This document shows positions 1-64,000 of a DNA stretch of 64,000 nt, in pieces. Under the pieces are notes generated by a model that had not been told where the DNA came from, searched no databases, and saw only the letters and a program-made list of their open reading frames with translations. Position 1 is the first letter of the stretch, and each line of letters starts with the position of its first letter. Source of the stretch: Oerskovia flava (GTDB taxonomy: Bacteria; Actinomycetota; Actinomycetes; Actinomycetales; Cellulomonadaceae). Both the position numbers and the translations under genes were made by a program. The stretch lies in contig NZ_JAOXSR010000002.1 of NCBI RefSeq assembly GCF_026163685.1, positions 1 through 64,000 on the forward strand, given 5' to 3'.

Positions 1-411
1 CACCCCACGCATGAAGCTCGCCTTCTACGGACGCGTCTCGACCGAGGACGCCCAGGACCCGCAAGCGTCGCGCGCTTGGCAGCTCAAGCGGTCGCGAGAC
101 CTGGTCAGTCCTCTCGACCATGAGATCGTCGCGGAGTTCTTCGACATCGGCCAGTCCCGGTCCCTCCCGTGGCGACGGCGCCCGCAAGCTGCAGCGCTGC
201 TCGAGGAGGTCAAGAGCGCGACCAGACGGTTTGACGGCATCGTGATCGGGGAGCCGCAGCGTGCGTTCTACGGCCACCAGTTCTCCATGACGTTCCCGGT
301 GCTGACCCACTATGGAGTGGCGTTGTTCGTGCCCGAGGTGGGGGGAGCGGTCGATCCGGACTCCGATGCGCACGAGATCGTCATGTCGCTGTTCGGTGGG
401 ATGTCCAAGAG
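1..411 (+). repeat. Left copy of a 411-bp perfect direct repeat (recombinase 5' end)
   Basis: Bases 1-411 are identical to 12134-12544 by direct reading; the first difference is at 412 (T versus C at 12545). The repeat contains the start and catalytic domain of a serine recombinase. It is already in progress at base 1, so its true left end is outside the window. Beyond 411 the two copies still encode homologous protein but differ at many positions, mostly synonymous at first and then at the amino-acid level. Confidence 0.95.
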
Positions 412-1051
412 TGAGCGCACTCGCATCCAGAAGCGCACGAAGTCCTCGATGCACGAGCTCGCCAGGAACACCGACCGGTTCCTGGGAGGCCGTCCTCCCT
501 ATGGGTACACGCTCGCCGACGTGGGGCCGCACCCCAACCCTGGGAAGGCGGCGGCCGGACAGCGCGCCCACAAGCTTGTGCCGGATGTGGGCGCAGCACC
601 GGTCGTTGCGCGGATCTTCGCCGAGTTCCTCGAAGGCCATGGCTTGCGCTCGATCGCGCAACGGCTCACCGACGAAGGCGTCCCGTCGCCGTCCGCTCAC
701 GACCCGTCACGCAACAGTCATCGCGACCCACGGGGGTGGGCGCACGCATCGGTACGGGCAATTCTCGTGAATCCTGCGTACACGGGCGTCCGGATGTGGG
801 GCAAACAGGCCAAGGTGGAGTCCCTGGCCGACGTCGACGATGTTGCGGGGCACATCGTCGCCCACGAGCTCATGCACATCCTCGAGGCGGTCTACGACCC
901 CGCGCAGGAGCGAACCACCGCCAGTCGCACGTCCTACGACGACCCGACCGAGCGGAGGGTCGAGCTCGTGGCGAGCGAGCTCATGATCCTGATCTCAGGT
1001 CGCAGCGGCGGCATCGGGACGAGCCTCGGGTCCTTGGAGGAGTACCGGTGA
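11..1051 (+). CDS. Chimeric ORF: serine recombinase N-terminal part fused to ImmA/IrrE-like HExxH peptidase tail
   Basis: Residues 1-140 are a resolvase/invertase catalytic domain with the nucleophile Ser10 in YGRVS. Residues 150-279 match the start of the Recombinase (PF07508) domain, ending in AKVESLADVDDVA. At about base 849 homology to the full-length recombinase at 12129 stops. The frame continues into a segment with HELMH (zinc-peptidase HExxH) and a later ERRVELVASEL that could supply the third ligand, as in ImmA/IrrE (DUF955) proteins. The recombinase zinc ribbon and coiled coil are absent, and so is the usual N-terminal part of an ImmA protein. The stop overlaps the GTG of the next gene by 4 nt, the coupling expected between an ImmA gene and its 7-TM partner. 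I therefore read this as a fusion created by deletion or recombination. An ATG 15 nt upstream, as used in the other copy, would fall outside the window. Activity of either half is unknown. Confidence 0.8.
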   Translation: MKLAFYGRVSTEDAQDPQASRAWQLKRSRDLVSPLDHEIVAEFFDIGQSRSLPWRRRPQAAALLEEVKSATRRFDGIVIGEPQRAFYGHQFSMTFPVLTHYGVALFVPEVGGAVDPDSDAHEIVMSLFGGMSKSERTRIQKRTKSSMHELARNTDRFLGGRPPYGYTLADVGPHPNPGKAAAGQRAHKLVPDVGAAPVVARIFAEFLEGHGLRSIAQRLTDEGVPSPSAHDPSRNSHRDPRGWAHASVRAILVNPAYTGVRMWGKQAKVESLADVDDVAGHIVAHELMHILEAVYDPAQERTTASRTSYDDPTERRVELVASELMILISGRSGGIGTSLGSLEEYR

Positions 1052-2151
1052 GCACCTCCCTGAGCGCGATCGCCCTCATCACGCTCGCCGTCGCGACGCT
1101 GTGGACCGCGTGGCGGTCGAGGGGCCGCGGCCCGCAGGCGTCCCTGCTGCCGCTGGGGCTCGCCTTGGTCTCGGCGGCCTCTGCGCTGCGCGTCCCGGGC
1201 CTGTACACCTGGGTGCAGGCGAGCTTGCCACCCGGGACGCACGAGGTCGCCAAGCACGTCCTCCTCGTCAGCGGATGCCTGGCGGTCGCAGCCTGGGTGC
1301 GCGGCTCCCTCACGTCCAGCGTCGTGAAGGCGAGGACCGTCGTCGTGCTGTGCGCGGTCATCGCGGCGAGCATGACCGCCGTCTTCGTCGCAAACGGGCC
1401 CTGGACCACTGACGACCTCGACGCGCAGATGGTCGACCGCCCGTGGATGGTCGCCTACTGGGCCCTGTACTACGGAACCTTCGTCCTGGCCGTTGGCGCC
1501 TTCGGCTGGTCTGCGTTCACCGCAGGGGCCGGGAAGCCGCTTCGACAGCGGTGGGGGCTGGACGTCGCGGCGCTCGGCGCGCTCGTCGCGGTCGCGTGGG
1601 CGATCATCAGCGTCATCGCGCTCGTGCTGCACGAGCCCGGGTCGCTCGAGCCATACCTCGTGCTCGGCATCCGCACGCGCTACCTGATCCTCGCCTCCAG
1701 CGTCCTGGCGCCGGTCGGGATCGTGGCTCACCTGGCGATCAGCGCGGGCGAACGTCGTCGCCGGCGACGCGACCTGGGGGACATGCACGCGCACCTGGTC
1801 GGGCTGAGCGACGAGGTTCGCCTGGACGGTGCGAGCTCGAAGGTGGTCGACTACCGGCGCCAGGTGGAGATCCTCGACGCGATCGCCGTGCTGCGCCGCT
1901 GCGCCGACGATCGCGACCGCGAGACGGTGCGCAACGTGATCCCGGACGCGAGCCCCGAGCTCGAGCTCGCCTACCGCCTGGACATCGCCGCGGCTCGTCG
2001 CGACGCCGGCGCCGCACCCGAGCAGCCCGCGACCGACGACTGGGGTGCGCTGGTCTCCGACGACACCAGCCTGGCTCGGCTCGGTCGGGTCTTCCGCGAC
2101 GAGGTGGATGAGGAGGCCCGGCGCGATGTCCTTGCCGCAGTCGACCACTGA
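1048..2151 (+). CDS. 7-TM membrane protein with cytoplasmic helical tail, DUF6545 / MAB_1171c-like
   Basis: The 367-residue protein has about seven hydrophobic segments in the first 235 residues (for example LITLAVATLW, HVLLVSGCLAVAAWV, VAWAIISVIALVL, LILASSVLAPVGIVAHLAI). An Arg-rich junction (GERRRRRRD) and a roughly 120-residue soluble acidic/helical tail follow. From memory this architecture, directly after an ImmA/IrrE peptidase gene, matches the actinobacterial 'MAB_1171c family putative transporter' (DUF6545) group, whose function is not established. The GTG start was chosen because it overlaps the preceding stop (GTGA); the reading frame open further upstream is out-of-frame recombinase DNA. 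The next gene starts inside its 3' end, so the two are co-translated. It is probably a membrane partner in a peptidase-sensor module. Confidence 0.7.
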   Translation: MSTSLSAIALITLAVATLWTAWRSRGRGPQASLLPLGLALVSAASALRVPGLYTWVQASLPPGTHEVAKHVLLVSGCLAVAAWVRGSLTSSVVKARTVVVLCAVIAASMTAVFVANGPWTTDDLDAQMVDRPWMVAYWALYYGTFVLAVGAFGWSAFTAGAGKPLRQRWGLDVAALGALVAVAWAIISVIALVLHEPGSLEPYLVLGIRTRYLILASSVLAPVGIVAHLAISAGERRRRRRDLGDMHAHLVGLSDEVRLDGASSKVVDYRRQVEILDAIAVLRRCADDRDRETVRNVIPDASPELELAYRLDIAAARRDAGAAPEQPATDDWGALVSDDTSLARLGRVFRDEVDEEARRDVLAAVDH

Positions 2152-2734
2152 TCAGGCGTCGGGGCCTCGCTGGGCCCGGGTCGTCACCGAGGTGCTGGCA
2201 CCTGGGTACACCGTGGCGGCGACGATCGTGGTCGTGTGCCTGCTGACGTTGGATCTGCCTGCTCAGTGGTGGATCGCCGTGCTGGCGTTCGTAGGCATGG
2301 CCGGACTGCCGTACGCGTTCGTGCACGGGCTCGCGCGGGCGAAGGTGTGGGAGTCACGTCACGTGCGGCCGCGCGGGCAGCGCATGGTCGTGCTCGCCGG
2401 CCTCATCGTGATCGAGGGCCTGTCTCTGTGGGTGCTGGGCCTGGCCGGTGCGCCGGCCGCGGCGATGCGGGTGCTCGGCGCGTGCGTCCTCGGTGTGGTC
2501 GCGATGGCGCTGGTCACACCGGTTGTGCGGGCGTCGATCCACGTCGGGGTGTTCTCGGTCGGTGCCGGCGTGATGAGCGCGTTCTCCTGGCCGTGGGCCG
2601 TGGCGATCCTCGCGGTAGGCGCCCTGGTCGGCCTGGCGCGCCTCGCGGTGCGCGACCACACCCGCACCGAGGTCATCGCGGGCCTGCTCGTCGGGTTCAC
2701 GGCGGGCGCGCTGGCGGTCAGGGTTCTCGGCTGA
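2126..2734 (+). CDS. Degenerate PAP2-like integral membrane protein
   Basis: This 202-residue protein has five or six membrane helices. Near the C terminus it carries RDHTRTEVIAGLLVGF, which resembles the third PAP2 phosphatase motif (SRxxxxxHxxxDVxAG) but lacks the canonical Ser-Arg and Asp. A His in SIHVGVFSVGAG sits where motif 2 would be. The ATG start overlaps the last 26 nt of the upstream membrane gene. PAP2-type proteins are common third members of ImmA plus DUF6545 modules. The missing catalytic residues argue for a non-enzymatic or altered role, and it may only be PAP2-like by fold. Confidence 0.55.
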   Translation: MSLPQSTTDQASGPRWARVVTEVLAPGYTVAATIVVVCLLTLDLPAQWWIAVLAFVGMAGLPYAFVHGLARAKVWESRHVRPRGQRMVVLAGLIVIEGLSLWVLGLAGAPAAAMRVLGACVLGVVAMALVTPVVRASIHVGVFSVGAGVMSAFSWPWAVAILAVGALVGLARLAVRDHTRTEVIAGLLVGFTAGALAVRVLG

Positions 2735-2749
2735 GAATGGTGCGGCCCA

Positions 2750-2818
2750 GGTGAGGTAAGAAGCGGGCCCACAAGCCGGACTCTCAAGGGCGTTCTCGAG
2801 TCTGTGCGCTACCTCACC
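2750..2818. terminator. Possible bidirectional terminator / cruciform between convergent genes
   Basis: GGTGAGGTA at 2750-2758 is the perfect inverse complement of TACCTCACC at 2810-2818. A shorter GACTC/GAGTC pair lies nested between them. The region lies between the 3' ends of the PAP2-like gene (+) and the LRR gene (-). The loop is long, so termination is only a guess. Confidence 0.35.
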
Positions 2819-2847
2819 CGCCGGGTGTCGAGTGGATGCGGGATGGA

Positions 2848-3645
2848 CTACTTGACCCAAGGTGGGATGGACCACTTTCGAGGTGGGGGCTGCAATTGGG
2901 TCCAAGCTGCCGCGATCCAGGAGGTATCACCGATAATCAACACCTCCTCGATGGGAAGATCTGAGCGGAGCCACTGAGATTCCTCCATCGAGCGAACGTC
3001 CTCAAGCCGGAGCTTCTTCAGGTTTGGCAACAACGCAACGTTGCTAGCGTGCAGGACTTCACCGATGCGCGACAGTTCAAGCGATTCTAGCCGCTGATAG
3101 TCGGGAAGGCTCTCAAGGGAAAGTGAGCGGGGGCCATGAAGTGATAGCTCTCTCACGGAATTGAGCACAGGCGAGGGGCGAGGAATTTTGACGTCTCCCT
3201 TCATGCCTGTGAGAGTGACTTTCGATAGCCGCTCTAGGCCTTCAGTCCAGGAGAAGTTGCCATGCTCAAGATAGAGCTCGCGCAGCGTCGGGCTTGTTTT
3301 GAGTGACGCCCAGTTCCTGTGCGCGCTTCCCGCAAACGAGTGCAGCGGGATCGTCGATAGGTCGGTAGCGGTCGCCGGAGTCGCCCAGATGCTTAGGTTC
3401 GATAGCCGCTTCGCCATCTCCAGCACCTTGGTGTCGAGACGGGCCTGTTCGGTCACGAGGAGATGTCGCAGGTCAGAAATGACCGGCTTGAGAAAATCAA
3501 GGCTCTCGACTTCGGGGCTCAGCTCCTCCACGAAGATCCCGAGGCCGGAACGTACCGCCCGGCGAAGCGCTGATTCCTTCGGTGGTAGATCTTTGATCAC
3601 TAGGTACCGAACGCCGTCGAGCGTTCGTCGACTCCGTAGGATCAC
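2848..3645 (-). CDS. Leucine-rich-repeat-like protein of unknown function
   Basis: The 265-residue protein has an N-terminal region of about 90 residues and then a run of leucine-rich units, such as SPTLRELYLEHGNFSW, LERLSKVTLTGM, SVRELSLHGPRSLSLESL, YQRLESLELSRI and LPNLKKLRLEDV. No signal peptide or membrane helix is visible, so it is probably cytoplasmic and protein-binding. The GTG at 3645 was chosen because GGAGAGG lies 5 nt upstream; a longer in-frame extension to 3783 has no recognisable content. GC content and codon choice are visibly lower and more mixed (many A/T third positions) than in all neighbours, which indicates separate acquisition. I do not recognise a family, and a defence or effector role is only conceivable. 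Confidence 0.65.
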   Translation of the reverse strand: MILRSRRTLDGVRYLVIKDLPPKESALRRAVRSGLGIFVEELSPEVESLDFLKPVISDLRHLLVTEQARLDTKVLEMAKRLSNLSIWATPATATDLSTIPLHSFAGSAHRNWASLKTSPTLRELYLEHGNFSWTEGLERLSKVTLTGMKGDVKIPRPSPVLNSVRELSLHGPRSLSLESLPDYQRLESLELSRIGEVLHASNVALLPNLKKLRLEDVRSMEESQWLRSDLPIEEVLIIGDTSWIAAAWTQLQPPPRKWSIPPWVK

Positions 3646-3789
3646 AGTCCTCTCCAGTTCTTTGGCGTGGTGCGCATGAGGTGCGCGCGTCGAGGGCCGA
3701 TAGGGTTGACCCTGTTGTCGAGTCTTCTGAGCGCACGGTGCGTTGCAGGTCTCCTCGTCGGCCAACCCCGAAAGCAGCAGCACCCGCGT

Positions 3790-4826
3790 CTACACCTGAC
3801 GCGCGACAAGGGTCGCCACGAGACTGACGCATGCCGCAGCGAGTGCGAGCACGAGCCTGAATCGAAGGCTGCGCGAGCGCCTCAGCTCGCGCAGCATCCG
3901 CACGTCCGGGGAGGCAACCCCACCTGAGACCTCGAATCGTCGAGCGACCATCCAGGTGGCGAGTGCCGTCAGGCCGGAGATGGCGTACCAGGAGACACCT
4001 ACTGCCACCCACTCTTCAACGGCGCCATCCAGGAAGAGGGGTATCGAGATCGCCGACGAGAAGAGGGTGAGCAAGGACGACACGGCTAAACCGATAGTGA
4101 GTGCTGGGCCGCACCTCCTCTCCCACACATGGTCATCCATTCCGTTCATCGTGACGACTGCCGAGAAGCTTCCTGGCAGCACGAGAATGACCGCAACCGC
4201 CCACAGCGCAATCGTGACGATCACCATCAACGCCACCCGGCACCAGGCGAGATCGCCGCCGATGGATGCTCCGTACCAGGTGGTGATGGGGACTTGTCCG
4301 CCGGTGGTCTTGATGGCGTAGCCGGGGTTGTCGGATGCGTCGGTGTAGACCGGCTCGCCCTCGACGCTGGTCGCGAACGGCAGACCCTCGAGACCGCCAG
4401 CAGCGCTACGCAACCAGCACCGCCCCAGACAGCCGCGAGGAGCACGACAGGGAGAGCCAGCCACCACGGCACCAGGCCCGCGAGCAGCAGCAGAGGGAGC
4501 GCCCAGACCGCCACGGCGAGGAGCAAGAACCGCAGCCCCAGCAGCGTCGTCGCCAACGGCGCGCGACGAGCCAGGCGCGCGACGACCTTCCGGTCGGCGT
4601 GGACGAAGCCCGGCAGCACGAGCACCAGAACCGCCCAGATCGGCCACATCGCCGAGGCGAGTACCCTGCGGGGCCAGCCTCGCTGCGCAGGGTTGAACGA
4701 CCACGCGAGCGTCCATGCCACACCGGGCGCATCCACCGGCGACACGCGACGCATGCCCGGGCCCGAGGGCACCAACGGCGTGTCGCCGTCTGGGCGGGGC
4801 GGCTGCGCGGTCTCGCGGTAGGTCAC
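3790..4826 (-). pseudogene. Frameshifted multi-pass membrane protein
   Basis: Two overlapping reading frames together make one plausible protein. The first (from ATG 4826) starts MTYRETAQPPRPDG and has helices LASAMWPIWAVLVLVLPG, LLGLRFLLLAVAVWALPLLL and LPVVLLAAVWGGAGCVALLAV. After about 4385 it turns into Ser/Pro/Arg-rich out-of-frame sequence. The second frame picks up at EGLPFATSVEGEPVYTD and runs to 3790. It has a soluble loop followed by helices VALMVIVTIALWAVAVILVLP, LTIGLAVSSLLTLFSSA, WYAISGLTALATWMVA and LVLALAAACVSLVATLVA. A single-base indel near 4380-4390 (around GCGGTCTCGAGGG on the minus strand) would restore a protein of about 346 residues. It could be a sequencing error, or the second half could be translated separately. 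Family not recognised. Confidence 0.6.
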
Positions 4827-4925
4827 CGAACGAGCGTAGCCGTGGGATGTTCACCACACCCGGCGCCCGTCAACACCCACAGCATGAGCGCTTTCGACGT
4901 CAGGTCTCAGCCCACAGGTACAGGC

Positions 4926-7900
4926 ATGGGATACGTCTCGCTGCACACGCACTCCGAACACTCAGAGCTCGACGGCCTCGCGTCGATCAGCGACTACGTG
5001 CAGGCCGCGATCGCTGACGGACAGAGCGCGCTGGCGATCACCGATCACGGAACCCTGTCCGGGGCATGGCAGCTCACGACCCAGTGCACCGACGCTGGGA
5101 TCAAGCCGATCGCCGGAGAGGAGTTCTACCTCGCGTTCGGGTCCAACCGGGCCAAGGTCGGCGAACCCGTCGACCCCGACGACGAGGACAGCGAAGACGT
5201 CGGCACCAAGGAGGACGGCGCACGTTCCGCGAAGCCCGACAAGCGGTACATGCACCTGACGGTCCTGGCCCGCACCCCCGAGGGCTGGTCGAACCTCGTG
5301 CGGCTGCACAACAACGCCGCCGAGAACGTCTGGTACAAGCCGCGCACCGACCTCGAGCAGCTCAAGGCCCACAGGGAAGGCCTCATCGTGCTCACCGGGT
5401 GCCTCGGCGGGCCGCTCGCGTTCTACCTCAACCGTGCCGTCCTGCGGGATGGGCGCGCCGAGCATGACGGTGCGGCCGCCGACCGCGCCACCGCACGCGC
5501 GAACGCCCTCGCCCTGATCGACGCCGTCGGCCACGAGAACGTGTACGTCGAGGTCATGGATCACGGCATCGCGGCCCAGCAGCGCGTCACAGGCGAGCTG
5601 CGGGCGCTGGCCGCCGACCTCGACCTGCCGCTGGTCGCGACCAACGACGCCCACTACGCCCACCCGGGCGACCACACCGCCCACGAGGCATGGCTCGCCG
5701 CCGGGTCGAAGAAGACCCTCGCCGATCCGAAGCGGTTCCACTTCCATGGCACCGGACACCACTTCCGTACCGAGGCGGAGATGCGCGCCCTGTTCGACGG
5801 CGCGCCCTGGTGGCAGGAGGCCGTCGACAACACCGTGCGCATCGCCGAGCGGTGCGCAGAGCGCACACTGCCAGCCCCACGCACCCGCATACCGCACTTC
5901 CCCGTCCCGGACGGGTACACCGACACCACGGCACTGCTCAAGGACCAGATCGCGGCCGGCGCGCTCAAGCGGTACGGCACCGGCACCGAGACGTCCGTCA
6001 AGGACCTTCCCGAGGACGTCCGCAGCCGTCTCAACTGGGAGTTCAAGGTCATCAGGGGTTCCGGCTTCGGTGACTACTTCCTCATCGTGGCTGACGTGAT
6101 CGCGTGGGCACGCGCCCAAGGGATCCTCGTGGGCCCGGGACGAGGATCGGCGGCCGGGTCGATGGTCGCGTACTGCCTGGGCATCACGAACCTGTGCCCC
6201 CTGCGTCACTCCCTGCTGTTCGAGCGCTTCCTGGACCCCGAGCGGGCCGGGCTGCCGGACATCGACGTCGACTTCCAGCAGTCGCGTCGTGGCGAGGTGC
6301 ACCAGTACTTCGCGCGCCGTTGGGGCGCGGACAAGGTCGCGGCGCTCGGCACGTTCGGCGTCGCGCGCGCCAAGGACGCGATCAGCCGCGCCGCACGTGC
6401 ACTCGGTCACCCCGACGCGGGCACGAAGAAGCTGACGAAGAAGTACCCGATGGCAGGCGCCAAGCCGTACCCGATGGCGCGCGCAGTCGACCCGACCGAC
6501 CCGGCAACCGAGACGCTGCGCACCGCGCTCGAGCGTGATGAGGACGCCCGGGCGGCGTTCGACCTCGCCCGTGGCATGGAGGACACGATCTTCGGCAAGT
6601 CGATCCACGCGTGCGGGGTCGTGCTCTCCGACGAAGGCCTCGACGACCTCGTCCCGGTGCGCCACAACTCGAAGGACGCCGGCGCCCTGCGCATCACCGA
6701 ATGGGAGGGCTCGGACGTCGAGGCGTTCGGCCTGGTGAAGATGGACTTCCTGGTGCTGCGCAACCTCGACATCGCGGACCTGTGCGTGAGGATCATCGCC
6801 GAGACCACCGGTGAGGTCATCGACGTGGACCGGATCGACCCCGACCACCCGGACAGCCCCGAGCGCGCCCAGGCGACGTGGGATCTGCTGCAGTCCGGAC
6901 GGACCAGCGGCCTGTTCCAGCTCGAGAGCGGCGGGATGAGCCAGCTCGCCGAGCAGGTCGCGCCCACGTCGATCGACGACCTGTCCGCGCTGGTCGCGCT
7001 GTTTCGGCCGGGCCCGCTCGGCGCCGGGATGCACACCCGCTACGCCGACCGGAAGAACGGGCGCGAGCAGGTGTCCTACGACTACCTGACGACCGACCCC
7101 GCGGAGCAGCACGTCATCGCGCAGGTGCTCGACGAGACCTACGGGACTGTGGTCTTCCAGGAGCAGCTCATGATCCTGGGGGAGAAGGTCGCCGGGTTCA
7201 GTGCCGCGCAGAAGAACCGGTTGCGCAAGGCCGTGTCGAAGAAGAAGGCGGACGAGGTCGCCGCGGTCGGGCGGATGTGGCTCGACGGGGGGCAGCAGGA
7301 AGTGCGTGACGACGACGGGCACGTCGTGAAGATCGCGTTCTCGCGTGCGACGCTCGAGCGCCTGTGGGCGACGTTCGAGTCGTCAGCCGAGTACCTGTTC
7401 AACAAGTCGCACTCGGCGGCCTACGGGCTGGTGACCTACATGACCGCCTACCTCAAGGCGAACTGGCCGTTGCAGTTTGCCGCCGCGATGCTCGCGTGCA
7501 CCGACCACGACGACAAGCGGCGCACCGCACTGGTCGAGGTGTCGGCCGAGGGCATCACGATCGGTGGCCCCGGGGTGAACGTCGCCCAGGCGCGCGCCTT
7601 CACCGACGGTTCCGCCGTCTACCTCGGGCTCGCCGAGATCAAGGGCGTGGGGGCGCAGGTCGCCGAGGCGATCGTTGCTGAGCGTGAGGCACATGGCCCG
7701 TTCACCTCGATGGGTGACTTCGTGCGCCGGACGCACGCACCTGACGGGAAGGTGCTCGGTCCGTCGACCGTGGAGTCCCTCATCCGCGCCGGCGCGCTCG
7801 ACGAGTTCGGTCCGAGGCTCGGGATGATGATGGTCGCCCGTACCCGGGGCAGCGTCGACCAGATCCCGGACGCGGAGTGGGGAGTCGTCGAGCGCAGCGC

Positions 7901-8921
7901 CCAGGAGCGGGCCGCGATCGGGTTCGTCGTCGGCGCCCACCCACTGGTCGAGCTGCGAGACCAGATCCGCGGCTGGCGCCCCGAAGGTCACTCGATCACG
8001 CCGGTGCCGCTGCACAAGACCCCCACCGACCACGGGGAGGTCACCACGACGATCGGGGTGCTCGCCGACTGGTCCGAGCGCAGCTACTCCCGTGGCCGGA
8101 TGGCCAGCGGGCGGCTGGAGGGTTCGACGCAGACCAAGGAGATCGTCGCGTTCGACCAGGCGCTCAAGCAGGTCGGGTCGGCGTTCGAGGGTGCCCCGCA
8201 GGTGGGGGACGTGGTGGCGATCAGGGGTCGCGTGTCGGTGCGTGAGCGGGAGTTCACCGAGGTCGACGAAGAGGGCAACGACGTGACGAGAACAGAGACC
8301 ACCACGAGCCTCAACGTCAACCACATGTGGTCGGTCGAGCTCGACGACGCGGCGCACGTGGCCACGCCCAAGGCTAGGGCTCGTCCCGCGCTGCGGGTGG
8401 TGCCAAACCGAGAGGACGCGGCGCCGGCGCCCGAGCCGGCTCCCGGTGCCGCGGTCGTGGAGGAGCAGGTGGAGGCGGGCGTCGAAGGGTTCGCGGACCC
8501 GGCACCCCTCAGCACGACGATCGTGACTGTCGACGACGTCGAGGGGCTCGCCCACACCCCGGCACCGGAACCGGCGGAGTCGGTGGCGGCGGGCGACGGT
8601 GGCGTCACGGTGCTGTCGCTGCGCTGGCGAGAGGAGCGGGACGTGGTGTGGGCGGACGCAAGGGCGTCAGCACGCACCACGTACGCCGCGGCGCTGACCG
8701 CGAGCAGGGCTCTGCAGCAGATGTCGGTGACGATGCCGCCCAGCCCAGGAACGTGGGTCACGCGAACCGGCCCGCTGGTCGTCGTGGTCAACGCCTGGAC
8801 GCAGCGGGCAGCACGTGACCAGCTCGAGGCGCAACCGCAGGAGGATCTCGACGGGTCTGGGCTGCTGCCTGGGGTGTGGGTGCAGCTGACCGCTGTCCGC
8901 GCCCTAGCTGCCGTCTCCTGA
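4926..8921 (+). CDS. dnaE: DNA polymerase III alpha subunit (element-borne second DnaE type)
   Basis: C-family replicative polymerase of 1331 residues. An N-terminal PHP domain starts with HTHSEHSELDG and contains ITDHGT. The palm follows, with GPGRGSAAGSMVAYCLGIT and the catalytic aspartates in PDIDVDF and later in VKMDF. Fingers and the tandem HhH region (IKGVGAQVAEAIV) come next. The C-terminal 300 residues include an OB-like segment and an Ala/Pro/Glu-rich linker (about residues 1150-1235) before a final small domain. I chose ATG 4926; an in-frame ATG at 4884 would add 14 residues. A large upstream extension of the open frame is antisense to the membrane gene and is not coding. Association with ssb, rnhA, an HNH gene and a recombinase marks it as mobile-element cargo rather than the host's main DnaE. 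It would synthesise DNA during element replication or act in translesion or repair synthesis. Confidence 0.9.
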   Translation: MGYVSLHTHSEHSELDGLASISDYVQAAIADGQSALAITDHGTLSGAWQLTTQCTDAGIKPIAGEEFYLAFGSNRAKVGEPVDPDDEDSEDVGTKEDGARSAKPDKRYMHLTVLARTPEGWSNLVRLHNNAAENVWYKPRTDLEQLKAHREGLIVLTGCLGGPLAFYLNRAVLRDGRAEHDGAAADRATARANALALIDAVGHENVYVEVMDHGIAAQQRVTGELRALAADLDLPLVATNDAHYAHPGDHTAHEAWLAAGSKKTLADPKRFHFHGTGHHFRTEAEMRALFDGAPWWQEAVDNTVRIAERCAERTLPAPRTRIPHFPVPDGYTDTTALLKDQIAAGALKRYGTGTETSVKDLPEDVRSRLNWEFKVIRGSGFGDYFLIVADVIAWARAQGILVGPGRGSAAGSMVAYCLGITNLCPLRHSLLFERFLDPERAGLPDIDVDFQQSRRGEVHQYFARRWGADKVAALGTFGVARAKDAISRAARALGHPDAGTKKLTKKYPMAGAKPYPMARAVDPTDPATETLRTALERDEDARAAFDLARGMEDTIFGKSIHACGVVLSDEGLDDLVPVRHNSKDAGALRITEWEGSDVEAFGLVKMDFLVLRNLDIADLCVRIIAETTGEVIDVDRIDPDHPDSPERAQATWDLLQSGRTSGLFQLESGGMSQLAEQVAPTSIDDLSALVALFRPGPLGAGMHTRYADRKNGREQVSYDYLTTDPAEQHVIAQVLDETYGTVVFQEQLMILGEKVAGFSAAQKNRLRKAVSKKKADEVAAVGRMWLDGGQQEVRDDDGHVVKIAFSRATLERLWATFESSAEYLFNKSHSAAYGLVTYMTAYLKANWPLQFAAAMLACTDHDDKRRTALVEVSAEGITIGGPGVNVAQARAFTDGSAVYLGLAEIKGVGAQVAEAIVAEREAHGPFTSMGDFVRRTHAPDGKVLGPSTVESLIRAGALDEFGPRLGMMMVARTRGSVDQIPDAEWGVVERSAQERAAIGFVVGAHPLVELRDQIRGWRPEGHSITPVPLHKTPTDHGEVTTTIGVLADWSERSYSRGRMASGRLEGSTQTKEIVAFDQALKQVGSAFEGAPQVGDVVAIRGRVSVREREFTEVDEEGNDVTRTETTTSLNVNHMWSVELDDAAHVATPKARARPALRVVPNREDAAPAPEPAPGAAVVEEQVEAGVEGFADPAPLSTTIVTVDDVEGLAHTPAPEPAESVAAGDGGVTVLSLRWREERDVVWADARASARTTYAAALTASRALQQMSVTMPPSPGTWVTRTGPLVVVVNAWTQRAARDQLEAQPQEDLDGSGLLPGVWVQLTAVRALAAVS

Positions 8922-9064
8922 TCGGTGCTTTCGAGGTTGCGCCTCAACCCACAGAGAGAGGGAGGCCGAGGTTGCTCGGCTCAGTCCAGGGCTCGAACCG
9001 CGGGTCCTGCGACCGTCCCCCGGCGGGGGTCGGCACGGAGCGGAACTAGAGAGAGGCAGTCATC

Positions 9065-9550
9065 ATGGCTGGCGAGACGATCACCACCGTCGTGGGAAAC
9101 CTGACCGGAGACCCGGAGCTGCGATTCACCCCGGGCGGGGCTGCGGTGGCGAACCTGACCATCGCTTCGACCCCGCGAGTCTTCGACCGTGAGACCCAGG
9201 AGTGGAAGGACGGCGACACGCTGTTCCTGCGCGGCTCGGTCTGGCGTGAGTACGCGGAGAACGTCGCGGAGTCGCTCACGAAGGGCATGCGTGTGATCGC
9301 GCAGGGAGCCCTCGTGCAGCGCTCGTTCGAGAACAACGAGGGTGGGAAGCGGACCGTCGTCGAGCTGCAGATCGACGAGATCGGGCCGGTGCTGCGGTAC
9401 GCGACCGCGACGGTCTCCCGCAACGCGAAGTCCGGCGGTGGTGCGAAGTCGAACGGCTCGGCCGCCTCCGACGACGGAGACAAGCCCGCCCGTGCGCCGG
9501 CCAAGGGCAAGGCCAAGGCTGAGCCCGCTCCAGCCGACGACGACTTCTGA
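9065..9550 (+). CDS. ssb: Single-stranded DNA-binding protein
   Basis: 161 residues. Residues 1-110 form the OB fold typical of bacterial SSB ([63 protein letters not shown]). A disordered Ala/Lys/Ser linker follows, and the acidic tip ends PADDDF. The tip keeps the acidic residues and terminal Phe that recruit partner proteins but lacks the usual Ile-Pro before Phe. AGAGAGG lies about 10 nt before the ATG. The gene lies 143 nt downstream of the element polymerase and has its own terminator hairpin. It coats ssDNA during element replication or transfer; the host's housekeeping ssb is presumably elsewhere. Confidence 0.93.
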
Positions 9551-9557
9551 CAGACCA

Positions 9558-9604
9558 GGCCACCGCCCCGGCGCGCTCTTCACGGGCCCGTCGGGGTGGT
9601 GGCC
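9558..9604 (+). terminator. Hairpin terminator after ssb
   Basis: A 13-bp stem (GGCCACCGCCCCG at 9558-9570 with CGGGGTGGTGGCC at 9592-9604, one G-U pair) encloses a 21-nt loop and is followed by a T-rich GTTTCGCTTTC. It starts 8 nt after the ssb stop. This is one of the few hairpins in the window with a T-rich tail. Confidence 0.7.
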
Positions 9605-9629
9605 GTTTCGCTTTCGGAGAGGACACACG

Positions 9630-10766
9630 GTGAGCCAGGACAGCGGGGGTCTCGACGACCTGTTCACCCCGCGCGACGCGGGCCCCAGCCCCTCGGGTAC
9701 CCGCCGCTCGCGGCGCGCCGAGCAGACTCTGCCGCGGGACGCGTTGCTGCTGCGCACGCGCCGCCAGACTCTCGCCTACAGGCTCGGCGGCCGGGGGACG
9801 AAGGTGGCCAGCGTGGTGCTGGTGCTCGCGCTCCTCGGCGGTGGGGGAGCGTACGCGGTGGACGTTCTCGACCTCGACCTGACCGGCAAGCGTGCCGCTG
9901 CCGAGGCGCAGGCCGAGCGAGAGCGCGCGGAGGCTGCTCAAGCGCTGGCCGACCAGGCGCAGGCCGAGCTCGAGGCTGAGCGGAAGGCGAAGGCAGCAGC
10001 AGAGCTGGAAGTCGCCCTCACCGCGCTGGACGGCGCGGCCGGCGACCTCGAGGAATCGGTGGCCGCCGCCAGATCAGCGGTGAAGGGCTCGAAGGGCAAG
10101 GTCAAGAAGAGCGACCGGCCCTTGCGCGCCGAGCTCTCGGACACGATCAAGGCCGCAGAGACGCAACTCGAACGCGTCATCGACACCGACGTCCTGGCGG
10201 TCGTCTCCCACGCGACCAACCAGCACCGTGAGTTCACCGAGGTGCTGACCGGGGCCACCCGGGAGCTCCTCGACGCCCAGGAGGCGTGGCAGGAGGCCGA
10301 GGATCGGCGGAAGGAGAGCGAGGACGAGGACGAGGCGCAGAGCCCTTCGAGCGGTGGTTCGTCCGGTGGCGGCAGCGGCCAGGGCTCGTCCGGTGGCGGT
10401 TCATCCTCCGGCGGCAGCAGCGGCGGAGGAACGCCGGCACCCCAACCGTCCGCCCAGCCCACACCGAAGCCGACCACGCCGCCGCCCGCGACGACTCCGA
10501 CCCAGGCACCACCCCCGGCCCCAGCACGGGCCACCCGGTCGATCTCCGTGTCGTGCAACGGCCCCGTGACCGTCACCTTCACCGCCTCCGGCAGTTCCGA
10601 GGTGCGCCTGCAGATCAGCGGCGCCGCATCCGGGTCCGCCACCGGGGGCAGCTCGGCTTCCAAGTCGGTCAGCGTCTCCGGGGCCGGGACGGTCACCGCG
10701 ACGGCGACGGCCAACAGCTCGGTCGCCGTGACGCACTCGTGGAGCGGATCGGGGTCCTGCTCGTGA
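9630..10766 (+). CDS. Membrane-anchored coiled-coil protein with Gly/Ser and Pro/Thr linkers and a C-terminal beta domain
   Basis: 378 residues, GTG start with GGAGAGGA 7 nt upstream. The layout is: a cytoplasmic basic tail of about 55 residues (including RRSRRA); one transmembrane helix (KVASVVLVLALLGGGGAYAV); a long Ala/Glu/Lys coiled coil at about 85-230; an acidic patch (KESEDEDEAQ); a Gly/Ser repeat linker; a Pro/Thr linker; and a C-terminal domain of about 75 residues (ISVSCNGPVTVTFTASGSSEVRLQISG) that looks like an all-beta, Ig-like fold with one Cys at each end, possibly a disulfide. Topology suggests an extracytoplasmic stalk displaying a small beta domain. Its stop overlaps the HNH gene start. 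No family recognised; a surface factor for conjugation or exclusion is speculative. Confidence 0.7.
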   Translation: MSQDSGGLDDLFTPRDAGPSPSGTRRSRRAEQTLPRDALLLRTRRQTLAYRLGGRGTKVASVVLVLALLGGGGAYAVDVLDLDLTGKRAAAEAQAERERAEAAQALADQAQAELEAERKAKAAAELEVALTALDGAAGDLEESVAAARSAVKGSKGKVKKSDRPLRAELSDTIKAAETQLERVIDTDVLAVVSHATNQHREFTEVLTGATRELLDAQEAWQEAEDRRKESEDEDEAQSPSSGGSSGGGSGQGSSGGGSSSGGSSGGGTPAPQPSAQPTPKPTTPPPATTPTQAPPPAPARATRSISVSCNGPVTVTFTASGSSEVRLQISGAASGSATGGSSASKSVSVSGAGTVTATATANSSVAVTHSWSGSGSCS

Positions 10767-11215
10767 ACGGCATCGACCGGGTGCTCGACACCCTGACCGT
10801 GCTCGTCGACGAGCACCCGGTGGCGATGGCAGTCCTCGCCGGCGCGCTCGCGTTCCTGGTCCTCGCACCCGTCCTGCGGGGACGTGCGGGCGGGCGCACG
10901 GACCCGCAACGGCTGTTCACCCCGGCCCAGCGCACCGCAGCGTTCACACGGGCAGGCGGGCGGTGCGAGCACAAGACGATGCTCGGGCTGCGGTGCTCGG
11001 CACGCCCCACCCACGCCGACCACATCTACCCCTGGTCCAAGGGAGGGGCGAGCACGCTGAGCAACTGCCAGGCGCTGTGCGCCAGGCACAACCTGCAGAA
11101 GGGCGCGAAGGTCCCCAGCGCCGGGTACATGTGGCGGCTCGAACGCCGCCGTCGCCGCTACTTCCCACCTGGTGAGCCCGCGCGGGTCGAGTGGCGCCTT
11201 GGGGTGCACGCATGA
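10763..11215 (+). CDS. TM-anchored HNH endonuclease
   Basis: 150 residues, GTG overlapping the preceding stop. Residues 18-40 are a membrane helix ([21 protein letters not shown]). The rest is an HNH nuclease domain: [29 protein letters not shown] carries Cys pairs and the DH of the first motif, followed by [18 protein letters not shown] with the catalytic-core Asn and His. Such domains usually nick or cut DNA in a metal-dependent way. The N-terminal helix would place the nuclease at the membrane, which is unusual for HNH proteins. Coupled to the coiled-coil membrane gene upstream and to rnhA downstream (ATGA overlap). Possible roles are processing of incoming or outgoing element DNA. Confidence 0.8.
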
Positions 11216-11655
11216 GCCGCACCCGCGCCTGGACCGACGGCGCTTGCAAGGGCAACCCCGGGCCCGGCGGGTGGGGCGTGCTCATCCGCGACGGGCACGA
11301 CACGGTCGAGCTCAGCGGTGGCGAACCGTCCACGACGAACAACCGTATGGAGCTGCTGGCCGCGATCCGGGCACTGCAGGCGCTGGCCGACGGCACCCAG
11401 GTCGCTCTGTACACCGACTCGGCGTACGTGATGAACGGGATGCGGTCGTGGATCGCCGGATGGAAGCGCCGCGGCTGGACCACGGCCGCCGGCCAGCCGG
11501 TGAAGAACATGGACCTGTGGCGCGAGCTCGACCAACAGGTCGCGCACCACGACGTCCAGTGGACGTGGGTCAAGGGCCACTCCGGGGACCCGGGCAACGA
11601 GCGGGCCGACGCCCTGGCGAACGTCGGCTGCGCCCCGTACCGCCGCCGCGACTAA
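11212..11655 (+). CDS. rnhA: Ribonuclease HI
   Basis: 147-residue RNase HI, which degrades the RNA strand of RNA-DNA hybrids. All active-site residues are present: Asp9 ([11 protein letters not shown]), Glu47 (NNRMELLA), Asp69 (YTDSAYV), His123 and Asp133 ([14 protein letters not shown]). Start ATG 11212 overlaps the HNH stop (ATGA); an in-frame ATG 21 nt upstream would add residues not seen in the family. It fits the polymerase/SSB cargo as a primer- or R-loop-removing enzyme. Confidence 0.95.
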
Positions 11656-11742
11656 CTCGATAGCGGGCACGTCGGGTCTCTGCGTCCCACCGCATGGGCG
11701 AGCGCGCTTCAAACCGCAGCGCGCACCACCGGAGGAGCTCCT

Positions 11743-11907
11743 ATGAGTACCTGGACCAGCAGAGACCAGCACCCCCGACATCGCGGGATGTTTGGTCGAG
11801 ACCGCGCGATGTTGAGCACGACCGACCGAGCGACCCTCGTGGTCGCTGCACCGAGCGCGAGGGTCCGAGTTCGCCTCCCCGGTGCCCTGTCAACACGCGT
11901 CGCATGA
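11743..11907 (+). CDS. Small ORF (54 aa), coupled to the next gene
   Basis: A perfect Shine-Dalgarno region (GGAGGAGCTCC) lies 2-12 nt before an ATG that opens a 54-codon frame beginning MSTWTSRDQHPRHRGMFGRD and ending RLPGALSTRVA. Its TGA overlaps the ATG of the following small gene (ATGA). It is basic (many Arg/His) and lacks a recognisable domain. The strong ribosome site and exact coupling support translation, possibly as a leader or coupling peptide. It may equally be an accessory such as a recombination directionality factor. Confidence 0.5.
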   Translation: MSTWTSRDQHPRHRGMFGRDRAMLSTTDRATLVVAAPSARVRVRLPGALSTRVA

Positions 11908-12125
11908 GCGAAGTCAGAGAGAGCGCGGCCCCTCCCGAGCGGAACGTCCGCAGCGCCAGCATTCTCCGTCGTACGCGTGAGGCGTCTGCCAGCGAGGTCG
12001 ACGTCGTGGTGGACGTCCCCGAGGGCTGGGAGCCAAGCGAGGAAGCGTACCGGGTGGCCGCGAAGATCTTGTTGGCGGCGGCCGAACGGGCGCGTGCCGA
12101 GGAGAATGAAGCGACCGCGGCATAG
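11904..12125 (+). CDS. Small acidic hypothetical protein upstream of the recombinase
   Basis: 73 residues: a polar N terminus, a short beta-like stretch VDVVVDVPEGWEPSEEAY, then an Ala/Glu amphipathic helix to the end. It starts in an ATGA overlap with the upstream 54-codon ORF and ends 3 nt before the recombinase ATG at 12129, so the three form one translational unit. Small partners in this position often control recombinase expression or direction, but no homology is recognised. Confidence 0.65.
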   Translation: MSEVRESAAPPERNVRSASILRRTREASASEVDVVVDVPEGWEPSEEAYRVAAKILLAAAERARAEENEATAA

Positions 12126-12128
12126 AGA

Positions 12129-13805
12129 ATGGACACCCCACGCATGAAGCTCGCCTTCTACGGACGCGTCTCGACCGAGGACGCCCAGGACCCGCAAGCG
12201 TCGCGCGCTTGGCAGCTCAAGCGGTCGCGAGACCTGGTCAGTCCTCTCGACCATGAGATCGTCGCGGAGTTCTTCGACATCGGCCAGTCCCGGTCCCTCC
12301 CGTGGCGACGGCGCCCGCAAGCTGCAGCGCTGCTCGAGGAGGTCAAGAGCGCGACCAGACGGTTTGACGGCATCGTGATCGGGGAGCCGCAGCGTGCGTT
12401 CTACGGCCACCAGTTCTCCATGACGTTCCCGGTGCTGACCCACTATGGAGTGGCGTTGTTCGTGCCCGAGGTGGGGGGAGCGGTCGATCCGGACTCCGAT
12501 GCGCACGAGATCGTCATGTCGCTGTTCGGTGGGATGTCCAAGAGCGAACGCACCCGCATCCAGAAGCGCACGAAGTCCTCGATGCACGAGCTCGCCAGGA
12601 ACACAGACCGATTCCTCGGAGGGCGGCCACCGTACGGCTACCGCCTCGCGGACGTCGGGCCGCACCCGAACCCAGCGAAGGCTGCCGCTGGTCAGCGCGC
12701 GCACCGACTGATCGCAGACGAGACGACCGCATCGAATGTTCGTCTGATCTTCGAGCTCTACGCGACCGGTGACCATGGCTTGAACGCGATCGCGCAGCGT
12801 CTCACCGATGAGGGCATCGCTTCCCCGTCAGCGTCCGACCCGGCGCGCAACCGGCACCGGGACCCGCGGGGTTGGTCGGCCGCCTCCGTGCGGGCGATCC
12901 TCAAGAACCCGACCTACACGGGCTTCCGGGTCTGGGGGAAGCAGGAGAAGGTCGAGACCCTGGCCGATGTCGAGGACGTCGCGGCTGGCAGTGTGACGCG
13001 GATGCGCTGGAGGGAGGGCGCTGAGTGGGTGCGCCCGGAGCAGCGCACACATGAAGCGATCGTTGATCCGGAGCTCTTCGAGGCCGTGGCGCACCGCTTC
13101 GCCGCAAGGGCGCCGTCCTCAATCCGGGCGACGCGCCGTTCGACACGTCCGTACCCGCTCGCGGGGTTGGTCCTGTGCGGCCACTGTGGCCGGCGAATGC
13201 AGGGCATGTGGGTTCCGAACCGGAAGGCCGGCACAGGCCGGACGCTCTACCGCTGTGAGATCGGCAAGTCACGCGCAATCTCCGCGGAGCTCGCAGATCA
13301 CCCGCGGTCGGTGCACCTGAACCAGGCGCACGTGCTGCCACAGCTCGACAGAGAGCTCGGCGCGCTGCTGAGCGACCAGGGCCGACTCCGGGCCGCGGTG
13401 GCGAGGCCCGTGACCGGGTCGGCAGAACTCGGAGCCATCCGTACCAAGATCTCCGAGACACAGAAGGTGATCGACAACCTCGTCGAAGCCATCGGGCGTG
13501 GACTGATCTCCGACGCCGTCACAGCGCAACTGGCAGCGATGGAGTCGGAGAAGAAGCTGCTGGAGCTACGTGTGAGCAAGATCGCGGGCGCCGAGCCGAG
13601 AGGCGTCGCCCAGGAGATCGACGCGGCACTGGTTCGCTTCGCCGGGATCGCAGATGCTCTCGCACTCGCGACAGACGAGGAGCGCGGACAGCTCTACCGT
13701 GCCCTGGACCTGCAGCTGACGTACGACTCAACGACGAAGCGGGCCCAGGTGACCCTGGACCCGCTTGGCGCGTGTATAGAAAAGAGTGTCCGGAGGGGGA
13801 CTTGA
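12129..13805 (+). CDS. Large serine recombinase (site-specific integrase)
   Basis: 558 residues. The resolvase catalytic domain has nucleophile Ser15 (YGRVSTED) and downstream Arg-rich motifs (GGMSKSERTRIQKRTKSSM). Then come the Recombinase domain (GGRPPYGYRLADVGP, GLNAIAQRLTDEG, WSAASVRAILKNPTYTG), a zinc ribbon (LCGHCGRRMQGMW and a later YRCEIG), and a C-terminal helical/coiled-coil region. It would catalyse integration and excision of the surrounding element through a Ser-DNA intermediate. The stop codon lies inside the 3' end of the opposite-strand tRNA-Leu, so the last few codons derive from tRNA sequence. Start ATG 12129 is 3 nt after the small upstream gene; a second in-frame ATG is at 12144. 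The first 411 nt (from 12134) are identical to the left end of the window. Confidence 0.92.
   Translation: MDTPRMKLAFYGRVSTEDAQDPQASRAWQLKRSRDLVSPLDHEIVAEFFDIGQSRSLPWRRRPQAAALLEEVKSATRRFDGIVIGEPQRAFYGHQFSMTFPVLTHYGVALFVPEVGGAVDPDSDAHEIVMSLFGGMSKSERTRIQKRTKSSMHELARNTDRFLGGRPPYGYRLADVGPHPNPAKAAAGQRAHRLIADETTASNVRLIFELYATGDHGLNAIAQRLTDEGIASPSASDPARNRHRDPRGWSAASVRAILKNPTYTGFRVWGKQEKVETLADVEDVAAGSVTRMRWREGAEWVRPEQRTHEAIVDPELFEAVAHRFAARAPSSIRATRRSTRPYPLAGLVLCGHCGRRMQGMWVPNRKAGTGRTLYRCEIGKSRAISAELADHPRSVHLNQAHVLPQLDRELGALLSDQGRLRAAVARPVTGSAELGAIRTKISETQKVIDNLVEAIGRGLISDAVTAQLAAMESEKKLLELRVSKIAGAEPRGVAQEIDAALVRFAGIADALALATDEERGQLYRALDLQLTYDSTTKRAQVTLDPLGACIEKSVRRGT
12134..12544 (+). repeat. Right copy of the 411-bp perfect direct repeat
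   Basis: Identical to 1-411, same orientation, offset 12,133 bases. Homologous recombination between the copies would remove a 12,133-bp circle and leave one recombinase 5' end. The sharp end of identity inside two otherwise divergent genes is the pattern of a recent gene conversion or crossover. Confidence 0.95.
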
Positions 13806-13871
13806 ACCCCCACGCCCTAATACGGGCACTAGCACCTCAAGCTAGCGCGTCTGCCATTCCGCCACCCGGAC
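13787..13871 (-). tRNA. tRNA-Leu (anticodon GAG)
   Basis: Read on the minus strand, 5' GTCCGGG pairs with 3' CTCCGGAC to form the acceptor stem. The discriminator is A (13787), as leucine tRNAs require. The anticodon arm CUAGC-UUGAGGU-GCUAG gives anticodon GAG. A long variable arm (UGCCCGUAUUAGGGCGU) marks a class II tRNA, and the T arm contains GGUUCAAGU. CCA is not encoded. The 3' 19 nt overlap the last codons of the serine recombinase on the other strand, so this tRNA 3' end is the probable attachment site of the element. Confidence 0.97.
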
Positions 13872-14013
13872 GAGTGGACCATTCCGGCGTCTCCGCCGTT
13901 CAGGTGCGGGTAGAAACATAGCATGTTCCGCAGGCCAAGCGTGCATCGGCAAGGTGGTGCAGACTGGGCCGAGTCGGGTCCGGATCGGACGTCCGCGGGT
14001 AGATGGAGCAGAC

Positions 14014-15360
14014 GTGACAGACGAGCAGGCAGCGTCGCGGACGTCGCCGTCCGGTGCGAGCTCGGTGGGCGCCTCGGAGCGTTCGCCGGTCTCCGTGAAG
14101 CACCTGGCGGGGACGAGCAGCGCCGCGCGCAAGGTCGCGGGCGCCCGTCGCAACCCGTCCGTCGTCGGCTACGACGAGTCCGTGCCGGGGTGGTTGCGCA
14201 CGGCCGGCGGATGGTCGTGGCGGCTGCTGATGGTGGTCGCGGTGGTAGCGCTCGTGTTCTACGCCACGTCTCGCGTGCAGGTCGTGTTCATCGCGATCTT
14301 CCTGGCGCTGGTCGTCACCTCCGTCCTGCGCCCGGTGACGGACTGGTTCGCGAAGGCGATGCCGCGCGCCCTCGCGACGGCGCTCGCCCTGCTGTCCGCC
14401 GTCCTGGTCGTGGCCGGTCTCCTGACGTACATCATCTCGTCGGTCGCGGGGCAGTGGGAGAGCCTGGCGGAGCAGTTCACGACGGGGCTCGACCAGATTC
14501 TCGATTTCCTCGAGAACGGCCCGCTGCCGGTGACGATCACCGCGGACGACGTGAGCGAGTGGATCGACAACGGGCGGGAGTGGCTCGCGGAGCACGGTGG
14601 CGACATCGCGAGCCAGGCGGCGGCGAGCGCCGGTTCGGTCTTCGAGGCGTTCGCGGCGATCGCGCTGGCGACGTTCACCACGGTGTTCTTCCTGGCGCGG
14701 GGCAAGGAGATGTGGATCTGGTTCCTCAACCAGCTTCCCGCCCGGTCGCGCGAGAGCTGGAAGGTCGCGGGTGGTGCGGGCTGGTTCACGTTCTCCGGGT
14801 ATGCGCGCGGCACGGTGATCATCGCGTTCGTGGACGGGGTGCTGGCGGGGATCCTCCTGGCGGTCCTGGGTGTCCCGCTCGCCGCGCCGCTCGCGGTGCT
14901 CGTCTTCATCGGTGCGTTCATCCCGATCATCGGTGCGCCGCTGGCGATGATCATCGCCGCGGTGGTGGCGCTGGCGGCGGACGGGATCGTCGTGGCGCTG
15001 ATCGTGACGCTCGGCATCGCGCTCATCGGGCAGTTCGAGGGGCACGTGCTGCAGCCGCTGATCATGGGCAAGCAGGTGCACCTGCATCCGGTGGCGGTGG
15101 CGGTCGCCGTGACGGCCGGGACGTTGCTGGCGGGCATCCTGGGCGCTGTCGTGTCGGTGCCGCTGGTTGCGGTCGCGTGGTCGGTGTTCTCGAAGCTGCG
15201 GCACAAGGACCCGCCGATGGAGGACGACATCCCGACGGCGAAGGAGATCGCGCTGGGCTCGGCGAGCCGTTCGGCGTCGACCTCGGAGGACGCGGAGGAC
15301 TCGGGCACGGGTTCGGGCGACGGCGAGCAGCAAGGGTCGGCCGCGCCGTCGGCCACCTGA
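14014..15360 (+). CDS. AI-2E family transporter (YdiK/PerM-type permease)
   Basis: 448 residues with about eight membrane helices and the conserved core of the AI-2E/PerM family. This includes the paired N-terminal helices (LLMVVAVVALVFYATSRV, VFIAIFLALVVTSVLRPV), the soluble segment with amphipathic helices, GYARGTVIIAFVDGVLAGI, PLAVLVFIGAFIPIIGAPLA and GHVLQPLIMGKQVHLHP. A 70-residue polar N terminus and a Ser/Glu/Asp-rich C-terminal tail flank the core. GTG 14014 was preferred over an earlier ATG because GGAG lies just upstream. Substrate unknown; family members export varied small molecules or ions. It lies immediately outside the element, transcribed away from the tRNA. Confidence 0.85.
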   Translation: MTDEQAASRTSPSGASSVGASERSPVSVKHLAGTSSAARKVAGARRNPSVVGYDESVPGWLRTAGGWSWRLLMVVAVVALVFYATSRVQVVFIAIFLALVVTSVLRPVTDWFAKAMPRALATALALLSAVLVVAGLLTYIISSVAGQWESLAEQFTTGLDQILDFLENGPLPVTITADDVSEWIDNGREWLAEHGGDIASQAAASAGSVFEAFAAIALATFTTVFFLARGKEMWIWFLNQLPARSRESWKVAGGAGWFTFSGYARGTVIIAFVDGVLAGILLAVLGVPLAAPLAVLVFIGAFIPIIGAPLAMIIAAVVALAADGIVVALIVTLGIALIGQFEGHVLQPLIMGKQVHLHPVAVAVAVTAGTLLAGILGAVVSVPLVAVAWSVFSKLRHKDPPMEDDIPTAKEIALGSASRSASTSEDAEDSGTGSGDGEQQGSAAPSAT

Positions 15361-15374
15361 GGTCCGCCGGGGCG

Positions 15375-15692
15375 TCACACCGTGATGCCGGCGGCGTGCG
15401 GCACGCTCGGCACGTCGTCGAGCCTCAGCCGCACGTGGACGTGGTCGCCGACGCCCTTGCCGAGCTCGGCGCGCACGGCGCGAAGGACGCCCAGCCAGTG
15501 CGGCCCGCCGTAGGAAAACAGGGAGGCGTGGAACCTCAGGCCGTCGAGCGACGCGACGACAGGGATCCGCCCCCGCGTCCCGTACAGGTCGGCCGTGTCG
15601 AGCGGTACCTCGACGAACGCTCCACGCCCCTGGGACCCGGGGACGATGGCAGCGTCGAACTCGATCTCTCCTGGATCGATCCACGTCGGCAC
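15375..15692 (-). CDS. DUF1905-domain protein
   Basis: 105 residues matching the DUF1905 pattern: an initial beta strand (IEFDAAIVPG), GRGAFVEVPLDTADLYGTRGRIPVVASLDG, HASLFSYGGPHWLGVLRAVRAELGKGVGDHVHVRLRLDD. These are small beta-barrel proteins of unknown biochemical role, often annotated only by domain. The GTG start sits 6 nt after a TACGGT -10 box on the minus strand. The frame stays open upstream of the GTG, but that stretch is antisense to ald and its promoter. Convergent with the permease gene, 14 nt away. Confidence 0.8.
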   Translation of the reverse strand: MPTWIDPGEIEFDAAIVPGSQGRGAFVEVPLDTADLYGTRGRIPVVASLDGLRFHASLFSYGGPHWLGVLRAVRAELGKGVGDHVHVRLRLDDVPSVPHAAGITV

Positions 15693-15698
15693 GCTCCG

Positions 15699-15704
15699 AC
15701 CGTA
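15699..15704 (-). promoter_or_regulatory. -10 box for the DUF1905 gene (leaderless)
   Basis: TACGGT on the minus strand lies 6 nt before the GTG start at 15692, placing transcription start at or next to the start codon. Confidence 0.5.
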
Positions 15705-15783
15705 GCGGGTCGCGGGTCGTGGCGACAGGCCGGGCTTGGCGCGCTCGGGTGCGAGGACCGCATCGGTGCGGCCACACTGGGGT

Positions 15784-16902
15784 ATGAGGATCGGCATACC
15801 GACCGAGGTCAAGAACCACGAGGACCGCGTCGCGCTCACCCCGGCCGGCGCTCATCACCTCGTCGCCCGAGGGCACGAGGTCGTCGTCCAGGCGGGGGCC
15901 GGCGTCGGCTCCGCGATCGCGGACGCCGACTACGTCGCCGCCGGCGCGCGGGTCGTGCCGGACGTCGACGAGGTGTGGGGGTCGGCGGACCTGGTGTGCA
16001 AGGTGAAGGAGCCGGTCGCGGGGGAGTACCCGCGACTGCGCAAGGACCTGCTGCTCTTCGCCTACCTGCACCTCGCCGCCGACCGGCCGGGCACCGAGGC
16101 GCTGCTCGACGCCGGCACGACCGCGGTGGCCTACGAGACCGTCCGGGCGCCGGACGGTTCGCTGCCGTTGCTCGCGCCGATGAGCGAGGTCGCCGGCCGG
16201 ATGGCGACCCAGGTCGGGGCCTACCACCTGATGCGCAGCGCCGGGGGCGCCGGTGTGCTCCTGGGTGGTGTGCCCGGTACCCGGCCCGGCCGGGTGGTGG
16301 TGCTGGGAGGGGGCACGGCCGGTCGGCACGCCGCGGAGATCGCGGTGGGCATGCGTGCCGAGGTGACGGTGGTCGACGTGTCGCTGCCCGTCCTGCGCAG
16401 CCTCGACCGGCAGTTCGCCGGACGGGTGCGCACGGTGGCGTCCACGGCGCACGCCATCGAGGAAGAGGTCCTCATGGCGGACCTGGTCGTGGGTGCGGTG
16501 CTGGTCGCGGGCGCCCGGGCACCCCGGCTCGTGAGCGACGGCCTCGTCGCCCGGATGCGCCCGGGGACGGTGCTGGTCGACGTCGCGGTCGACCAGGGCG
16601 GGTGCTTCGAGGGCTCCCGGCCGACCACGCACGACGACCCGACGTTCACAGTGCACGGTTCGATCTTCTACTGCGTGGCGAACATGCCGGGGGCCGTGCC
16701 GGTCACGAGCACGCACGCCCTCACCAGCGCGACCCTGCCGCACCTCGCGAGGTTGGCGGACGGTGGTATCGAGGCCGCCGTCCGCGACCCGCAGCTGCGG
16801 GCAGGTCTGTCCACGCACGCCGGCGAGCTCCTCAGCGAGCCGGTCGCCGTAGCCCACGGCCTGCCGTGGCGACCCGTCGACGAGGTCGTGGTCCCCGCCT
16901 GA
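15784..16902 (+). CDS. ald: Alanine dehydrogenase
   Basis: 372 residues. Catalyses NAD-dependent interconversion of L-alanine with pyruvate and ammonia. The N terminus MRIGIPTEVKNHEDRVALTP with its Arg and the later Lys of VCKVKEP form the substrate pocket. The HLAA motif supplies the catalytic His region. A Rossmann NAD site is present (RVVVLGGGTAGRHAAEIAVGM), followed by VDVAVDQGGCFEGSRPTTHDDPTF and the C-terminal NMPGAVPVTSTHALTSATLP. Length is typical. CACACT lies 5 nt before the ATG, consistent with a near-leaderless mRNA. Likely functions in alanine catabolism and redox/nitrogen balance. Confidence 0.95.
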   Translation: MRIGIPTEVKNHEDRVALTPAGAHHLVARGHEVVVQAGAGVGSAIADADYVAAGARVVPDVDEVWGSADLVCKVKEPVAGEYPRLRKDLLLFAYLHLAADRPGTEALLDAGTTAVAYETVRAPDGSLPLLAPMSEVAGRMATQVGAYHLMRSAGGAGVLLGGVPGTRPGRVVVLGGGTAGRHAAEIAVGMRAEVTVVDVSLPVLRSLDRQFAGRVRTVASTAHAIEEEVLMADLVVGAVLVAGARAPRLVSDGLVARMRPGTVLVDVAVDQGGCFEGSRPTTHDDPTFTVHGSIFYCVANMPGAVPVTSTHALTSATLPHLARLADGGIEAAVRDPQLRAGLSTHAGELLSEPVAVAHGLPWRPVDEVVVPA

Positions 16903-16940
16903 GGCGGAGAAATTGCGCTGACCGGGTCCTCGCGCTGTGG

Positions 16941-16946
16941 CACTCT
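16941..16946 (+). promoter_or_regulatory. Possible -10 box of the GNAT gene
   Basis: CACTCT ends 6 nt before ATG 16953. It deviates from TANNNT, but the spacing equals that of the clearer leaderless promoters in this window. Confidence 0.3.
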
Positions 16947-16952
16947 GGCGCG

Positions 16953-17570
16953 ATGGAGCCCTTCACCCTGGACGCCGGTGACGTCCACCTGTCCACTCCC
17001 ACGTCCGCCGACGTCGACCGGATCACCCAGGTCTGCCAGGACCCCGACGTCGCGCGGTGGACCGTCGTGCCCGCCCCCTATACGCGCGACGACGCGGTCG
17101 GCTTCGTCGACGGGTACGTCACCGACGGGTGGGCGAAGGGCAACGTCCTCACGTGGGCGGTCCGCGACCGCGCCGCGGTCTCGGCGGGCACGCCCGCCCC
17201 CGTGCTCGGCATGATCGGCCTCGGGGTCGACGACGCCCCGGTGGGTCAGCAGTCCGCCGAGATCGGGTACTGGTTGGCCCCGGAGGCGCGGGGCCGCGGG
17301 CTCATGACCACGGCCGGGCGGGCCGTCGTCGACTGCGCGTTCGACGAGCTCGGGCTCGCGCAGCTGTCCTGGCAGGCGTACGTCGGCAACTGGCCCTCGC
17401 GGCGCACCGCGTGGCGCCTCGGGTTCCGCATCGAGGGCACTGTGCGCGGCTTCGCGCTCCAGCGCGGACGACGACGCGACGCCTGGCTGGGCACCCTCCT
17501 GGCCGACGACCCGCGCGAGCCGGTCGAGCCGTGGGCCCAGGTCGAGACGCACGAGAGGATCGGGCGATGA
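16953..17570 (+). CDS. GNAT family N-acetyltransferase (RimJ/RimL type)
   Basis: 205 residues with the acetyltransferase_3 layout: LDAGDVHLSTPTSADVDRITQ at the N terminus, SAEIGYWLAPEARGRGLMTTAGRAV containing the acetyl-CoA loop (RGRG), and a C-terminal YVGNWPSRRTAWRLGFRIEGTVRGF typical of RimJ/RimL-like enzymes. The substrate may be a protein alpha-amine or a small molecule and cannot be told. Its TGA overlaps the start of the peptidase gene, so the two are translationally coupled. Confidence 0.88.
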   Translation: MEPFTLDAGDVHLSTPTSADVDRITQVCQDPDVARWTVVPAPYTRDDAVGFVDGYVTDGWAKGNVLTWAVRDRAAVSAGTPAPVLGMIGLGVDDAPVGQQSAEIGYWLAPEARGRGLMTTAGRAVVDCAFDELGLAQLSWQAYVGNWPSRRTAWRLGFRIEGTVRGFALQRGRRRDAWLGTLLADDPREPVEPWAQVETHERIGR

Positions 17571-19699
17571 TGGGACGTATGACGCACACCAGCGACGACG
17601 TCGCCGCCACCGCGGCCGAGTCCCTCGACCCCGCCAACCCGTTCGCCGAGCCCTCCGGCCTGCCCTACCAGCTGCCCGACTACGCCCGCATCCGCGAGGA
17701 GCACTTCCTGCCCGCGATCAGGGCCGGGATGGCCGCCGAGCGCGCCGAGGTCGCGGCCATCGCGAACGACCCGCGGCCGGCCACCGTGGAGAACACCGTG
17801 CACGCCCTCGAGCGTGCCGGGCAGCTCTTCTCCCGCGCCGTGACGGCCTTCTACAACCAGGTGAGCGCGGACGCGACGCCCGGGCTCGAGGACATCGAGG
17901 AGGTGCTCGCTCCCGAGCTGGCGGCACATCACGACGCGATCTACATGGATGCCCGTCTCTACGAGCGGGCCCGCGCGCTCCAGGCCTCCGCGGACGCCGG
18001 GCAGCTCGCGCTCGACGACGAGACCGCGTGGCTGCTGCGGACGCTCCTCGTGGACTTCCGTCGCTCGGGCATCGAGCTCGACGACGCGCAGCAGGCGCAC
18101 CTGCGTGACCTCAACGCCCGGCTCACGTCCCTCGAGGCGGCGTTCGGGCGCAAGCTGCTGGCGGGTGCGAACGCCGCGAGCGTCCTGGTCACCGACCGCG
18201 CCGACCTCGCCGGGCTGCCCGACGACGCGATCGCCGCTGCGGGCAAGGCCGCCGCAGACCGGGGGCACGACGGCGCGTACCTCCTGGAGATGCAGCTGCC
18301 GACGCAGCAGAGCGTGCTGGCGTCGCTCGAGCGGCGCGACGTGCGCGAGCGCGTCCAGGAGGCGTCCGTGACGCGCGGCGCGACCGGGGACGAGAACGAC
18401 ACGCGCGAGATCGTCCTCGAGCTCGCACGGCTGCGTGCCGAGCGCGCCCGGCTGCTCGGGTACGACCACCACGCGGCGTACATCGCCGAGGACGCCACCG
18501 CCAAGACGACCGAGGCCGTGAACGCGATGCTGTCCCGCCTCGCCCCGGCCGCGGTCGTCAACGCCCGGCGCGAGGCGGCCGACCTGCAGGTGGCGCTCGA
18601 CGCCACCGAGCCCGGTGCTTCGCTGCGGGCCTCGGACTGGTCGCAGCTCGCCGAGCAGGTCCGCAAGGACCGGTACGCGCTCGACGACGCGGCGCTGCGC
18701 CCCTACCTCGAGCTCGAGCGGGTCGTGCACGACGGCGTCTTCCGGGCCGCGCACCTGCTGTACGGGCTGAGCTTCACCGAACGGACCGACCTCGTGGGCT
18801 ACCACCCCGACGTGCGGGTCTTCGAGGTGTTCGACGCCGAGACGCCGGGCGCCCCCGGCGAGGGTCTGGGCCTGTTCCTCGCCGACTGGTACACGCGGGA
18901 GTCCAAGCGCGGCGGCGCGTGGATGAACAACCTCGTCGACCAGAACCACCTGCTGGACCAGCGTCCCGTGGTCGTCAACAACCTCAACATCGTCAAGCCG
19001 CCGGCGGGCGAGCCGACGCTGCTCGTGTGGGACGAGGTCATCACGCTCTTCCACGAGTTCGGGCACGCGCTGCACGGGCTGCTGTCGGACGTGCGCTACC
19101 CGTCCCAGTCGGGGACGGACGTGCCGCGGGACTTCGTCGAGTACCCGTCGCAGGTCAACGAGATGTGGGCGTGGGAGCCCGAGATCCTGCGGTCCTACGC
19201 GGTGCACCACGTCACCGGGGAGCCGATGCCCGCGGCCTGGGTCGACACGATGCTCGCCTCGCGGCAGTTCAACGAGGGGTTCGGCACGGCCGAGTACCTG
19301 GCCGCGGCGCTGCTCGACCAGGCGTGGCACCAGCTCGCGCCGGACGAGGTCCCGACGAGCGTCGAGGACGTCGTGCCCTTCGAGGCCGCGGCGCTCGAGG
19401 CTGCCGGCGTGGCGTTCGAGGCCGTGCCCCCTCGCTACCGCACGACGTACTTCAACCACGTCTTCGGCGGCGGGTACTCGGCCGGGTACTACTCGTACAT
19501 CTGGTCGGAGGTCCTCGACGCGGACACGGTCCGGTGGTACGAGGAGAACGGTGGGCTGCGCCGCGAGAACGGCGAGGCGTTCCGCCGCAAGCTCCTGGCG
19601 CGCGGTGGCTCGGTCGACCCGATGGTCGCCTTCGCCGACCTGCGCGGCCGGGCACCGGAGATCGCCCCGCTCCTCGCCCGGCGCGGGCTCGACGCGTGA
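17567..19699 (+). CDS. M3 family metallopeptidase (oligopeptidase A / peptidyl-dipeptidase Dcp type)
   Basis: 710 residues, a normal length for the family. Zinc-binding HEFGH at 496-500, in FHEFGHALHGLLSDVRYP, is followed by EYPSQVNEMWAWEPEILRS, which holds the third ligand Glu. The long N-terminal helical region begins LPYQLPDYARIREEHFLPAI. No signal peptide, so cytoplasmic; it hydrolyses short peptides, possibly including those released by the proteasome encoded downstream. Start 17567 overlaps the GNAT stop; ATG 17579 is an alternative. The stop codon falls inside a run of tandem heptamers. Confidence 0.93.
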   Translation: MMGRMTHTSDDVAATAAESLDPANPFAEPSGLPYQLPDYARIREEHFLPAIRAGMAAERAEVAAIANDPRPATVENTVHALERAGQLFSRAVTAFYNQVSADATPGLEDIEEVLAPELAAHHDAIYMDARLYERARALQASADAGQLALDDETAWLLRTLLVDFRRSGIELDDAQQAHLRDLNARLTSLEAAFGRKLLAGANAASVLVTDRADLAGLPDDAIAAAGKAAADRGHDGAYLLEMQLPTQQSVLASLERRDVRERVQEASVTRGATGDENDTREIVLELARLRAERARLLGYDHHAAYIAEDATAKTTEAVNAMLSRLAPAAVVNARREAADLQVALDATEPGASLRASDWSQLAEQVRKDRYALDDAALRPYLELERVVHDGVFRAAHLLYGLSFTERTDLVGYHPDVRVFEVFDAETPGAPGEGLGLFLADWYTRESKRGGAWMNNLVDQNHLLDQRPVVVNNLNIVKPPAGEPTLLVWDEVITLFHEFGHALHGLLSDVRYPSQSGTDVPRDFVEYPSQVNEMWAWEPEILRSYAVHHVTGEPMPAAWVDTMLASRQFNEGFGTAEYLAAALLDQAWHQLAPDEVPTSVEDVVPFEAAALEAAGVAFEAVPPRYRTTYFNHVFGGGYSAGYYSYIWSEVLDADTVRWYEENGGLRRENGEAFRRKLLARGGSVDPMVAFADLRGRAPEIAPLLARRGLDA

Positions 19700-19723
19700 C
19701 GTGTGACGTGTGACGCGTGACGA
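19696..19723 (+). repeat. Four tandem heptamers GTGACG(T/C/A)
   Basis: GTGACGT, GTGACGT, GTGACGC, GTGACGA in direct series, starting within the last codons of the M3 peptidase and containing its TGA stop. Each unit brings another TGA. Confidence 0.8.
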
Positions 19724-19757
19724 CAGGACCCTGACGTCTGCACCCTGAGCACCGAAC

Positions 19758-19800
19758 CCTGAGCGGAGCGCGCTGCGCACCCTGAGCGCGCTCCGTCAGG
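19758..19800 (+). terminator. Terminator hairpin after the M3 peptidase gene
   Basis: A 16-bp stem (CCTGA, bulged G, CGGAGCGCGCT at 19758-19774, with AGCGCGCTCCG then TCAGG at 19785-19800) has a 10-nt loop. No T-tract, as is usual in high-GC Actinobacteria. The surrounding gap also repeats ACCCTGA several times. Confidence 0.65.
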
Positions 19801-19863
19801 ACTCGGGGAGAGATCGGGGTCGTCGACGACCGCAGGGGGACGTGGCGCAGCGGACGGCGCTCG

Positions 19864-19869
19864 TAGCGT
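19864..19869 (+). promoter_or_regulatory. Candidate -10 box of the multicopper oxidase gene
   Basis: TAGCGT, followed by about 70 nt of leader with an AGGA ribosome site before ATG 19940. Confidence 0.35.
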
Positions 19870-19939
19870 CGAGGTGAGTCCGCGGGATCCTCCGCGGCGC
19901 ACCAGGCGCCCTCCGGCGCCCCCGTCGACGAGGAAGCCC

Positions 19940-21589
19940 ATGCCCACCGCCCGGCCCACCGCCCACCCGACCGCCCCGACCGTGCGCCCGCGACGCCGTC
20001 GCCGGCTCGCCCTGATCGGCCTCGCCGTCGCGGTCGTCGTGGCGGTGCTCGTCGCCGCCGGTGCGATCGTCTTCGCGCGCGGTGCGCTGAGCACCGCCGG
20101 GCAGGTCACGTTCGACCGGGAGCTGGCGATCCCGCCGCTCGCAGAGTCACGTGTCGAGGCCGACGGCACCCGGGTCTTCGCCCTCGAGATGCAGGAGGGG
20201 ACCACCGACCTCGGACAGGGCGGCCCGACCCCGACGCTCGGCGTCAACGGGTCGTTCCTCGGGCCGACGTTGCGCGCCGAGCGCGGCGAGCGGGTGCGGG
20301 TCGACGTGACCAGCTCGCTGGGAGAGACCAGCACCCTGCACTGGCACGGGATGAGGTTGCCGGCGGCGATGGACGGCGGACCGCACCAGATGGTCGACCC
20401 GGGTCAGACGTGGTCGCCCACCTGGACGATCGACCAGCCGGCCGCGACGCTCTGGTACCACCCGCACCTGCACGGGCGCACCGCCGACCACGTCTACCGC
20501 GGGCTCGCGGGGCTCTTCCTGGTCGACCCCGGCCAGGGCGACGGCGCGGACGCGGCGGACGCCGCCCACGACGACCTGCCGGGCGACTACGGCGTCGACG
20601 ACGTGCCGCTCGTGATCCAGGACAAGTCCTTCCACCCCGACGGGCGGCTCGACGACGCCCCGCCGCTGTTCTCGGCCGTCGGCGTCCTGGGCGACACGGT
20701 CCTGGTCAACGGCACGCCCGGCCCGTACCTGGACGTGACGACCGAGCGGGTCCGCCTGCGGTTGCTCAACGGCTCCAACGCCCGCGTGCTGAACCTCGGC
20801 TTCACCGACGGCCGTGACGTCGCGCTGATCGCCTCCGACGGCGGGCTGCTCTCCGAGCCCGTCCGGACCGACAGGATCACGCTCAGCCCCGGCGACCGCG
20901 CCGAGATCGTCGTGGACGTCGAACCGGGGGAGCGGGCCGTCCTGCGCAGCCACCCGCAGGACCTCGGGACGAACCCCGTGACCGCCCGGTTCTCCGGCGG
21001 CGACGACACCCTGGACGTGCTCGAGCTGCGCGCCGCTCCCGACCTCGCGCCGTCGGGCGACCTGCCCGCCACGCTGGCGGGCGCCGGCGCCGAGGTGCCC
21101 AACGTCGCGTCCGCGACCGCGACGCGCGCCTTCTCGCTCTCCGGGCAGTCCATCAACGGTGAGCAGATGGACAGGGGCCGGATCGACGAGGTGGTCGAGG
21201 CCGGTGCGACCGAGATCTGGGAGGTCACGGGCCGTGACGACATGGTGCACAACTTCCACGTCCACGACGTGCAGTTCCACGTCCTCGACGTCGGTGGCGA
21301 GGCCCCGCCCCTCGACCTCCAGGGCTGGCAGGACACCGTCTACCTCCAGCCCGGGCGGACCACCCGGTTGCTCGTGACCTTCGGCGAGCACACCGACCCC
21401 ACCACGCCGTACATGTACCACTGCCACGTCCTGCTCCACGAGGACTTCGGCATGATGGGCCAGTTCGTCGTGGTGGCGCCGGGGGACGACGCGCCCGAGC
21501 GCATCGAGGTGCCCGACGACGCCACCCACCCAGGTCACGACGCCGCGGGCGACGGCACGGGCCCCCGCCGCACCCACCTGGACCACTGA
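19940..21589 (+). CDS. Multicopper oxidase, membrane-anchored
   Basis: 549 residues. An Arg-rich N terminus precedes one membrane helix (LALIGLAVAVVVAVLVAAGAIVF), so the enzyme is extracytoplasmic and tethered. Three cupredoxin-like domains carry all copper motifs: HWHG 134-137, WYHPHLHG 172-179, HNFHVH 437-442, and HCHVLLHEDFGM 494-505 with the type 1 copper Cys, His and axial Met. It oxidises a substrate (Cu(I), metals or phenolics) while reducing O2 to water; CueO/CotA-like activity is plausible but the substrate is not shown. ATG 19940 was chosen for the nearby AGGA; the frame is open further upstream without a plausible signal. Ends with a Gly/His/Asp-rich tail (GHDAAGDGTGPRRTHLDH). Confidence 0.93.
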   Translation: MPTARPTAHPTAPTVRPRRRRRLALIGLAVAVVVAVLVAAGAIVFARGALSTAGQVTFDRELAIPPLAESRVEADGTRVFALEMQEGTTDLGQGGPTPTLGVNGSFLGPTLRAERGERVRVDVTSSLGETSTLHWHGMRLPAAMDGGPHQMVDPGQTWSPTWTIDQPAATLWYHPHLHGRTADHVYRGLAGLFLVDPGQGDGADAADAAHDDLPGDYGVDDVPLVIQDKSFHPDGRLDDAPPLFSAVGVLGDTVLVNGTPGPYLDVTTERVRLRLLNGSNARVLNLGFTDGRDVALIASDGGLLSEPVRTDRITLSPGDRAEIVVDVEPGERAVLRSHPQDLGTNPVTARFSGGDDTLDVLELRAAPDLAPSGDLPATLAGAGAEVPNVASATATRAFSLSGQSINGEQMDRGRIDEVVEAGATEIWEVTGRDDMVHNFHVHDVQFHVLDVGGEAPPLDLQGWQDTVYLQPGRTTRLLVTFGEHTDPTTPYMYHCHVLLHEDFGMMGQFVVVAPGDDAPERIEVPDDATHPGHDAAGDGTGPRRTHLDH

Positions 21590-21591
21590 CC

Positions 21592-21693
21592 GCGAGGTAG
21601 AACCGGGGTCGCCGAGGTAGAACTCCAGTTCCCGAGCGAGAACCCCGGTCGATGACCAGGGTTCTACCTCGGCGACGGGGGTTCTACCTCGGC
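21592..21693. repeat. Intergenic array of GAGGTAGAAC units in both orientations
   Basis: GAGGTAGAAC occurs at 21594 and 21614. A degenerate GAGCGAGAAC is at 21634. The inverse GTTCTACCTC occurs at 21661 and 21681. Flanks extend the similarity (CCGAGGTAGAAC, GTTCTACCTCGGCG). The whole gap is therefore an imperfect inverted array that can fold into a long stem. It lies between the oxidase stop and the promoter of the M20 gene. It may act as a terminator or be a dispersed element. Confidence 0.85.
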
Positions 21694-21696
21694 GGG

Positions 21697-21702
21697 TAGC
21701 GT
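21697..21702 (+). promoter_or_regulatory. -10 box for the M20 peptidase gene (leaderless)
   Basis: TAGCGT ends 6 nt before ATG 21709 and no ribosome site is present, so the mRNA probably begins at the ATG. Confidence 0.55.
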
Positions 21703-21708
21703 GGGCGC

Positions 21709-23055
21709 ATGACCTCTCTGCACCCGCACCCCGGCCCCGGCCTCTCCGTACCGACCGCTGAGCAGGAGGTCGCGCGGATCTGCCAGGACCTGCTGCGGAT
21801 CGACACCTCGAACTTCGGTGACGGCTCGGGTCCGGGCGAGCGGGCCGCCGCGGAATACGTCATGGCCTCCCTGCAGGAGGTCGGGCTCGATCCGGAGCTG
21901 TTCGAGTCCGCACCGGGCCGGGCGAGCGTCGTCGTGCGCCTCGCGGGGGAGGACTCCTCGCGCCCGGCGCTCGTGCTGCACGGGCACCTCGACGTGGTGC
22001 CCGCGCAGGCCGACGACTGGTCCGTCGACCCGTTCGCCGGCGAGGAGATCGACGGGCTGCTGTGGGGCCGCGGCGCCGTCGACATGAAGGACATGGACGC
22101 GATGATCCTCGCGGTCGTGCGCCAGATGGTGCGCGAGGGGCGCAAGCCCGCCCGCGACGTCGTCGTCGCGTTCTTCGCCGACGAGGAGGCCGGCGGGACG
22201 TACGGGGCGCGCTACGCCGTCGACCACCGGCCCGAGCTCTTCGAGGGCGCGACCGAGGCGATCAGCGAGGTCGGCGGCTTCTCCGTGGACATCGACGGCC
22301 GCCGGGCGTACCTGCTGCAGACGGCGGAGAAGGGCATCGCCTGGCTCCGGCTCGTCGCCGACGGTCGCGCGGGGCACGGATCGCAGGTCAACCCCGACAA
22401 CGCCGTGACGCACCTCGCCGCCGCCGTCGCGCGCATCGGCGCGCACCCGTGGCCCTACACGCTGACGCCCACGGTCGACGCCCTGCTGCGCGGTGTGGCC
22501 GACCTCACGGGCCTCGGCTACGACCCCGCGGACCCGGGTTCGGTGGACGCGCTCGTCGCGGCACTGGGCCCGGCGTCGCGGTTCGTCGGCGCCACCGTGC
22601 AGCACACCTCCAACCCGAGCCAGCTCGCCGCCGGGTACAAGGCGAACGTCATCCCCGGCCGCGCGGAGGCCACCGTCGACGTGCGTCTCCTGCCCGGGCA
22701 CGAGGAGGAGGGCATGGCCACGATCGAGGCGCTCGCGGGCGAGCACGTGCGCATCGAGCCGATCCACCGCGACATCTCGCTCGAGGTCCCGTTCACCGGC
22801 GACCTGGTCGACGCCATGGTGGCCTCGCTCGTCGCCGAGGACCCGGGCGCGTCCGTCCTGCCGTACACGCTCTCGGGTGGCACTGACAACAAGTCGCTCG
22901 CGCGCCTCGGGATCACCGGCTACGGCTTCGCCCCGCTCCAGCTGCCGGCCGACCTGGACTTCTCGGGGATGTTCCACGGCGTCGACGAGCGGGTCCCCGT
23001 CGCCTCCTTGCGCTTCGGCGTGCGGGTCCTGGACCGCCTCCTGCGCACCTGCTGA
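21709..23055 (+). CDS. M20/M25/M40 family metallopeptidase
   Basis: 448 residues. Di-zinc M20 hydrolase with HGHLDVVP (first metal His and Asp), GRGAVDMKD (bridging Asp), the catalytic DEEAGG, SEVGG and a late GGTDNKSLA. A dimerisation domain sits in the middle (AEKGIAWLRLVADGRAGHGSQ). Family members are dipeptidases, aminoacylases or succinyl-diaminopimelate desuccinylases; the exact substrate is not resolved, and it reads as a cytoplasmic peptidase of the ArgE/DapE/carboxypeptidase group. Length is typical. Confidence 0.9.
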   Translation: MTSLHPHPGPGLSVPTAEQEVARICQDLLRIDTSNFGDGSGPGERAAAEYVMASLQEVGLDPELFESAPGRASVVVRLAGEDSSRPALVLHGHLDVVPAQADDWSVDPFAGEEIDGLLWGRGAVDMKDMDAMILAVVRQMVREGRKPARDVVVAFFADEEAGGTYGARYAVDHRPELFEGATEAISEVGGFSVDIDGRRAYLLQTAEKGIAWLRLVADGRAGHGSQVNPDNAVTHLAAAVARIGAHPWPYTLTPTVDALLRGVADLTGLGYDPADPGSVDALVAALGPASRFVGATVQHTSNPSQLAAGYKANVIPGRAEATVDVRLLPGHEEEGMATIEALAGEHVRIEPIHRDISLEVPFTGDLVDAMVASLVAEDPGASVLPYTLSGGTDNKSLARLGITGYGFAPLQLPADLDFSGMFHGVDERVPVASLRFGVRVLDRLLRTC

Positions 23056-23070
23056 CCCTTACCCACTCCT

Positions 23071-23138
23071 ACCGCTGTGGGCGGGACGGTGGCGGGAATC
23101 CGTGGCCGGATTCACGCCACCGTCCCGCCCACAGCGGT
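23071..23138. terminator. Long perfect inverted repeat, bidirectional terminator
   Basis: A 24-bp perfect stem (left arm 23071-23094 beginning ACCGCTGTGGGCGGG, right arm 23115-23138) continues after one mismatch with a 6-bp GAATCC/GGATTC stem and a 6-nt loop. Outer ACCCAC/GTGGGT bases could add pairs. It lies between the converging M20 and DUF5703 genes. Confidence 0.8.
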
Positions 23139-23148
23139 GTCGGGTGGG

Positions 23149-23382
23149 TCACAGCGTCGAGCGCACCCGGATGATCTTTCGGCGGAGCCAGACGCGGCGC
23201 TCGCCGCCGACGTACAGGCGGGTGCGGGCCAGCTCCCAGCGGCCGTACTCGGCCTCGTCGGTGAGTATCCGCCTGGCGTCGGACCCGCTCGTCGAGCGGT
23301 CGATCGTCAGCACCCGGTACTCGTACTGACCGCCCTCGGAGGCCCAACGGGAGTCGTTGCGCGATGTCGTGCTGCTCGCCAC
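23149..23382 (-). CDS. DUF5703 family protein
   Basis: 77 residues, GTG start. The conserved core EYRVLTIDRSTSGSDARRIL, then DEAEYGRWELARTRLYVGG and RRVWLRRKIIRV, matches the small actinobacterial DUF5703 family as I know it. Basic, soluble, function unknown. GGGGATGG lies about 8 nt upstream as a ribosome site. The gene is divergent from the acidic protein gene and convergent with the M20 gene across the long hairpin. Confidence 0.8.
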   Translation of the reverse strand: MASSTTSRNDSRWASEGGQYEYRVLTIDRSTSGSDARRILTDEAEYGRWELARTRLYVGGERRVWLRRKIIRVRSTL

Positions 23383-23439
23383 CTGTCACCATCCCCGGCT
23401 CGTTCCCGTTTACGTGTGCCATTGTGCCTCTCCCAGCGC

Positions 23440-23445
23440 TACCGT
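23440..23445 (+). promoter_or_regulatory. -10 box for the acidic protein gene (leaderless)
   Basis: TACCGT ends 6 nt before ATG 23452; no ribosome site is visible. Confidence 0.55.
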
Positions 23446-23451
23446 CAGGGT

Positions 23452-23805
23452 ATGACCGTTGACCCGCGTGCCGCCCTCGACCGGTTCGTCGCTGCGCTGG
23501 AGGCCCACTACCACGCCGTGGCCGCACGACGGGGGGACGACGACCCCGCCGTCGACGACGCCTACTACGTCCTCGCGGACGCGTTCGAGGTCTACGACGA
23601 GGCGCTCGGCCAGGTCCACGGCGAGGCGACGCCGTTCTACCTCGCGGAGGACGACGACGACGCGGATGACGACTCCGACGACGATGCGGATGACGACGCG
23701 GACGACGACGACCTCGAGGACGACGAGCTGGACGTGCTGGAGGACGACCTGGTCGTCACCGACGGCGTCACCAGCGCTCGGGGTAGCCGACCGGGATCGC
23801 GCTGA
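23452..23805 (+). CDS. Small protein with long poly-acidic tract
   Basis: 117 residues. Residues 1-60 form a predicted helical domain (RAALDRFVAALEAHYHAVAARRG, DDAYYVLADAFEVYDEALGQV). They are followed by about 35 residues that are nearly all Asp/Glu, encoded by GACGAC-type repeats prone to slippage. The last 13 codons overlap the 3' end of the opposite-strand aldo/keto reductase gene by 38 nt. Similar small acidic proteins are often mis-annotated as 'primosomal'. I do not assign a function. Confidence 0.7.
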   Translation: MTVDPRAALDRFVAALEAHYHAVAARRGDDDPAVDDAYYVLADAFEVYDEALGQVHGEATPFYLAEDDDDADDDSDDDADDDADDDDLEDDELDVLEDDLVVTDGVTSARGSRPGSR

Positions 23806-24736
23806 CGTCGTCGAGCGCCTCGCGCACGGCGGCCGGGAGCTGGACGTCGAGCGCGGCCAGCGACGACCTGAGCTGCGCGGGGGTGCGCGCGCCCACGATC
23901 GCGCTCGAGACCTGCGGGCGGCCCAGTAGCCACCCGAGCGCGACGTCGAGCGGTGCACGACCCAGCCCGTCGGCGGCCGTGACGACCGCCTCGACCACCG
24001 CGGACGAGGCACCGTCGAGGTAGGGCTGCACGAACCCGGACAGGTGCGGTGACGCACCCCGGGAGTCGGCGGGCAACGAGGTGCGGTACTTGCCGGTGAG
24101 GACGCCCCGGCCCAGCGGCGACCACGCGAGCAGGCCGAGACCGAGCTCCTCCGCGGCGGGCACGACGTCGCGCTCGACCCCGCGCTGGAGCAGCGAGTAC
24201 TCGAGCTCGACCGCTGCCAGCCCGACGTCGCCACCCGCCCGGAGCTGGGCGGCGGCGTACGCGGCCGCCCACGCAGGGTGGTTCGAGAGCCCGACGTAGC
24301 GGGTGCGCCCGCTCGTGACCGCCAGCCGCAGGGCGGAGAGCGTCTCGTCGAACGGGGTGCGCGGGTCCGGGGAGTGCACCAGGAAGAGGTCCACGTGGTC
24401 GGTGCCCAGCCGTGCGAGCGAGGCGTCGAGCGAGTCGATCAGCGCGCCGCGGGACGCGTCCACGCCACGACCGTTCGCCGTCCGCCGGATGCCGGCCTTG
24501 GTGCACAGCTGCACGTCGCTGCGACCGACCTTGGTGCCGAGCAGGCTCCCGATGAGCGTCTCGCTGTCCCCGTCGGCGTACGACGCGGCCGTGTCCACGA
24601 GGGTCCCGCCGGCGTCGACGAAGTCCCGCAGCTGCTCGGCCGCGTCCAGCTCGTCGGTGTCCCGACCCCACGTCATGGTCCCCAGGCCCAGCTGCGAGAC
24701 CCGCAGTCCGGTGCGACCCACTTGGCGAAGTTCCAT
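23768..24736 (-). CDS. Aldo/keto reductase
   Basis: 322 residues forming the (beta/alpha)8 NADPH-dependent oxidoreductase fold. Visible motifs are LGLGTMTWG, DTAASYADGDSETLIG (catalytic Asp and Tyr), LCTKAG (catalytic Lys), the LVHSPDP strand with the active-site His, and the C-terminal cofactor loop SSAIVGARTPAQLRSS. Reduces aldehydes or ketones; substrate unknown. ATG 24736 was chosen because it follows TAGCCT by 7 nt; the longer upstream frame is antisense to uppP. Its 3' end overlaps the acidic protein gene. Confidence 0.93.
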   Translation of the reverse strand: MELRQVGRTGLRVSQLGLGTMTWGRDTDELDAAEQLRDFVDAGGTLVDTAASYADGDSETLIGSLLGTKVGRSDVQLCTKAGIRRTANGRGVDASRGALIDSLDASLARLGTDHVDLFLVHSPDPRTPFDETLSALRLAVTSGRTRYVGLSNHPAWAAAYAAAQLRAGGDVGLAAVELEYSLLQRGVERDVVPAAEELGLGLLAWSPLGRGVLTGKYRTSLPADSRGASPHLSGFVQPYLDGASSAVVEAVVTAADGLGRAPLDVALGWLLGRPQVSSAIVGARTPAQLRSSLAALDVQLPAAVREALDDVSAIPVGYPERW

Positions 24737-24743
24737 GAGCGGC

Positions 24744-24749
24744 AGGCTA
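24744..24749 (-). promoter_or_regulatory. -10 box for the aldo/keto reductase gene (leaderless)
   Basis: TAGCCT on the minus strand, 7 nt before ATG 24736. Confidence 0.5.
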
Positions 24750-24800
24750 CCGGCGCGAACTGCGCGCCGCCGGGTGCGCCGCGCAGGGGCGTCGTACGGG

Positions 24801-24806
24801 TATCGT
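24801..24806 (+). promoter_or_regulatory. -10 box for uppP
   Basis: TATCGT ends 8 nt before GTG 24815, within the 78-nt divergent gap to the aldo/keto reductase gene. Confidence 0.5.
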
Positions 24807-24814
24807 GACCGCTC

Positions 24815-25687
24815 GTGAATGCGTGGGAAGCGATCCTCCTCGGCCTCGTCCAGGGCCTCACCGAGTTCTTGCCGATCTCGTCGAGCGCGCACCTGCGCAT
24901 CGTCGGGGAGCTCATCGGCTCCGCCGACCCCGGTGCCGCGTTCACGGCGATCACCCAGATCGGGACGGAGGCTGCCGTCCTGCTGTACTTCCGGCGCGAC
25001 ATCGTCGAGATCTGCGGCGCGTGGTGGCGGTCGTTGCGCGGTGACCACGGCACCGACTGGCGCTCGCGCACGGGCAAGCACGACCACCAGGCCGCGATGG
25101 CCTGGTTCATCGCGCTGGGTTCCGTGCCGATCGTGGTCCTGGGGCTGGCGTTCCAGGAGTCGATCGAGAACACCTTCCGCAACCTCTACCTGACGGCGTT
25201 GATGCTGGCGGTCTTCGCCCTCCTGCTCGGCTGGGCGGACATCGTCGGCCAGAAGCGCCGCACGCTGCGCGAGCTCTCCCCGCTGCAGGCCGTCGGGTTC
25301 GGGTTCGCGCAGGCGCTCGCGCTCGTCCCCGGCGTCTCCCGGTCGGGCGGGACCATCACCGCCGGCCTCCTCATGGGCTTCACCCGCGAGGCCGCGGCCC
25401 GCTACTCGTTCCTGCTGGCGATCCCGGCCGTGATGGGGTCGGGCTTCTACCAGCTCGGCAAGTCGATCGGGGAGCCGGTGCCCGGCGCGCCCGGGTTCGC
25501 GCCGACGCTCCTCGCGACCATCGTCGCGTTCGGTGTCGGGTACCTCGTGATCATCGCGTTCCTCAAGATCGTCTCGACGTACAGCTACCGCCCGTTCGTG
25601 TACTACCGGCTGGTGCTCGCGGCACTCGTCGTGGTCCTCCTGCTCGCCGGGGTGCTCCAGCCCGAGGGCGGGGCGCTCGCCGTCTGA
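24815..25687 (+). CDS. uppP: Undecaprenyl-diphosphatase (BacA type)
   Basis: 290 residues, integral membrane. Hydrolyses undecaprenyl diphosphate to the monophosphate for recycling of the peptidoglycan lipid carrier. The two signature motifs are present: [18 protein letters not shown] with the catalytic Glu, and [28 protein letters not shown] with the Ser/Arg motif. About eight helices, usual length. Resistance to bacitracin is a known consequence of overexpression in other bacteria. Confidence 0.97.
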
Positions 25688-25694
25688 GCGCGCG

Positions 25695-26804
25695 TCACAG
25701 CCAGCCCGCCCGCCGGAACGCGCGGAACAGCACGGTGCACCCGGCCGCCATGACCGCAAGGGCCAGCGGGTAGCCGAGCACCCAGTGCAGCTCGGGCATG
25801 TGCGTGAAGTTCATCCCGTAGATCCCCGCGACCACGGTCGGGAAGACGATGATGGCCGCCCACGCCGAGATCTTGCGCATGTCCTCGTTCTGCCGCACGG
25901 ACACCCGCGACAGGTGCACGGAGAGCATGTCCGACAACAGATCGTCCTGGGCGTCGAGGTGGCGGTCGATCCGCTCGACGCTCGCCGCGAGCCGGTCGAG
26001 GACACGCCGGTCGAACGCGATCCGCGAGCCCTCGGCGCCGTCGAGGAGCTCCGGGAGCTCGGCGGCGAGGGGCATCAGGGCGCGCCTCGCCTCGCTGATC
26101 TCGCGCTTGAGGCCGTAGATCGCCGGTGTCGGGTCGCTGCGTGACGCACCGAACACCGTGTGCTCGACGTCGGCCACCGCGTCACCGAGCTCGAGCTCGA
26201 CCTGCGAGCCGCGCGAGACGAGCGCGACGAGTGCCGTGCCCGTGACCCGGATCGCGGGCCGTAGCGACGGGCCGGTCGCCGCGGCGCCCACCACGGGCCC
26301 GTCGTGCGTGGGTGGGCCGGCCTGGGCGAGGCGGCTCAGCACGTGCTCGTGCACCTGGGCGTCGCCGCTCTCGAACGTCACCACGACTCCCGGTCCCGTG
26401 AGGCACTTGAGCTCGCCCGTGCTCACCTGACGGTCGTCCTCGGTGAACCAGACCGTCGGTGCGGCGACCAGCAGCCAGTCCTCCCCGAGGTAGGCGACGT
26501 GGGCGAACGCGCGCCGCATCCCGGCGGCGTCGTCGTGCCGCAGCCCCGCCAGCAGGCGTCGTACCTCGGGGTGGAGGCTCTCCGCGAGCGCCCGGAACGA
26601 CGTGACGTCGGCCACGCGGACCCAGAGCGCTGCGCCGTCGGTCCCGCTGAGGTCGCCCAGCGCCGCGACGTCGAAGGTCGCGTCGGCCCCGGCCACGGGC
26701 GGTGTGATCTCCTCGGCCGCACCGGGGACGGCGGGGACCCGCCACGCGCGCACGGCCCGCGCCGCGGGACCGGGAGGTGCTGGTGGAGTGCTCGACGGGG
26801 CCAT
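25695..26804 (-). CDS. CorA-like magnesium/divalent cation transporter
   Basis: 369 residues. A large N-terminal cytoplasmic alpha/beta domain is followed by a long helix (ILSDxLSVHLSRVSVRQNEDMRKISAWAAI region) and two C-terminal membrane helices. The first ends in the hallmark IYGMNF (the GMN selectivity motif), followed by HMPEL. It probably mediates Mg2+ or related cation influx as a pentamer. ATG 26804 lies 6 nt after CAGAAT; the open frame further upstream overlaps mshC and is not coding. Convergent with uppP. Confidence 0.92.
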   Translation of the reverse strand: MAPSSTPPAPPGPAARAVRAWRVPAVPGAAEEITPPVAGADATFDVAALGDLSGTDGAALWVRVADVTSFRALAESLHPEVRRLLAGLRHDDAAGMRRAFAHVAYLGEDWLLVAAPTVWFTEDDRQVSTGELKCLTGPGVVVTFESGDAQVHEHVLSRLAQAGPPTHDGPVVGAAATGPSLRPAIRVTGTALVALVSRGSQVELELGDAVADVEHTVFGASRSDPTPAIYGLKREISEARRALMPLAAELPELLDGAEGSRIAFDRRVLDRLAASVERIDRHLDAQDDLLSDMLSVHLSRVSVRQNEDMRKISAWAAIIVFPTVVAGIYGMNFTHMPELHWVLGYPLALAVMAAGCTVLFRAFRRAGWL

Positions 26805-26810
26805 GCTCGC

Positions 26811-26816
26811 ATTCTG
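26811..26816 (-). promoter_or_regulatory. -10 box for the CorA-like gene (leaderless)
   Basis: CAGAAT on the minus strand, 6 nt before ATG 26804. It shares a 76-nt divergent gap with the mshC promoter. Confidence 0.45.
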
Positions 26817-26868
26817 GACCGGGAGCCACCCGGGCGCCTTCCGGTCTGGCCGCTCGGCGGGAGGCGGA

Positions 26869-26874
26869 TAAGGT
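26869..26874 (+). promoter_or_regulatory. -10 box for mshC (leaderless)
   Basis: TAAGGT ends 6 nt before GTG 26881; no ribosome site precedes the start. Confidence 0.6.
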
Positions 26875-26880
26875 TGTCGC

Positions 26881-28155
26881 GTGCACAGCTGGCCCTCCCC
26901 ACAGATCCCCGCCCTGCCCGGAAGAGGCCTTCCGGTCCGCGTGCACGACAGCACCACCGGTGAGCTCGTCCTCGCGGCGCCCGGCGATCGGGCAGCCATG
27001 TACGTCTGCGGCATCACGCCGTACGACGCCACGCACATCGGTCATGCCGCGACGTACGTCGCGTTCGACCTGCTCGTGCGGGCCTGGCGCGACGCCGGTC
27101 AGGAGGTCGTCCTCGCGTCGAACGTGACCGACGTCGACGACCCGCTGCTGGAGCGGGCGACGGCGACCGGCGAGGACTGGCGCGAGCTCGCCGTCCGGCA
27201 GACGGCGCTGTTCGCCGAGGACATGACGGCGCTCGGCGTCGTCCCGCCGGACGTCTTCATGGGCGCCGTCGAGTCCGTCCCCGCGGTCGTCGAGGCCGTC
27301 GAGAAGCTCGTGGCACAGGGTGCGGCCTACCGCGTCCCGGTCGAGCCCGGCGCGGGCGGCGACAACCCGTTGCTGGGTGACGTCTACGCGGACCTCAGCG
27401 CGGACCCCGACTTCGGCGAGGTCGCGCGGTTCTCGCGCGACGAGATGGTGCGGCTCTTCGCCGAGCGCGGCGGGGATCCCGAGCGCGAGGGCAAGAAGGA
27501 CCCGCTCGATCCGCTGCTCTGGCGGCGCGAACGGCCCGGTGAGCCGTCCTGGGACGGCGGGAGCCTCGGCTCCGGACGGCCCGGCTGGCACGTCGAGTGC
27601 GCGGTGATCGCCCGCGACGCCCTCGGCCTGCCGTTCGACGTGCAGGGCGGGGGAGCGGACCTGCTCTTCCCGCACCACGAGATGTCGACGTCGCACGACC
27701 GCCTGCTCGGCGACGGCAAGGGCGCCGCGACCCACGTGCACGCCGGGCTCGTCGCGTACGAGGGCGAGAAGATGAGCAAGTCGCGCGGCAACCTCGTGTT
27801 CGTCTCCGAGCTGCGCGCCGACGGCGTCGAGCCCATGGCCGTGCGGCTCGCCCTGCTCGCGCACCACTACCGCGGCGAGTGGGAGTGGACCGAGGCGGAC
27901 CTCACCGCCGGCGCCCGCCGGCTCGACACGTGGCGCGACGCGGTCTCCGGCAACGGCGGACCCGACGCGGCACCGACGCTCGACGCCGTGCGGGCCGCGC
28001 TCGCCGACGACCTCGACGCACCCGCGGCGCTCGCGGCCGTCGACGCCTGGGCACGGCTGTCGCTCGAGCCCGGCCGCGACACCTCGGCGGACACCGAGGG
28101 CGCACCGGGGATCATCTCCCGCGCGATCAACGCGCTGCTCGGCGTCCGGCTGTGA
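26881..28155 (+). CDS. mshC: Cysteine:1-D-myo-inosityl 2-amino-2-deoxy-alpha-D-glucopyranoside ligase
   Basis: 424 residues. ATP-dependent ligation of cysteine to GlcN-Ins, the third step of mycothiol biosynthesis. Class I synthetase fold with [15 protein letters not shown] (zinc/cysteine-binding Cys43 and the HIGH motif 52-55), [24 protein letters not shown] with the other zinc ligands, and KMSKS at 297-301. The [11 protein letters not shown] wording and the missing C-terminal tRNA-binding region separate it from CysS. Identifies the host as a mycothiol-making actinobacterium. Confidence 0.97.
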
Positions 28156-28169
28156 CCCGGGCGCTCGCC

Positions 28170-28208
28170 GGGCACTGATCCTCGAGCCCGGGCACCGATC
28201 CGCGAGCC
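28170..28208 (+). repeat. Two imperfect tandem 19-mers in the mshC-PAC2 gap
   Basis: Units 28170-28188 and 28190-28208 (GGGCACTGATCCTCGAGCC and GGGCACCGATCCGCGAGCC) differ at two positions. They lie between convergent genes. Confidence 0.7.
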
Positions 28209-28238
28209 GGCCCGAGGCCCCCGGGGGGTGCTGACCGC

Positions 28239-29165
28239 TCAGGCCGGCGGGCCCTTGTCGCCCTTCTCACCGGTGTCGCGCCGGCGCAGGTAGCGCTCGA
28301 ACTCGCGGGCGATCGCCTCGCCGCTGGCCTCGGGGAGCTCTGCGGTGTCCTTCGCCTCCTCGAGCTGGTGCACGTACTCCGCGATCTCCGCGTCCTCCTC
28401 GGCGAGCTCGTCGACGCCATGCTCCCAGGCCTGGGCGTCCTCCGGCAGGTCGCCGAGGGGCACGGGCTCGGAGAGCAGCTCCTCGACCCGCGAGAGGATC
28501 GCGAGCGTCGCCTTGGGCGACGGCGGGTGCGCGACGTAGTGCGGCACCGCGGCCCACAGGGACACGGACTGCATCCCGCGCTCGGACGCCGCGTGCTGGA
28601 GGACCCCGACGATGCCGGTGGGCCCCTCGTAGGTGCTCGACTCCACGTCGAGGACCGCCTGCAGACCCGTGCTCTCCGACGTGGCGGTCATGGGGATGGG
28701 CCGGGTGTGCGGGACGTCGGCGAGCAGGGCGCCCAGCGTCACGACCGTCGTCACGCCGTGGCGCTCGGCGATGTCGAGCAGCTCGCGGCAGTACCGGCGC
28801 CACCGCATCGACGGCTCGATACCGTGCACGAGCAGCACACGCCGCCCGCTGCCGGGCACGAGCGCGCTCGCGACCGTCGTCGTGGGCCAGGTGATCTCGC
28901 GGCTGCCGTCCTCCGCCTCGGTCACGACGGGACGGTTCACCTGGAAGTCGTGGTACTCCTCGGGGTCCAGCTCGTCGACGTCCACCGCGCCCCAGACCTC
29001 GTGCAGGTGCAGCAGCGCCGACGTCGCGGCGCTCCCGGCGTCGTTCCACCCTTCGAACGCGGCGAGCATCACGGTCTGCCGGCTGCCACCGGGGCGCCCG
29101 GGCCGCGGTGTCTCGTCAGGCGCGCGGTCAGGTGCGCCGTCGGGTGTCTCCCACATCTCGCTCAT
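28239..29165 (-). CDS. PAC2 family protein (proteasome assembly chaperone-like)
   Basis: 308 residues. PAC2 domain: VMLAAFEGWNDAGSAATSALLHL near the N terminus, then VLLVHGIEPSMRWRRYCREL, VVTLGALLADVPHTRPIPMT and GMQSVSLWAAVPHYVAHPPSPKATLAIL. A C-terminal acidic helical extension follows. Relatives include the eukaryotic 20S assembly chaperone PAC2 and mycobacterial homologues. Whether the bacterial protein assists proteasome assembly is not established, but it sits about 10 kb from prcB/prcA and next to mshC. ATG 29165 follows TACCCT by 6 nt. Confidence 0.88.
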   Translation of the reverse strand: MSEMWETPDGAPDRAPDETPRPGRPGGSRQTVMLAAFEGWNDAGSAATSALLHLHEVWGAVDVDELDPEEYHDFQVNRPVVTEAEDGSREITWPTTTVASALVPGSGRRVLLVHGIEPSMRWRRYCRELLDIAERHGVTTVVTLGALLADVPHTRPIPMTATSESTGLQAVLDVESSTYEGPTGIVGVLQHAASERGMQSVSLWAAVPHYVAHPPSPKATLAILSRVEELLSEPVPLGDLPEDAQAWEHGVDELAEEDAEIAEYVHQLEEAKDTAELPEASGEAIAREFERYLRRRDTGEKGDKGPPA

Positions 29166-29171
29166 CGTCCC

Positions 29172-29177
29172 AGGGTA
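29172..29177 (-). promoter_or_regulatory. -10 box for the PAC2 gene (leaderless)
   Basis: TACCCT on the minus strand, 6 nt before ATG 29165. Confidence 0.5.
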
Positions 29178-29193
29178 TGCGGAAGCGAGGACG

Positions 29194-30210
29194 TTACCCC
29201 GCCCTGTCGAGGACGGGGAGCGTGTCGTCCTCGGACCTTCCCTGCCCGGCTGCCCGCCGACGGTCCCCACCGGCGACCAGCATCGCGGTGACGGTCGTGG
29301 CCGCTGCCAGCAGGGCGGCGAGCACCATGTGGGCGCCGACCGCCACGGCGGGCAGCCCGTTGCGGGCCTGGTAGACGCCGAGCAGGACCTGCACGACCTG
29401 CAGGGCGAGGAGACAGGCGAACCACGCCCGGGCCCGCAGGGCGCGTACCCGGGCCACGACGGTCAGCGACGCGGTGACGAGGGCGAGCAGGTAGCTGGGC
29501 CACGCGTGGACGTGCTGCAGCAGCTCCGCGTCGAAGCCGTTCCTCCCCGCCAGCGGGTCGCCCGAGTGCGGCCCGGCACCCGTGGTCAGGACGCCCAGGA
29601 GCACGGTCGCGGCGGCCGTCACCACCATGACGCCGGTCGCCCGCACGAACCACCCGGGCACCGGAGCGGTCTCGCGAGCCCCGGACGGTCCGCGCAGGCG
29701 GACCAGGAAGGCTGCGCAGACGCAGACCAGGGCGACCGAGGCCACGTAGTGGAACCCGACGACGAAGGGGTTGAGCCCGGTCAGCACGGTCACCCCGCCC
29801 ACGAGCGCCTGCGCCACGACGCCCAGCACGACCGTGCTCGCGAGCAGGGCGAGATCTCTGCGGTCGTGCCGGACCTTCACCACCAGCAGGAGAACCACCG
29901 CCGCGGCGATCCCGACGACCCCGGTCAGGGTGCGGTTGCCGAACTCGATGAGGCCGTGGATCCCCATCTCGGGCGTGCTCACCAGCGAGTCCGCCGTGCA
30001 CAGCGGCCAGGTCGGGCAGCCGAGGCCCGACGACGTCAGCCGGACCGCCCCTCCGGTCCCGATGATGAGCACCTGCGCGGCGAACGAGATCCACGCCGCG
30101 ACGACCACCCGACGATCGATCCGGTCCGGCACGCTGCGCCACCACCGCCGCAGCACGCGGCCCGCGGTCCCGCGGCGCTCGCGGGTGTCCTGGAGCGGGG
30201 CCGGGCTCAA
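29194..30210 (-). CDS. ctaA: Heme A synthase (COX15/CtaA)
   Basis: 338 residues, eight membrane helices. Oxidises heme O to heme A for cytochrome c oxidase. Conserved features: GGAVRLTSSGLGCPTWPLC with the Cys pair of the extracytoplasmic loop, EFGNRTLTGVVG with the heme-ligand region, FHYVASVALV and HVHAWPSYLL with the paired heme histidines. Its start overlaps the stop of the upstream hydrolase gene by 4 nt, so the two are cotranscribed. Confidence 0.95.
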   Translation of the reverse strand: MSPAPLQDTRERRGTAGRVLRRWWRSVPDRIDRRVVVAAWISFAAQVLIIGTGGAVRLTSSGLGCPTWPLCTADSLVSTPEMGIHGLIEFGNRTLTGVVGIAAAVVLLLVVKVRHDRRDLALLASTVVLGVVAQALVGGVTVLTGLNPFVVGFHYVASVALVCVCAAFLVRLRGPSGARETAPVPGWFVRATGVMVVTAAATVLLGVLTTGAGPHSGDPLAGRNGFDAELLQHVHAWPSYLLALVTASLTVVARVRALRARAWFACLLALQVVQVLLGVYQARNGLPAVAVGAHMVLAALLAAATTVTAMLVAGGDRRRAAGQGRSEDDTLPVLDRAG

Positions 30211-31055
30211 CGGCCCGCAGACGTCAGGAACGGGACGAGCGCCTCGGTGATGCGTGCACGGGCCTCGTCGTCGGTGATCGTCGGTGTCCCGTCCCCCGAC
30301 TGCGGCCCGTAGTCGCCGAACTGGGCGTGGGAGGCGCCTTCGATGCGCACGAGCTCGGTGTCCTCGGGCATCAGGGGCAGCGACTCGTCGATCGTCTCCT
30401 GCGAGACCAGCGCGTCCTGCGTGCCCGAGACGGAGAGGGCGGCCAGGTCCGCGCGGCCCGAGAGGTCGCCGAGCGAGCAGTAGGACGCCAGGAGGACGAG
30501 GGCGTCGACCTCCTCGGACTCGGCGTACGTGCAGGCCCTGACCCCACCCATGCTGTGCCCGCCCACGGCCCAGACCTCGACGTCGGCAGCGAGCGCCGTG
30601 AACGCCTCGAAGGGGCGGCGCTCGAGGATCGCGAGGTGGAGGAACGGCTCGACGACGACGACGGTCGTGCCCTCCGCGGCGAGCTCGTGGAAGGTCGCCG
30701 CGTACGCCTGCGGCTCGACCTTGGCCCCGGCGAGGAACACGAGGCCGCGGCCGTCGCTCGCGCCCGTCGGGGTCATGACGACGGCGTCGCCCTGGTCGTC
30801 GAGCCGGACGCGCGGGTCGTCGCGCACGGCGGCGATCCCGTCCGGCTCGGCGGCGTAGGTGTCGTTCGCCCAGACGAGGAACGCACCGACGGCGACGACG
30901 AGCGCCGCGAGCAGCGAGAGCGCGACGATCTTGGCGACCCGGCGGGCGCGGCGCCTGCGGGGACGGTGCGCGTCGGCGGCGGTCGGCGCTGCCGGGGACG
31001 TCTCGTCCCCACCGGGCTGGACGGGCTGCGCGGGGTGCGCGAGCGGCGAGGGCAT
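30207..31055 (-). CDS. Membrane-anchored alpha/beta hydrolase
   Basis: 282 residues. An Arg-rich N terminus and one membrane helix (IVALSLLAALVVAVGAFLVWA) tether an extracytoplasmic alpha/beta hydrolase domain. Ser nucleophile in GGHSMGG, candidate acid Asp in SGTQDAL, and candidate His in GASHAQFGDYG. It resembles dienelactone-hydrolase/esterase-like actinobacterial proteins; substrate unknown. The upstream gap carries a palindrome shared with the divergent marR-type gene, so regulation by that repressor is likely. Translationally coupled to ctaA. Confidence 0.85.
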   Translation of the reverse strand: MPSPLAHPAQPVQPGGDETSPAAPTAADAHRPRRRRARRVAKIVALSLLAALVVAVGAFLVWANDTYAAEPDGIAAVRDDPRVRLDDQGDAVVMTPTGASDGRGLVFLAGAKVEPQAYAATFHELAAEGTTVVVVEPFLHLAILERRPFEAFTALAADVEVWAVGGHSMGGVRACTYAESEEVDALVLLASYCSLGDLSGRADLAALSVSGTQDALVSQETIDESLPLMPEDTELVRIEGASHAQFGDYGPQSGDGTPTITDDEARARITEALVPFLTSAGR

Positions 31056-31072
31056 GGAACGACTCCCGGGTA

Positions 31073-31095
31073 GATGGTACGGCTACCGTAGCATC
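31073..31095. promoter_or_regulatory. MarR-type operator in the divergent promoter region
   Basis: GATGGTACGG-CTA-CCGTAGCATC is a 10-3-10 palindrome with 9 of 10 base pairs matching. It covers the expected -35 region (about 31081-31086) of the regulator gene and the likely promoter of the hydrolase gene, which fits autorepression plus control of the divergent gene. Confidence 0.7.
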
Positions 31096-31103
31096 TTGGC
31101 GGG

Positions 31104-31109
31104 TAGGGT
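31104..31109 (+). promoter_or_regulatory. -10 box for the MarR gene (leaderless)
   Basis: TAGGGT ends 6 nt before GTG 31116. Confidence 0.6.
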
Positions 31110-31115
31110 GGTCCC

Positions 31116-31595
31116 GTGGAAGAACACCCCGACGCCGGTCGCACGCTGTCCGTGGGCCTGCTCCGGGACCTCCAGGACGCGATCGGAGAGGCCGGTTCGG
31201 CCGTCGCCCACCGGCTGCAGATGAGCGCCACCGACGCCGCGGCGATCGAGCACATCTCCCTGTCGGCCGACCGCCTGGGACCCGGGGAGCTGGGGGCGCG
31301 CCTGGCCGTCACCCGATCCTCGGCCACGGAGATCGTGGACCGGCTGGTGCGTGCCGGGCACGTCGAGCGGGTGCGTGACGACGCCGACCGCAGGCGGTTC
31401 CGCCTCGAGCCCACCGAGTCGGCCCGTGACCGCGTCCGCGGCGAGCTCGAACCGTTGGTACGGGCGTTGGACGCCGCCGCGGACGGCTTCTCCCCGGCGC
31501 AGCAGAGAGCCATCGCGGCGTACCTGACGGCCGTCACCTCCGTGTACCGGGACTTCGCCGCGGCCCCCGACCCCGAGCCGCGCCCGACGCCGTAG
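31116..31595 (+). CDS. MarR family transcriptional regulator
   Basis: 159 residues with a winged-helix core: AAIEHISLSADRLGPGELGARLAV, the recognition helix TRSSATEIVDRLVRAGHVERV, and the wing RDDADRRRFRLEPT. Dimerisation helices lie at both ends. It likely represses itself and the divergent hydrolase-ctaA operon through the palindrome at 31073-31095. Effector unknown. Confidence 0.9.
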   Translation: MEEHPDAGRTLSVGLLRDLQDAIGEAGSAVAHRLQMSATDAAAIEHISLSADRLGPGELGARLAVTRSSATEIVDRLVRAGHVERVRDDADRRRFRLEPTESARDRVRGELEPLVRALDAAADGFSPAQQRAIAAYLTAVTSVYRDFAAAPDPEPRPTP

Positions 31596-31655
31596 TCGTC
31601 GGCCCGGGCACCTCCTCGCGGCGCAGGGCCGGCGCCGGGAGCCCGACCGTGCGGT

Positions 31656-31661
31656 TAGAGT
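31656..31661 (+). promoter_or_regulatory. Candidate -10 box for the HAD gene
   Basis: TAGAGT lies 32 nt before ATG 31694, leaving a short leader. Confidence 0.4.
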
Positions 31662-31693
31662 CGAGTGCTGCACGGCACGGTGCACGGTGACGG

Positions 31694-32470
31694 ATGGAGC
31701 TCTCTTTGGCACGCGGATCTGACGACGCCCTGGCAGGTCAGGTGCTCTCGGCGACCGACCGGCGGCACCTGCTGCCGGAGGCGGTGCTGTGGGACATGGA
31801 CGGCACCCTGGTCGACACGGAGCCGTACTGGATCCGCGGTGAGCACGAGCTCGTCGAGGCGCACGGCGGGACCTGGTCGCACGAGCAGGCGCTCGCGCTC
31901 GTCGGCAACCCGCTGCCCGAGTCCGCGCGCCTCCTGCAACGCGCCGGCGTCGACCTCCCCGTGGAGGAGATCGTGACGTACCTCCTCAAGCGCGTGGGGG
32001 AGCAGGTCAGGGAGCAGGTGCCGTGGCAGCCCGGGGCGCTCGAGCTGCTCAGCGCGCTCCGGGCCGAGGGCGTGCCGTGCGCGCTGGTGACGATGTCCTA
32101 CCGTGCGCTGGCGCAGCCGATCGTCGAGCTCGCCCCGGCCGGGGCGTTCGACGTCCTCGTGTGCGGGGACGAGGTGGAGCACGGCAAGCCCCACCCCGAG
32201 CCGTACCTGGTCGCCGCGGAGCGGCTGGGTGTCGACGTGACGCGGTGCGTCGCGATCGAGGACTCGCCCGCGGGCATCGGGTCGGCGCGGGCCGCCGGGG
32301 CCGCGACGCTCGGCGTGCAGGCGGTCGTGCCGGTGCGCCGGCAGGCTGGTCTGAGCCGGACCCCGACCCTCGAGCGGGTCGACCTCGCGCTCCTGCGTCG
32401 GATCGCCGCGGGCGAGGTCGTCGACCTCATGGCGGAGGACGACGCCCTGTCCGCCGGCGGTCCTCACTAG
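31694..32470 (+). CDS. HAD family phosphatase
   Basis: 258 residues. HAD hydrolase of the beta-phosphoglucomutase/Gph type. Motif I WDMDGTLVDTEP with the nucleophile Asp; the cap domain; motif II LVTMSY; motif III Lys in EHGKPHPEPYL; motif IV IEDSPAGIGSARAAG. Dephosphorylates a small phosphometabolite that cannot be specified. Its stop codon is the first three bases of the -10 box of the site-2 protease gene. Confidence 0.92.
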   Translation: MELSLARGSDDALAGQVLSATDRRHLLPEAVLWDMDGTLVDTEPYWIRGEHELVEAHGGTWSHEQALALVGNPLPESARLLQRAGVDLPVEEIVTYLLKRVGEQVREQVPWQPGALELLSALRAEGVPCALVTMSYRALAQPIVELAPAGAFDVLVCGDEVEHGKPHPEPYLVAAERLGVDVTRCVAIEDSPAGIGSARAAGAATLGVQAVVPVRRQAGLSRTPTLERVDLALLRRIAAGEVVDLMAEDDALSAGGPH

Positions 32471-32473
32471 GCT
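32468..32473 (+). promoter_or_regulatory. -10 box for the site-2 protease gene (leaderless), overlapping the HAD stop
   Basis: TAGGCT, whose TAG is the stop of the preceding gene, ends 6 nt before GTG 32480. Confidence 0.55.
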
Positions 32474-32479
32474 GGCCGG

Positions 32480-33682
32480 GTGGACAGCACAGGGCCCGCG
32501 GGCCGGGAGCCGACCGGACGCGCCGCACCCGGGCGGGCGCCGTCGCGCACCAAGGGATGGGTGATCGGCCGCGTCGCCGGTGCGCCCGTGATCCTCACCC
32601 GGTCGTGGTTCCTCGCGGCGGCGATCCTCACCCTGCTCTTCGCGCCGACCGTGCAGCGGGCCGCCCCGCAGCTGGGCGGCGGGATCTACGTCGTCGCGTT
32701 CGCGTTCGTCCTGCTGCTCTTCGGCTCGGTGTTCCTCCACGAGGTCGCGCACGCGCTCGTCGCACGCGCACGGGGCCACGAGGTCACCGAGCTCGCGGTC
32801 ACGCTCTGGGGCGGGCACACCGCGTACGCGGGCTCGTCGCGCCGCCCCCTGGACGGGGTGCTGATCTCCGTGGTCGGGCCGCTGACGAACCTGCTCCTCG
32901 GCGGCGCGTTCTGGCTCGCCTTCCAGGCGCAGGCCGTGCTCGGGGTCCCGGCCCTGCTGCTGTACGCCGCCGCGTTCGCCAACGTGTTCGTCGGGGTGTT
33001 CAACCTCCTGCCGGGCCTGCCCCTCGACGGCGGGCAGATCCTCGAGTCCGTGGTCTGGGCCGCCACCGGCTCGCGCACGCGCGGCACCATCGCGGCGGGC
33101 TGGGTCGGACGCGCCGTCGCCGTCGGGATCGTCGTGTGGGCGTTGACGTGGCCGCTGAGCCGTGGGGCGCAGCCCGACCTCTTCACCGTCGCGTGGGCGG
33201 CGCTCATCGGCGCGTTCCTGTGGTCCGGCGCCGGCTCGGCGATGCGTGCCGGTCGCGCCCGCGAGGCCGTGGCGGCGATCTCCGTGCGCGCGCTGGCCCA
33301 GCCGGTCGTCACGGTGCACCCCGGATCGGCGGTCGCGGACGCCGTGCGCGCCCTCGCCGCGGCGCCGGGCGCCCGTGCGCTCGTCCTCGACCCCGCCGGG
33401 ACGCCGGTCGCGTACGTCGACGACGCCGCGGCGCGCAGCGTGCCCGAGGCCGACGCGACCCGGACCCCTGTCTCCGCCGTCAGCGTCGGGCTGCCGCCCG
33501 CCGCGCGCGTCGACATCGAGGCGTCGGGCGCGGACCTGGTCGACCACCTGGCGGCCACGGCGCGGTCCACCTCGCTCGTCGTGGTGACCGACGCCGGACG
33601 GGTCGTCGGCGCGCTCGACGTCACCCGGGTCATCGCCGCCCTGCAGAGCGCGCGCGGAGGGTCACGACCCGCCCGACCGTAG
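32480..33682 (+). CDS. Site-2 protease family zinc metalloprotease with C-terminal CBS-like region
   Basis: 400 residues. Intramembrane metalloprotease: HEVAH at 87-91 within VFLHEVAHALVARARGHEV supplies two zinc ligands. The second motif NLLPGLPLDGGQILES supplies the Asp. About six helices are followed by roughly 130 residues resembling a CBS domain pair (VVTVHPGSAVADAVRALAA, VVTDAGRVVGALDVTRV). This is the actinobacterial Rip3-like architecture. It may cleave membrane-bound regulators; substrate unknown. Conserved next to trmI and the proteasome genes in this phylum as far as I recall. Confidence 0.9.
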   Translation: MDSTGPAGREPTGRAAPGRAPSRTKGWVIGRVAGAPVILTRSWFLAAAILTLLFAPTVQRAAPQLGGGIYVVAFAFVLLLFGSVFLHEVAHALVARARGHEVTELAVTLWGGHTAYAGSSRRPLDGVLISVVGPLTNLLLGGAFWLAFQAQAVLGVPALLLYAAAFANVFVGVFNLLPGLPLDGGQILESVVWAATGSRTRGTIAAGWVGRAVAVGIVVWALTWPLSRGAQPDLFTVAWAALIGAFLWSGAGSAMRAGRAREAVAAISVRALAQPVVTVHPGSAVADAVRALAAAPGARALVLDPAGTPVAYVDDAAARSVPEADATRTPVSAVSVGLPPAARVDIEASGADLVDHLAATARSTSLVVVTDAGRVVGALDVTRVIAALQSARGGSRPARP

Positions 33683-33685
33683 GAT
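33680..33685 (+). promoter_or_regulatory. -10 box for trmI
   Basis: TAGGAT overlaps the preceding stop codon and ends 8 nt before GTG 33694. Confidence 0.5.
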
Positions 33686-33693
33686 GGTGCCCC

Positions 33694-34803
33694 GTGACCC
33701 ACGAGCCCGAGGTACCCGCAGCGTCCGAGATGCCCACCGAGCCGCAGGTGCGCGCCACGTCGACCGGCCACCAGACCGGCGGGGCCACGGGCGCCGACCA
33801 GCGCCGCGGCCTGCTGCGCACGGGCGACAAGGTGCAGCTCACCGACCCGCGCGGTCGCCTGCACACCATCACGCTCGCGCCCGGTGCGACGTTCCACACG
33901 CACCGCGGCTACTTCGCCCACGACGACCTCATCGGCCGCCCCGAGGGGTCGGTCGTGCGCAACACCGCGGGCATCGAGTACCTCGCGCTGCGTCCGCTGC
34001 TCAGCGACTACGTGCTCTCCATGCCGCGCGGCGCCGCCGTGGTCTACCCGAAGGACGCCGGCCAGATCGTCGCCATGGCGGACATCTTCCCCGGTGCGCG
34101 CGTCGTCGAGGCGGGCGTCGGCTCGGGTGCGCTGTCGATGTCGCTGCTGCGCGCCGTCGGCGACCACGGATCGCTGCACTCGATCGAGCGGCGCGAGGAC
34201 TTCGCGGACATCGCGCGCGGCAACGTCGAGACGTTCTTCGGCGGGCCGCACCCGGCCTGGGAGCTCTCGGTCGGCGACCTCGCCGACGTGCTGCCGACGA
34301 TCGCCGAGCCCGGCACCGTCGACCGGGTCGTGCTGGACATGCTCGCGCCCTGGGAGAACCTCGGCGCGACGGCGGTCGCGCTCGCGCCCGGTGGTGTCCT
34401 CGTCTGCTACGTCGCGACGACGACGCAGCTCTCGCGGCTCGCCGAGGACGTGCGCGCCGACGGTCGCTACGCCGAGCCGGTCGCCTGGGAGTCGATGGTG
34501 CGCGGCTGGCACCTCGAAGGGCTCGCGGTGCGTCCGCAGCACCGCATGATCGGGCACACCGGGTTCCTCCTGACCACCCGCCGTCTGGCCGACGGGACCG
34601 CCCCGCCCGAGCGCAAGCGCCGCCCGGCGAAGGGCGCCTACCCCGAGGAGAGCCAGTGGCTGCCCGAGGACCTGGGGGAGCGGCCCGTGTCGGAGAAGAA
34701 GATCCGCCGCGTGCGCCGCGACGTGGGCCACGGCACCCCCACCGACCAGACCGCCCCGACGGACCAGTCCGGCCCCGGCGTGCAGGGCGACTCGACCGAC
34801 TGA
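33694..34803 (+). CDS. trmI: tRNA (adenine-58-N1)-methyltransferase TrmI
   Basis: 369 residues. SAM-dependent m1A58 methylation of the tRNA T loop. N-terminal beta domain (GDKVQLTDPRGRLHTITLAPG, HTHRGYFAHDDLIG), Rossmann SAM site VVEAGVGSGALSMSLL, acidic SIERREDF, and the catalytic VLDMLAPWENL. It has Lys/Arg-rich and Gln/Thr-rich extensions at both ends beyond the usual 280 residues. An in-frame ATG at 33730 is an alternative start. Confidence 0.95.
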   Translation: MTHEPEVPAASEMPTEPQVRATSTGHQTGGATGADQRRGLLRTGDKVQLTDPRGRLHTITLAPGATFHTHRGYFAHDDLIGRPEGSVVRNTAGIEYLALRPLLSDYVLSMPRGAAVVYPKDAGQIVAMADIFPGARVVEAGVGSGALSMSLLRAVGDHGSLHSIERREDFADIARGNVETFFGGPHPAWELSVGDLADVLPTIAEPGTVDRVVLDMLAPWENLGATAVALAPGGVLVCYVATTTQLSRLAEDVRADGRYAEPVAWESMVRGWHLEGLAVRPQHRMIGHTGFLLTTRRLADGTAPPERKRRPAKGAYPEESQWLPEDLGERPVSEKKIRRVRRDVGHGTPTDQTAPTDQSGPGVQGDSTD

Positions 34804-34898
34804 GCCGCCCGGTGACCGTGGCGTGACGGTCCGGTAACGATCGCGTACCACCCGTCTCACCAGGGGTGTCCTGTCTGTGCGGCGAGGACGATTGTGCC

Positions 34899-34904
34899 TA
34901 AGGT
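34899..34904 (+). promoter_or_regulatory. Candidate -10 box for mpa
   Basis: TAAGGT is followed by about 60 nt of leader with GAGAGGGG before ATG 34967. Unlike most host genes here, this one has a real leader and ribosome site. Confidence 0.45.
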
Positions 34905-34966
34905 CATGCTCTCGGCCGGATGGTGCGACGCCGGCCGGGCGAGCTGCCTGCGAGAGGGGACACCCC

Positions 34967-36622
34967 ATGAGCCAGACACCAGGTGACGAGCACGGCGCCC
35001 GGAGCACGGCACGAGAGATCGCGCTGCTCTCCGCCAAGAACGAGCGCCTCGCCGAGGCGCTGCGCGCCGCGCGCGACCAGATCATCGACCTCAAGCGCCA
35101 GATCGACGACCTGGCGAAGCCTCCGGGCACGTACGCCGTGTTCCTGGCCGCGCACCCGGACGGGTCGGTCGACGTCTCGGCCGCGGGGCGCAAGATGCAC
35201 GTGGGCGCGAGCCCGAGCCTCGAGCTGGACCACCTGCGCCCCGGCCAGGAGGTCAAGCTCAACGAGGCGATGACGGTCGTGGCCGCGGGCGGCTACGAGC
35301 AGACGGGCGAGATCGTCACCGTCAAGGAGGTGCTCGACGCCGACCGCGTGCTGGTCGTCGGCCGCGCCGACGAGGAGCGCGTCGTGCGCCTGGCCGGTTC
35401 GCTCGTGGACGGCCCGCTGCGCGTGGGCGACTCCCTGACGATCGACACCCGGAGCGGCTTCGTCTTCGAGGTCATCCCGAAGTCCGAGGTCGAGGAGCTC
35501 GTGCTCGAGGAGGTCCCGGACATCCGCTACGAGGACATCGGCGGGCTCGGTCCGCAGATCGAGCAGATCCGCGACGCGGTCGAGCTGCCGTTCAGCCACC
35601 CCGACCTGTTCCGCGAGCACGGCCTGCGCCCGCCGAAGGGCGTGCTGCTCTACGGCCCGCCCGGGTGCGGCAAGACGCTCATCGCCAAGGCGGTCGCCAA
35701 CTCGCTCGCGCACACCGTGGCCGCGGCCCGCGGGGAGGACGTGAGCGACGGCTCGGCGGGGGTCAAGAGCTACTTCCTCAACGTCAAGGGCCCCGAGCTG
35801 CTCAACAAGTACGTCGGCGAGACGGAGCGGCACATCCGGCTGATCTTCGCGCGGGCGCGGGAGAAGGCCTCGCAGGGCACCCCGGTCGTCGTGTTCTTCG
35901 ACGAGATGGAGTCGCTGTTCCGCACGCGCGGGACGGGCCTGTCGTCCGACGTCGAGACGACGATCGTCCCGCAGCTCCTCTCCGAGATCGACGGCGTGGA
36001 GCGGCTCGACAACGTCATCGTCATCGGTGCGTCCAACCGTGAGGACATGATCGACCCGGCCATCCTGCGCCCGGGACGCCTCGACGTGAAGATCAAGATC
36101 GAGCGCCCGGACGCCGAGGGCGCCAAGGAGATCTTCGCGAAGTACCTCACCACGGACCTGCCGATCCACCCCGACGACCTCGACGAGCACGGTGGCGACG
36201 AGCGCGAGGCCATCGACGCGATGATCCGCAGCGTCGTGGAGCGGATGTACTCCGAGGAGGAGGAGAACCAGTTCCTCGAGGTGACCTACGCCAGCGGTGA
36301 CAAGGAGATCCTGTACTTCAAGGACTTCAACTCCGGGGCGATGATCCAGAACGTCGTCGACCGCGCCAAGAAGTCTGCGATCAAGGACCTGCTGGCCACG
36401 GGCCGTCGCGGCATCCGCGTCGAGCACCTGCTGACGGCGTGCGTGGACGAGTTCAAGGAGAACGAGGACCTGCCGAACACCACGAACCCCGACGACTGGG
36501 CGCGGATCTCCGGGAAGAAGGGCGAGCGCATCGTCTTCATCCGCACGATCGTCCAGAAGAAGGGCGAGGGCTCGGCGCCCCGCACGATCGACACCGTGAC
36601 CAACACGGGCCAGTACCTGTAG
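34967..36622 (+). CDS. mpa: Mycobacterial proteasome ATPase (Mpa/ARC)
   Basis: 551 residues. Hexameric AAA+ unfoldase that binds Pup and feeds pupylated proteins into the 20S core. N-terminal coiled coil (about 15-55: [20 protein letters not shown]), two OB domains (60-190), and an AAA domain with Walker A GPPGCGKT at 230-237 and Walker [10 protein letters not shown] near 310. SRH arginines sit in [11 protein letters not shown]. The C-terminal GQYL tail holds the penultimate Tyr used for docking to the alpha ring. Ribosome site GAGAGGGG. Heads the proteasome gene series. Confidence 0.97.
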
Positions 36623-36674
36623 CACCGCCGCCGCGCCCGGTGGACACCGTCGACCGGGCGCGGGTGGTCCGGCA

Positions 36675-36680
36675 TAGGGT
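36675..36680 (+). promoter_or_regulatory. -10 box for dop (leaderless)
   Basis: TAGGGT ends 6 nt before GTG 36687, which supports that start over the in-frame GTG at 36681. Confidence 0.6.
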
Positions 36681-36686
36681 GTGCGC

Positions 36687-38342
36687 GTGAGCGTGCGTCG
36701 AGTGATGGGCATCGAGACCGAGTACGGCGTCCTGCAACCCGGGCGGCCGCTCGCGAACCCGATGCTGATGTCCAGCCAGGTCGTGACCACCTATCGCGCG
36801 CTCGCCGCGCGCAGCGACGGCGCACGCGGTCGGGCCCGCTGGGACTACGACGACGAGGACCCGCTCGCGGACGCCCGCGGGTTCCACCTCCCGCGGGCGT
36901 CGGCGCACCCCTCGCTGCTCACCGACGACCCGGAGCGACCGGCACCGTCCGGCCCGGACGCCTCGGCACCCGGTGCCCCGGGGGAGGGCGACGCGGCCCC
37001 GGACGGCTTCCAGGAGCTGGCGCGCCCGACCGCCGAGGAGTACGACGACCCGAGCGCCGCCAACGTCATCCTCACCAACGGCGCGCGGCTCTACGTCGAC
37101 CACGCGCACCCCGAGTACTCCTCGCCCGAGGTCACCTCCCCGCTGGACGGCGTGTGCTGGGACGTGGCGGGCGAGCGCATCATGCTGGCCGCGGCGCGCG
37201 AGCTCGCGAACGTCCCGGGTTCCGAGGTGGCGCTCTACAAGAACAACGTCGACGGCAAGGGCGCCAGCTACGGCACGCACGAGAACTACCTCGTCGAGCG
37301 GGCCGTGCCGTTCTCGACGATCGTCGAGCTGCTCACACCCTTCCTCGTCACCCGCCAGGTGTTCAGCGGCTCGGGCCGCGTCGGGCTCGGGCCCGGCGGC
37401 GAGGAGGACGGCTTCCAGATCTCCCAGCGCGCCGACTACGTCGAGGCGGAGGTGGGTCTGGAGACCACTCTGCGCCGTCCGATCGTCAACACGCGTGACG
37501 AGCCGCACGCCGACCGGGCCCGGTGGCGCCGACTGCACCTGATCATCGGCGACGCGAACCTCTTCGAGGTCGCGACGTACCTCAAGCTCGGCACGACCTC
37601 GTTGGTGCTGTTCGTCCTGGAGCGTCTCGACGACCTGCCCGACGGCGTGCGGGCGACCCTGGCCGGTCTGCGCCTGCGCGACCCTGTCGGGGACGTGCAC
37701 CGGGTCAGCCGCGACCTCGACCTCACCACGCGCCTCGACCTGGCGGACGGCCGTCGCCTGACGGCGCTGGAGGTCCAGCGCGCCTACGCCGAGGTCGTCG
37801 CCGGGTCGCTCGCCGCGCTCGGGACCGACGCCGCGAGCGAGGCCGCGCTCGAGCGGTGGCGCTCGGTCCTCGAACGGCTCGCGACCGACCGGAGGTCGTG
37901 CGTGCGCGAGGTCGAGTGGGTCGCGAAGCTGCGTCTGCTCGACGGGCTGCGGTCGCGGGACGGCATCGACTGGGGGCACCCACGGCTGGCCGCGATGGAC
38001 CTGCAGTGGTCGGACGTGCGACCGGAGCGGGGTGTCTACCACCGCCTGCTCGCGGCGGGCGCCGTCGAGCGGCTGGTGGACGAGACCGCCGTCGCGCAGG
38101 CCGTCCACCACGCGCCGGAGGACACCCGCGCGTACTTCCGCGGGGAGGTCATGGCCCGGTACGGCGACCAGGTCTCCGCCGCGAGCTGGGACTCGGTGAT
38201 CTTCGACGTCGCGGGCGCCCCTGCCCTGCAGCGGGTGCCCATGATGGACCCGCTCCGGGGCACCCGGGCACACATCGGCGCCCTGCTGGACACCAGCCCG
38301 GACGCGGGCGCCCTCCTGGCGGGTCTGTCGGGGACGCGGTGA
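36687..38342 (+). CDS. dop: Deamidase/depupylase of Pup
   Basis: 551 residues. Glutamine-synthetase-like enzyme that deamidates Pup's C-terminal Gln to Glu and removes Pup from substrates. [16 protein letters not shown] carries the catalytic metal-binding Glu. The roughly 40-residue disordered loop after it, Gly/Pro/Asp-rich at about 70-115, is the Dop-specific loop absent from PafA. Further motifs are [32 protein letters not shown], and [13 protein letters not shown]. Paralogue of pafA in the same cluster. Confidence 0.96.
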
Positions 38343-38353
38343 CGTCCAGGGCC

Positions 38354-38359
38354 TAGGCT
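38354..38359 (+). promoter_or_regulatory. Candidate -10 box for the pup-prcB-prcA operon
   Basis: TAGGCT follows the dop stop closely and leaves a leader of about 105 nt before pup, allowing pup and the core particle to be expressed apart from dop. Confidence 0.45.
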
Positions 38360-38473
38360 GGAGGTCGGGGAGCGAGTCTCCCTGCAGGTCCGGCACGTGG
38401 CCAGCACACGTGACGGGCACGACGTACGACGAGCGTGGGGCTCCCCTCACGCTTCAGCACCGAGGAGGCATCC

Positions 38474-38674
38474 ATGGCGGGTCAGGAACGTACGAGCGGG
38501 TCGCACGAGGATCGCCGTCCCGACGACGACGCCGATGCGCCGGCCGTCCCCACGGCTCCGTCCACGCAGGCGCGCGACGCCGAGGTCGACTCGTTGCTCG
38601 AGGAGATCGACGAGGTGCTCGAGTCGAACGCGGAGTCGTTCGTCCGGGGCTTCGTGCAGAAGGGCGGGCAGTAG
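38474..38674 (+). CDS. pup: Prokaryotic ubiquitin-like protein Pup
   Basis: 66 residues. Intrinsically disordered N-terminal half rich in Asp/Arg. The Mpa-binding helix is in [20 protein letters not shown], and the C terminus [12 protein letters not shown] follows. It ends Gly-Gly-Gln, so Dop must deamidate it before PafA can ligate it to lysines. GAGGAGG lies 5 nt before the ATG. prcB starts 6 nt after its stop. Confidence 0.98.
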
Positions 38675-38679
38675 GACCT

Positions 38680-39552
38680 GTGAGCACCGATCGTTCAGGG
38701 CGGCTGCCTGACGCCTTCAGGACACCAGGATCCTCGTCGTTCGTCGACTTCCTCACCGGGCACGCACCGGAGATGCTCCCCTCCCACCGGGACACCGGTG
38801 CCGGGGCGGCCGGGGCGCAGCTCGCGCCGCACGCGACCACGATCGTCGCGCTGACCTTCGACGACGGGGCGCAGAGCGGGGTCGTCATGGCCGGCGACCG
38901 TCGGGCGACGATGGGCTCGATGATCGCGCACCGGGAGATCGAGAAGGTCTTCCCGGCGGACGAGTACTCGGCCGTCGGGATCGCCGGCACGGCCGGGATC
39001 GCCGTCGAGCTGGTGCGGCTCTTCCAGCTCGAGCTCGAGCACTACGAGAAGATCGAGGGGACGCTGCTCTCGCTCGACGGCAAGGCGAACCGGCTCTCGA
39101 CCATGATCCGCCAGAACCTCGGCCTGGCGCTGCAGGGCCTCGCGGTCGTCCCGCTGTTCGCGGGGTACGACCTCGACCGCGGTGCGGGCCGGATCTTCTC
39201 CTACGACGTCACCGGGGGGCGGTACGAGGAGCGTGACCACCACAGCGTCGGCTCGGGGTCGGTCTTCGCCCGCGGCTCGCTGAAGAAGCTCTGGCGTCCC
39301 GGTCTCGACGAGGCCGGTGCCGTGCGCACGGCGCTCGAGGCGCTGTTCGACGCGGCCGACGACGACTCCGCGACGGGCGGGCCCGACACCGTCCGGCAGA
39401 TCTGGCCGGTGGTGGCGACGGTCACGAGCGCCGGGTACCGGCGGGTCGACGACGACACCCTCGGCCGGGTGGCCGACCAGGTCGTGGCGGCCCGCGGCGA
39501 CGACGCACGCCGGGCGGGAAGTCACCGCCGGTCAGGGGAGGAGCCCTCATGA
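38680..39552 (+). CDS. prcB: 20S proteasome beta subunit
   Basis: 290 residues. Proteolytic subunit of the 20S core. A 52-residue propeptide ends at ...LAPHA, and the mature protein begins at the nucleophile Thr53 ([11 protein letters not shown]). GDRRATMG and IEKVF with the conserved Asp/Lys support the active site; [11 protein letters not shown] follows. A C-terminal extension of about 30 residues is Asp/Arg-rich. Its stop overlaps prcA by 4 nt. Confidence 0.97.
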
Positions 39553-40289
39553 GCATGCCGTTCTACGTCTCGCCCGAGCAGCTCATGAAGGACCGCGCGG
39601 ACTTCGCGCGCAAGGGCATCGCGCGCGGGCGGTCCGTCGTCGTGATCCAGTACGCCGACGGGATCGCGTTCGCCACCCAGAACCCGTCCCGTGCGCTGCA
39701 CAAGATCTCGGAGATCTACGACCGGATCGCGTTCGCCGCGGTCGGCAAGTACAACGAGTTCGAGAACCTGCGGGTCGCCGGCGTCCGATACGCCGACCTG
39801 CGCGGCTACTCCTACGACCGCTCGGACGTCAACGCGCGGGGCCTCGCGAACGCGTACGCGCAGACGCTCGGCACGGTCTTCACCACCGAGTCCAAGCCGC
39901 TCGAGGTCGAGCTCGTGGTCGCCGAGGTCGGCGAGAGCGCGGCGCAGGACCAGATCTACCGGCTGTCGTACGACGGATCGGTCGCCGACGAGCAGGGTTT
40001 CGTCGTGATGGGCGGCGAGGCGGAACGGCTCGGTCGCGCGCTCGGCGAGCGGTGGGAGCCCGGGCTCGGGCTCGCCGACGTCCTGCGGCTCGCGGTCACG
40101 ACGCTCGGCGCCGGGGGTGCGGCACCCACGGCGTCCGCCGGCGACCAGCAGGACGGGAACGCGCCTTCCGAGGAGGCACGTATCCCGGCGAGCCAGCTGG
40201 AGGTCGCCGTGCTGGACCGCACGCGCCCGCGCCGGGCGTTCCGGCGACTGACCGGCCCCGTGCTCGACGAGCTGCTGTCGGCGGAGTAG
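39549..40289 (+). CDS. prcA: 20S proteasome alpha subunit
   Basis: 246 residues. Forms the outer gating rings to which Mpa docks. N-terminal [23 protein letters not shown] contains the gate and H0 helix. [42 protein letters not shown] and [11 protein letters not shown] are typical. No catalytic Thr. The C-terminal part includes a Gly/Ser/Gln-rich insert before the last strand ([18 protein letters not shown]). Confidence 0.97.
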
Positions 40290-40297
40290 GAGCGTTC

Positions 40298-41659
40298 ATG
40301 GATCGCAGGATCTTCGGCCTGGAGACCGAGTACGGGGTGACATGCGCGTCCGACGACGGGCGCGGGCTGTCGGCCGACGAGGTGGCGCGTTACCTGTTCC
40401 GCAAGGTCGTGGCGTGGGGCAGGTCGTCGAACGTGTTCCTGCGCAACGGGTCGCGGCTGTACCTGGACGTCGGCTCCCACCCGGAGTACGCGACGGCCGA
40501 GTGCGACGACATCCGCCAGCTCGTCGCCTACGACCGCGGGGGCGAGCGGATCCTCGAGGGGTTGATCGCCGACGCCCAGCAGCGCCTCGAGCACGAGGGC
40601 CTGCCGGGCAAGATCCACCTGTTCAAGAACAACACCGACTCCGCGGGCAACTCCTACGGCTGCCACGAGAACTACCTCGTGCGCCGGCAGGGTGACTTCG
40701 CGCGGCTGTCGGACGTCCTCGTGCCGTTCTTCATCACCCGGCAGGTCCTCACGGGTGCGGGCAAGGTGCTCACGACCCCTCGCGGTGCCGTGTACTGCCT
40801 CTCGCAGCGGGCCGACCACATCTGGGAGGCGGTCTCGAGCGCCACGACCCGGTCGCGGCCGATCATCAACACGCGCGACGAGCCGCACGCCGACGCCGAG
40901 CACTACCGCCGGCTGCACGTGATCGTGGGCGACTCGTCGATGGCGGAGACGACGACGATGCTCAAGGTCGGGGCGACGGACCTCGTCCTGCGCATGATCG
41001 AGGCGGGCGTGCCGATGCGGGACATGGCGCTGGAGAACCCGATCCGCTCGATCCGGGAGATCAGCCACGACATGACGGGGCTGCACCCCGTCCAGCTCGC
41101 GAGCGGACGCACGGTGACCGCGGTCGACCTGCAGGGGGAGTACCTGCAGCGGGTGAAGGAGTTCGTGGACGCGAACGTCGACCCGACTCCCATCGTCAAG
41201 CAGGTGCTCGACCTGTGGGAGCGGGGCCTGCGCGCGCTCGAGACCGACGACCTGTCGTTGGTCGACCGGGAGCTCGACTGGGTGATCAAGCTGAAGATCC
41301 TGCGCCGCTACCAGGCCAAGCACGGGCTCGAGCTCGACGACCCCCGGATCGCCCGTCTCGACCTCGCCTACCACGACATCTCGCGCACGGAGGGCCTGTA
41401 CAACCTGCTCGCCGCGCGCGGCATGGTCGAGCGCGTGACGACGGACCTCGAGGTCTTCGAGTCCACCGCCGTCCCGCCGCAGACCACCCGGGCCAAGCTT
41501 CGGGGCGACTTCGTGCGGGCCGCGCAGGACGCGCGCCGGGACTACACGGTCGACTGGGTGCACCTCAAGCTCAACGACCAGGCCCAGCGGACCGTGCTCT
41601 GCAAGGACCCGTTCCGCAGCGTGGACGACCGGGTGGATCGGCTCATCGAGTCGATGTGA
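40298..41659 (+). CDS. pafA: Pup-protein ligase PafA
   Basis: 453 residues. ATP-dependent ligase joining Pup-Glu to substrate lysines. Starts [16 protein letters not shown] with the metal-binding Glu. [19 protein letters not shown] holds the catalytic Asp. [31 protein letters not shown] and [13 protein letters not shown] follow. It lacks the long loop seen in Dop. Lies 8 nt after prcA, completing the conjugation-degradation pathway. Confidence 0.97.
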
Positions 41660-41683
41660 CGTCGATGTGACGTTGATCTGACC
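41651..41683 (+). repeat. Three tandem 11-mers at the pafA stop
   Basis: TCGATGTGACG, TCGATGTGACG and TTGATCTGACC in direct series overlap the pafA stop codon, recalling the heptamer run at the M3 peptidase stop. Confidence 0.6.
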
Positions 41684-41774
41684 CGCGCGTGCGGGCGCGC
41701 CGTGCGCCGTCTGGCATCCTGTGTGCGGTCCGAATCCACGGACGCCACCCGTCCACCGACCGACCGGAGGTCCA

Positions 41775-42692
41775 GTGCGTCGCCCGCCCGCCGTCGTCCT
41801 GACGACGATCCTCACGGCCGCCGTCGCCCTCGGCGCCGCGGCCTGCGCGCCGCCCCCGGACGAGGAGCCGGTGCCCGCGAACACCGCCGTGACGGTGACC
41901 GGCACGTCGGACGAGCCTCCCTCGTTCGAGTACGCGACGCCTCTCGAGGTGCCGGAGCCACGGTCCCAGGTCGTGTGGCCGGGGACCGGTGCCGTGCTGG
42001 CGGAGGGCGACGCCGTCCTGCTCAACATGTACGCGCAGGACGGCCGGGACGCGGGAGTCCTGCAGAACACCTTCGTCGACGCGCCGCTGCCCTTCATGCT
42101 GACCGCCGAGGGCCTCGGCGAGGGCCTCGCCGAGGCGCTGGTCGGTCAGCGCGTGGGCGCCCGGGTGCTCTACGTGGAGGAGGACGACGGTGTGCCCGTC
42201 GTCCTCACCGTCGACGTGCTGCCCTCCCGGGCCGACGGCGAGCCCGTCGCGCCGGTCGAGGGCGCCCCCACCGTGGTCCGTGCCGAGGACGGCGCACCGA
42301 CCGTCACGGTGCCGCCGGAGACGACGCCTCCCGGCGAGCTCGCCGTCCAGCCGCTCATCCGCGGGCACGGGCCGCAGGTCGAGGCCGGGCAGGTCGTCAC
42401 GATGCGCTTCACGGGGGTGAGCTGGGAGACGGGGGAGGTCTTCGACTCCACCTGGGGCGAGGGTTCGGCGCCCATGTCGACGATGATCGGCATCGGGCAG
42501 GTCATCGAAGGTCTGGAGCTGGGCCTGCTCGAGCAGTCGGTCGGCAGCCAGGTGCTGCTGGTCGTCCCGCCGGAGCTCGGTTACGGTGGCACGGCCTCCC
42601 CGCTCGCCGAGTCGACGCTGGTGTACGTCGTCGACATCCTCGACGCCCACTTCCCGGTCGTCGACGAGGGCGCCGTCGAGGAGGACGAGTGA
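41775..42692 (+). CDS. FKBP-type peptidyl-prolyl isomerase, putative lipoprotein with two FKBP-like halves
   Basis: 305 residues. The signal sequence ([18 protein letters not shown]) ends at Cys24 in a weak lipobox, so it is probably a lipid-anchored extracytoplasmic protein. Residues about 65-155 look like a degenerate FKBP domain ([35 protein letters not shown]). Residues 205-295 are a canonical one ([70 protein letters not shown]). The second half should catalyse Xaa-Pro isomerisation. GTG 41775 has GGAGG 5 nt upstream. Confidence 0.9.
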
Positions 42693-42741
42693 GCGTCCGC
42701 CGGGGCACAGCCACGAACGTGAAGAGGATGGTCGAGAGCAC

Positions 42742-43512
42742 ATGACGGTCGCGGTCCGAGTGATCCCGTGCCTGGACGTCGACGCCGGGCGCGTCGTCAA
42801 GGGTGTCAACTTCGAGAACCTGCGCGACGCGGGCGACCCGGTCGAGCTCGCTGCGCGCTACGACGCGGAGGGCGCCGACGAGCTCACCTTCCTCGACGTG
42901 TCGGCCTCGTCCGGGAACCGCGAGACGACGTACGACGTCGTGCGACGCACGGCCGAGCAGGTCTTCGTCCCCCTCACCGTGGGCGGAGGCGTGCGGACGC
43001 CCGAGGACGTGGACCGTCTGCTGCGCGCGGGAGCGGACAAGGTCGGGGTGAACACCGCGGCGATCGCCCGGCCGGAGCTCGTGGCCGAGATCGCCGACCG
43101 GTTCGGCAGCCAGGTGCTCGTGCTGTCGGTGGACGCACGGCGGGTGACCGGCGACACGCGGACGGACTCCGGCTTCGAGGTCACGACGCACGGCGGTCGC
43201 CGGGGCACCGGCATCGACGCGGTGGCGTGGGCCGAGAAGGTCGCCGAGCTCGGTGCGGGCGAGATCCTGCTCAACTCGATGGACGCCGACGGCACGACCG
43301 CCGGCTTCGACCTCGAGATGTTCGCCGCGGTGCGCTCCCAGGTCCGCGTCCCGCTCGTCGCCAGCGGAGGGGCCGGGACTGCGGCGCACTTCACGGCCGC
43401 CGCGCAGGCGGGCGCCGACGCCGTGCTCGCCGCGAGCGTCTTCCACTTCGGCACCCTCACGGTCGGTGACGTCAAGGCGGACATGCGGGCGGCCGGGCTC
43501 GTCGTCCGCTGA
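42742..43512 (+). CDS. hisF: Imidazole glycerol phosphate synthase cyclase subunit
   Basis: 256 residues. (beta/alpha)8 barrel converting PRFAR plus HisH-derived ammonia to IGP and AICAR. Catalytic Asp12 ([13 protein letters not shown]) and Asp131 (VLSVDARRV) are present. Phosphate-binding loops GGGVRT and ASGGAG, plus [14 protein letters not shown], are intact. The hisI gene of the same pathway lies 4.7 kb downstream, separated by a reverse gene and an ABC exporter pair. Confidence 0.97.
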
Positions 43513-43530
43513 GCGCTCTGTCGAGCAGCC

Positions 43531-44169
43531 TCAGGCGGGCGCGACCGCGCGCAGCGCGTCGACGTCCGCCGGCGCTCCGTCGAGCGTGACGTCGGCGCGG
43601 GCACCGCGGCCGAACGCGTGCAGCAGCAGCTCCCCGGGGCGCCCGGAGACGACGACGGACCCGTGCCCTGCGCGCGGGCGGCGCACCTCCCGGCGCGGTC
43701 CGCCCGGCACGGCGAGGACGACGCCCGCGGGGGAGCGGCGGTAGGCGAGCCGGGCCGCCTGGGTCAGACGTCCCCACAGCGCTCGTTCGAGACCGTGCTC
43801 GAGGTCACGTGGCACCACGTCGCCGGCACCACGGCGGACGTCCTCGGTGTGCACGAAGTACTCCACGGTGTTGATCTGCTCACCCGCCCAGGACCACGGG
43901 CTCCACGCCGGCGGCGGGGTCGCGAACCGGGCGACGAGCTCGCGGTAGCCGGCGTCGTCGACCGCCGCGACCGCCTCGAAGTGGCGCTGCGCACGCCCGC
44001 GCAGTCCCGGGGTGACCAACGCCGCCGCGAGCCAGGGCGAGCGCTCCCGCAGCAGGACGTGCGCCGCGAGGTGCCGTGCCTGCCACCCCTCGCACAGGGT
44101 CGGCGCGTCGGGGTCGTGCTCGGTGAGGGCGGCGGCCAGCGCCGCGCGTTGCGTCTCGTGCCAGGCCAT
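43531..44169 (-). CDS. TIGR03085-type DinB-like metal-binding protein
   Basis: 212 residues. Four-helix DinB/mycothiol-dependent isomerase-like fold: TQRAALAAALTEHDPDAPTLCEGWQARHLAAHVLLRER, with the first metal His in the WQARHLAAHV helix, then NTVEYFVHTEDVRRG with paired His/Glu/Asp. A C-terminal sterol-carrier-like region follows (VVVSGRPGELLLHAFGR, VTLDGAPADVDAL). Members are often annotated TIGR03085; some relatives use mycothiol, which this host makes. Function unknown. Convergent with hisF, divergent from the ABC exporter. Confidence 0.82.
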   Translation of the reverse strand: MAWHETQRAALAAALTEHDPDAPTLCEGWQARHLAAHVLLRERSPWLAAALVTPGLRGRAQRHFEAVAAVDDAGYRELVARFATPPPAWSPWSWAGEQINTVEYFVHTEDVRRGAGDVVPRDLEHGLERALWGRLTQAARLAYRRSPAGVVLAVPGGPRREVRRPRAGHGSVVVSGRPGELLLHAFGRGARADVTLDGAPADVDALRAVAPA

Positions 44170-44251
44170 GGCGCCATGCTCGCACGGCTCATCCTGTCGG
44201 TGCCGTATGAGAAGATCGCGATACCGCCTATCAGGAAGACGAGGTTCGTCC

Positions 44252-46255
44252 GTGCCTGTGCCAGGGAGCACACATGACCGCGCACACCATCGGACCCGGA
44301 ACGGCACCACCCCCGCCGCGACGTCCAACGACTCGTCGGCGACCCGTGAGGGCAGGACCCGCCCCGGTGGTCACGGGCTGACCGGTTCGCGGCTGCGACG
44401 CTCCGCCCAGCTGATCGGACGCGGCCTGCGCGCCGAGTGGCGGATCTACGTCCTCGCGATCGGCTCGTCCGCGCTGTTCGGCGGCGTGACGGTCCTGATG
44501 AGCCAGGCGATCGGCCAGGTGACGGACTCCGTGGTGGTCCCGGCGCTCGCGGGCGACGCCGAGGCGCGCAGCCGTATCTGGGTCGCCGGGCTCGTCCTGG
44601 CCGGCATCGCCGTCACCCTCGCGCTGACGGTCGCCGCACGACGGGTCTTCGCGGGCTACGGCTTCGCGAACCTCCAGGCGCGCCACCGCACCGCGGTGAC
44701 CCACCAGTACCTGCGCCTGCCCATGTCGTGGCACCGGGCGCACCCCACGGGTCAGCTCCTGTCGAACGCGAACTCCGACGTCGAAGCCGCGACCGGTGTG
44801 TTCAACCCGCTGCCCTTCGCGCTCGGGGTCGTCGTGATGATCGTCGTGGCGGCCGTGATGCTGTTCCGCGTCGATGTCTGGCTGGCGTGCGCGGCCCTGG
44901 TGGTCATCCCCGTCGCGATCGTGGTCAACGTCGTCTTCCAGCGCTACATGTCACCGGCGATCACGCGTGCGCAGCAGCTGCGCGCGGAGGTCTCCGACGT
45001 CGCGCACGAGAGCTTCGAGGCCGCGCTGCTCGTCAAGTCGCTCGGGACCGAGGACCGCGAGGAGCGCCGGTTCGCCGCCCGCGCCGACGAGCTGCGGGCC
45101 GCGAACGTGCGGGTGGGCGTGGTGCGGGCCTTCTTCGACCCGGTCATCGAGCTGTTGCCGTCCCTGGGCACGCTCCTGGTGCTCGGTGTGGGTGTGGTGC
45201 GGATCGCGTCCGGGGACGTCGCGACGGGCGACGTCGTCACGGCGGCCTATCTCCTGACGGTCATGGCCGTCCCGGTCCGAGCCTTCGGCTGGGTGCTGGG
45301 GGAGCTGCCCCGCGGGCTCGTCGGGTACGAGCGGATCAGCCGGGTGCTCGACGCCGGCGGGATCCTCGAGCCCGGCACGGTGCACGTCCCCGCCGGCGGG
45401 GCGGGCGCACACGTGCGCGTCGAGGGAGTGGGCGTGGACGTGCGCGCCGGTGGCCGCACCATCACGCTGCTCGACGGCGTTGATCTCGACCTCGCGCCCG
45501 GCAGCACCGTGGCCGTCGTCGGCCCGACCGGCGCAGGCAAGACGACCCTCGTGTCGTTGCTGGCGCGGCTCTCGGACCCGACGCGCGGCCGCGTCCTGCT
45601 CGACGGGGTGGACATCCGGACCGTGCGGCCGGCCGACCTCACCTCCCGGGTCGCTCTCGTCGCGCAGTCGACGTTCATCTTCGAGGACTCCGTCCGCTCG
45701 AACGTGACCCTCGCCGACGACGGGGAGGCCGGGGCGCCGTCCGACGAGGCCGTGTGGGCCGCCCTGCGCCTGGCCAAGGTCGACGAGGTCGTCGCGCACC
45801 TGCCCGGCGGGCTCGATGCACCGCTCGGGGAGCGGGGAGCCAACCTCTCGGGCGGCCAGCGCCAGCGCCTGGCCATCGCCCGCGCGCTCGTGCGCTCCCC
45901 GCAGCTCCTCGTTCTGGACGACGCGACCTCGGCCGTCGACCCCCGGGTCGAGCAGCAGATCCTCGCCGGGCTGCGGTCCGGTACGGAGCGTGGGGTCGCC
46001 CAGCCGACCGTCGTCATGGTCGCCTACCGGATGTCGAGCGTCGCGCTCGCGGACGTCGTCGTGCACGTCGAGTCCGGCCGCGTGGTCGACGTCGGCACCC
46101 ACGACGAGCTGCTCGCCCGCGACGCCGGCTACCGCGCGCTGGCCACCGCCTACGCGCAGGAGGCCGACCGCCGCGCGGCCGCGGCCGAGGACGAGATCGA
46201 CGAGCCGCACGGCATCGTCGAGGACGACCGCGCGACCGAGGAGGTGGCCGAGTGA
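44252..46255 (+). CDS. ABC exporter subunit 1 with degenerate ATP site
   Basis: 667 residues, TM domain (six helices) fused to an NBD. Walker A GPTGAGKTT near 424, signature LSGGQRQR near 532, Walker B LLVLDDATSAVD at 552-563. The catalytic Glu is replaced by Asp557, and the switch His is replaced by Tyr (VAYRMSS at 592). These changes are the mark of the non-hydrolysing site of heterodimeric exporters such as TM287/288. Start GTG 44252 follows GAGG by 7 nt; the first 45 residues are polar. Its stop overlaps the second subunit's GTG, so they are made together. Substrate unknown (drug, lipid or peptide). Confidence 0.9.
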   Translation: MPVPGSTHDRAHHRTRNGTTPAATSNDSSATREGRTRPGGHGLTGSRLRRSAQLIGRGLRAEWRIYVLAIGSSALFGGVTVLMSQAIGQVTDSVVVPALAGDAEARSRIWVAGLVLAGIAVTLALTVAARRVFAGYGFANLQARHRTAVTHQYLRLPMSWHRAHPTGQLLSNANSDVEAATGVFNPLPFALGVVVMIVVAAVMLFRVDVWLACAALVVIPVAIVVNVVFQRYMSPAITRAQQLRAEVSDVAHESFEAALLVKSLGTEDREERRFAARADELRAANVRVGVVRAFFDPVIELLPSLGTLLVLGVGVVRIASGDVATGDVVTAAYLLTVMAVPVRAFGWVLGELPRGLVGYERISRVLDAGGILEPGTVHVPAGGAGAHVRVEGVGVDVRAGGRTITLLDGVDLDLAPGSTVAVVGPTGAGKTTLVSLLARLSDPTRGRVLLDGVDIRTVRPADLTSRVALVAQSTFIFEDSVRSNVTLADDGEAGAPSDEAVWAALRLAKVDEVVAHLPGGLDAPLGERGANLSGGQRQRLAIARALVRSPQLLVLDDATSAVDPRVEQQILAGLRSGTERGVAQPTVVMVAYRMSSVALADVVVHVESGRVVDVGTHDELLARDAGYRALATAYAQEADRRAAAAEDEIDEPHGIVEDDRATEEVAE

Positions 46256-48150
46256 GCACCGCGGCGAACGTGCGTCCGGCGCACGAGGAGGTCGTCGAGG
46301 ACGCGACAGGCGCGCGGATCGCCTCGGCGAGCGAGCTGGGGGTCTTCGCGACGCTGCGCCGCGGCGTGCAGATGTCCCCGCAGATCCTCGACGGCATCTG
46401 GGTCACCCTGCTCCTCGCCGTCGCGGCGGCGCTCGGGCGGGTGGTGGTCCCGATCGCGGTCCAGCAGACGCTCGACACGGGGATCCTGCCCGAGGACGGA
46501 CCGGACACGGGGCGCGTCGCGCTGCTCGTGGGCGTCGCCGCGGCCGTGCTCGTCGTCGCCGGGCTGTGCTCGGCGTTCGTCAACGTGCGGCTGTTCCGCT
46601 CCACCGAGGCGGGCCTGGCAGCCCTGCGGGTGCGGGCGTTCCGCCACGTGCACGACCTGTCGGTCCTCACGCAGAACACCGAGCGCCGCGGTGCGCTCGT
46701 CTCCCGCGTGACGAGCGACGTCGACACGATCTCGCTGTTCGTGCAGTGGGGCGGCATCATGCTGCTCGTCTCGATCCTGCAGATCGGCGTCGCGACCGTC
46801 CTGATGTCGGTCTACTCCTGGCAGCTGACCCTCGTCGTGTGGGCATGCTTCATCCCGCTGTTCCTCGTGCTGCGCCCGGCGCAGCGCCGCGTCAACGTCG
46901 CCTACACGGCCGTGCGGGCGCGGGTCGGCGCGATGCTCGGCGCGATCTCGGAGTCCGTCGTCGGCGCCGAGACCATCCGCGCCTACGGTGCCGCCGGGCG
47001 CACCGGCCGGCGCATCGACGCGGCGGTGGAGTCCACGCGCTCGGCCATGGTCCGCGCGCAGAAGCTCGTGGCGCTCGTCTTCTCCTCGGGCGTCCTCGTC
47101 GCGAACCTCGTGCTGTCGGTCGTCGTGGTCGTCGGCACGATGCTCGGGATCGGCGGGGGCCTCAGCACGGGCGAGCTCGTGGCGTTCCTCTTCCTCGTCC
47201 AGCTCTTCACCGGTCCGGTGCAGATGGCGACCGAGATCCTCAACGAGCTCCAGAACGCCGTGGCCGGCTGGCGACGGGTCCTCGCAGTGGTGGAGACCCC
47301 CGTCCAGGTCGCCGACCCCGGCCCCGGCGGCGTGCGTACCCCGCGCGGACCCGCCCACGTGCGCCTGGAGGGTGTGCGGTTCGCCTACCCGGGCGGACCC
47401 GAGGTGCTGCACGGGGTCGACCTCGACTTCCCGGAGCAGACGTCGGTCGCGGTCGTGGGGCAGACGGGCTCGGGCAAGACGACCATCGCCAAGCTCGTGA
47501 CCCGCCTCATGGACCCGACCGCCGGGCGCGTGCTGCTCGACGGCACGGACCTGCGCGAGATCTCGGGCACGAACCTGCGCGAGCGGGTCGTCCTCGTTCC
47601 CCAGGAGGGCTTCCTCTTCGACGGCACGCTCGCCGAGAACATCGCCTACGGCACCCGGGGAACCGCTCTCGGGGGCGGGGACAGAGCCGAGAGCGCCGAC
47701 GGCGCGACGACCGTCACGCCGGGCAGTGCTCTCGACGACCGGATCGTCGAGGCCGTCGCCGAGCTGGGGCTCACCGACTGGGTGGCCGACCTGCCCGACG
47801 GGCTGCGCACCGACGTCGGCCAGCGGGGCGAAGGGCTCTCGGCAGGCGAGCGCCAGCTCGTCGCGATCGCGCGTGCCTACCTCGCCGAGGCGGACCTGCT
47901 CGTGCTCGACGAGGCGACCTCGGCGGTGGACCCCGCCACGGAGGTGCGCATCGCCCGGGCTCTCGACTCGCTCACGGCCGGTCGGTCGACCATCACGATC
48001 GCCCACCGCCTGTCGACCGCCGAGGCCGCGGACCTCGTCGTGGTCGTCGACCAGGGGGAGGTCGTGGAGGTCGGACCGCACGTCGAGCTCGCTCGCGCGG
48101 GCGGCGTCTACGCGGCCATGCACGCTTCGTGGGTGGCCCAGACCCGATGA
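46252..48150 (+). CDS. ABC exporter subunit 2 (canonical catalytic residues)
   Basis: 632 residues, six TM helices plus NBD. Walker [10 protein letters not shown] near 403, Walker [13 protein letters not shown] with catalytic Glu554, and switch His585 in IAHRLST are intact. The signature deviates (LSAGERQ near 529 instead of LSGGQ). In a heterodimer the deviant signature faces the degenerate Walker site of subunit 1, and subunit 1's normal LSGGQ faces this subunit's competent site. A 25-residue insertion ([20 protein letters not shown]) sits after the Q loop. GTG start in a 4-nt overlap. Confidence 0.92.
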
Positions 48151-48190
48151 CCCGACCTGGACCGTGCGACCAGGGCCGCGCGAGATCTGG

Positions 48191-48196
48191 CAGGAT
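48191..48196 (+). promoter_or_regulatory. Candidate -10 box for hisI (leaderless)
   Basis: CAGGAT ends 6 nt before GTG 48203. Confidence 0.4.
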
Positions 48197-48202
48197 TCTC
48201 AG

Positions 48203-48649
48203 GTGCCCGACTCCGTGAACCCCAGCGACGTGAACCCCAGCGACACCACCGTGCTCGACCCGCAGGTGGCGTCCCGCCTCACGCGCGACGCCGCAGGTCT
48301 CGTCGCCGCGATCGTCCAGCAGCACGACACCGGCGAGGTGCTGATGCTCGGGTGGATGGACGACGAGGCCCTGCGCCGGACACTCACCACGGGCCGGGTG
48401 ACGTTCTACAGCCGGTCGCGCCAGGAGTACTGGCGCAAGGGCGACACGTCCGGTCACACCCAGTACGTGAAGTCCGTGGCGATCGACTGCGACGGCGACG
48501 CGCTGCTCGTGCGCGTCGACCAGGTCGGGGCGGCGTGTCACACCGGAACCCGCACCTGCTTCGAGGCCGGCGGGCAGCTTGCCGTCGTCGAGGGCCACCG
48601 CCCCGCGGCAGCGGTGTCGGCTGATCACACCGAGGAGGAGCACCAGTGA
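48203..48649 (+). CDS. hisI: Phosphoribosyl-AMP cyclohydrolase
   Basis: 148 residues. Third step of histidine synthesis. [48 protein letters not shown] and the metal-binding [26 protein letters not shown] with three conserved cysteines are complete. No HisE fusion. The N terminus contains a perfect 15-bp duplication encoding VNPSD twice. Its stop overlaps trpE. Confidence 0.96.
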
Positions 48650-50235
48650 CGCAGGAGAGGTCTGCCGGTACGGCGGTACCGGCCACCGGACCGGCTGTCC
48701 CGCCCGGGGGTCCGGCCTGGGGGCAGACGTGGCCCTCGGCACCGGAGTTTCGCGCCCTCGCCGCGCACCGCCGGGTCGTGCCCGTCGTCCGGCGTCTCCT
48801 GGCCGACGACGTCACCCCGGTCGGGCTGTACCGCACCCTCGCGCAGGGCCGGCCGGGGACGTTCGTCCTCGAGTCCGCGGAGGTCGACGGCAGCTGGGCG
48901 CGCTACTCGTTCGTCGGGGTCGCGTCCAGGGCGACGCTGTCGTCCGAGGGCGGCCAGGCCCGGTGGACCGGGGACGTGCCCGCCGGGGTGCCGGTCTCGG
49001 GCGACGTCGTCGACGTGCTCGAGCAGACCCTCGAGGTCCTGCACACACCGGCGGTCGAGGGGCTCCCGCCCCTGACGGGCGGGCTGGTCGGGGCCGTGGG
49101 CTGGGACATCATCCGGCACTGGGAACCGACCCTGCCGTCGCGCGCCCCCGACGAGCTGGGCGTGCCCGAGCTCACGCTGTGCCTCGCGACCGACCTCGCC
49201 GTCGTCGACCACCGCGAGGGCAGCGTCTGGCTCGTCGCGAACGCGATCAACTTCGACGACACCGACGAGCGGGTCGACGAGGCGTACGCCGACGCCGTCG
49301 CGCGCCTCGACCGGCTGCAGGCGGAGCTCGTCGCGGGCGGGACGCACGTCGTCACGGTCGCCTCCGACGACCCGGAGCCCGAGCTCGAGTTCCGCTCGAC
49401 GCGGCAGGAGTTCGAGGACGCGGTCCTGGCGGGCAAGGAGGCCATCCGTGAGGGCGAGGTCTTCCAGGTGGTGCTGTCCCAGCGCCTCGACCTCGACTGC
49501 CCGGCCGAGCCGCTGGACGTCTACCGGGCGCTGCGCACGATCAACCCCAGTCCGTACATGTACTACTTCCAGCTGCAGGACGCCCTCGGCCAGGACTTCG
49601 CCGTGGTGGGGTCCAGCCCGGAGACGCTCGTCAAGGTGACCGACGGCCGGGTCGTGACGTTCCCGATCGCCGGGTCACGCCCGCGAGGCGCGACACCGGA
49701 GGAAGACGTCGCCCTCGGGGAGGAGCTGCTCGCCGACCCCAAGGAGCGCGCAGAGCACATCATGCTCGTGGACCTGTCGCGCAACGACCTCGTCAAGGTC
49801 TGCGAGCCGGCGACGGTGGAGGTCGTGGAGTTCATGGCGACCAAGCGGTTCAGCCACATCATGCACCTGTGCTCGACCGTCGTCGGCACGCTGCGCCCCG
49901 GGGCGAGCGCCCTGGACGCGTTCCGCGCGACGTTCCCCGCGGGCACCCTCTCGGGGGCGCCCAAGCCGCGGGCGATCGCCCTCATCGACGAGCTCGAGCC
50001 CGCGTCGCGCGGCATCTACGGCGGCACGGCGGGGTACTTCGACTTCACCGGCAACATGGACATGGCGATCGCGATCCGCACGGCACTCATCCGCGGCGGC
50101 CGGGCCAGCGTGCAGGCCGGCGGTGGGATCGTGGCGGACTCCGTCCCTGCGCTGGAGTACGCCGAGTCCCGCAACAAGGCCGCGGCTGCCGTGCGGGCCG
50201 TCCAGCTGGCCGCGCGGCTCCGGAGCCTGCCATGA
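48646..50235 (+). CDS. trpE: Anthranilate synthase component I
   Basis: 529 residues. Converts chorismate plus ammonia to anthranilate. N-terminal regulatory part has [19 protein letters not shown] with the Ser of the tryptophan-binding LLES-type motif. Chorismate-binding core: [95 protein letters not shown]. The glutaminase subunit trpG is not in this window. Confidence 0.97.
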
Positions 50236-50798
50236 CGCGTGCACGGTCCGTCCTCCTGCTGCTGGCCCTCGGCCTCGCGGCGCTGGGCGCTGCGGCGCCG
50301 ACCTGGCTGACGACGTCGGGCGCGTCCGTCCTGGACCCAGACGTCGCGGTCACGCTCACCGGCACCGACGCCGCACCCGGTGTCGCGGCCGGGGCCTTGG
50401 TGCTCGCCGCGGCGGCACTGGCGCTGGGCCTCGTCGGGCGGGTCGGGCGCTGGGTGGTCCTCGCCGTGGCGGCGGCCAGCGGCGTCGTCGTCGGTGGGTC
50501 CGCGGTCTCCTTCCTGCTCGACCCGGACGGCCCCGCCCGCTCGGCAGTGGCGCAGGTGACCGGGGTGACCGAGGCGACCGGCCCGGTGGAGGTCACCGTC
50601 TTCCCGGTGCTCGCCGCCGCCCTCGGGGCGGTCGTGGTCCTCGCGGTCGTTGCGGTCGCCCTGGCGTCGCGGCGGTGGACGCAGGGCTCCGCGCGCCACG
50701 AACGCGGGTCCGCTCCGCCCGCCGGGCAACCGGCCGACGAGCAGGCGACCTGGGACGCCCTGAGCAGGGGAGAGGACCCGACCGGTCCCGCGAGGTGA
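50232..50798 (+). CDS. Tryptophan-biosynthesis-associated membrane protein (PF09534 type)
   Basis: 188 residues with four helices (LLLLALGLAALGAAAP, AAGALVLAAAALALGLVG, WVVLAVAAASGVVVGGSAV, VFPVLAAALGAVVVLAVVAVAL). The helix pattern, the charged C-terminal tail and the position between trpE and trpC fit the Trp_oprn_chp family (TIGR02234). Role unknown. ATG overlaps the trpE stop. Confidence 0.85.
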   Translation: MTRARSVLLLLALGLAALGAAAPTWLTTSGASVLDPDVAVTLTGTDAAPGVAAGALVLAAAALALGLVGRVGRWVVLAVAAASGVVVGGSAVSFLLDPDGPARSAVAQVTGVTEATGPVEVTVFPVLAAALGAVVVLAVVAVALASRRWTQGSARHERGSAPPAGQPADEQATWDALSRGEDPTGPAR

Positions 50799-50824
50799 CC
50801 GGCTCCCACCCGAGACCAGTCCGA

Positions 50825-50830
50825 TAGGCT
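50825..50830 (+). promoter_or_regulatory. Candidate -10 box before the HGxxPAAW gene
   Basis: TAGGCT about 32 nt before ATG 50863, with GAAAGG as ribosome site. Confidence 0.4.
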
Positions 50831-50862
50831 GAGCGCACATCGTTACGAAAGGCACAACCGTC

Positions 50863-51129
50863 ATGGCCGAGAAGAACCCGCAGCCCACCGAGGTCGCGTA
50901 CCTGCCCCCGTCAGCACCCCCCACCAACCACGGGCACACCGTCGCCGCGTGGTTCACGATGATCGGCATCATGGTCGGCTCGCTCGTCGCGGCGATCGGC
51001 GTCGTCATCGCGGCGGTCTGGCTCTTCTGGGTCGGGATGGGAGTGGTGGCCGTCGCGCTGGCCGGCGGGGTCGTCCTGCGCAACATGGGCTACGGGCAGC
51101 AGCTGCCCGCCGAGGCGGACAAGTCGTGA
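50863..51129 (+). CDS. HGxxPAAW family membrane protein
   Basis: 88 residues. The motif region NHGHTVAAWFTMIGIMVGS corresponds to HGxxPAAW, with Val in place of Pro. Two helices and a short polar tail follow. This small family regularly lies in actinobacterial trp clusters; function unknown. The last four nt overlap the DUF4190 gene. Confidence 0.85.
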   Translation: MAEKNPQPTEVAYLPPSAPPTNHGHTVAAWFTMIGIMVGSLVAAIGVVIAAVWLFWVGMGVVAVALAGGVVLRNMGYGQQLPAEADKS

Positions 51130-51602
51130 CCTACCCACCCGTGCCGGGTGCGGGTGACGACGAGCCGAGCAACCCGTACGGCACGCCGCCGCGCGACGGC
51201 GACGTCCCGCCGCAGACCGGCGGCTACCCGGGGTCGGCGCAGTACCCCGGCGCGACGCCGTACCCCGGGGCGACGGCGTACCCAGGGGCCGGCCCCTACC
51301 CGGGCGGCCCGGCGGGCTACGGCGGGTACTACCCGAAGAACTCCCTCGCCGTGTGGTCGCTCGTCCTCGGCATCGTGTCGATGCTGGTCTGCGGGCTCTT
51401 CACGGGGATCCCCGCGGTGATCCTGGGGCACAACGCGAAGCGGGCCGTCGCCGAAGGCCAGGCCGACAACCCCGGCATGGCGACCGCCGGGATCGTGCTC
51501 GGCTGGGTCGCGATCGCCCTGTCGGTCCTGGCCGTCTTCGCGATGCTCGCGTTCTTCCCCGCCTTCCTCACCACGCTGGAGATGAGCAACGATTTCTCCT
51601 GA
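51126..51602 (+). CDS. DUF4190 domain membrane protein with Tyr-Pro-Gly repeats
   Basis: 158 residues. The N-terminal 65 residues are low-complexity PYPGA/YPGG repeats. The DUF4190 domain has two helices (LAVWSLVLGIVSMLVCGLFTGI, AGIVLGWVAIALSVLAVFAML) around GHNAKRAVAEG. Function unknown. Coupled to the HGxxPAAW gene by a 4-nt overlap; the next gene begins 1 nt after its stop. Confidence 0.85.
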   Translation: MTYPPVPGAGDDEPSNPYGTPPRDGDVPPQTGGYPGSAQYPGATPYPGATAYPGAGPYPGGPAGYGGYYPKNSLAVWSLVLGIVSMLVCGLFTGIPAVILGHNAKRAVAEGQADNPGMATAGIVLGWVAIALSVLAVFAMLAFFPAFLTTLEMSNDFS

Positions 51603-51603
51603 C

Positions 51604-52038
51604 GTGCTCGTGGCGGGTCCGGCGGCCGCGCAGACGGCCCCGCGGGGGCTGCGCGGGGCCGCCGCCCCGCTCGTACTCGGCGCCGTCACGGCTGCCGCGA
51701 CCGTCTACGTCGCGCTCGTCGACCCGAACCGCCCGGGTCACTACATCACGTGCCCGCTCCTGAGCCTCACAGGCTGGTACTGCGCCGGCTGTGGTGCGCT
51801 CCGCGCCACCCACGACCTCGCGCATCTCGACGTGGCCGGAGCCTGGTCGATGAACCCGCTGTGGGTGCTGCTGGCTCCGCTGCTCGTCGTCGGGTGGTTC
51901 GCGTGGGTCGTGCGCGCGTGGCGCGGACGCTCCGGACGAGGCCTGCCGATGTGGAGCGCGTGGGTCCTGCTCGGCGTGCTGGTCGGCTACTCCGTCCTGC
52001 GCAACGTCCCGGCCCTCGCGCCCTGGCTGGCGCCCTGA
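51604..52038 (+). CDS. DUF2752 membrane protein
   Basis: 144 residues with three or four helices. CPLLSLTGWYCAGCGALRATHDLAHLD is the DUF2752 signature with three cysteines, suggesting metal or redox chemistry at the membrane face; function is undefined. GTG start, tightly packed with the DUF4190 gene. Confidence 0.85.
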   Translation: MLVAGPAAAQTAPRGLRGAAAPLVLGAVTAAATVYVALVDPNRPGHYITCPLLSLTGWYCAGCGALRATHDLAHLDVAGAWSMNPLWVLLAPLLVVGWFAWVVRAWRGRSGRGLPMWSAWVLLGVLVGYSVLRNVPALAPWLAP

Positions 52039-52097
52039 GCGGACCGGCCGCCCATCTCGCGTGCTGGCACGTGGTCATCGGCTGCCGTGAGCGGCTC

Positions 52098-52103
52098 TAC
52101 GAT
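52098..52103 (+). promoter_or_regulatory. Candidate -10 box for trpC
   Basis: TACGAT lies about 100 nt before ATG 52207. I looked for a Trp-rich leader peptide in the leader and saw none. Confidence 0.3.
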
Positions 52104-52206
52104 GGCAGGGACCCCTTGTCAATGGTTCGGTGAGCACCGGCGCACAGCGTCTGCCGCGAGCCGCTGTCGGACGGGGGGCGGTGACGAGCACGGGGAGTGA
52201 TGGACG

Positions 52207-53019
52207 ATGACCGTTCTGGACGACATCGTCGCAGGTGTGCGCGAGGACCTCGCGGACCGCGAAGCGACGACCTCGCTGGACGCGCTCAAGGAACGTGCCG
52301 CGCGCGTGCCCGGGGCTCTCGAGTGCCTGAGTCGCCTCAAGGCCGACGACGCGGTCGCGGTGATCGCCGAGGTCAAGCGGTCGAGCCCGAGCAGGGGAGC
52401 GCTCGCCCCGATCTCCGACCCGGCGTCCCTGGCGTCCGAGTACGAGAAGGGCGGCGCCGCCGTCATCTCCGTGCTCACCGAGCAGCGCCGGTTCAACGGC
52501 AGCCTCGCCGACCTCGACGCCGTGCGGGCGAAGGTCGACATCCCCGTGCTCCGCAAGGACTTCGTGGTGACGCCGTACCAGGTGTGGGAGGCCCGCGCGC
52601 ACGGTGCGGACGTCGTCCTGCTCATCGTCGCCGCCCTCGAGCAGACCGTCCTGACCTCGCTCATCGAGCGGGTGCACTCCCTGGGCATGACCGCGCTCGT
52701 CGAGGTCCACACCCTCGAGGAGGTGACGCGGGCGCTCGACGCCGGTGCGCGCGTGGTCGGTGTCAACGCCCGCGACCTCAAGACCCTCGAGGTCGACCGC
52801 ACCACGTTCGCCCGCCTCGCCCCGGCCATCCCCGACGAGATCGTGCGCATCGCCGAGTCGGGCGTGCGCGGGCCGCACGACGTCATGGACTACGCACGAT
52901 CGGGGGCGCACGCCGTCCTCGTGGGCGAGGCGCTCGTGACCGACGACGCCCCGCGCGCCTCGGTCGCCGACCTCGTGGCGGCGGGTTCGCACCCGTCGCT
53001 GCGCGCCGTCCGGCACTGA
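52207..53019 (+). CDS. trpC: Indole-3-glycerol phosphate synthase
   Basis: 270 residues. (beta/alpha)8 barrel with [15 protein letters not shown] (catalytic Glu/Lys), [33 protein letters not shown] with the catalytic Lys, [20 protein letters not shown] and VLVGEALV. Monofunctional; no TrpF domain. Ribosome site GGGGAG/GGACG region upstream. Confidence 0.96.
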
Positions 53020-53143
53020 CCAGCAGGCACCGAACGGCGCGACGGGCACCGACGGGCTCGCACGGACGACCCTGCCGACCATCCGAGCGCCTATCCGAGC
53101 TGTACATCCGCACCGACCACCCCGAACCAGGAGGCACTGACCC

Positions 53144-54403
53144 GTGACCGAACCGGTGTCCACCAGCCTGCAGAACCTCGAGGGCCCGTACTTCGGCGAC
53201 TTCGGGGGCCGGTACGTCCCCGAGGCGCTCATCGCCGCCCTGGACGAGCTCGACCGCGAGTGGCGTCGCGCCACCGCCGACCCGGGGTTCGCCGCAGAGC
53301 TGGCCGAGCTGCACCGCAGCTACTCGGGGCGTCCGAGCATCATCACGGAGGTGCGGCGCTTCGCCGAGCACGCGGGCGGTCAGCGGGTCCTGCTCAAGCG
53401 GGAGGACCTCAACCACACGGGGTCGCACAAGATCAACAACGTCCTCGGCCAGGCGCTGCTGACCCGGCGCATCGGCAAGAAGCGGGTCATCGCGGAGACC
53501 GGGGCCGGTCAGCACGGCGTCGCGACCGCGACCGCCGCCGCGCTGTTCGACCTCGAGTGCGTGGTCTACATGGGCGAGGAGGACACCCGGCGCCAGGCGC
53601 TCAACGTCGCCCGGATGCGGCTGCTCGGCGCCGAGGTGATCCCGGTCAAGACCGGCTCACGGACCCTCAAGGACGCCATCAACGAGGCGCTGCGGGACTG
53701 GGTGACGAACGTCGAGACGACCAACTACGTGTTCGGCACCGCCGCAGGTCCGCACCCGTTCCCCACGATGGTCAGGGACCTGCAACGGATCATCGGCGTC
53801 GAGGCGCGCCAGCAGGTGCTGGACCTCACGGGTCGCCTGCCCGACGCCGTCACGGCGTGCGTCGGCGGCGGGTCGAACGCGATCGGCATCTTCGACGCGT
53901 TCCTCGACGACGCGGGGGTCCGGCTGGTCGGCTTCGAGGCCGGTGGTGACGGTGTCGACACGGGGCGGCACGCCGCGACGATCACGGGCGGGGCACCCGG
54001 CGTCCTGCACGGCGCGCGGTCCTACCTCCTGCAGGACGAGGACGGGCAGACCCTCGAGAGCCACTCGATCTCGGCCGGGCTCGACTACCCGGGCGTGGGC
54101 CCGGAGCACTCCTACCTCGCGAGCATCGGCCGCGCCGAGTACCTGCCGGTGACGGACACCGAGGCGATGGAGGCCTTCCGCCTGCTGAGCCGGACCGAGG
54201 GGATCATCCCCGCGATCGAGTCGGCGCACGCCCTGGCGGGCACGCTCCGCCTCGGCCAGGAGGCGGCCGCCGCCGGCCGTACCGACGAGATCTACCTCGT
54301 GAACCTCTCCGGCAGGGGGGACAAGGACGTCGCGACCGCTGCCCGGTGGTTCGACCTCGTGGACGCAGACGCCGACCTCGGCGCGGAAGGAGCAGACGCG
54401 TGA
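53144..54403 (+). CDS. trpB: Tryptophan synthase beta chain
   Basis: 419 residues. PLP enzyme condensing indole with serine. PLP-binding Lys96 in HTGSHKINN, catalytic Glu in AETGAGQHG, phosphate loop GGGSNAIG, and GYLD-type [16 protein letters not shown] are intact. Standard TrpB1 length. Forms a 4-nt overlap with trpA. The 124-nt gap upstream contains AGGAGG 10 nt before GTG 53144. Confidence 0.97.
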
Positions 54404-55320
54404 GCACACCGACCGAGCAGCGACCGGAGGGCACGCCCTCGACGGGCGCGCGGACCGCCGGGGTGCTCGACGCGCTCGCGGGCGACGGCCGCGCCGCGCT
54501 GGTCGGCTACCTCCCGGTGGGGTTCCCCACGGTGGAGCAGTCGATCGAGGCGGCGCTCACGCTGGTCGACAGCGGGGTCGACGTCATCGAGCTGGGCGTC
54601 CCCTACAGCGACCCGGTCATGGACGGCGCCACGATCCAGGACGCCGTCCAGACCGCGTTGCAGGCGGGGGTCCGGGTGCGGGACGTCTTCGGTGTCGTCG
54701 AGGCCGTGGCCGCGACCGGGACACCGACCCTCGTCATGACGTACGTGAACCCTGTGCTGCGCTACGGCGTCGAGGCGTTCGCGCGGGACCTCGCCGCGGC
54801 GGGTGGCGCGGGACTCATCACGCCCGACCTCATCCCGGACGAGGGCGCCGAGTGGATCGCCGCCTCCGACGCGCACGGTCTCGACCGGGTGTTCCTCGTC
54901 GCGCCGAGCTCGACGGACGCACGTCTCGCCTCCACGGCCGCGGCGTCCCGCGGCTTCGTCTACGCGGCGTCCACCATGGGAGTCACGGGGGAGCGCGCGC
55001 AGGTGGGCGCGGGCGCCGCGGCTCTGGTCGACCGCACGCGCCGGGCCGGCGCGACGCGCGTGTGCGTGGGCCTCGGCGTCTCGACCGCCGCCCAGGCGCG
55101 AGAGGTGGCCGGCTACGCGGACGGCGTGATCGTGGGGTCCGCGTTCGTGCGGCCGCTGCTCGGCGACGCACCGTGGTCCGAGCGCCTCGCGGCGCTGCGC
55201 GAGATCGCGACGGCGCTCGCCGAGGGTGTGCACGGTGCGCGGCGGACGGCCACGTCCTCTGCCGAGCCGGCGGCCGACACGACAGCCGGACCCACGACCG
55301 CACAGGAGGTGCGGGCATGA
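54400..55320 (+). CDS. trpA: Tryptophan synthase alpha chain
   Basis: 306 residues. Cleaves indole-3-glycerol phosphate. [10 protein letters not shown], the catalytic Glu in [16 protein letters not shown] with Asp in the same motif, [23 protein letters not shown] and [10 protein letters not shown] are present. A 35-residue Ala/Thr-rich tail extends beyond the barrel. Overlaps both trpB and lgt. Confidence 0.96.
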
Positions 55321-56216
55321 GCGTCACGACCGCCGTCGGGCAGCTGGCCGCCGAGCTCTCTGCCGCTCTGCCGGCCGGGATCCCCAGCCCGTCCCAGCAC
55401 ACCTGGTACGTCGGGCCCTTCCCGCTGCGTGCGTACGCCCTCGCGATCCTCGCCGGCATCGGGGTGGCCCTGTGGCTCACCCGCAAGCGCTGGGTCGAGC
55501 GCGGCGGCAAGGCCGACGACGTCCTGGAGATCGCCTTCTGGGCGGTCCCGTTCGGCATCGTCGGCGGACGGATCTACCACGTCATCTCGACGCCCGCGCC
55601 CTACTGGGGCGAGGGCGGCGACCCGCTGAGGGCGCTCCGCATCTGGGACGGTGGTCTGGGCATCTGGGGAGCCGTCGCGCTGGGCGCGGTGGGTGCCTAC
55701 ATCGGGTGCCGCCGCCAGCGCGTGAGCTTCGCAGGATTCGCGGACGCGCTCGCTCCCGGCCTCCTGCTCGCGCAGGCGGTCGGCCGGCTCGGGAACTGGT
55801 TCAACCAGGAGCTCTACGGCTCGGAGACGACGCTGCCGTGGGGTCTCGAGATCGACGCCCACCCCGGCGTGCTGTTCCACCCCACGTTCCTCTACGAGAT
55901 GATCTGGAACGTCCTGGCCGCCGTGGCGCTCATCTATCTGGACCGACGGTTCCGCCTTGGTCATGGTCGGGTATTCTGGCTCTACGTTCTCTTCTACACG
56001 CTGGGCAGGGTGTGGATCGAGATGTTGCGCATCGACGAGGCCGAGCTCGTCCTGGGGGTCCGGCTGAACGTCTGGACCTCGATCCTGGTGGGAGTCGGTG
56101 CGTTGATAGCGTTTATCGTTGTCGGGCGCCGACACCCAGGGCGCGAGGAGACAGTACAGCTCGACCCTGTGGAGCCCGAGCAGGCGGATGCTGCGAGACC
56201 CGAACCAGGTCACTGA
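55317..56216 (+). CDS. lgt: Prolipoprotein diacylglyceryl transferase
   Basis: 299 residues, seven helices. Transfers diacylglycerol to the lipobox Cys of prolipoproteins. PLRAYALAILAGIGVALWL contains the conserved His-substitute region. The Lgt signature GRLGNWFNQELYG (Arg/Asn/Glu) and LFHPTFLYEMIWN are complete. Polar Glu/Pro-rich C-terminal tail. Coupled to trpA. Confidence 0.96.
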   Translation: MSVTTAVGQLAAELSAALPAGIPSPSQHTWYVGPFPLRAYALAILAGIGVALWLTRKRWVERGGKADDVLEIAFWAVPFGIVGGRIYHVISTPAPYWGEGGDPLRALRIWDGGLGIWGAVALGAVGAYIGCRRQRVSFAGFADALAPGLLLAQAVGRLGNWFNQELYGSETTLPWGLEIDAHPGVLFHPTFLYEMIWNVLAAVALIYLDRRFRLGHGRVFWLYVLFYTLGRVWIEMLRIDEAELVLGVRLNVWTSILVGVGALIAFIVVGRRHPGREETVQLDPVEPEQADAARPEPGH

Positions 56217-56317
56217 CGCATCAGTCATTCATAGGCGAGGCCGCCGGATCATCGTCCGGTGTCCTCAGTCATGTCCGTTGGGCCGACGACGTCCCAGTTC
56301 CCCCCAAGTTGGATCAA

Positions 56318-56335
56318 GCCCGGCCTCGGCCGGGC
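56318..56335 (+). promoter_or_regulatory. GC-rich hairpin in the gltB leader
   Basis: GCCCGGCC-TC-GGCCGGGC, a perfect 8-bp inverted repeat 20 nt before the gltB ATG. It could sequester the ribosome site or be part of an lgt terminator. Confidence 0.35.
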
Positions 56336-56354
56336 GCCTGTGAGGACGGTGTTG

Positions 56355-60903
<4,549 letters not shown>

Positions 60904-60911
<8 letters not shown>

Positions 60912-62370
60912 TCCCCGCGGATTCCTGAAGTCCCGGGAGCGGACGCTCCCGCCGAACCGTCCCGTCGAGGTGCGCCTGCGGGACTGGAAGGACGTGCACG
61001 CCCACCTCGAGGAGGGCCAGCCCTTCCTCAAGGAGCAGGCCGGTCGCTGCATGGACTGCGGCATCCCTTTCTGCCACCAGGGCTGCCCGCTCGGGAACCT
61101 CATCCCCGAGTGGAACGACCTCGTATGGCGCGAGCAGTGGGCCGACGCGATCGAGCGGCTGCACGAGACCAACAACTTCCCCGAGTTCACGGGCCGGGTC
61201 TGCCCGGCACCGTGCGAGTCGAGCTGCGTGCTGGGGATCAACCAGCCAGCCGTGACGATCAAGAACGTCGAGGTCTCGATCATCGACGAGGCGTTCGCGC
61301 GCGGCTACGTCGTCCCGCAGGTCCCGCAGCGGCTCACCGGCTCGACCGTCGCCGTCGTGGGCTCGGGCCCGGCGGGTCTTGCCGCGGCCCAGCAGCTCAC
61401 GCGTGCGGGGCACACCGTCGCGGTCTTCGAGCGTGACGACGCCATCGGAGGACTGCTGCGCTACGGCATCCCGGACTTCAAGCTCGAGAAGTTCCACATC
61501 GACCGCCGCATCGAGCAGATGCAGGCGGAGGGCACGCGATTTCGTCCCGGTGTCGAGATCGGCGTGGACATCACGTGGGACGAGCTGCGAACCCGGTACG
61601 ACGCCGTGGTGGTCGCGACCGGAGCGACGATCCCGCGCGGTCTCGACGTGCCGGGCAAGGACCTGCCGGGCGTCCACGTCGCCATGGACTTCTTGCACCA
61701 GGCGAACGCCGTCGTCGCGGGCCACAAGGTCCCGGACCAGATCGTCGCGACGGACAAGCACGTCATCATCATCGGTGGCGGCGACACCGGCTCGGACTGC
61801 CTGGGGACCTCACTGCGCCAGGGTGCCGCGAGCGTCACGACCCTCGCGATCGGCAAGCAGCCGCCTCTCGAGCGTTCGGCGGGCCAGCCCTGGCCCACCG
61901 ACCCGATCCTCTTCGAGGTGTCGAGCTCGCACGAGGAGGGCGGCGAACGCACGTACCTGGCCTCGACCGTCGAGTTCCTCGCGGACGACCAGGGAGCCGT
62001 GCGCGCCCTGACGGTCGCGGAGACGGAGTACCTGCCGGACGGGCGACGCGTGCCCAAGCCGGGCACCGAGCGTGAGATTCCTGCCGACCTCGTCCTCATC
62101 GCGATGGGCTTCACGGGGCCGGAGACCGACACGATCACCGCACAGGCCGGCGTCGAGCTGACCTCCCGCGGCCTGGTCGCGCGGGGCGACGACTTCTCGA
62201 CGGATCTCCCAGGGGTCTTCGTCGCCGGGGACGCCGGTCGTGGGCAGTCGCTCATCGTCTGGGCGATCGCCGAGGGACGGGCGGCCGCAGCGTCGGTCGA
62301 CGCGTACCTGCAGGGTGGGACGGAGCTTCCCGCTCCGGTACGCGCGGGGACGGTGTCGCTGCGCGCATGA
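60904..62370 (+). CDS. gltD: Glutamate synthase small subunit
   Basis: 488 residues. NADPH-oxidising beta subunit feeding electrons to GltB. Two 4Fe-4S motifs: [17 protein letters not shown] and [15 protein letters not shown] site [22 protein letters not shown] site [15 protein letters not shown], and the C-terminal FAD motif [22 protein letters not shown] start overlaps gltB by 8 nt. Confidence 0.97.
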
Positions 62371-62409
62371 GCGTGACCCCGACGCGGGGTGTCCTGCGCC
62401 GGGTCGATG

Positions 62410-62440
62410 AGCGGGGCATCCTAGGGAGGGGCACCCCGCT
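62410..62440 (+). promoter_or_regulatory. Inverted repeat and -10-like box upstream of pyk
   Basis: AGCGGGG (62410-62416) pairs with CCCCGCT (62434-62440) around a TAGGGA at 62422-62427. Upstream, ACCCCG-ACG-CGGGGT near 62376-62390 may terminate gltD. The arrangement suggests an operator over the pyk promoter. Confidence 0.35.
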
Positions 62441-62488
62441 GCGTGTCCGGTCTCGTCCGGGCGCCAGAAGAACAACGAGGCTGGAGAA

Positions 62489-63913
62489 ATGCGTAGAGCA
62501 AAGATCGTCTGCACCATCGGACCCGCGACCGAGTCGCCCGAGCAGATCCGGGCGCTGGTCGATGCCGGCATGGACGTCGCCCGCCTGAACCGTAGCCACG
62601 GGGAGTACTCGGTCCACGAGTCCGTGTATCGCAACGTGCGCGAGGCCGCGAAGGCGTCGGGGCGCTCGGTGGCCGTCCTCGTCGACCTGCAGGGTCCGAA
62701 GATCCGTCTGGGCCGGTTCGCCGAGGACGAGAAGCACTGGCTCGAGGAGGGCGACACCTTCACGATCACGACCGAGGACGTCGTCGGGACCAAGGAGCTC
62801 GTCTCGACGACCCACAAGGGTCTGCCGGGCGACGCCCGCGTCGGCGATCCGATCCTCATCGACGACGGCAAGGTGCTCGTCCGCGTCACCGCCGTGGAGG
62901 GCCCGCGCGTCGTCACCCGTGTCGAGGTGGCCGGCCCGGTCTCCAACAACAAGGGGCTCAACCTTCCGGGTGTCGCCGTCTCCGTGCCGGCCCTCTCCGA
63001 GAAGGACCGGGACGACCTGCGCTGGGCGCTGAAGCTCGGTGCGGACATCATCGCCCTGTCGTTCGTCCGGTCCGCCGAGGACTTCGCGGACGTCAAGCAG
63101 ATCATGGACGACGAGGGCCGTGTGGTCCCGGTCATCGCGAAGATCGAGAAGCCGCAGGCGGTCGACAACCTCGCGGAGATCGTGGACGCGTTCGACGGCG
63201 TGATGGTCGCCCGCGGTGACCTCGCGGTCGAGCTGCCGCTCGAGCAGGTCCCGCTCGTCCAGAAGCGCATCGTCGAGCTCGCACGTCGCAACGCCAAGCC
63301 CGTCATCGTCGCCACGCAGGTGCTGGAGTCGATGACGAACTCGCCGCGCCCTACCCGTGCGGAGGCCTCCGACTGCGCCAACGCCGTTCTCGACGGCGCG
63401 GACGCGGTCATGCTCTCGGGCGAGACGAGCGTCGGCGACTACCCGATCCTCACGGTCGAGACGATGGCCCGCATCATCGAGGCCACCGAGCAGCTCGGCC
63501 GCGAGCGCATCGCGCCCCTCGGCTCGACGCCGCACACGCGTGGCGGGGCGATCACCCGGGCCGCGGCCGAGATCGGTGAGATCCTCGGTGTGAAGTACCT
63601 GGTGACGTTCACCCAGTCCGGCGACTCGGCGCGGCGGATGTCGCGTCTGCGCGCGTCGATCCCTCTGCTGGCCTTCACGCCGCGCGAGGCCGTCCGCAAC
63701 GCGCTCTCGCTCACGTGGGGCACGCAGACCTACGAGGTCCCGAAGGTCGACAGCACGGACGCGATGGTCGGGCAGGTCGACTCGACCCTGCAGGCCAACG
63801 GCCTGGCCGAGGTCGGCGACCTGGTCGTCGTCGTGGCGGGTGCCCCGGTCGGGGTCTCCGGCACGACGAACTCGATCCTCGTGCACAAGATCGGCGACAA
63901 GACCGACGCCTGA
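62489..63913 (+). CDS. pyk: Pyruvate kinase
   Basis: 474 residues. Last step of glycolysis. RRAKIVCTIGPATES, LNRSHGEYSVH, VDLQGPKIRLG, the active-site loop VIAKIEKPQAVDN with catalytic Lys and Glu, GVMVARGDLAVELPLEQVP, ATQVLESMTNSPRPTRAEASD and DAVMLSGETSVGDYP are complete. No extra C-terminal PEP-utiliser domain. GGAG precedes the ATG. Confidence 0.97.
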   Translation: MRRAKIVCTIGPATESPEQIRALVDAGMDVARLNRSHGEYSVHESVYRNVREAAKASGRSVAVLVDLQGPKIRLGRFAEDEKHWLEEGDTFTITTEDVVGTKELVSTTHKGLPGDARVGDPILIDDGKVLVRVTAVEGPRVVTRVEVAGPVSNNKGLNLPGVAVSVPALSEKDRDDLRWALKLGADIIALSFVRSAEDFADVKQIMDDEGRVVPVIAKIEKPQAVDNLAEIVDAFDGVMVARGDLAVELPLEQVPLVQKRIVELARRNAKPVIVATQVLESMTNSPRPTRAEASDCANAVLDGADAVMLSGETSVGDYPILTVETMARIIEATEQLGRERIAPLGSTPHTRGGAITRAAAEIGEILGVKYLVTFTQSGDSARRMSRLRASIPLLAFTPREAVRNALSLTWGTQTYEVPKVDSTDAMVGQVDSTLQANGLAEVGDLVVVVAGAPVGVSGTTNSILVHKIGDKTDA

Positions 63914-63923
63914 CCGGTAGCGC

Positions 63924-63980
63924 ACGACGACGGCCCCGGCCCTCCTGGAGACTCCTCCGGAGGGCCGGGGCCGTCGTCGT
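63924..63980 (+). terminator. Strong terminator hairpin after pyk
   Basis: A 22-bp perfect stem (63924-63945 with 63959-63980, ACGACGACGGCC.../...GGCCGTCGTCGT) has a 13-nt loop that itself contains GGAG/CTCC. No T-tract, as usual in this phylum. Confidence 0.85.
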
Positions 63981-64000
63981 CCACGCCGGGGGTCCGTGGG

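Follow-up and report, generated by a model that had tools for sequence, protein, structure and literature searches.

A chimeric serine recombinase-peptidase reading frame near tRNA-Leu(gag) in Oerskovia flava is probably a deletion scar

The window analysed here is the first 64 kb (64,000 nucleotides) of contig C12 of the Oerskovia flava assembly, a genome of 4.1 Mb in 22 contigs. It opens with a chimeric open reading frame (ORF), and about 12 kb downstream lies an intact integrase gene that runs into a tRNA gene. The features are:

1 to 411, plus strand: copy 1 of a 411-bp perfect direct repeat, of which the first 127 nt are also found at the end of contig C6
11 to 1051, plus strand: chimeric ORF of 346 aa; a singleton among 222 same-family genomes
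11 to 847, plus strand: 5′ part, encoding residues 1-279 of a large serine recombinase, which comprise the catalytic domain and the Recombinase domain up to two thirds of its length
848 to 851, plus strand: junction of the two halves; no spanning repeat of at least 12 nt in the sequence examined
848 to 1051, plus strand: 3′ part, ImmA/IrrE-like peptidase, starting a few residues ahead of HELMH and running to the stop
1048 to 2151, plus strand: MAB_1171c/DUF6545-like membrane protein gene, its start overlapping the ORF stop (GTGA); PF20182 E 4.5e-4 and NF042915 E 1e-22, both under the curated cut-offs
2127 to 2734, plus strand: PAP2-like gene, next in the operon, start uncertain; PF01569 E 6.5e-4, sub-threshold; 60% to the homologue in genome G036
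12134 to 12544, plus strand: copy 2 of the direct repeat, identical to 1-411
12129 to 13805, plus strand: intact sister large serine integrase of 558 aa (PF00239, PF07508, PF13408)
13786 to 13871, minus strand: tRNA-Leu(gag), presumed integration target, with the integrase stop codon inside it

The ORF at 11-1051 contains no internal stop and joins, in frame, the first 279 residues of a recombinase to the C-terminal ~66 residues of an ImmA/IrrE-like peptidase, with the junction at about 848-851. In profile searches, residues 1-279 matched PF00239 (E 4e-10) and the recombinase part matched positions 4-68 of the 102 of PF07508 (E 1e-17). The tail matched PF06114 over positions 46-87 with 16.2 bits, under the curated Peptidase_M78 cut-off of 22 bits. 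At the junction, GC3 shifts from 0.81 to 0.93, a change from the level of the sister integrase to that of the DUF6545 gene. The initial annotation had described an in-frame fusion of recombinase residues 1-279 to a peptidase tail with its stop coupled to a DUF6545-like gene. That description was correct, since the frame is open, the recombinase matches are present and the tail gives a partial, sub-cut-off IrrE/ImmA match; the coupled gene matches PF20182 and NF042915, both below cut-off. The reading frame is without decay and may still be translated. Translation may instead begin 15 nt before the ATG at position 11 (ATG GGC ACC CCA CGC ATG), which would extend the frame into contig C6.

The tail was also searched separately. 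In G036, an intact protein of 133 aa with a DUF6545 gene next downstream aligns with the tail through its residues 69-133, at 62% identity over 66 residues. Such intact proteins occur in 20 same-family genomes, and every one of them begins to match the chimera at residue 277-280 of the latter. The ImmA/IrrE character proposed for the tail was thus confirmed, and because of these matches it is independent of the weak PF06114 score. The tail keeps HELMH and a downstream glutamate (RVELVAS), the HExxH-plus-E signature of ImmA/IrrE (M78). The N-terminal helices and sheet of a complete M78 domain are missing, as ~68 N-terminal residues are absent. Among the intact relatives scanned, one passes the Pfam cut-off (22.8 bits) and the others fall below it. 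A fold search with a model of an intact relative gave no significant PDB match, so the M78 assignment of the intact protein rests on sequence. A known type is an ImmA/IrrE (M78) metallopeptidase encoded beside an XRE repressor, as in ImmR/ImmA of ICEBs1. The likeness to that type consists of the HELMH motif with its downstream glutamate and of a weakly Cro/C1-like gene directly upstream of the peptidase gene in at least one relative; the differences are that the chimera has the C-terminal half only and that the intact relatives mostly stay under the Pfam cut-off. Peptidase residues 1-68 were not found elsewhere in this genome, nor was an XRE partner of the operon, in a search run without a positive control.

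The GTGA overlap of stop and start is seen in most of the relatives examined. PADLOC called nothing for the fusion or its operon, and a literature search on recombinase-IrrE fusions and DUF6545 returned nothing useful. In G036 (L025:4375-6063), the DUF6545 and PAP2 parts are joined as one 562-aa ORF; this single ORF suggests that the two proteins work together.

The recombinase half retains the N-terminal resolvase-type catalytic domain (PF00239) with the catalytic serine motif GRVSTED. A large serine integrase has a complete Recombinase domain and a zinc ribbon, and both are complete in the sister. In the chimera, however, PF07508 ends at position 68 of 102 and PF13408 is absent, which leaves the Recombinase domain without its last third and the protein without a zinc ribbon. 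The missing parts are those that bind attachment sites. None of 52 family-invariant residues, counted outside the 411-bp repeat, is altered; residues 1-137 were left out because the repeat makes them identical to the sister gene and therefore uninformative. Outside the repeat, the two recombinases share 77% protein identity and roughly 60-85% DNA identity, and we therefore regard them as separate genes of a single family. Elsewhere in this genome, no 3′ half of a second recombinase was found. The closest plasmid match comes from Mycolicibacterium (65% identity).

Structure prediction with AF2 did not yield a fold for the tail. From residue 261 to the end of the fusion model, pLDDT was about 24-61, whereas the model of an intact peptidase relative reached a mean of 78.5 and places two helices and three strands within the part missing from the chimera. 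All alignments were shallow. The fusion tail was covered by five relatives, about as many as the intact control, so alignment depth alone does not explain the gap. In the Foldseek search, the significant matches of the fusion model were serine recombinases only.

A second protein with both halves was sought as the initial annotation had suggested. None was present in the 99 relatives searched first, in the 222 same-family genomes searched next, in phage, plasmid and viral collections, or in genome contigs including those of two close relatives. A match in G235 over residues 249-333, which apparently crossed the junction, proved on alignment to be an intact peptidase. With no other case among the 222, the fusion does not recur as a protein family would.

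These results bear on the proposal that the chimera works, with the recombinase head dimerising or contacting DNA and presenting the peptidase tail to a repressor. The frame is stop-free, key residues of both halves are kept and the coupling to the downstream gene is preserved, as such a protein would require. Nevertheless, both domains are cut inside their folds: the head stops two thirds of the way through the Recombinase domain and has no zinc ribbon, and the tail lacks its N-terminal half and is not predicted to fold. The fusion is moreover absent from every relative searched, and the XRE partner was missing from the genome in the uncontrolled search mentioned above. We consider a working chimera of this kind extremely improbable, and the idea of a recombinase head guiding a peptidase found no support.

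The family of the sister integrase is located at tRNA-Leu(gag) in five genomes, counting this one. The four others are three same-family genomes and one Acidimicrobiia assembly; loci L028, L029 and L054 are arranged alike, and in L030 integrase and tRNA are adjacent. In four of the five located members, the integrase stop codon lies within the tRNA. This habit argues against another origin, in which an attP inside the recombinase gene recombined with the ImmA gene and left the fusion as an att junction. Site-specific insertion would account for a clean junction within both genes, but the assembly holds no reciprocal junction of ImmA 5′ half and recombinase 3′ half, and we consider it very unlikely.

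Two further observations concern this family. In G123 (L055:7090-8699), an integrase relative is split across two frames and is probably a pseudogene. In G018 (L063:8018-9144), two tRNA-Leu(gag) genes lie 1 kb apart and possibly mark a past integration.

A survey reported a group of serine recombinases, from Mycobacterium AICEs, with one tRNA-Leu gene as their integration site, called such targeting by serine recombinases rare, and described tandem AICEs at one tRNA gene (Ghinet et al. 2011, PMC3218068). The recombinases of this locus resemble those tRNA-Leu-integrated actinobacterial enzymes in target and phylum, and are likened to them on these grounds; unlike them, the fused copy ends as a recombinase at residue 279 and has no tra gene near it. 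No conjugation gene was found near the fusion, and neither contig C6 nor C12 gave a PF01580 match. As the TraB/FtsK-type transfer gene of an AICE is absent from the surroundings, an AICE is not demonstrated. The likeness to tandem integrative elements is that a pair of related recombinase genes, oriented alike, precedes one tRNA. The difference is that the tRNA is the only element end visible here; any att junction between the elements would have been lost in the deletion. A search for a left-hand att site found none, and a 22-nt pattern of the tRNA end occurs only once in the genome. Between the two recombinase genes, the island segment 4932-11652 carries a divergent DnaE-type polymerase, SSB, an HNH protein (weak REase_II match) and RNase H.

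The position of the ORF at a contig end raises the question of whether the assembler joined the two halves. Contig C12 starts at the perfect repeat and shares a k-mer-like overlap of 127 nt with the end of C6. The assembler therefore had trouble here; the pairing of repeat copies with flanks is ambiguous, and a circle of 12,133 bp is formally possible. The order C6 to C12 is backed by synteny with G007, where homologues of the C6 genes precede tRNA-Leu and an AI-2E-family gene. The repeat, however, ends ~440 nt before the junction at about 849, which falls in unique sequence, and no repeat of at least 12 nt spans the junction in the window or in the 55 kb of C6 examined. For these reasons the 411-bp repeat does not explain the junction. 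Neither lost half is present elsewhere in the genome, which also speaks against an artefact, and we regard one as quite unlikely. From the sequences, the 411-bp identity suggests a separate, recent exchange between the two recombinases. The repeat copies are 12,133 bp apart, and recombination between them would loop out the segment, joining C6 to the intact integrase and tRNA-Leu.

Both halves are cut inside folded domains and the fusion is found in no relative; therefore an ordinary scar is most likely. Of the two alternatives offered initially, the scar gained ground from the truncated halves, the singleton status and the sister integrase and tRNA 12 kb away, and the guided peptidase lost it. 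We conclude that the ORF, with its junction as assembled, is probably a scar left by a deletion between two related, stacked elements at tRNA-Leu. Two elements, each with a tRNA-Leu-targeting actinobacterial serine integrase, would have been stacked at tRNA-Leu(gag). A deletion would then have taken the 3′ half of the upstream integrase gene and the intervening DNA including the internal att junction, together with the start of the ImmA-DUF6545-PAP2 operon, namely its first ~68 codons and any regulator upstream. Codon 279 of the recombinase would thereby have been joined to codon ~69 of the peptidase, in frame by chance. The second recombinase, the common orientation and the tRNA support this course of events. 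The tandem-element model is not demonstrated, since no left-hand att site was found; the ancestral arrangement is not visible either.

A scar could also have formed by another route, for example if a recombinase fragment became attached to an ImmA operon already resident in the chromosome, or if several events followed one another. At least two genera of the family include species with the ImmA-DUF6545 operon, which may therefore have been resident, but its flanks here differ from those in relatives. This route is unlikely, although nothing in the analysis cleanly separates it from the deletion between stacked elements. The retention of all 52 invariant residues and of the tail's HELMH and glutamate, that is, the lack of decay so far, counts against a scar. 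Such retention fits a recent event as well as selection, and a single copy cannot separate the two.

Under the deletion model, the product, if made, would combine a catalytic domain without a complete att-binding part with a metal-site helix pair without its sheet. It is probably neither an integrase nor a peptidase, with both activities presumably lost. The one residual effect that seems plausible is on the coupled DUF6545 gene, which translation of the ORF would still feed, now from the upstream signals of the recombinase. A gained function of an expressed chimera, for instance as a dominant-negative partner of the sister integrase through the intact catalytic and dimerising head, is highly improbable; if true, it would control excision of the neighbouring element. 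As a scar, the ORF matters little beyond annotation: automatic pipelines risk labelling it a recombinase or an ImmA protein, and both labels are probably wrong. It also points to a tRNA-Leu(gag) island in which serine-integrase genes have accumulated, at a target rarely reported for serine recombinases.
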